Below are positions 1 to 25,292 of a stretch of 25,292 nucleotides of DNA, piece after piece. The translations under genes and the position numbers were made by a program. Origin of the DNA: a virus; the IMG/VR virus record IMGVR_UViG_3300033153_002171, positions 1 to 25,292 of that record; one strand, 5' to 3'. Every line of letters starts with the position of its first letter. Position 1 is the first letter of the stretch. Under the pieces are notes generated by a model, which saw nothing but the letters and a program-made list of their open reading frames with translations, did not search any database and was not told the DNA's origin.

Positions 1-1
1 T

Positions 2-1237
2 ACAGTTTTATCCTCGCGCCGAAGTGCAGAAATTATGCTAATGGATTACGATAGTGATGAGTGGATAGACTTCGCGCAGTTTAAACGTAACTGTTATGAG
101 GAAGGGCACAAACACAAGCAACAAAGCAATAATTCGCTAGTCTTTAATAATAAACCATCGCGTGAAGAACTTAATAAAATTTTTCAAATGATGATAGATG
201 CTGGCGGTTCTGAGCCTGGGTTCTTTAACGGTCAAACAGCCAAAAAGAGAGCGCCTTGGTTCAGTGGAACAAACCCTTGTGGTGAAATACTACTAGGAAA
301 CAAGTCCTTCTGTAATCTGGTAGAGATAGATGTAGGTAAATTTGTAGGTGATTCCGCAGGGCTACATAAAGCGACGCATTTAATCGCACGCGCAAATTAT
401 CGCCAGACAGTTGTTGATCTTAGGGATGGTATCTTACAGGAGAGTTGGCATAAAAATAATGAGTTTTTACGCCTGTGTGGCGTAGGTGCAACAGGTATTG
501 CAAAGCGCGACGACATGACCGAATATGACTGGAAGAACATGAAATATTCAGCTGTGACTGCTGCCCGTGGAATGAGCCAAGAGTTAGGATTAGAGTGGCC
601 GAAGAATGTTACTACAGTTAAGCCTAGTGGCACATTAGGGAAGATTATGGATACATACGAAGGTGTGCATAAACCTGAAGCAATGTACTTATTTAACTGG
701 GTTAACTTCAGTATATCTGACCCTAAACTAGATAGACTTAGAGACGCTGGCTATCATATGTTAGATAATCCAAGTGATGAAACTAACTCTAGTGTAGTAG
801 TAAATATACCAGTTAATTATGAAGGCGGACATTTTACTAAAGTGGAAGTAGAGCATAAAGATGGTACTAAAGAGATACTAGATGTTAACACTGAAACAGC
901 ACTAGAACAGCTTGCTAGATATAAAAAGATACAAACATATTATTGTGATCAGAATGTATCTAATACTATCTATTATAAGAAAGAAGAAAAAGACGATATA
1001 GTAGATTGGTTATTAACTAATTGGGATACATATGTTGGAGTTAGCTTCCTATTTAAGCAAGATGCTACAGTTAGTGCTGCTGACTTAGGTTTTGATTATC
1101 TACCACAAGAATATGTAAATAAAGAAACGTTTTATAAGTACTTTAATTCCCTGAAAGAAATTGATTGGGATGGTACGGATTATGAAAGTGAAATGCAAGA
1201 TGATGGATGTGCTACTGGAGCATGTCCTATAAAATAA
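2..1237 (+). CDS. Adenosylcobalamin-dependent (class II) ribonucleoside-triphosphate reductase, C-terminal part
   Basis: This enzyme reduces ribonucleotides to deoxyribonucleotides for phage DNA synthesis, using coenzyme B12 as radical source. The frame is open to the left edge from base 2, so the first ATG at 35 is internal. The residues just before it read RRSAEI, a signature of this family. Numbering from that ATG, the active-site loop NPCGEI lies at about residues 80-85, with C82 and E84. A second cysteine, C93, lies 11 residues after C82, the spacing of C408/C419 in the Lactobacillus leichmannii enzyme. A PSGTLGK motif follows near residue 198. The C-terminus carries two cysteines five apart (CATGAC), matching the redox-shuttle pair of class II enzymes. 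About 411 residues are visible of a family usually over 700. It is the only large + strand gene and converges on the late genes. Family assignment is secure; the N-terminal half is not visible. Confidence 0.93.
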   Translation, partial: TVLSSRRSAEIMLMDYDSDEWIDFAQFKRNCYEEGHKHKQQSNNSLVFNNKPSREELNKIFQMMIDAGGSEPGFFNGQTAKKRAPWFSGTNPCGEILLGNKSFCNLVEIDVGKFVGDSAGLHKATHLIARANYRQTVVDLRDGILQESWHKNNEFLRLCGVGATGIAKRDDMTEYDWKNMKYSAVTAARGMSQELGLEWPKNVTTVKPSGTLGKIMDTYEGVHKPEAMYLFNWVNFSISDPKLDRLRDAGYHMLDNPSDETNSSVVVNIPVNYEGGHFTKVEVEHKDGTKEILDVNTETALEQLARYKKIQTYYCDQNVSNTIYYKKEEKDDIVDWLLTNWDTYVGVSFLFKQDATVSAADLGFDYLPQEYVNKETFYKYFNSLKEIDWDGTDYESEMQDDGCATGACPIK

Positions 1238-1247
1238 GGAGAGTGAG

Positions 1248-1394
1248 ATGGGGTTTAATTTAAACTTATTCTTTAGGGATTTAATAGATATATTATCTGA
1301 TAAAGATTTACCTAAAGATGAATTATTTGATGCACTAGAAGAATGTATATTAGAAGCTAAGAAGTACGCTAAAGAGTGTAATATGATAGATTAA
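1248..1394 (+). CDS. Small hypothetical protein, 48 aa
   Basis: This is an ATG-started ORF ten bases after the reductase stop, with a good ribosome binding site (AAGGAG) overlapping the end of that gene. The product is acidic and probably helical (MGFNLNLFFRDLIDILSDKD at the N-terminus, ending in CNMID), with no membrane segment or signal peptide. Its stop lies immediately before the bidirectional terminator, so it is the last gene of the + strand operon. The family is not recognised. Support comes from the strong Shine-Dalgarno, the tight spacing and the AT-rich codon use shared with its neighbour. Confidence 0.65.
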   Translation: MGFNLNLFFRDLIDILSDKDLPKDELFDALEECILEAKKYAKECNMID

Positions 1395-1396
1395 AG

Positions 1397-1433
1397 AAAA
1401 GCCCCACGCCAATTAAGGTAGTGGGGCTTTTTT
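1397..1433. terminator. Bidirectional intrinsic terminator between convergent operons
   Basis: GCCCCAC (1401-1407) pairs with GTGGGGC (1421-1427), extended by AAAA/TTTT, around a 13-base loop. On the + strand it is followed by a run of six T. On the minus strand it is followed by TTTT plus further T-rich sequence. It lies three bases after the 48-residue gene and just past the last minus-strand gene, so it probably ends both converging transcripts. Confidence 0.88.
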
Positions 1434-1437
1434 GTGG

Positions 1438-1698
1438 TTAGAATATCTCCCACCAAGCTTCTTTAGATTCATCATACTTATTTATTTGTATGAACTTTTC
1501 TTTACAGATGGGTTTATTTACCTTCCAATTTTCTTCATTAGCGTCTATAACTTCTATGCACGTCCCTGTTTCGGGGTCCACTACAGCTATATAGCATTCT
1601 TCAGTTATAATATCACTTCTAGCAGTTGTAGAGGGTGTATATGAACAACTACTTGCCAAGAATATCGCTAATAAGCTTATCGCCGCAGTCTTTATCAT
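1438..1698 (-). CDS. Putative o-spanin (Rz1-like outer-membrane lipoprotein)
   Basis: The 86-residue product has a short N-terminal hydrophobic segment (residues 4-15) followed by a lipobox-like ASSC with C18, as in a lipoprotein signal. The mature part would be about 69 residues. The lipobox is not ideal, since the -3 position is Ala. The gene starts inside the 3' end of the preceding membrane-protein gene in a different frame (overlap 1649-1698), with a strong GGGAGG-type ribosome site within that gene. This is the classic overlapping Rz/Rz1 arrangement. Spanins fuse the inner and outer membranes in the last step of lysis of Gram-negative hosts. The mature part is not proline-rich as lambda Rz1 is. 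The call rests on topology and gene position rather than sequence similarity. Confidence 0.75.
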   Translation of the reverse strand: MIKTAAISLLAIFLASSCSYTPSTTARSDIITEECYIAVVDPETGTCIEVIDANEENWKVNKPICKEKFIQINKYDESKEAWWEIF

Positions 1699-1978
1699 AA
1701 GTTCTTCCCTCCCTACCTTCTCTAAGTTTTTCAGATGCTTTTTTATGCGCCTTTACTAATCGTAATCCTTCTTTAGTATCACTTTTAAGTACTTCTACTT
1801 GATTAGCTTTATCCTTTCCTATTACACTATTTTTACACATAAACCACCCACCAGCAAAACCTATTGTCAGCGTTATAATTAATGCTAGGAACACTAGAGC
1901 CATACGTAAGCCAGGGCCTACTGTATATCTGGTCTCTATTATTGTTCCATCTTTATTAGTCGTCTTTTCCTTGTCCAT
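1649..1978 (-). CDS. Putative i-spanin (Rz-like inner-membrane protein)
   Basis: The 109-residue product has a short charged N-terminus, one strong transmembrane helix at about residues 26-47, and a highly charged Lys/Glu-rich helical C-terminal domain (about residues 50-109) that would lie in the periplasm. This is the N-in, C-out layout of i-spanins. Its 3' end overlaps the lipoprotein gene in another frame. Its start lies inside the small holin-candidate gene (overlap 1956-1978). The role would be to bind the o-spanin across the periplasm and disrupt the outer membrane after the endolysin has acted. Sequence similarity is low in spanins, so the call is based on topology and context. Confidence 0.78.
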   Translation of the reverse strand: MDKEKTTNKDGTIIETRYTVGPGLRMALVFLALIITLTIGFAGGWFMCKNSVIGKDKANQVEVLKSDTKEGLRLVKAHKKASEKLREGREGRTYDKDCGDKLISDILGK

Positions 1979-2132
1979 TACTTACCCATCCATTCACAAC
2001 ATTATAAGATGTTATAGCCGCAGCAAATATTAAAGACACATGTGCATCCATTACACCTAGATATGCTAGTGTAGTGGTAAGTGCTAGTACTAAAATAGTT
2101 ACTAAAAACTTTCTACTTGCGTATTTGCTCAT
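1956..2132 (-). CDS. Small two-helix membrane protein, holin candidate, 58 aa
   Basis: An ATG at 2132, three bases after the stop of the FN3-like gene, opens a 58-codon frame ending at 1956 that fills the otherwise empty space between that gene and the i-spanin. The product starts MSKYASRKFLVTILVLAL. It has a first hydrophobic helix at about residues 8-27, a second at about 30-46, and a short hydrophilic tail ending GQGKDD. It overlaps the i-spanin start by 23 bases. The size, two membrane spans and position next to endolysin and spanins fit a small holin, the protein that forms the lysis hole in the inner membrane. The ribosome site is weak, so translation may be coupled to the upstream gene. 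An antiholin or unrelated membrane protein remains possible. Confidence 0.72.
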   Translation of the reverse strand: MSKYASRKFLVTILVLALTTTLAYLGVMDAHVSLIFAAAITSYNVVNGWVSNGQGKDD

Positions 2133-2135
2133 GGC

Positions 2136-2507
2136 TTATTTTCTTCCGTCGTTTATCTTTATGATTATGTTTCTTGGGGCGTTTGGCTTTCCCTTAGCTA
2201 TATCACATGCCTCATTACTAAACATAGATTCTCTACCTTCCGTATCTATTGCTGTTAATACATAACAATGAATACCATTAGTAACTTCTGGGATTAGTAC
2301 TGATACTGCATCAAATGGTATAGGGTTTAGTGCAGTTATAGGTTGATAACTACCATTTATATTTTCATATATGCTATAACCACCTATTTCAGAAACAGAA
2401 AGGGGTGAACCATCCTCCCTTTCTGTAGGTGCTTCATAGCTTACTTCTGTATTTGCTGCGAAGGCAGCTAACGGGGCTAGCATTAGCGCTAGTATTAATT
2501 TATTCAT
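2136..2507 (-). CDS. Exported protein with fibronectin type III-like domain
   Basis: The 123-residue product begins with a clear signal peptide (MNKLILALMLAPLAAFA, likely cleaved before ANTEV). The rest is one beta-rich domain with the order expected of an FN3 fold: an early DGSPL turn, a GGYSIYEN strand, then a NGIHCYVLTAIDTEGRES strand pair. Two cysteines, in HCY and EAC, could form a disulfide. The start codon overlaps the endolysin stop as ATGA, so the two are probably translated together. An exported FN3-like protein in a lysis cassette could bind the cell surface or peptidoglycan, but no function can be assigned from sequence. Confidence 0.72.
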   Translation of the reverse strand: MNKLILALMLAPLAAFAANTEVSYEAPTEREDGSPLSVSEIGGYSIYENINGSYQPITALNPIPFDAVSVLIPEVTNGIHCYVLTAIDTEGRESMFSNEACDIAKGKPNAPRNIIIKINDGRK

Positions 2508-2932
2508 GTATTAAATACCTCTATTTTTTTACCCTTAAACTTACCACATTCTATATGCAGCCAAGTTCTAGTTTCATGTGCGTTTTCCATTCGCACTATA
2601 TACGGAAATTTCTCTTGATTTGCTAGTATAAAATCAAAAACTTCCGCAGGTTTGACTCCATTGCTGAATTTAAGATCAGCTGTATTACCATACTGGTGTG
2701 TTGAATAAGACTCTCTTATAATGCCAAACTTCCTATAATACGAAGCTTTTCTTAAGCCAGAGTTTTTATACCCACCACCATTTATACGTATAGCACCATA
2801 ATGGTTACGTAATTTCTCTAACGAACTTATTAGGTAGGTGCTAATTGTATTAGCAGCCCTACCTTCTCCAAGTACGTTTATAATGTCCTTATGCACAAGT
2901 TCTTGTACTGTAAAATTATTGCTTATTTTCAT
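2504..2932 (-). CDS. M15-family peptidase endolysin
   Basis: The 142-residue protein is similar in length to the 137-residue T5 endolysin. It has the zinc-binding pattern of M15 peptidases: S77-x-H79-x-x-G82-x-x-A85-D86 (STHQYGNTAD), then W124-x-H126 (WLHIE). H79, D86 and H126 are the expected metal ligands. The family cleaves peptide bonds in peptidoglycan cross-links (D-Ala-D-Ala or L-Ala-D-Glu); which bond cannot be told here. No signal peptide is present, so it would need a holin to reach the wall. The start overlaps the stop of the 30-residue peptide (TCATGA), and no separate Shine-Dalgarno is visible, suggesting coupled translation. Confidence 0.9.
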   Translation of the reverse strand: MKISNNFTVQELVHKDIINVLGEGRAANTISTYLISSLEKLRNHYGAIRINGGGYKNSGLRKASYYRKFGIIRESYSTHQYGNTADLKFSNGVKPAEVFDFILANQEKFPYIVRMENAHETRTWLHIECGKFKGKKIEVFNT

Positions 2933-3021
2933 GAGAATAAATACCAGTAAATAATTGCATTCATAATCAAGCTTATAGTTGATACTATAGCGATGTATTT
3001 AAGTATAATAGTGTTATTCAT
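2929..3021 (-). CDS. 30-residue single-span membrane peptide
   Basis: An ATG at 3021 overlaps the end of the HEXXH gene by eight bases and opens a 30-codon frame that ends in a TGA overlapping the endolysin ATG. The product begins MNNTIILKYIAIVSTISLIM and ends YWYLFS. It is almost entirely one hydrophobic helix with one lysine. It exactly bridges the two neighbouring genes, and the endolysin lacks its own ribosome site; both argue that it is translated. It could be an antiholin, a pinholin-like peptide or only a leader that couples translation. Its own ribosome site is weak, so this remains a prediction. Confidence 0.5.
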   Translation of the reverse strand: MNNTIILKYIAIVSTISLIMNAIIYWYLFS

Positions 3022-3289
3022 TTTTCCAATCATCCTGATGTTTATATGCTTCTATTTCATAATCAATGCGTTTATATCCAACAGAAAACAACTGCATTAA
3101 ATACCAGATATAAAATCCAATAATGAGATGTTTATATTGCTGGTGAATATGAATTTTTTCATGTTCAACCACTGTTCTGTTAGTTATATCTTTAACAAAG
3201 ATAAACGGGGCTAAAGTTAAGCCAGTCCACCTACCAAACCAGAATGGAAATTGTATAATTATGCAAAAGGGGTTTTTATTAAATATCAT
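3014..3289 (-). CDS. Small zincin-like protein with HEXXH motif
   Basis: The 91-residue product carries H43-E44-K45-I46-H47, the HEXXH zinc-protease signature, in the context VVEHEKIHIHQQ. An acidic pair in YEIEAY (E78, E80) follows about 31 residues later and could supply the third ligand as in gluzincins. Hydrophobic stretches lie at about residues 8-18 and 56-70, suggesting membrane association. The start overlaps the upstream stop as ATGA and has AGGA seven bases upstream. It sits between the sulfotransferase-like gene and the lysis genes. It could be a real metalloprotease or a reduced, non-catalytic relative; the size is at the small end for an active enzyme. Confidence 0.7.
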   Translation of the reverse strand: MIFNKNPFCIIIQFPFWFGRWTGLTLAPFIFVKDITNRTVVEHEKIHIHQQYKHLIIGFYIWYLMQLFSVGYKRIDYEIEAYKHQDDWKNE

Positions 3290-3888
3290 ATTCTATTCCT
3301 ATATAGTTTATCTGTAGGTATAGTAGCTGCTTTAGCCACATCTATTGGCCAACCTGCGGCTGTTAACTTAGCAAACTCTCTCATAGGGTTATCGACTACA
3401 TCTACGTAGTTTAAGTATATTGCTTCGAAATCTGGTCTTGCATCAATTATAGCACGAGCTTCTTCTATACTTATTAGATGATCTACAAGATTAGTCGCAC
3501 CATAAGCTGCCTCTGCAGATAAAATCACCTCTGCATCAGGTCTCACCATGAATACTATGTTATATCTCAGGTTGTCTACTATTGGTAAATGTACTAACCG
3601 TATTGATAGAACTTTCGCTATTATACTAGTTACATCATCATTGTAGTAATTTAATGTACTACCTTCGAAGAACCCATTAGGGTTTGGATGATAATCCCCA
3701 GGTAGAAAGTTAACTTGATATTCAACGTGTATGTCTGGATGTGGTGGCCTATTAGAATGTATATTTGGAGACCTAATAAATTCTTTGTCTGCAATATATG
3801 AACCTTTCAGTCCTCCTACTATGCAAGAGTGCATCATCATAGACGTTCCTGAGCGTATTCTACCTGAGACTATATATGTATCTATCAT
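3286..3888 (-). CDS. Sulfotransferase-like P-loop protein
   Basis: The 200-residue protein resembles bacterial P-loop sulfotransferases, which transfer sulfate from PAPS to a hydroxyl or amine. The N-terminus has the 5'-phosphosulfate loop VSGRIRSGTSMMMH (residues 7-20). A later strand and helix, FMVRPDAEVILS, places R116 and S124 eight residues apart, the spacing of the Arg/Ser pair that binds the 3'-phosphate in this superfamily. The C-terminal LYRNR resembles the end of related bacterial proteins. The start chosen is the ATG at 3888, which overlaps the upstream stop as TAATG just after AGGA. An in-frame GTG at 3900 would add four residues but lies inside the upstream gene. The substrate is unknown: a virion fibre, a host surface glycan or a small molecule are all possible. 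Confidence 0.8.
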   Translation of the reverse strand: MIDTYIVSGRIRSGTSMMMHSCIVGGLKGSYIADKEFIRSPNIHSNRPPHPDIHVEYQVNFLPGDYHPNPNGFFEGSTLNYYNDDVTSIIAKVLSIRLVHLPIVDNLRYNIVFMVRPDAEVILSAEAAYGATNLVDHLISIEEARAIIDARPDFEAIYLNYVDVVDNPMREFAKLTAAGWPIDVAKAATIPTDKLYRNRI

Positions 3889-4460
3889 TATCCTATCCAC
3901 TCTATTTTCATTTGTACATACTCCATTGAAAGTGTAAATTCTTCATAAGGGATTTCTTGGGCTAATCCACCAACTAGACAACCAAAGGTACTATCATTTA
4001 TTACATCATCCGTAGTAATCCCTGAAATATTCCATAATGCGGATAAATCACTACTCTGGTTTCTTTCATAAGTAAGCATCGTTGCAGTAGGTTTAACATC
4101 AGTAGAAGAGGTTCCATTAACTGCTCCTTCAAACGCTATCCAATGAGAACTAGAATATGGTGTGGAGTATGAGGCTTTCCAACGAGCACGTACATATAAT
4201 CTATATAATGTAGCCCCTGAGGGAATTGCAGAGAAGTCAAAGTTTGTTGCTCTAATGTAATGGGATTCATCGAAGAAATGCATACTTCCTTGTAGGAAGC
4301 AAGTGGCTACGGAGGTAGATGTATTTTTTACATTATCTATATTTACCCAGTTTTGCCAACCAGAACCTAAGTGATTAGCTACAGTACCTGGTGAGAGCCA
4401 GCCAGTATCCCCGGGCTCAACTGCTAAATTTGCTGCTGCTCCTATTATTCCTGGTTGCAT
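3888..4460 (-). CDS. Beta-rich virion or fibre-associated protein
   Basis: The 190-residue product is not confidently recognised. The middle (FDFSAIPSGATLYRLYVRAR) resembles the beta-sandwich pattern of many phage fibre and tail accessory proteins. No signal peptide or membrane segment is visible. The start is taken as the ATG at 4460 because GGAG lies seven bases upstream and the preceding fibre gene ends just before it, at 4462. An upstream ATG at 4517 would force a 56-base overlap. It directly follows a fibre gene in the same operon, so it is probably a structural or receptor-binding component. Confidence 0.65.
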   Translation of the reverse strand: MQPGIIGAAANLAVEPGDTGWLSPGTVANHLGSGWQNWVNIDNVKNTSTSVATCFLQGSMHFFDESHYIRATNFDFSAIPSGATLYRLYVRARWKASYSTPYSSSHWIAFEGAVNGTSSTDVKPTATMLTYERNQSSDLSALWNISGITTDDVINDSTFGCLVGGLAQEIPYEEFTLSMEYVQMKIEWIG

Positions 4461-4461
4461 A

Positions 4462-5406
4462 TTAGTTCTCCAGAACGCATGCCGCTCTAACGTTAGTAAT
4501 ACTTGTTCCATTAGCAAATAAACTAACTATTAGTTCTTTACCACTTGGTATTACTATTGGTGATTCCTCCCCAAAAGAAGTTATACTAGAATTTAATGTA
4601 CAAGTTCTAGCGCCACCACTAGCATAAATTAATACGTCTACTTTTCTACCTGCCGTCATATTAGAAGCTGTTAGTGTTACATTAGTAGTATATCCAACTA
4701 TTTGAAGAGTAGGGCCAGACATATTTATCGTTGCTGTATTGTTAGCTAGGGCTGTATAATTAGTTAAGTGAGCATCAGTATAAGTTTTATTGCATAAGTC
4801 ATCTCCTGCTGTAGGTGCAATGCTTGTTTCTGGACAGTCTACAAAGTTTGCTTTTTCATCAGAAGCGCCAGTAATAAATACATCAGAAGGGCCATTTCCA
4901 GAACCATCTGTTCTTCTTACTCCAATAACTCCCGCTGGGGAAAGAATAAACTCTGCGCCTTTGTTATCTACAGTATTTGTTACTAAAAATCTAGCTGTAG
5001 TTGATCCATTTGAATTTGATAGCTTAAGTGTTGGCGTTGCTTTTGATATTGTAAAATCGCCAGTCATGGTGTCGCCATCATTCTGTACAGCTTTATTTAA
5101 CTCAGCTATGCTTAAACTTAAACCAGTAAGGGTAGTAGCAGTATCAGCACTAGCCGCATTAGTAGCATTAGTAGCATTAGTAGCATTAGTAGCAGTTGTA
5201 GCTGTAGCTGCATTACCAATTAAAGCACCTGTAAATGTAGCGGTTTCATTAACCGATATAAAGTTGGTTTTCGCTGCTATTGCATCAATTCTATTAGATT
5301 CTAGTGTAAAATCCGATTCAACGCCGTCAATTAATAAATCTATCTTTGCTACATAGTCAAAACCATCATGAGTTGGATAGTATGCCGTATAATCATATGT
5401 TGCCAT
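4462..5406 (-). CDS. Tail fibre protein with Ala-Thr-Asn repeats
   Basis: The 314-residue product has a globular N-terminus (MATYDYTAYYPTHDGFDYV...), then a low-complexity stretch rich in A, T and N (about residues 65-92, including four TNA-type repeats). A GDTMTGDFTI turn typical of phage fibres follows, then beta-rich C-terminal regions. The N-terminus shares a loose pattern (MA..Y.Y.P.....YV) with the fibre encoded at 5818-7065, so both may attach to the same tail site; this is an inference. A strong AAAGGAG ribosome site precedes the ATG. No chaperone or catalytic domain is seen. Confidence 0.78.
   Translation of the reverse strand: MATYDYTAYYPTHDGFDYVAKIDLLIDGVESDFTLESNRIDAIAAKTNFISVNETATFTGALIGNAATATTATNATNATNATNAASADTATTLTGLSLSIAELNKAVQNDGDTMTGDFTISKATPTLKLSNSNGSTTARFLVTNTVDNKGAEFILSPAGVIGVRRTDGSGNGPSDVFITGASDEKANFVDCPETSIAPTAGDDLCNKTYTDAHLTNYTALANNTATINMSGPTLQIVGYTTNVTLTASNMTAGRKVDVLIYASGGARTCTLNSSITSFGEESPIVIPSGKELIVSLFANGTSITNVRAACVLEN
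5156..5191 (-). repeat. Four tandem copies of a 9-base unit in a fibre gene
   Basis: The + strand unit GCATTAGTA is repeated four times without change and is followed by degenerate copies. It encodes alternating Ala, Thr and Asn on the minus strand. A multiple of three, it can vary in copy number without breaking the frame. Confidence 0.9.
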
Positions 5407-5417
5407 TATTTACTCCT

Positions 5418-5756
5418 TTATATTACTAACCAACTTAAAGCTGAAAGATGGTTAGGAGAAATACTTATATCACCTAGTGCTTCGACACTTATTTGTTCTA
5501 TAATTATTTCTAGTTCTTCTTCTATTAATTCATCGTGTAATTTAATAAAAGCTTCTTGTTTATTATCAGGTATAGTCAAAATTTCACCTTCACCATATTC
5601 TTCAAATAATGCCTTTCTTCTTCCTTGATAAATATCAAGTATACCATTTAACTCTATTTGTAATTTACTTATTTTTATTGCCGTATTAATTGGTATACTT
5701 TGTGCTGTTAATACTTCTATTGCCTCTTTTGATTCTAATATTCCCTTTATATTCAT
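5418..5756 (-). CDS. Small helical phage protein, DUF1617-like
   Basis: The 112-residue product appears mainly helical and acidic. Its pattern resembles what is remembered of DUF1617: a short start, then LTAQSIPINTAIKISKLQIE, an EEYGEGE turn, a Glu-rich helix, and an ending with ISPNHLSALSWLVI. That family occurs in tail or late modules of other siphoviruses and its function is not established. The ATG has a strong AAGGAG site upstream. It sits between two fibre genes, which suggests a role in fibre or tail assembly rather than enzymatic activity. The DUF match is by recollection of the pattern, not a search. Confidence 0.6.
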   Translation of the reverse strand: MNIKGILESKEAIEVLTAQSIPINTAIKISKLQIELNGILDIYQGRRKALFEEYGEGEILTIPDNKQEAFIKLHDELIEEELEIIIEQISVEALGDISISPNHLSALSWLVI

Positions 5757-5783
5757 TATTTTCTCCTTTTATTTCTATATTTT

Positions 5784-5810
5784 AAATAGGAATCCTTATG
5801 CCTCCTATTT
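5784..5810 (-). other. Hairpin between fibre gene and DUF1617-like gene
   Basis: AAATAGGA (5784-5791) pairs with TCCTATTT (5803-5810) around an 11-base loop, directly after the stop of the upstream fibre gene. No clean T-run follows on the minus strand, so it is not a standard terminator. It could be a weak terminator, a processing site or an mRNA stabiliser. Confidence 0.45.
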
Positions 5811-5817
5811 AGTTGCT

Positions 5818-7065
5818 TTAATTTATACATTTAGTTAGTATTATATGTACATCTTTACCATTTATGGCGCTCCATGTAGAACTACCCAAGTATACATCAA
5901 AAGTATTAGTAGAGAAATTAGAACATCTAGCAAAGGCAGAAGTAGCATAAGTTCCATCAATTTCTGCAATGGCAGTATAATTAGCAGTACCCATATTATG
6001 AGTTATACGATAACGCCCACTACTTATATATGATGCTGACCATCCGGGAGGTGCTGTAGTACGCCAAGTAATGCCAACACTATTCAAATATACTCTTGCA
6101 CCAGCCGTATGAAATATTCTTTCTCCATTAATATTTAAATCACCTGTAAGATCTAATCCTCCATAACTGTTAGTTATAGCACACAAGGCACCCCCATAAT
6201 ATAATCCAACTGAGCCTGCTGCATAACTTATAATTCTATTACTAGTACCATGAGTTATATATAAGTTGCCTGTATTATTTCTAATACGTGTATTGGTAGC
6301 ATCATGATAAATATAAGCATCACTTGAAGCACCAAAATAAATAGCCTCACTATCACCCAATATTACACCATCAGCAGTAAAAATACCGTTAACAATCGTA
6401 TCACCAGTCATAGTAATACCACCAGCTGAAGTTAAAGTAAATGTACCAGTATTATTATAGATATAGCCATTCGCACCACTATGGTACATCTGCATATCAC
6501 TACTAGCACCTAAATTAATAATTTTATTATTATTAAATGTTAAATCTGCATTTATTGTGCTATCTACACTTTTACGCACAAATTCAGTACTATCTAAGCT
6601 ATCTAATAATGCTGAATTACTAGCAGTATCTGCATTACCAACTACGGGGCCCGTATGAGTGCCAGCAGTATTCCCAGTAAGGTCACCAGTAAGGTCACCA
6701 GTAAATACTCCACTAGATAATGTGATACCTTTTGAAGATGTAATCACGGTATCAGTGATACCAAGCACCGTAGTTAAAGTTACGCCCCCTCTTATGTATA
6801 AATTCCCAGTACCTGTATGATCTATATAGCTATTACCCCCATCATGATATAACTCAGTATCTGATCCAGTACCTATTTGTAATGGTACATTATCATTTAA
6901 TGAAAATCCAGTACTAGGTATACTATTAATATATGATTCATTTGCATCCGATAATACTATCAATGCATTAATATCCGTTTCTAGGGCTGTTATTAAGTCT
7001 TGGAATCTTTGCACATACGTGCTTGATCCAGCTTCTGGTCTATAATCAAAATAATTTACAGCCAT
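5818..7065 (-). CDS. Tail fibre protein with YHDG-type repeats
   Basis: The 415-residue product has a small N-terminal helical region (about residues 14-45). Three copies follow of a roughly 28-residue beta repeat built as G.SSD..YH(D/S)....I.N.TG.LYI, at about residues 61-91, 184-211 and 243-270. Between copies one and two lies a TGDLTGDLTGNTAG spacer ending LLDSLDSTEFVRK. The C-terminal 100 residues form a different beta-rich domain (GRYRITHNMG..., ending ILTKCIN), possibly the tip. Such repeats and spacers are common in trimeric fibres of marine phages. The ATG overlaps the stop of the preceding gene as TAATG, with GGAGG upstream. It is likely a side or distal fibre contacting the host. 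Confidence 0.82.
   Translation of the reverse strand: MAVNYFDYRPEAGSSTYVQRFQDLITALETDINALIVLSDANESYINSIPSTGFSLNDNVPLQIGTGSDTELYHDGGNSYIDHTGTGNLYIRGGVTLTTVLGITDTVITSSKGITLSSGVFTGDLTGDLTGNTAGTHTGPVVGNADTASNSALLDSLDSTEFVRKSVDSTINADLTFNNNKIINLGASSDMQMYHSGANGYIYNNTGTFTLTSAGGITMTGDTIVNGIFTADGVILGDSEAIYFGASSDAYIYHDATNTRIRNNTGNLYITHGTSNRIISYAAGSVGLYYGGALCAITNSYGGLDLTGDLNINGERIFHTAGARVYLNSVGITWRTTAPPGWSASYISSGRYRITHNMGTANYTAIAEIDGTYATSAFARCSNFSTNTFDVYLGSSTWSAINGKDVHIILTKCIN
6256..6885 (-). repeat. Three diverged fibre repeats (YHDG type)
   Basis: The protein repeats are encoded at about 6793-6885, 6433-6516 and 6256-6339. They share the core YH(D/S) followed by an I.N/H.TG.(L/F) strand. A separate 12-base direct repeat (CCAGTAAGGTCA at 6674-6685 and 6686-6697) encodes the doubled TGDL in the spacer between the first two copies. 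Confidence 0.75.
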
Positions 7066-7916
7066 TATACTTCCTCCATTACATATTTAGATTTATAGTA
7101 CATTGGGGCATGCTCTAGCATAGAGGGTACTTTAGTTAATTTAACTATACCACTATAATGAGTTCTCTTAGCTAGGTCATCATCAAATGGAAATAAACTT
7201 ATGAATAAATCTTTCCGTAATCCTACATAGCGTAGCCCGCGTTGTAACAAAATCCTGTCACTCTCATTAATTGTATTTAAAGAAAATGAGATTTGTTTAG
7301 ATGGAAATCCATAGCTAGATCGTAGCGTATTTCCACCGTTTCTATATTGTTTTGTGCTTTCCTGCCAAGATATTTCATGTCCATATGATAAGGTATAAGA
7401 AGGTTCTAAGTAATCACCTACTATTAACCTACCTATTTCTACATCCTGTGTAGGTAAAAATATTTCTATCTTCATACTCTGTATCACTACTGAAGAGTCT
7501 AACCAGTGTATATAGTTAGGTTTTAAGGCAAAGTCATCAGCAACAGAATCTTCAGCCCAAGCTACTTCTGCCCAAACAAATTCCGCCCAGTTTACGATAG
7601 CGCTACCAACTTCATCAGATTCTACAGATAAAGTACCTGAGTCATATACAATATTAAGTATATCCCAATCATTTGAACTATACATAGTTATTTGAAATTC
7701 TAGCCCTAAAGGAAAGTTGTGTCTTCCAAGTATTACTGCAGATATTGACTCTGTTTCATCTAATTTCATAAGTATAGAGTGAGAACTACCAATAGCATCT
7801 GTAGTAAATACACTAGATCTAGCATAATTTTTTAAGTTCTGAAGAGTACTTGTGCCAGGTACTGGAGATTCGGTTAACGTACTGTTATCTGCGTCATTTT
7901 TAGTAATTATACGCAT
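7065..7916 (-). CDS. Tail-associated protein, paralogue of the upstream gene
   Basis: The 283-residue product is clearly related to the product of 7916-8821. Shared blocks include a (V/I)LG.HNF strand, a W-rich segment (WAEFVWAEVAWAED here), the block IGRLIVGDYLEP, a QYR...TLRS turn, RGLRYVGLR, and the C-terminal YKSKYVMEEV. No catalytic motif, signal or membrane segment is seen. It starts at an ATG overlapping the previous stop (TAATG), with GGAGG upstream. Placed between the tail hub and the fibres, it probably belongs to the distal tail, perhaps as a fibre-attachment or adaptor ring. The family name is not known to me. Confidence 0.75.
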   Translation of the reverse strand: MRIITKNDADNSTLTESPVPGTSTLQNLKNYARSSVFTTDAIGSSHSILMKLDETESISAVILGRHNFPLGLEFQITMYSSNDWDILNIVYDSGTLSVESDEVGSAIVNWAEFVWAEVAWAEDSVADDFALKPNYIHWLDSSVVIQSMKIEIFLPTQDVEIGRLIVGDYLEPSYTLSYGHEISWQESTKQYRNGGNTLRSSYGFPSKQISFSLNTINESDRILLQRGLRYVGLRKDLFISLFPFDDDLAKRTHYSGIVKLTKVPSMLEHAPMYYKSKYVMEEV

Positions 7917-8821
7917 TATACTTCCTCCATTACATATTTAGACTTATAAATATTCAAAGCATACTCTGACATTGTAGGAACTTTTGTTAATTTCATTATT
8001 CCACTATATTCTAATTCTTTATCAAAGGATTCTGAATCTGGAAATAAATTAATATAAAAGTCATTTCTTAAACCTACATATCTTAATCCTTCTGTTAAAC
8101 TCGTTCTATCCGCTGCATCTATGTTATTAATAGAAAAGCTTAGTTTTTTAACTGGTAAGTATACATCTGAGCGTAATGTATAGCCCTCTGTTCTATACTG
8201 ATTACTTTCCTCTAACCATTCTATAGAATGGTTAAAACCTAAATTATATCTAGGTTCTAGGTAGTCACCTACTATTAATCTACCTATATCTAATTGCTTA
8301 GTATCTGATAATGTACAGAATATTTTTAAAGTAAATGCTGAAAATACTGGATAGTATATATCATCTGTAATAGGTGTATCTATTATATTATCAGTAAGAG
8401 TCCAATGCACATAGTTAGCTTGTTGGTTATAGTCCGTCGCTAGTGCATTTGCGCCCCACCCTACTGGGCCCCATAGAAAACTGCCCCAGCTGGAAACACT
8501 ATTTTCTGCATATTCAGAAGTTATTTCTATATCTCCAGAATTATAAATTATAGTATCATCTGTATCATATAGTACAAATTTTATAATCATACCAACAGAA
8601 AAATTATGGTTTCCTAGTACAATTGCCGATACAGTCTTTATTCCTGGTAGAACTAACTCTATTTCCTGATTATACGTAGGTGCCCAATTAGTAATATTAG
8701 AGCGAGATATTTTAGCCCTACTTTGCGTCTGCATATTATTTATAGAGGTTGCAAAAGTAGGTGTACCTGTTAAAGTACCTTCATCTGAATAATTTTCAGC
8801 TACTATTCTTAATTTTGGCAT
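7916..8821 (-). CDS. Tail-associated protein, paralogue of the downstream gene
   Basis: The 301-residue product has the same plan as its neighbour: LGNHNFSVG, a tryptophan-rich segment WGSFLWGPVGWGAN, IGRLIVGDYLEP, SNQYRTEGYTLRS, EGLRYVGLR and the same C-terminal YKSKYVMEEV. The start is taken as the ATG at 8821, which overlaps the hub gene stop as TAATG and gives an N-terminus (MPKLRIV) matching the paralogue (MRIITK). A GTG at 8830 is in frame but lies inside the hub gene. The pair arose by tandem duplication and has since diverged, perhaps to form a mixed ring or bind two different fibres. Confidence 0.78.
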   Translation of the reverse strand: MPKLRIVAENYSDEGTLTGTPTFATSINNMQTQSRAKISRSNITNWAPTYNQEIELVLPGIKTVSAIVLGNHNFSVGMIIKFVLYDTDDTIIYNSGDIEITSEYAENSVSSWGSFLWGPVGWGANALATDYNQQANYVHWTLTDNIIDTPITDDIYYPVFSAFTLKIFCTLSDTKQLDIGRLIVGDYLEPRYNLGFNHSIEWLEESNQYRTEGYTLRSDVYLPVKKLSFSINNIDAADRTSLTEGLRYVGLRNDFYINLFPDSESFDKELEYSGIMKLTKVPTMSEYALNIYKSKYVMEEV

Positions 8822-11463
8822 TATAACCACACATCGAGAGTAACTCTCTTACTCGTGGGACTTTCTTCAATCCCTATAATAATAGCATTAACGCCTTGTT
8901 CTAGCCCAAATCTATCATGTGTTATATGTACTATATCACCTATATCATAAGTAAATGATGTAGCTATACTATTTATTCTTAATATTCGTCGTCTTTCACC
9001 ACGCAAATTAATACGTCTATCTAGTTCTATTTGAGCTCTAGTTGCATCCCATATTGTAGTTTCTACAATATCCATATCCTCACCTAATGGATATTCAAGA
9101 ATATCCAACTCTGGAGAAGGCTTAGCTAATATAGTAGAGTATTCATTTTTAAACTCATTTAGTGTATCTAAATTATAATAATCAGAGGTAGTGTCTGTTA
9201 AAGCTCCTGCTAAGGAACCTTCATCTTGTATTTTCCAGTTCTTTTTATAACCTAAAGTTATGGATTTTTTAGGTTCTTCAATTGCAGCTACTTTTAAACC
9301 TCTCTCGATAATATCATCAGGTAGTAAATATAAATTTATGCTATCTGCTAAACCCGGATCGCTTAATAAAACTAACTGTAGTTTACAACCCTCATGTTTA
9401 AAACGCATAAATCCACCAACAGAATTAATTAATTTAGTAGTAGCATTCAATACTGTATCTTCAGTTTTTGAATAAAATCCTAAATAATCTGTATTAGGAA
9501 ATGGTTTCAAAGGTATATCTAAAGTTCCATTACTAAGTATCCAAGAAGAAAAATCGTCATAATAAGTCAACTGGTTTCCAGATTGTACAGAAGAATATAA
9601 ACTAGGGTTTCTAATAGTAATTGAACCTACAGCTAGTGATGTATAACTAGGGAAATTTGACCCTATTGCTGGATAACACTTTACTTCTGCAAAATCATTT
9701 AATTGATTTACTGAAGCAGCTTCTATAGTTATTTTCCAGTAACTCCCAAGATCTTCTACTGAGGTATGAGAAGCAACTGGTGAGATATCACCAGTTACTG
9801 TATCCAAACTTATGTCATTAGTTTCAAGGGTATCACCACTAAAAGATAACCGTAGTGCTGGGAACCTAGATGTTATATTATCTTTTGCTATTTCAATACT
9901 TGCAGTATAAGTAGCAGTAACATCGAATGTATTAATTAAATTAGTAGTACGTATATGAGCCCATTGACTAGTGCTAGCATCTTCTATATATGCATCAGCA
10001 ACACCAAATGTATCATAGCATATATTTAGATTAGATATATCAGCTTTCTCTAGTAATAACCATTCAATAATATCTGCAGCGCTATACTGTATTAGACTCG
10101 GAGCAGTATCTAAACGCTTTATAGATTCACCGTTTTGTCCTATTACATCACATGTAATTTGAGTACCACCATTATGATCTAGTAATCTGAGTATGCCCAT
10201 AGATAAATCATATTCAAACTGATCTGTATCTAAAACTATGCCATTACTTCTTACTTCTGTAATTTCGGTAATACCTTCTAAGCTTTCATGTATTAAATAA
10301 ATATGATTCCAAGAGTCTATAAGTACTGGTTCTATATTAAAACATTTACCTAAACAAATTGGTATATGCGTATCTTCTGTAGCTTCGGGTAAAACTGCTT
10401 TTGCATATGAATATGCATATGGAGTAGTAGTCCCATTACCACCTAGTATATTACCAGTAAATGAGTTATACGTATCAATTTCAGTCATTTTGGATTCCCA
10501 ATACTCTTGATCAATAATATCAGGCTGTAGTACTACATTAAGTATTTCTTTTCTATCACGTAACGCTAGTTGAATATTTTCAGGACTAGTTGACGACACT
10601 GATTCTACAATACCATCTAAAATAATAACAAAGTCATCTCTAGCCCAATCAATATCTCCAATATACAGTCTAACAGTATGTCCAACTACTGTAACATCAT
10701 TTAATAACCAATCATACTCACCATCTGTATTTAATAAATCAATAGCGCCAACAGTACTACTAGAATCAATTCTAGTAATAATATTTGGTACACTTGATAT
10801 GATATCATCATACATTAAATTAGTTCTATATGGGATAGGATAAGAAATAGCTTCCGATCCTTCTGTTATTACTGCCCCCCATATATATGCATCCTTAGTA
10901 TCTGTCCAATCAAAAATGTTTAAACGTAAATCGCCAGATGCACCATTTGTTTGACCACTAACTTCAACTAAATGCCATTCCCCGTCCGATAAATCAGTAA
11001 CTGTATATGCTATATTTGTATTTCCAGTATGATTATATATTGAAATATTTACAGAATCTTCAGTCCATTTTTTCATCCAAAGAGTTGCAGTATATACTGT
11101 ATTAGTCTTAACTGCTACTATCTGGGTAATTTCCTGATTCTCAGGTAGTGTCTTATTTGCTGACTCTGCTGTTAATGTACCATCTGGCGCCGCTATTGCT
11201 TCACCTACTATTGTTACTCCAGCATGGCTCCAAGCATCATCTGTAAAGTCTTTAGGTGCTGTAAGTAAATTAACACTATCAACATAGTGAGTATAATTAC
11301 TTACATCTTCTTCATATATATCACCTGCTGGTTGTATATATGGATATGAAGCAAATCTAGCAGATTGCATTTCTGTAGCATCATGATATTGTAAATCCAT
11401 GATGACTATTCGATGATTATCTGTGCTTAACCATTCAGCTTTTACTTCATCTGTTAAAGCCAT
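8821..11463 (-). CDS. Large tail hub / tip protein with inserted jelly-roll-like domains
   Basis: The 880-residue product follows the tape measure gene, the usual place for hub and tip proteins. The core appears at about residues 1-60, 212-480 and 640-880 (for example IDLLNTDGEYDWLLND, and a C-terminal YDIGDIVHITHDRFG). Two stretches look like carbohydrate-binding-type beta jelly rolls. The first, at about 64-210, starts NLLTAPKDFTDDAWSHAG, then APDGTLTAE, YTATLWMKK and GEWHLVEVSG. The second, at about 490-620, has YTASIEIAKD and LGSYWKITIEA. Such modules are common phage accessory domains. The ATG overlaps the tape measure stop as TAATG, with GGAG upstream. The hub assignment rests on gene order; the inserted domains are recognised by pattern. 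Confidence 0.75.
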   Translation of the reverse strand: MALTDEVKAEWLSTDNHRIVIMDLQYHDATEMQSARFASYPYIQPAGDIYEEDVSNYTHYVDSVNLLTAPKDFTDDAWSHAGVTIVGEAIAAPDGTLTAESANKTLPENQEITQIVAVKTNTVYTATLWMKKWTEDSVNISIYNHTGNTNIAYTVTDLSDGEWHLVEVSGQTNGASGDLRLNIFDWTDTKDAYIWGAVITEGSEAISYPIPYRTNLMYDDIISSVPNIITRIDSSSTVGAIDLLNTDGEYDWLLNDVTVVGHTVRLYIGDIDWARDDFVIILDGIVESVSSTSPENIQLALRDRKEILNVVLQPDIIDQEYWESKMTEIDTYNSFTGNILGGNGTTTPYAYSYAKAVLPEATEDTHIPICLGKCFNIEPVLIDSWNHIYLIHESLEGITEITEVRSNGIVLDTDQFEYDLSMGILRLLDHNGGTQITCDVIGQNGESIKRLDTAPSLIQYSAADIIEWLLLEKADISNLNICYDTFGVADAYIEDASTSQWAHIRTTNLINTFDVTATYTASIEIAKDNITSRFPALRLSFSGDTLETNDISLDTVTGDISPVASHTSVEDLGSYWKITIEAASVNQLNDFAEVKCYPAIGSNFPSYTSLAVGSITIRNPSLYSSVQSGNQLTYYDDFSSWILSNGTLDIPLKPFPNTDYLGFYSKTEDTVLNATTKLINSVGGFMRFKHEGCKLQLVLLSDPGLADSINLYLLPDDIIERGLKVAAIEEPKKSITLGYKKNWKIQDEGSLAGALTDTTSDYYNLDTLNEFKNEYSTILAKPSPELDILEYPLGEDMDIVETTIWDATRAQIELDRRINLRGERRRILRINSIATSFTYDIGDIVHITHDRFGLEQGVNAIIIGIEESPTSKRVTLDVWL

Positions 11464-14400
11464 TATACTACTCCTCTAGTACTAACTGTTCTATTTCCTG
11501 CCATTGATTGAGATATGTCCATAGAAGCCTTAACATTCTGAGAAGCTATATTAGCTATATCTTCTTGACTATCCGCTAATACGAGCGTAAGCTCGTGAAT
11601 TGCGGCAACTACGTCTGCGTTATCTTTAACCTCACCTAATGTAAGAGATCCATTTCTTATACCTTGAGCAAAGCTTTCAGGTACTACTGTCTCACCTTGA
11701 TGAATAGTAGCATTCATATCATAAGGTACTCTAGGAGTACCTATAGCTAATCCAGTGGTTGAAAACTCACCAGTATTACCTTCTATATCATATAAAGCAG
11801 ATGATGTTGCTACACTTTCATAGCTAGGAACAGAAGCTACAGCTATTGCATCTAATATTCTTATTATGTCAGTCCAAGAGCCATCATCAATAGAAGTTAG
11901 CTTATCAATAATACCATCTTTAACATCTAGCATTCCTTCTGTTATTATAGTAGCTATATCATTTTCTAGTGTAGTTTCATTTTGATACTGTAACTCAAGT
12001 AATATACTATCAAGTACGCCTAACTGACTTATAGTAGTAGCGTTTAAATCTTCTATTGCTAATACAGTTTCATCTTTTTTAACTAATAAGTCTGCATCTA
12101 TACCACTTAGTACACTAGTAACTAGATCGAATACTTTAACATATTCTGGCCCTATTGAATAGAACCCAGAAGCCGCTTCTAATAACGAATCAGCACTACT
12201 TAATATATCTGCTGCAGCATCTGCTGCTACTTCTTCATCAGAAGAAAATATATCTGCTGCATTAGATAAGAATTGAGACTCAGCTTCATCTAACCTTTCT
12301 TGGTTAGTTAAAGGCGACGCATCGCTTAGTAATATATCTTCTAAGTATCCTTGTATTTCAGTAGATAAATCTTTATATGCATCTCTTTGAGTTTCAAGTA
12401 ATTCTAACTCTATAGCATACCTATCTATTATAGCATCGTTTAGTTCACCTACTAAAGATATTTCCTCTGATACGCTACCGGGTCCTTCTGTTGATAAACT
12501 ATCAATTACATCTTGGAAGTTAGTAATAAACTCTTCAAACCCACTTGTATCACCTATTAGGCTATCTAAGTTAAGAGAATTAGTACCCTTCTTTAATCTA
12601 TCTACTAATTTATTAATTTTAATAGTAGCAAATGCTAAGCTATCAAATGTTTCTGATGCTTCACTGATTGTTAATATTGAATCAACAATATTAGATATTG
12701 CATCTTCTATTTCATCATTGATTTGTTCAAAAGCGTCTTTAACAATAGCTAATCTTTCTAGCCCATATGCTTGCTCAACTAATGCTAAATCTGAACCTGT
12801 TTCTTCAGCTTCTTTTATAGCATCTGCAAAATCAAAAGCTAACGCTAATAACGCAGCTTCTTTTTCAAGTTGTCCAAATAATACTATTTGTTGTACATAT
12901 TGTTTATTAAGATCTTCTATTTCTTCAGCTAATCCTTGTAGTAGTTCATCTAACATAGTTATAGATGCACCCAACTTAACAGTTGTAGCAAATATATCTG
13001 CGCCGTCTGTACCTATCTCATTACCTGCTAATATGTCTGCATTAAATAGTGAACTATCTATAGCATCATCATAAAAGCTTCTTAAGGCTTCTCCAAAATC
13101 ACCACCATTTTCAGCTAATAAGGTTTCTAAATCGTTGGCTGTAAAGTCATCTACGGAATTAACTAATTCTGTGAATCCATTTTCAATATTAGAAGTAGCA
13201 TTACCTACTGAAATATTAAATAATTCAGTTTCTGAGAATATAGCTCTTGAAAACATTTCAAATATTTCTTGGAATTCATCCATATCTTTAAAGTTTTTCA
13301 GTAGCGCATCTTCCCAAGCTGCAACTACTTCAAGCTTAAATGCTTCAGCCGCTTGTGCAGAAGCTGTATCAATTTTACTTACATATGTACTACTATTAAG
13401 TATATCGAAAGCTGCATCTGTTATTTGTTCTTGAATACTAGCAATTTCTTCTCCTAATGATTCTATAAGAGCAGGATTATCATATACTCGTAAAAATGCT
13501 GTACTAGTATCAGGCTCATTAGGGTCTTGTATAGTTTTATAAGCTGATAACTGCGTTGCTAGATTGCTCTGAGCGACTGATAATTCGCTATTTAATGTAT
13601 CTACCGTTGATTGATAAAGGTTATCAAATACTGAGCCAGCTACCCCACCACTATTGAAGGTTAATGAACCTATTATATCTTCTAATGTTAATCCAACTGT
13701 ACTTAAAGAATTTGACAGTTTAATAGTATCGGCAGAAATTCTAACCATAGTTTCGCCTAATTCTTCTCCGGCTTTTTGATAGTCAGATAAAAATGGTAAT
13801 ACTTCACCTAAAATATCTGAACTTAAAGCTGAGAAATATAGGCCAATTGCTTCGCCTGCCTCTTCAGCACTTAACTCAAATAAGGAAATAAAGTCATCAC
13901 CAAATACATCAAATTGTAGATTAGAAAATATTTTAGACATATCAATGCCACCAACTGCTGAACCGAAAGTATTAATAAGTCCGTTAACTACAGTTAATGT
14001 TTGATCTAATGCTTTATTCATAGCTTCTACTAAATCATCATCAAGAGTACCTGCTACATCTTCATTTATAGATGAAGAGCTAGATGATGAAAATCCGAAC
14101 ATTCCAGAAGACTCTGTTTGTGTTAATACTACAGAACTTTGTCTTAATGTATCAAATAAAGCTTCTAAGCCTTCTGAAGTGGATGTTAATGACGCTGATA
14201 ATTTAATACCAGTATCTATAACACTATTAGTAACTTTAGTTGAACCAAATATCCCGCCTAATACTTTTCCTACTACTCCGCCTAACATTTCATCTAAACC
14301 TAGTGTGAGTGCGTTTGTTATTCCGGTAATTGTATTAATTAATGCTTCATTATTTTGAAAAGTATCAGTACCTAAATTTTCATAATCAGTTACTTTTTCT

Positions 14401-17400
14401 CCTGATATTGATGCAAATACTAATGCACCTATTCTTTCGAATGTTTCACCTAAGTTTTTCATGGTAATTTGTAAGTCACGTGTAGCACTAAATAACTGTG
14501 TATCTATAGCTACTAGATCATCTAGAGAATCAACCATATAGTTACTTTGTAAGTCTCTGTCACGTAAAGCATCAGAACCCATTCTGTCACTATATGCTTC
14601 TTCAGATCCAGCACCGGAAGAACTACTCCCCCCAAACGCTATACCAGCTGCACCAAGTACACCAGTTAATAATGATAGCATAGCTGCTGCTCTGGCAATA
14701 CCTGAATAAGGGTCACCATTACCTGCGTCAGCTACAGCTTTTGCTGCGGACGCTATTGCAGCTGCCTGTTGAATAAGCATAAAGGTTTTAGCAGCATCAG
14801 AACCTTCTTCGAAAGATCCTGCTAGTGCACCCGCCGCATTACCAAGTGCGGACATTGCTGCCGCACTTTTTTCTGTATCTATAGCTTGTTGAGCTACTGG
14901 ATTTTCTTCCCACGTAGAATCTAGAGCTATTTGTGCTTCATCTAACTCTGCCATTTTTGCAGAATATTGAGCAGCAGCTTGCCCAGCTTGAGCAAAACCT
15001 TTTGAAAGTTTACCTAAAGGTCCATCTATACTATCTCCAATTTCTTGTAATAGTAGTAAACCATTAAATAATGAATTCTCTTTACCTTCAAAATTAATCT
15101 TTTGTACAGCTGCTGCAAACTGATTCATAGCTTCAGCAGCACTCTCCATAGATTTAGCTAATTCTGCTTTACGCGCTTCTTTATTAAGCTTCTTCTGTAA
15201 GTTTATTATAAGTTTAATATCTTTAGGATCTAAACCACCAAGAGATTCTTCTTTTCTTTTTAATTTTATTGCTTCTATCTGCGCTCTATTACCCTTAAGA
15301 TTAGCAGCATTTATAACACTTTGTAACTTTAATTCTCTAGTTAATGAATTAATTTTATTTTCCGCAGTTTGTTGCATTAAGATATTATTCTCGATAATAC
15401 CCGCACCTATTAATGCGTTAATATTCGCATATCTATCTCTTAAATCATCTAGAGTTTTATTTATTGCAGTAGCATCTGTTGGAGAAGCAGTTTCTAGTTT
15501 TGCTTCATTTTGTGTTATTTGTCCTGAGACACTAGCTAAATCATTATTTAACCTATTCTGCGTAATTTGATATTCAGTATCTAATCTTTCTTGTAATAAG
15601 CCATTTAAATCTCTATTTAATTGTATCTGCTCACTTATTGAAGACGTGTTTAAATCCTTTGCCTCAATAGCTTGAGCCAAAGCTTGTGTAGACATAATTC
15701 CTGCCTGTGCATAAAACTTATTTAATCCTTCTTGTGCTATACGGGATGCTATAATACCCTCAGCCCACTGTTCTGTTTTACCTGTTATAGTTGCTAAAGT
15801 TTTAGCACTAGTTCTAATTGTATTATCTAAGGATTCATATTTATCCTCTAATCCTACTATTCCTTTATCTTGTAACTTAGTTACTTTAGCTATTTCTTTT
15901 TCAGTGGATAGATATAGCTTCTTAACTAATTCTGCACTTTTACCACGAGTCTTATCTAGTGATAACTGTAATTTCTTTTGTTCACTAGCATTAGTAGCTA
16001 ATCGTCCCTCTACTACTCCTAACTTAGAAGCTAAGTCCAGAGCTCTTTCAGACTTTTTATCTGATATACCAGCTAATTCTTCTAAATGATCCTTTCTTTC
16101 CCCGTTTAATTTATTATCTGCGGCTTTTATTATACTTATACCTTTTAAGGCTGAGTTAGTTTGTATAGTAATAGTTTTTACTTTAAGATCGGTTTCTTTC
16201 TTAAGAATATTAATAACATCAACATTAGTATTTTGTGCATTTAACTTGTCTAAACTTAATAGAGATAAGTCCTCTTTTAATTGGCGAGCAGCATTAGACA
16301 TTTCCTCAAAACGCTCTTGCGCGTCACTAAGGGGTTTTTCTAATTTTTTACCTAGAGAATCCTTTGAAATTTGTAAATTTAACTTAAGTTGATCACCTAT
16401 TGCTTGTAATTTTTGTATAGTGCCTTGTTCTTCTAAAGTGAACTTTCCGTCTTCTTTCATTACTGCTATTACAGCACTGATAGCTTTTAATTGTCCCTCT
16501 ACAAATCGTCCTTCCTCATCTACGTTCTTTAATTCTTTAGATAAATCCTGTAATCCTAAAGTACCTATAGTAAGGGAGCTCATACCTCTTAGTGTATCTG
16601 CAACAGTTTCGAACTCCTTTCCATCTAACCGATTAGCTAATGAAGATAAAGATACTAATGTTTGATCTACACCACCTAATGAAGGTAAAGATCCAAATAA
16701 CTTATTAGTTGCTTTATTTAGAGCTTCAACATTCTCAATTGTAGCTTGGTTAGCTTCTTTTGCTCCACGAGCAAAGCGATGAAGTTTTTCAAGTACACCC
16801 TCGAGTTTCTTTCCGAAACCTTCAGCAGTACCACCACCTTCAATCCAGGACTCAGACATTTCTTTAATATCTTTAGATACTGAAGTTGAAAAGCCAAGTC
16901 TTTCTATTTGCTTAACTATCTTATCTATATTTTCTCTGTATGAATCTAGTTGTCCAGCATTGAATATGTCTAAAAATCCGTCCCACCAACCAAATCCACC
17001 ATCTATATCTATAGCAGAATTAACTTTCTTTAATTGTTCGTGTAGCCCGCCTAATACATTACTTTGTAATGTAAGTTGATCATTAATATTTTCTAATGTT
17101 CTTGGGAGTCTTTCTAAGTTTTTTGCATAATTTTCAGCTGCTGCCGCAGATTTATTAACAGCTACAGTTTGTTCTTCTAATTTTTCTGATAACTTAGCTA
17201 TATCTTCAAACCCAAATATTTTTTTAAGCTTTACATATGTTGAAGATAGTATTTGCCATGCAATAGTTACACCAGCAATAACTGGAACTAAGCTAAATAG
17301 ACCAGCTCCAAAGCTACCAACTACAGAACCTATTTTACTGAACACCTTTACAAATTTGTTTTGTCCTTCTCCAGCTTCCCAAAAGTGCAATAATGCAGTT

Positions 17401-18887
17401 TCAGCTTTAGAAATAAGACCACTTGTAGAAGCTACTGCTGCTGCTGCAACTCCCATTGACGTAGCAAATCCTGCAACCCCTAAAGTTGCTATAGAAGCTG
17501 TACTAGCAACTAGTGTCATCCCTCCAGCTAGCCCGCGCATAGCAACATTGGCTACTTTAGTAGCTTTTGTAGTGTTTTTCAGTTCATTTTTTACAGATAT
17601 TAAGCCATCTCTAGTAGCTTCCAGTGCTTCTCTTTGCGCTAGCATATTTGGTGAAATTACACCCGCTTTGCCTGCCGCACGAGTAACTGCTCCTAGTTGA
17701 CCACGCACACTTCTTAGTGCAGCATCTACTTTATCTACAGCTGCTGCATTTTTGTTCATAATTATATCAAAAGGCTTACTACCTTCTGTTATATTTGCTT
17801 CTGATATAGCAGACTTAGATAAAGATTCTGCAGAGGCTTTTGCTTTCTGTATATTATCAGACCAAGCTTTAGTTTTATCACTTAAAACTTTAAATGCGTT
17901 ACCCATTTTAGTAGCTGCGTTAATACCAGTAACAGCCATTCCTGCTAATGCAGGCAATGCTTGCTTAGCAACTGAAGTCGCTAATAATAATATTGCAGCT
18001 GTAAGAGATGCAATATTTTCTGTAAAGAAACCTATAAATCCGCTTAATGGTATATTAACTAAATTCACTAACTGAGTTGTAATGTCTGAAAAGGCGGCAG
18101 CTAGTTGTGTAAATGGATTAGGGTCTACATTTGATAGACGACCGAACTTCTTCTCCCCTTGTTCTAAGACTTCATTAACTACTGCTTGTTGCTTTTCGAA
18201 TGTTGTTAGTTCTTTTGCTGTTTTACCAAGAGCTGTGGCGTACTTATTAGCTGCTGTTTCTAACCTAAGTATAATACCTAATTCATCTAATAGTTCTGGT
18301 TCTGCTTTAATTGCACCCTTGAACACACGATTTAAGGAATCTGTCATTTCCCGACCTAAAGCTACTGAAGCATTTCTTGCAACCTGAGCTAGCTGTTCAA
18401 TTGTAGAATTATCAAATCCTGCAGACGCAGCAATACTGGCCTGTACCAAAGCTTCCTTCATGGAAATGGCAGAACCAGTAATTTCTTTCATATTTTCAGC
18501 AAGGCTAGTTAATGAACGACCCGTTTGTACAGCAAGAGAATCTGCAGAATCAATTAATATTTGAAAATCCGCAGCGCGTTCAAGCGCGCCGAAAGCAGCT
18601 GTGATAGCAAATACATTAGCAGCAACTGTAGCATAAACAGGTACGATACCTGTCATTTGTTGCGCCATTTTAGAAAATGCATGTGTAGCATTATTAGTTA
18701 AGTCACCTACACCTTTATTTTTCTTAACATAATCATTAGCACCTTTATTGGTTTTCTTTTGTGCTTTATGTACTTTTGTTTGACCTTCAACGAACTTTTC
18801 ACCCTCTTTATTAATGTCTTTCATTAATTTAAGGGCTGGTTCTCCTTTAGCGTTAATTACAATTGTATATACTTTATCAGCTGCCAT
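11463..18887 (-). CDS. Tape measure protein
   Basis: The 2474-residue protein is by far the longest in the window and directly follows the tail chaperone frames. It spans the tail lumen during assembly and sets tail length. The N-terminal 60 residues are basic and helical. Hydrophobic, Ala/Gly-rich segments that could be membrane-active lie at about residues 275-320, 445-490, 515-545 and 1370-1425. Long coiled-coil-like stretches fill about 560-1330 and 1600-2250. The C-terminus carries TPRVPYDMNATIHQGETVVP, a motif frequent at the ends of tape measure proteins. The ATG follows the chaperone stop directly, with GGAAAG as ribosome site. No lysozyme or peptidase domain was noticed. Confidence 0.93.
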   Translation of the reverse strand: MAADKVYTIVINAKGEPALKLMKDINKEGEKFVEGQTKVHKAQKKTNKGANDYVKKNKGVGDLTNNATHAFSKMAQQMTGIVPVYATVAANVFAITAAFGALERAADFQILIDSADSLAVQTGRSLTSLAENMKEITGSAISMKEALVQASIAASAGFDNSTIEQLAQVARNASVALGREMTDSLNRVFKGAIKAEPELLDELGIILRLETAANKYATALGKTAKELTTFEKQQAVVNEVLEQGEKKFGRLSNVDPNPFTQLAAAFSDITTQLVNLVNIPLSGFIGFFTENIASLTAAILLLATSVAKQALPALAGMAVTGINAATKMGNAFKVLSDKTKAWSDNIQKAKASAESLSKSAISEANITEGSKPFDIIMNKNAAAVDKVDAALRSVRGQLGAVTRAAGKAGVISPNMLAQREALEATRDGLISVKNELKNTTKATKVANVAMRGLAGGMTLVASTASIATLGVAGFATSMGVAAAAVASTSGLISKAETALLHFWEAGEGQNKFVKVFSKIGSVVGSFGAGLFSLVPVIAGVTIAWQILSSTYVKLKKIFGFEDIAKLSEKLEEQTVAVNKSAAAAENYAKNLERLPRTLENINDQLTLQSNVLGGLHEQLKKVNSAIDIDGGFGWWDGFLDIFNAGQLDSYRENIDKIVKQIERLGFSTSVSKDIKEMSESWIEGGGTAEGFGKKLEGVLEKLHRFARGAKEANQATIENVEALNKATNKLFGSLPSLGGVDQTLVSLSSLANRLDGKEFETVADTLRGMSSLTIGTLGLQDLSKELKNVDEEGRFVEGQLKAISAVIAVMKEDGKFTLEEQGTIQKLQAIGDQLKLNLQISKDSLGKKLEKPLSDAQERFEEMSNAARQLKEDLSLLSLDKLNAQNTNVDVINILKKETDLKVKTITIQTNSALKGISIIKAADNKLNGERKDHLEELAGISDKKSERALDLASKLGVVEGRLATNASEQKKLQLSLDKTRGKSAELVKKLYLSTEKEIAKVTKLQDKGIVGLEDKYESLDNTIRTSAKTLATITGKTEQWAEGIIASRIAQEGLNKFYAQAGIMSTQALAQAIEAKDLNTSSISEQIQLNRDLNGLLQERLDTEYQITQNRLNNDLASVSGQITQNEAKLETASPTDATAINKTLDDLRDRYANINALIGAGIIENNILMQQTAENKINSLTRELKLQSVINAANLKGNRAQIEAIKLKRKEESLGGLDPKDIKLIINLQKKLNKEARKAELAKSMESAAEAMNQFAAAVQKINFEGKENSLFNGLLLLQEIGDSIDGPLGKLSKGFAQAGQAAAQYSAKMAELDEAQIALDSTWEENPVAQQAIDTEKSAAAMSALGNAAGALAGSFEEGSDAAKTFMLIQQAAAIASAAKAVADAGNGDPYSGIARAAAMLSLLTGVLGAAGIAFGGSSSSGAGSEEAYSDRMGSDALRDRDLQSNYMVDSLDDLVAIDTQLFSATRDLQITMKNLGETFERIGALVFASISGEKVTDYENLGTDTFQNNEALINTITGITNALTLGLDEMLGGVVGKVLGGIFGSTKVTNSVIDTGIKLSASLTSTSEGLEALFDTLRQSSVVLTQTESSGMFGFSSSSSSSINEDVAGTLDDDLVEAMNKALDQTLTVVNGLINTFGSAVGGIDMSKIFSNLQFDVFGDDFISLFELSAEEAGEAIGLYFSALSSDILGEVLPFLSDYQKAGEELGETMVRISADTIKLSNSLSTVGLTLEDIIGSLTFNSGGVAGSVFDNLYQSTVDTLNSELSVAQSNLATQLSAYKTIQDPNEPDTSTAFLRVYDNPALIESLGEEIASIQEQITDAAFDILNSSTYVSKIDTASAQAAEAFKLEVVAAWEDALLKNFKDMDEFQEIFEMFSRAIFSETELFNISVGNATSNIENGFTELVNSVDDFTANDLETLLAENGGDFGEALRSFYDDAIDSSLFNADILAGNEIGTDGADIFATTVKLGASITMLDELLQGLAEEIEDLNKQYVQQIVLFGQLEKEAALLALAFDFADAIKEAEETGSDLALVEQAYGLERLAIVKDAFEQINDEIEDAISNIVDSILTISEASETFDSLAFATIKINKLVDRLKKGTNSLNLDSLIGDTSGFEEFITNFQDVIDSLSTEGPGSVSEEISLVGELNDAIIDRYAIELELLETQRDAYKDLSTEIQGYLEDILLSDASPLTNQERLDEAESQFLSNAADIFSSDEEVAADAAADILSSADSLLEAASGFYSIGPEYVKVFDLVTSVLSGIDADLLVKKDETVLAIEDLNATTISQLGVLDSILLELQYQNETTLENDIATIITEGMLDVKDGIIDKLTSIDDGSWTDIIRILDAIAVASVPSYESVATSSALYDIEGNTGEFSTTGLAIGTPRVPYDMNATIHQGETVVPESFAQGIRNGSLTLGEVKDNADVVAAIHELTLVLADSQEDIANIASQNVKASMDISQSMAGNRTVSTRGVV

Positions 18888-19220
18888 TTACTTTCCTGAT
18901 TTGCGCTTAGACTTCGCCTTTTCTTGACGTTGTTTTTCTGCTCTATTTTTTGAAACTATGTTGTTTATTATAATAAGGAATTGCATTAGTTGTGAGTGGT
19001 TTTCTATACCATAAACTTCATGTGCTAGGTAGGGGAGGATTGAATAATCCTTACCTAAGAATGTTCCTCCGAACCCTTCCCAGACATCCGGAAGGATACT
19101 ATAAATAAGTATAGCATCCCTTACCGGTTTTGGAAAATCTTCAAAACTTGCTGGTATTTCTGAAGGTACTGGCGTCTTATTGAGTTGCTCGCACATCATT
19201 AAATACTTTTTCTTATCCAT
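18888..19220 (-). CDS. Tail assembly chaperone, second frame (gpT-like extension)
   Basis: From the ATG this is 110 residues, ending in a strongly basic tail (RQEKAKSKRKSGK). The frame is open upstream of the ATG to the slippery site at 19286, adding 22 residues (starting YEEQLSLLEAKL) without a stop. No good ribosome site precedes the ATG. It is therefore best read as the C-terminal part of a -1 frameshift product joining codons 1-144 of the upstream frame to 132 more residues (276 in all, span 18888-19717). The fused form would bind the tape measure and recruit tail-tube subunits, as gpGT does in lambda. Independent translation of the short form cannot be ruled out. Confidence 0.85.
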   Translation of the reverse strand: MDKKKYLMMCEQLNKTPVPSEIPASFEDFPKPVRDAILIYSILPDVWEGFGGTFLGKDYSILPYLAHEVYGIENHSQLMQFLIIINNIVSKNRAEKQRQEKAKSKRKSGK

Positions 19221-19263
19221 TTTTATATCACTATGTGCATAAAAATCTTCAAGTTTCGCTTCT

Positions 19264-19292
19264 AGCAGGCTTAACTGCTCTTCGTAAAATTT
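19264..19292 (-). promoter_or_regulatory. -1 programmed frameshift signal (AAATTTT plus hairpin)
   Basis: On the minus strand the heptamer A-AAT-TTT at 19292-19286 is in the correct phase (X XXY YYZ) at codons 143-144 of the chaperone gene. Six bases later AGCAG (19279-19275) can pair with CTGCT (19268-19264) around a six-base loop, a weak stimulatory hairpin. A -1 slip places ribosomes in the downstream frame, which is open to 18888. The zero-frame stop comes only four codons after the site. Confidence 0.83.
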
Positions 19293-19717
19293 TCTACATC
19301 ATCTAGTAGGTTACTAATGAAACTGTCAAATTCTGAGCAGTTCTTCATTAATACACCCGCGTTCTGTATAGAGAAGTCTAATTCTCCATCTAGTTTATCT
19401 ACAGGCTCCTTTCCTTCTTCCGTTGGAATTTCTGGAACGTCACTTTCATTCATAGGTATCATTTTTAATAGATATCTATATTTAAGTCCTTTCCATCCTT
19501 TTACTACTGCCTTTATATAAAGGTCTTGGAATAAATCACTATCTACATCCTCTTCTGGTACATGTGATTTTTTGTTGTATTTTTGTGTTGTAGCTTTTTC
19601 ACGTAACTTAGTAAGTTCTTCTCGTGTTTGGTATGCTACAGTTACTTCGAATCCATCGAATCTCGCATATTCTGCGTCTATTGTCATGCTTGGTACTAAT
19701 AATTTGGCTAAATCCAT
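19271..19717 (-). CDS. Tail assembly chaperone (gpG-like)
   Basis: The 148-residue product is encoded between the tail tube and tape measure genes, where siphovirus tail assembly chaperones lie. It has an N-terminal beta region (IDAEYARFDGFEVTVAYQTREE), a helical middle (DLFQDLYIKAVVKGWKGLKY) and an acidic C-terminal helix. The helical middle resembles what is seen in other gpG-like chaperones. The ATG is preceded by a strong AAGGAGAA site. Near its end, a slippery heptamer allows about 132 extra residues to be added from the -1 frame. The chaperone would coat the tape measure and be shed as tail-tube subunits polymerise. Confidence 0.85.
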   Translation of the reverse strand: MDLAKLLVPSMTIDAEYARFDGFEVTVAYQTREELTKLREKATTQKYNKKSHVPEEDVDSDLFQDLYIKAVVKGWKGLKYRYLLKMIPMNESDVPEIPTEEGKEPVDKLDGELDFSIQNAGVLMKNCSEFDSFISNLLDDVENFTKSS

Positions 19718-19748
19718 TGTGTTGTTCTCCTTTTAACTTTGGTTATTT

Positions 19749-19781
19749 AAAAATTGCGGAGCCCCATAATTAGGGCTCCGC
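19749..19781 (-). terminator. Intrinsic terminator after the tail tube gene
   Basis: GCGGAGCCC (19756-19764) and GGGCTCCGC (19773-19781) form a nine-base-pair stem with an eight-base loop. On the minus strand the stem is followed by AA and five T. It lies just after the tail tube stop and before the chaperone gene. Partial termination here would raise tail tube transcripts relative to the chaperones and tape measure. Confidence 0.88.
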
Positions 19782-19787
19782 TGTGCT

Positions 19788-21236
19788 TTATGATACGTCG
19801 TAGTGACTAATTGTTAATTCATTAGTTGCTTCGAAGCTTCCTTCTTCCTCACCTGTAGCACCTGTATGAGGTTTAGAGATAAAACTAATCTCTGTTGTTA
19901 TAACATCTTCTACACCAATTGTTGGTACAGATAATTGACATACAGGTAAAAAGAACTCAACTCTTCGTGTTGTGTCTCCACCCATCTTGAATATTAGTTG
20001 ATAGTTATTACTAACTGATTGCTCAATTTTTCCTAACATATCCGCTAATAGACCACCTGAACCTTCCGCTCCAGTATTTAGATAAGCAGTTAAGCTTCCA
20101 GATACTACTCGGTTACCGGCGAATCCTGCTAAAGGTTTGTTTACAATAGCTAATTCTTCTGGTGTTAAGTATGTAACATTATTCTCTAATGTTACAGTTG
20201 CACCAGTAATTGGTATGTCATACACTATTGGTGCATCTTGTAGCTTAGAATAAATTATACACTCATCTCCGCTAACCCAACCATTAGTTTGAGCAGTACT
20301 TCCATCTGGGGCATTGTCTACTGTTAATGTCTCCGTAGACGTTAGATCTATAATAGTTCTATATTCGTCTCGATCAACATTATATATTCTACCACCAAAT
20401 AGCGTATCACCCGCTAGTACTAGAGCAGCTTCATTTACTAAGAAAGTCATAGTATCTATAAAGCTAATTAAGTTATCTGCCGCTCCTGCTGATTCTGCTG
20501 TACCATTAGCATATTCTGGACTTGAATCAGTAACGTTTTGTTTAAGTGTTAAAACACTTAGTTTATTACGTAAGAATGAATTAGCATCTGTAGTAGGTAC
20601 CGCAGTATAATTAACATTAGCATCTAAGGTATCAAAATATAATTTAGTTTTGTCAGTATCTTCAGAAACTAAAGATCCTTGTCCACTCCAGTTAATAGCA
20701 GCGATGCCATCAATACTGAAATCTACTTCGGCAGTAGCTACAGTGAAGTTATCTATACGATATGTAATACCTTCTAATACAAAGTATAAAGTTAAAGGCA
20801 TTAATTCGTTATTATTTGAGGAGTCTAATCCCATTGTCATTACTAAGTCATCTTGTACTGTTAGTGTTGCATCTGCCGCACCTGCTGCTGCTTCAAAACC
20901 TGTAAGAGTGCCCATAGCTGAGCCCCATAATACACGTTCTGTACAATCTGATGAATCATTAGAAGCTCCTTGATTATCAAGTGCATTTTCATATACACGT
21001 ACATATGTACTGAATGAAACATCAGCTGGGTTAAGTGCTGTATTGAATGCTTGAGTACCACGAACAGGTGAAGACCCGGCTTCGTTGATACCAATCTCTA
21101 CATTAGTTGTGTCTTGTGAGAAAGAATAACCATCTAATACTTTTATTTCAAAAAGATTAGTTGTGTCATTAGAATCAATACCACCACTTTCAGTAGATAT
21201 ATATAATTCCGTACTTCTAGATAAATTTCTAGCCAT
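19788..21236 (-). CDS. Major tail tube protein
   Basis: The 482-residue product is close in length to the T5 tail tube protein (about 464). The first 90 residues follow a pattern seen in siphovirus tube subunits: a TELYIST strand, FEIKVLDGYSFSQDT, a basic loop SSPVRGTQAFNTALNP, then VSFSTYVRVYE. Later regions are beta-rich and may form a second, tube-surface domain. The gene is followed by a strong intrinsic terminator and preceded by AGGAGAA, both expected for a highly expressed structural protein. A contractile sheath of similar length was considered but no sheath-like signature was seen. Confidence 0.85.
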   Translation of the reverse strand: MARNLSRSTELYISTESGGIDSNDTTNLFEIKVLDGYSFSQDTTNVEIGINEAGSSPVRGTQAFNTALNPADVSFSTYVRVYENALDNQGASNDSSDCTERVLWGSAMGTLTGFEAAAGAADATLTVQDDLVMTMGLDSSNNNELMPLTLYFVLEGITYRIDNFTVATAEVDFSIDGIAAINWSGQGSLVSEDTDKTKLYFDTLDANVNYTAVPTTDANSFLRNKLSVLTLKQNVTDSSPEYANGTAESAGAADNLISFIDTMTFLVNEAALVLAGDTLFGGRIYNVDRDEYRTIIDLTSTETLTVDNAPDGSTAQTNGWVSGDECIIYSKLQDAPIVYDIPITGATVTLENNVTYLTPEELAIVNKPLAGFAGNRVVSGSLTAYLNTGAEGSGGLLADMLGKIEQSVSNNYQLIFKMGGDTTRRVEFFLPVCQLSVPTIGVEDVITTEISFISKPHTGATGEEEGSFEATNELTISHYDVS

Positions 21237-21273
21237 TTTTTATTTCTCCTAAATATGTATTTGAATAATCATT

Positions 21274-21289
21274 TTAGATATTTATCTAA
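21274..21289. other. Short inverted repeat upstream of the tail tube gene
   Basis: TTAGATA and TATCTAA (seven bases each, two-base spacer) lie in the 58-base gap before the tail tube gene, about 40 bases upstream of its start. It could be a protein-binding site or a small RNA hairpin. No clear -35/-10 promoter pair was found here. Confidence 0.35.
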
Positions 21290-21294
21290 TTGGA

Positions 21295-21723
21295 TTATAC
21301 CGCATACATTATCTGTAGGGTTATTTCACCTACACCAATTGGGGCTAGGAGGCCTTCATCGGTATGAATTGACATTATGTTTATGTCTTCTGTTTTCCTT
21401 CCAGAATTGTAGTCTAGTTCACCATTTGCATCTATAACTGTTTCTATATCTGTAAATATTCTTTCTAATTCTTCTTCTGGCTCTTCTGCATTTACGTATA
21501 TTCTAACCATTACAGTTAAGTACGCCCATTTGAAACCAGCAGGTAAATACTCCCTAGTCTCTGGGCCTGCATTTAAGTATAAAGACGGGTAATCATTAAC
21601 CTCATCCCAAAACTTTAATTTATTATATACATTAGTATAAACATTGGAAACATAATTTCCAGTGCCGTCAATTAGTTTAATTTCAGCTACTAATGCATTT
21701 ACTATATCGCTCCGTGCACTCAT
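21295..21723 (-). CDS. Probable tail terminator / tail completion protein
   Basis: The 142-residue product lies between the neck protein and the tail tube, the usual place for the tail terminator, which caps the tube and docks it to the head. The pattern fits small alpha/beta tail-completion proteins: an N-terminal helix (SDIVNALVAEIKLI), strands (YPSLYLNAGPE; WAYLTVMVRIYV), an acidic helix (EEELERIFTDIETVI) and a final strand (ITLQIMYAV). The ATG overlaps the upstream stop as TAATG. Assignment is mostly by position and fold pattern. Confidence 0.7.
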   Translation of the reverse strand: MSARSDIVNALVAEIKLIDGTGNYVSNVYTNVYNKLKFWDEVNDYPSLYLNAGPETREYLPAGFKWAYLTVMVRIYVNAEEPEEELERIFTDIETVIDANGELDYNSGRKTEDINIMSIHTDEGLLAPIGVGEITLQIMYAV

Positions 21724-23108
21724 TATCTATCCTCCAAATATAATCCTACAAATTGTTTTTTTAGTACTCGCATTGCTATTTCTCTAGCCGCGCCTTCTAT
21801 GTATAGTCTAGGATCTCTACCTACTGTTCCTTTGCTTCTTCCTGGTTCGAATACTGCATATGGATCTTTTTGATAAGTATATACACCAAAGTATATACCA
21901 GAATCTTGTCTATTAAGAATTAATAGTTTTGCAGATTCTGCAAATCTTCCTGTCTGGTATCTTAGATAGCTTTTTGAAGCAGGTGCTGAAGAGTCTCTCA
22001 TTTTCAATTGAATATAGTCATCAAGAGACTCATTTATAATAGCTTTCAGTGATACTGTAGGTATAATAAATGCTTTCTTTGTCTTACTAGCTCTAAGTTT
22101 AGCTTGTAGGTTTTTTACTCTTTTTCTAAGTTTATTCTTCAGAGTACGAGCTGCTACTGCAGTATTTGCTAGTTTTGCTTTATTCGTATATCTTTTCTTT
22201 GAATTTCTAGATTTAAACTTCTTTCCACTAAGAACAGCCGTTGCCCATGCATCTAATCTTTCTTCAATAGATGGTGAGGCATGTAGCTTTTTTGGTCTTA
22301 CTTTTGCAACTCTTGCTTCCATTGCATCTGGTACCTTAGAGTCGCCTAAAACGCTTCTTAAATCTAGTAATAATGCTTGAGTTAATGCACCCTTTTGGCC
22401 ATTATACTCTTTCAATTCCATCTCAATAGTTAGAGTAGTCTTTATCCCATTTTGTAGATTATCGACTACTGCTGCTTGCATGGTTACATTAAAGTCTATC
22501 TTAGTACCGGCAGCTTTAATTACTTGCTCTAATTGATCTCCTGCTTTGCCATAAGATCGTAATCTCTTTAATTCTTTCTGTGATATTTTATCAATGTGAG
22601 AACTAATTTTTAATGCATCATCTATTAGTTTCATTTTTCTAGCTGCTAGTTCTGGTCTTGATGTAGCATTTTTAACCTTATAGTGCTTTCTTAATAATAC
22701 TAATAATAAGGTAGCGACTGAAGCGTCTTTATGACCTCTTTCATATTTTTGCCCAACATTATAATCCCCCGTAGGAAACTTTTCTGCGTTTAATATGTCA
22801 GCATAAGGTTTCAGGTTATGAAACTTATCTGGGGAAGAAGTAAATGTATCCTGCCCATGCGGTTCATCTTCAGTTTTAGTTCGTAGTGTATCTAACGAGG
22901 CTCCACCAATAGCATCATCCGTTGCTGCTGGCTCATCCGAAATTGCATCCGTAATATAATCATACTGATCTAATTCCAGTTCTAGTACATTTATTTCTAA
23001 GGCGTTTAGTATGTCTCTAAGCCTCTTGGCTGTAGGTACTACGCCGTCTTGTATATCACTTAATATACTTTGATAGCTATCTGCTTTCGCTTTTCCTTTT
23101 CTAGCCAT
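21723..23108 (-). CDS. Long neck / head-tail joining protein with HK97 gp10-like C-terminus
   Basis: The 461-residue product ends with about 90 residues resembling gp10-like head-tail joining proteins: YLRYQTGRFAESAKLL, then a GVYTYQKDPYAVFEPG core, RDP and EGAAREIAMRVLKKQF. The preceding 370 residues are not part of that family, which is usually 100-200 residues long. They include a charged helical start, an unrecognised domain (about 100-280) and a very basic stretch rich in Lys and Arg (about 290-350). It starts one base after the upstream stop. It probably joins head to tail, with an extra DNA-binding or structural domain of unknown function. Confidence 0.7.
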   Translation of the reverse strand: MARKGKAKADSYQSILSDIQDGVVPTAKRLRDILNALEINVLELELDQYDYITDAISDEPAATDDAIGGASLDTLRTKTEDEPHGQDTFTSSPDKFHNLKPYADILNAEKFPTGDYNVGQKYERGHKDASVATLLLVLLRKHYKVKNATSRPELAARKMKLIDDALKISSHIDKISQKELKRLRSYGKAGDQLEQVIKAAGTKIDFNVTMQAAVVDNLQNGIKTTLTIEMELKEYNGQKGALTQALLLDLRSVLGDSKVPDAMEARVAKVRPKKLHASPSIEERLDAWATAVLSGKKFKSRNSKKRYTNKAKLANTAVAARTLKNKLRKRVKNLQAKLRASKTKKAFIIPTVSLKAIINESLDDYIQLKMRDSSAPASKSYLRYQTGRFAESAKLLILNRQDSGIYFGVYTYQKDPYAVFEPGRSKGTVGRDPRLYIEGAAREIAMRVLKKQFVGLYLEDR

Positions 23109-23109
23109 G

Positions 23110-23706
23110 TTACATTACTATATTTCTATAGCTCTCGAATACTCTACGTATATGTGGTGGTAGTCTCTGAGTCAAATCAGCTTGTACCACTACGTCTTTA
23201 GATGCACCAGCTAGAAACTTTCTAGGTATGTAATCTTCATCAAAATAATGATCAACTAAATGTACTGCTGCTTGCTCTAAGTCTGTTGGTATACTATCGT
23301 AACCCCCAGCGTATGTTAATTTTAGTGCATTAATATTTACTAATTGATCTTTAAAGTACTTATTTAATGCTATAAGTCTATCTTGTTGTAAATCTACTAC
23401 ATAGTCAGTGTATTCTACTAACTCTGTAGCATAAGTTTCCCCTGCATCAGTAGAATATTCTAGAGAACTAACGGAAGTTAATGGATATACCTTTGGGTAT
23501 ATCTCAGTTTCGTCAGAATTAAAATACTCTACTTCATCAATAACTGCTGTAAATACTCTTCCACAATAGTTTTCTATAAAAGTATTTACGGCATCTATGA
23601 TTAAAGTATGCCTATCATCATTTGCTACACTATTTATGTTCTTATATAATTGCCATGTTTGTTTTTTCCTATTAAAAATGGTGGCGGGGCAACACTGCCC
23701 CACCAA
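23110..23706 (-). CDS. Head-tail adaptor (gp6-like), start uncertain
   Basis: The product resembles gp6-like adaptors that attach to the portal: a helix (HTLIIDAVNTFIENYCGRVF), beta strands (VYPLTSVSSLEYS), then LKLTYAGGYDSIPTDLEQAAVHLVDHYF. The only in-frame standard starts are TTG at 23706 and GTG at 23703, both inside the stem of the capsid terminator, which would give an odd N-terminus (MVGQCCPATIF). A better ATG at 23656, with AGGA ten bases upstream, is one base out of frame and would stop after four codons. A one-base insertion, a +1 slip or an unusual start would explain this. The gene body is confident; the first 20-30 residues are not. Confidence 0.72.
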   Translation of the reverse strand: MVGQCCPATIFNRKKQTWQLYKNINSVANDDRHTLIIDAVNTFIENYCGRVFTAVIDEVEYFNSDETEIYPKVYPLTSVSSLEYSTDAGETYATELVEYTDYVVDLQQDRLIALNKYFKDQLVNINALKLTYAGGYDSIPTDLEQAAVHLVDHYFDEDYIPRKFLAGASKDVVVQADLTQRLPPHIRRVFESYRNIVM

Positions 23707-23707
23707 C
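23674..23707 (-). terminator. Intrinsic terminator after the major capsid gene
   Basis: On the minus strand a GC-rich stem (GGTGGGGCA pairing with TGCCCC and ACC, loop GTGT, with a small internal mismatch) is followed by A and five T. It lies about 60 bases after the capsid stop. Two weaker hairpins lie between: 23733-23738 with 23749-23754, and 23709-23713 with 23726-23730. Together they probably limit read-through and protect the capsid mRNA end. Confidence 0.85.
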
Positions 23708-23764
23708 CTTAGCCAAAGTTAAGTAGCTAAATAGTTCCCCTGAGGAAAGGAACTTACGTTTTTC

Positions 23765-25292
23765 TTAGCTTGCTGGGTACTTAAGTACTGCACAAGAGTT
23801 AAGAGTAGCTGAACCATTAGGATCAATGTTTTTGAATGCAAATCTACGAGTAGTTACAATCCAATTCTTTTGGTTAAGTACATCTTTTGAATGCTCTGTA
23901 TTAATGCCACGTAACTCACCAAATAGGTAGTTATTAACATTAAGGGCAATAGCTGCATACATACTAGTTGCTGGAGTCTTAAATGAATCAGAAACTATAA
24001 CTGGTGATCCATTTACTGCACCAACTTGACCTGTAAGAATAGTAGCTTGAGCACCAACTAAATCCATTGTGCGGAAATCAGGGTCTTCAAGTAAATCCCA
24101 ATATGTAGTTTCATTTACTACATAAATTACGTCTTTAGGGTTAAGTCCCCAAGAACCCATCTTACGACGTGTAGCTTGTAAATCAGCAACTGTCATTGGG
24201 TTAGTTGATATATTAAATGTACCTGACTGTACATATTCTGTACTTGCATCATCAGCTAGTGTAGCTACACCGTTGATATAAGCATTACCAATTTCTGTTT
24301 CAGAAGCTGCGCCAATGTTACCACGTAGTAGTTCTGTATCAGTTGTACGAGCCATACGACGAGCAATAGCTGCAGTAATAATAGGCACGATTGGGATGAT
24401 TGCATCTTCTTCTTCTTCATAACCAAGTGGCTCTTTAGAAGCTAGCTTTTCTGCACGTAAATCAATATTTGAAATTAAGTGACGTCTAGCTTGACCAGAA
24501 GATGACGCATCTGTTGGTGCATCACCATTTGCTACTACTGTATGATCTGAAGGATCTTTCATGCTTTCATAGTTATCTTCATCTACCCATGATGCATAAC
24601 CTGCTTCTGGGTTGAATGGGAATGTCATAGCACGTGATGTCATTTGAATCTTGCTAGTAAATAGAGGTTCTACTACTAACTTGTCTTGAATTGCATCATA
24701 CATATTAGTAGAATAAATCATTTCATATGCTACTTTTGCTGGCATACCTTGTAAGTGAGCTCCTTCGGACGCTTTTTCTAGGTTAGCTTTATAGTAATCT
24801 GTTTCATCAAGCTTCTTGTTAAGAACAGTAGCTAGAATCATAGCTGTATCAATTTCAAGATCTGTAGCTTTATGTACATCACGATCATCAGAAAATTGCA
24901 TCTTAGAATTAGTCATAGCTTCAATTTCAGCTGACTTTTCTTTAAGTTCAGTACGAAGACCATCAAGTGCTTCTGACATAGTAGCATCTTTTTCTTCCAT
25001 GCGCTTTTCAAATTCAGCCATTAAACGCTCAGCACCGGAAGTTCCGGCTTCAATTGCTACAGCCTTAGCTTTTGCTTCAGCTTCTTCTGTAGCTTTAGCT
25101 TTTGCTGCCGCGTCAGTGAATGCTTTTGCAACTGCTTCGTCTTGTAGAGCTTTAATTTGCTCTGTTGTAAGGGTAGTTCCCTTGTTTTTATCTTCTATAG
25201 GCACGATATGTGTCTCCTTTTTTTCTGTGGATATGTTTTCTTCCACATTTATTTTAAATGAATCTTTAAATTCATCATACGATTTTTCATTA
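23765..25292 (-). CDS. Major capsid protein (HK97 fold), 5' end outside window
   Basis: At least 508 residues are visible. The region after about residue 145 follows HK97-fold capsid proteins: TNMYDAIQDKLVVEPLFTSKIQM, FPFNPEAGYASWVDED, HLISNIDLRAEKLASKEPLGYE, a helical spine (AIARRMARTTDTELLRG) and a late VNGSPVIVSDSF strand. The preceding part is a long, charged, Ala/Glu-rich coiled coil, probably a delta domain that scaffolds assembly and is removed by the prohead protease. The frame stays open to the window edge, upstream of a GTG at 25246, so the true start lies beyond 25292 and that GTG is probably internal. A terminator follows the stop, in keeping with high expression. Confidence 0.88.
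   Translation of the reverse strand, partial: NEKSYDEFKDSFKINVEENISTEKKETHIVPIEDKNKGTTLTTEQIKALQDEAVAKAFTDAAAKAKATEEAEAKAKAVAIEAGTSGAERLMAEFEKRMEEKDATMSEALDGLRTELKEKSAEIEAMTNSKMQFSDDRDVHKATDLEIDTAMILATVLNKKLDETDYYKANLEKASEGAHLQGMPAKVAYEMIYSTNMYDAIQDKLVVEPLFTSKIQMTSRAMTFPFNPEAGYASWVDEDNYESMKDPSDHTVVANGDAPTDASSSGQARRHLISNIDLRAEKLASKEPLGYEEEEDAIIPIVPIITAAIARRMARTTDTELLRGNIGAASETEIGNAYINGVATLADDASTEYVQSGTFNISTNPMTVADLQATRRKMGSWGLNPKDVIYVVNETTYWDLLEDPDFRTMDLVGAQATILTGQVGAVNGSPVIVSDSFKTPATSMYAAIALNVNNYLFGELRGINTEHSKDVLNQKNWIVTTRRFAFKNIDPNGSATLNSCAVLKYPAS

Follow-up and report, generated by a model that had tools for sequence, protein, structure and literature searches.

Results

The tail module

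The DNA analysed here (the window) is a virus record of 25,292 bases, the minus strand of which carries a siphovirus tail module in the order tail terminator, major tail protein, ORF A, ORF B and tape measure (Table 1). ORF A and ORF B occupy overlapping frames between the major tail protein and tape measure genes, and the products match tail assembly chaperone families: phrog_313 for ORF A, and phrog_3914 (E 5e-16) for the 132-aa reading that leads into ORF B. The Pfam family Phage_TAC_4 matched the chaperone products below its cut-off only. Although a megablast search against phage isolates found no near relative of the window, protein relatives were recognized among the T5-like phages. The best ones for ORF A, by tblastn, are from T5-like Vibrio phages (31%, E 6e-16), to which the N-terminus of the tape measure protein is also related (41%, E 2e-40), and ORF B has a relative among T5-like phages at E 4e-10.

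A strong terminator-like hairpin (positions 19756-19781, minus strand), with 11 pairs of which 8 are G-C and a following AATTTTT, lies between the major tail protein gene and ORF A, so that transcription of the chaperones and the tape measure may be weaker than that of the major tail protein.

Table 1. Features of the tail module and of the predicted frameshift region
Feature	Position	Strand	Remarks
Tail terminator	21723-21295	-	phrog_3907
Major tail protein	19788..21236	-	directly upstream of ORF A; phrog_3575, E 2e-58
Shine-Dalgarno sequence of ORF A	19732-19727	-	AAGGAG
ORF A, putative zero-frame tail assembly chaperone	19271..19717	-	148 aa, gpG-like; phrog_313, E 2e-10
Slippery heptamer A_AAT_TTT	19286..19292	-	in phase with ORF A, codons 142-144
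Small hairpin AGCAG-TTAAGC-CTGCT	19264..19279	-	6 nt past the heptamer; -5.9 kcal/mol
Zero-frame stop of ORF A	19271..19273	-	TAA
Linker in the -1 frame, slip site to first in-frame ATG	19221..19285	-	YEEQLSLLEAKLEDFYAHSDIK; the Tyr codon starts with the last T of the heptamer
ORF B from its first ATG	18888..19220	-	110 aa, gpT-like domain; homologue of T5.142
Predicted A-B frameshift fusion	18888..19717	-	276 aa, gpGT-like
Tape measure protein	11463..18887	-	directly downstream of ORF B; phrog_3779, E 1e-54

The predicted slip site and the open -1 frame

ORF A ends in the codons GAT GAT GTA GAA AAT TTT ACG AAG AGC AGT TAA (..D V E N F T K S S *), in which GAA AAT TTT are codons 142-144 and four sense codons precede the stop. 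The initial annotation had read here an in-phase A_AAT_TTT heptamer four codons ahead of the zero-frame stop, and its coordinates proved right. No stop interrupts the -1 frame between a point 28 nt ahead of the end of the ORF A stop and position 18888. After a slip of one base backward the junction would read ..ENF-YEEQLSLL.., and translation would go on as YEEQLSLLEAKLEDFY.. for 132 aa; with the 144 aa of ORF A this yields the same 276-residue fusion that had been proposed. In the -1 frame, an ATG, GTG or TTG first occurs at codon 23 past the slip, at position 19220 and 51 nt beyond the ORF A stop, and no Shine-Dalgarno-like sequence stands ahead of it, in agreement with the annotation, which had found no good ribosome site for ORF B.

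Within the window by itself, the heptamer was rejected as a statistical anomaly. AAATTTT occurs there 7 times against 13 expected, and the probability of the heptamer, given the amino acids E-N-F and the codon usage of the genes themselves, is 0.22 from the window alone. We judge it to be more than chance because of the comparative evidence from relatives with the same geometry.

Homologous gene pairs

Relatives were collected from IMG/VR with ORF B and tape-measure queries, with two more from genome contigs, taking the best 80 matches per scan; a search with ORF A alone found no related locus. A profile of ORF B placed this frame in 372 of 374 loci, and ORF A was assigned to the long ORF whose end coincides with the upstream edge of ORF B. 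The pair count omits eight loci that lacked a long ORF A, which are mostly cut contigs. The remaining set comprises 293 non-redundant pairs, mostly from uncultured phage contigs together with T5-like isolates, and counts of these pairs share ancestry and are not independent. Among the matches listed, ORF B is in the -1 frame relative to ORF A in 139 pairs and in the +1 frame in 154.

An in-phase X_XXY_YYZ heptamer near the zero-frame stop is conserved in 138 of the 139 -1 pairs listed: A_AAT_TTT in 77, A_AAT_TTC in 14 (together 91) and G_GGA_AAC in 47, with one pair, from the L022 group, having T_AAT_TTT in place of a perfect heptamer. The initial annotation had proposed conservation of the heptamer and of the open -1 frame in related phages as a check, and had named homologues with frames split by stops, or with the heptamer lost, as evidence that would speak against slippage. 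In all 139 of these homologues the two frames are connected, and 138 have a slippery heptamer, so that this check was passed. The reading as tail-chaperone slippage gains support from the -1 homologues, but the family does not share one mechanism throughout, since the other 154 homologues have the +1 frame.

In one subclade of the -1 homologues, G_GGA_AAC lies one codon earlier in place of AAT_TTT; this swap for A_AAT_TTY suggests that slipperiness was kept, rather than a particular sequence. Near-identical contigs (L022-L027) have the -1 geometry with T_AAT_TTT instead of A_AAT_TTT, which keeps only the A-site re-pairing on U_UUU, and so present a natural test of whether slippage on the tetramer suffices.

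Representatives, 44 of the -1 group and 57 of the +1 group, were scored against expectations from their own codon usage. An X_XXY_YYZ heptamer is present at this codon in 42 of the 44, against 17.8 expected (nominal P 5e-17, which ignores relatedness). TTT_CG is present in all 57, against 19.6 expected (nominal P 3e-29, which likewise ignores relatedness), and as the +1 set was scored at TTT_CG itself, its figure is more optimistic than that of the -1 set. The motif of the other group was found in no representative of either group; the window and its clade have the -1 geometry and lack the junction of the T5 type, with no TTT_CG at the site in the 44 representatives.

Comparison of two of the loci (L002:3430-4200 against L003) revealed an ORF of about 236 aa between ORF B and the tape measure gene of L002, with an HNH-like look (HVDHIIPL). 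It matched no Pfam family and no Rfam intron, and may be a homing endonuclease insertion beside the tail chaperone genes.

The +1 relatives

All 154 of the +1 pairs among the matches listed have TTT_CGN (CGT in 132, CGC in 15 and CGA in seven), usually at the homologous Asn-Phe codons. Every cultured T5-like phage with readable frames falls into this set, among them T5 (T5.143/T5.142, with the UUU at 97074-97072 of AY543070), pVp-1, AG74, PG07, Gostya9, KEY, PSTCR5, Roth50 and DU_PP_V. The annotators of AKFV33 noted no ribosome-binding site for ORF B.

The codon before TTT in the +1 representatives is AAC in 39 and AAT in 10, though AAT is the commoner of the two elsewhere (59%), as if AAT were avoided in those homologues in which a -1 slip would do harm.

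Two further T5-like phages of the Shenzhenvirus group, AhSzq-1 (L012, NC_047949) and AhP_Mru1 (L127, PV190393), were excluded from the count because of in-frame TAG codons, which are the only interruptions of their tail genes. In AhSzq-1, which has TTT_CGA at the expected place, ORF A contains five TAG codons and ORF B four, ahead of a terminal TGA or TAA, and 500 codons of the AhP_Mru1 tape measure contain 21 in-frame stops, all of them TAG. TAG thus looks recoded as a sense codon in these genes. A search of 40 kb of AhSzq-1 detected no tRNA. Sporadic stop reassignment in the Demerecviridae has been mentioned (PMC11210395).

Selection on the linker

The 22 codons of the -1 frame between the slip site and the first ATG of the window contain no ATG, GTG or TTG, and in 125 of 138 -1 loci the first ATG lies at least 15 codons past the slip. 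Across the -1 homologues, pN/pS of this linker is 0.42 in the -1 frame, versus 0.87 and 1.32 in the other frames, and the in-frame value for the linker of the +1 set, from few usable pairs, is 0.33. The -1-frame linker is therefore under selection at the protein level. Independent initiation would leave it untranslated, and the selected, startless linker is indirect evidence that the downstream frame is translated through the shift.

This bears on the best of the alternatives, by which ORF B would be a separate gene with its own ATG, expressed by reinitiation or coupling after the ORF A stop, and the -1 frame and heptamer would be incidental. The ATG at 19220 is indeed followed by the conserved domain, and GenBank annotators give separate genes in most T5-like phages. 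However, that ATG lies well past the stop and has no Shine-Dalgarno sequence, the roughly 22 codons ahead of it are conserved as -1-frame protein, and both the heptamers (138 of 139) and TTT_CGN (154 of 154) persist, which together make a separate ORF B very improbable.

Transcriptional slippage at AAAATTTT, by which bases gained or lost in the mRNA would join the frames, is less probable still. The site is A/T-rich, and such slippage has been proposed for transposase families whose orthologues go in both directions (PMC3711429). But the runs are of just four A and four T, no run longer than these is present in many of the homologues with TTT_CGN or G_GGA_AAC, and the motif is phase-locked to the codons, although slippage of RNA polymerase needs no phase.

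RNA structure downstream of the slip site

The small hairpin that the initial annotation had described after a six-base spacer is present at that place, but it is weak in the window: the 67-nt stretch containing it has a z of +1.11, and folding as good or better is seen in 180 of 200 shuffles. It was accordingly rejected as strong local evidence. Two members of the window's own subclade (L001 and L022) have hairpins of 6-7 bp at the same place, compared with 5 bp in the window. In another subclade (that of L047), a 9-bp stem of CAAGTAGCT with AGCTACTTG starts 8 nt past the heptamer. RNAalifold called no consensus structure on the 55-row alignment of this subclade, though the named pairs covary, so the pairs were counted directly. 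Over the 55 sequences, 81% of the cells are paired, and 54 cells are changed on both sides, versus 23.6 in shuffles and 1-22 in slid controls. The downstream hairpin is thus supported in the relatives, especially in the L047 subclade, and weakly in the window itself. Set against the canonical bacterial -1 site with its 3' stimulator, the family offers the covarying stem of that subclade, alongside the positive z of the window and the empty RNAalifold result. An Rfam search found no RNA family.

The 70 nt downstream have a mean folding z of -2.03 in the -1 group, compared with -0.23 in the +1 group; in a finer profile the corresponding values are -1.75 and -0.33. Because a second low folding-energy value occurs 120 nt downstream in the -1 group, local stability alone is not specific, and the low folding energy after the slip site is suggestive only.

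A probable change of direction at one codon

The residues around the junction can be aligned between the two groups: ..IENF-RN in AG74 corresponds to ..VENF-TKSS in the window, and ETERRKLL to YEEQLSLL after the shift. The nucleotide geometries, TTT-C-GAA with one base skipped and TTT-AC-GAA with one base reread, differ by a single base past the shared Phe codon, so that, as judged from the alignment, one indel could flip the direction of the shift. Among the matches listed, 14 loci (L208, L302 and L309 among them) have the dual motif GAA_AAT_TTT_CGY, that is, the -1 heptamer in the +1 geometry, and are plausible as the intermediate.

Trees of A plus B were built for 101 and for 72 representatives with the slip-site columns removed. 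Both contain one direction change, on a branch with support 100/99 that was recovered in 100% of the bootstraps, and all of the -1 loci lie on one side of this single branch. Many of the loci are metagenome contigs, and the two geometries might be put down to sequencing or assembly errors instead of a difference between clades; this can be dismissed, as the frame relation follows the tree with one change in either set and is consistent across many independent samples and finished isolate genomes.

It is likely, from these comparisons, that the direction of frameshifting flipped between +1 (P-site slippage on UUU_CGN) and -1 (tandem slippage on A_AAU_UUY or G_GGA_AAC) at one orthologous codon, with both mechanisms operating as we infer. 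The route that goes with this reading, and is equally likely, is a single-base indel by way of the dual-motif intermediate A_AAU_UUU_CGY, and the fusion protein would have been kept. Midpoint rooting nests the -1 group beside the environmental +1 group, with the T5-like phages outside. This tentatively suggests +1 as the older state, in a tree that is itself unrooted and in which a root on the -1 branch would undo the order.

Discussion

Taken as a pair of the lambda gpG/gpGT type, ORF A and ORF B would be expressed as follows. Most ribosomes would finish ORF A, and in a minority tRNA-Asn and tRNA-Phe on AAU_UUU would slip back by one base to AAA_UUU and read on through ORF B to give the fusion. 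We consider it very probable (about 0.9), from the sequence comparisons, that such a -1 frameshift operates in the window and joins ORF A and ORF B as gpG/gpGT-like products. In T5 and the large environmental group, by comparison, the P-site tRNA would slip by +1 on UUU_C with CGN in the A site.

In lambda, binding to the tape measure is the task of the G part and recruitment of the major tail protein that of the T part; the ratio of the products matters, and the heptamer is GGGAAAG. The window is similar in that the pair stands between the major tail protein and the tape measure, encodes a short product and a predicted rarer fusion, and has a -1 X_XXY_YYZ heptamer near the stop; the roles of G and T may be carried over to ORF A and ORF B by homology. 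It differs in its heptamer, A_AAT_TTT, in its families (phrog_313 and phrog_3914), and in having orthologues with the +1 geometry. The closer comparison is with T5.143/T5.142 and their homologues in the Demerecviridae, which share homologous proteins, the gene neighbourhood and Asn/Thr-Phe junction codons with the window, whereas their ORF B lies in the +1 frame behind TTT_CGN.

The G-T frameshift is described as conserved in tailed phages (Xu et al. 2004, as cited in PMC5009743); it is well established, goes mostly in the -1 direction, and is very likely +1 in HSTV-2 (PMC5009743). In E. coli with a strong stimulator, 61 of 64 heptamers shifted measurably, and A_AAU_UUU and G_GGA_AAC are not among the three that failed (PMC4066793). 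As for +1, UCC_UUU_CGU of influenza A PA-X is a demonstrated site at which the P-site tRNA-Phe slips from UUU to UUC, and the authors predict a class of UUU_C stimulators of +1 shifting (PMC3498833). PA-X shares UUU_CGU with the +1 relatives and not with the window, and it is a eukaryotic-viral case.

Among the tail chaperones of haloarchaeal viruses, HSTV-2 has a +1 shift and HVTV-1 and HCTV-1/2/5 have -1 shifts (PMC5009743). These resemble the present family in that counterpart tail frameshifts differ in direction across tailed viruses, but they set a myovirus against siphoviruses, and not one codon of clear orthologues. The GeneTack work found the direction to be conserved among orthologues with ribosomal frameshifting (PMC3711429), and the announcement of Sugarland gives T5 and Sugarland as lacking a predicted frameshift signal (PMC6256483). 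In the open-access literature we found no report of a +1 signal in T5 or the Demerecviridae, or of clear orthologues that switch direction at a single codon. So, although the -1 frameshift of tail chaperones is known, the use of opposite mechanisms at one homologous codon across orthologues seems to be new.

The reading of A and B as chaperone and fusion would assign a shared function to two ORFs that in most annotations stand as separate proteins. If the reading with two directions is true, T5 uses a +1 frameshift that has been overlooked, and the evolution of recoding signals becomes testable in a family in which the codon position and the product seem to have been kept while the mechanism changed.
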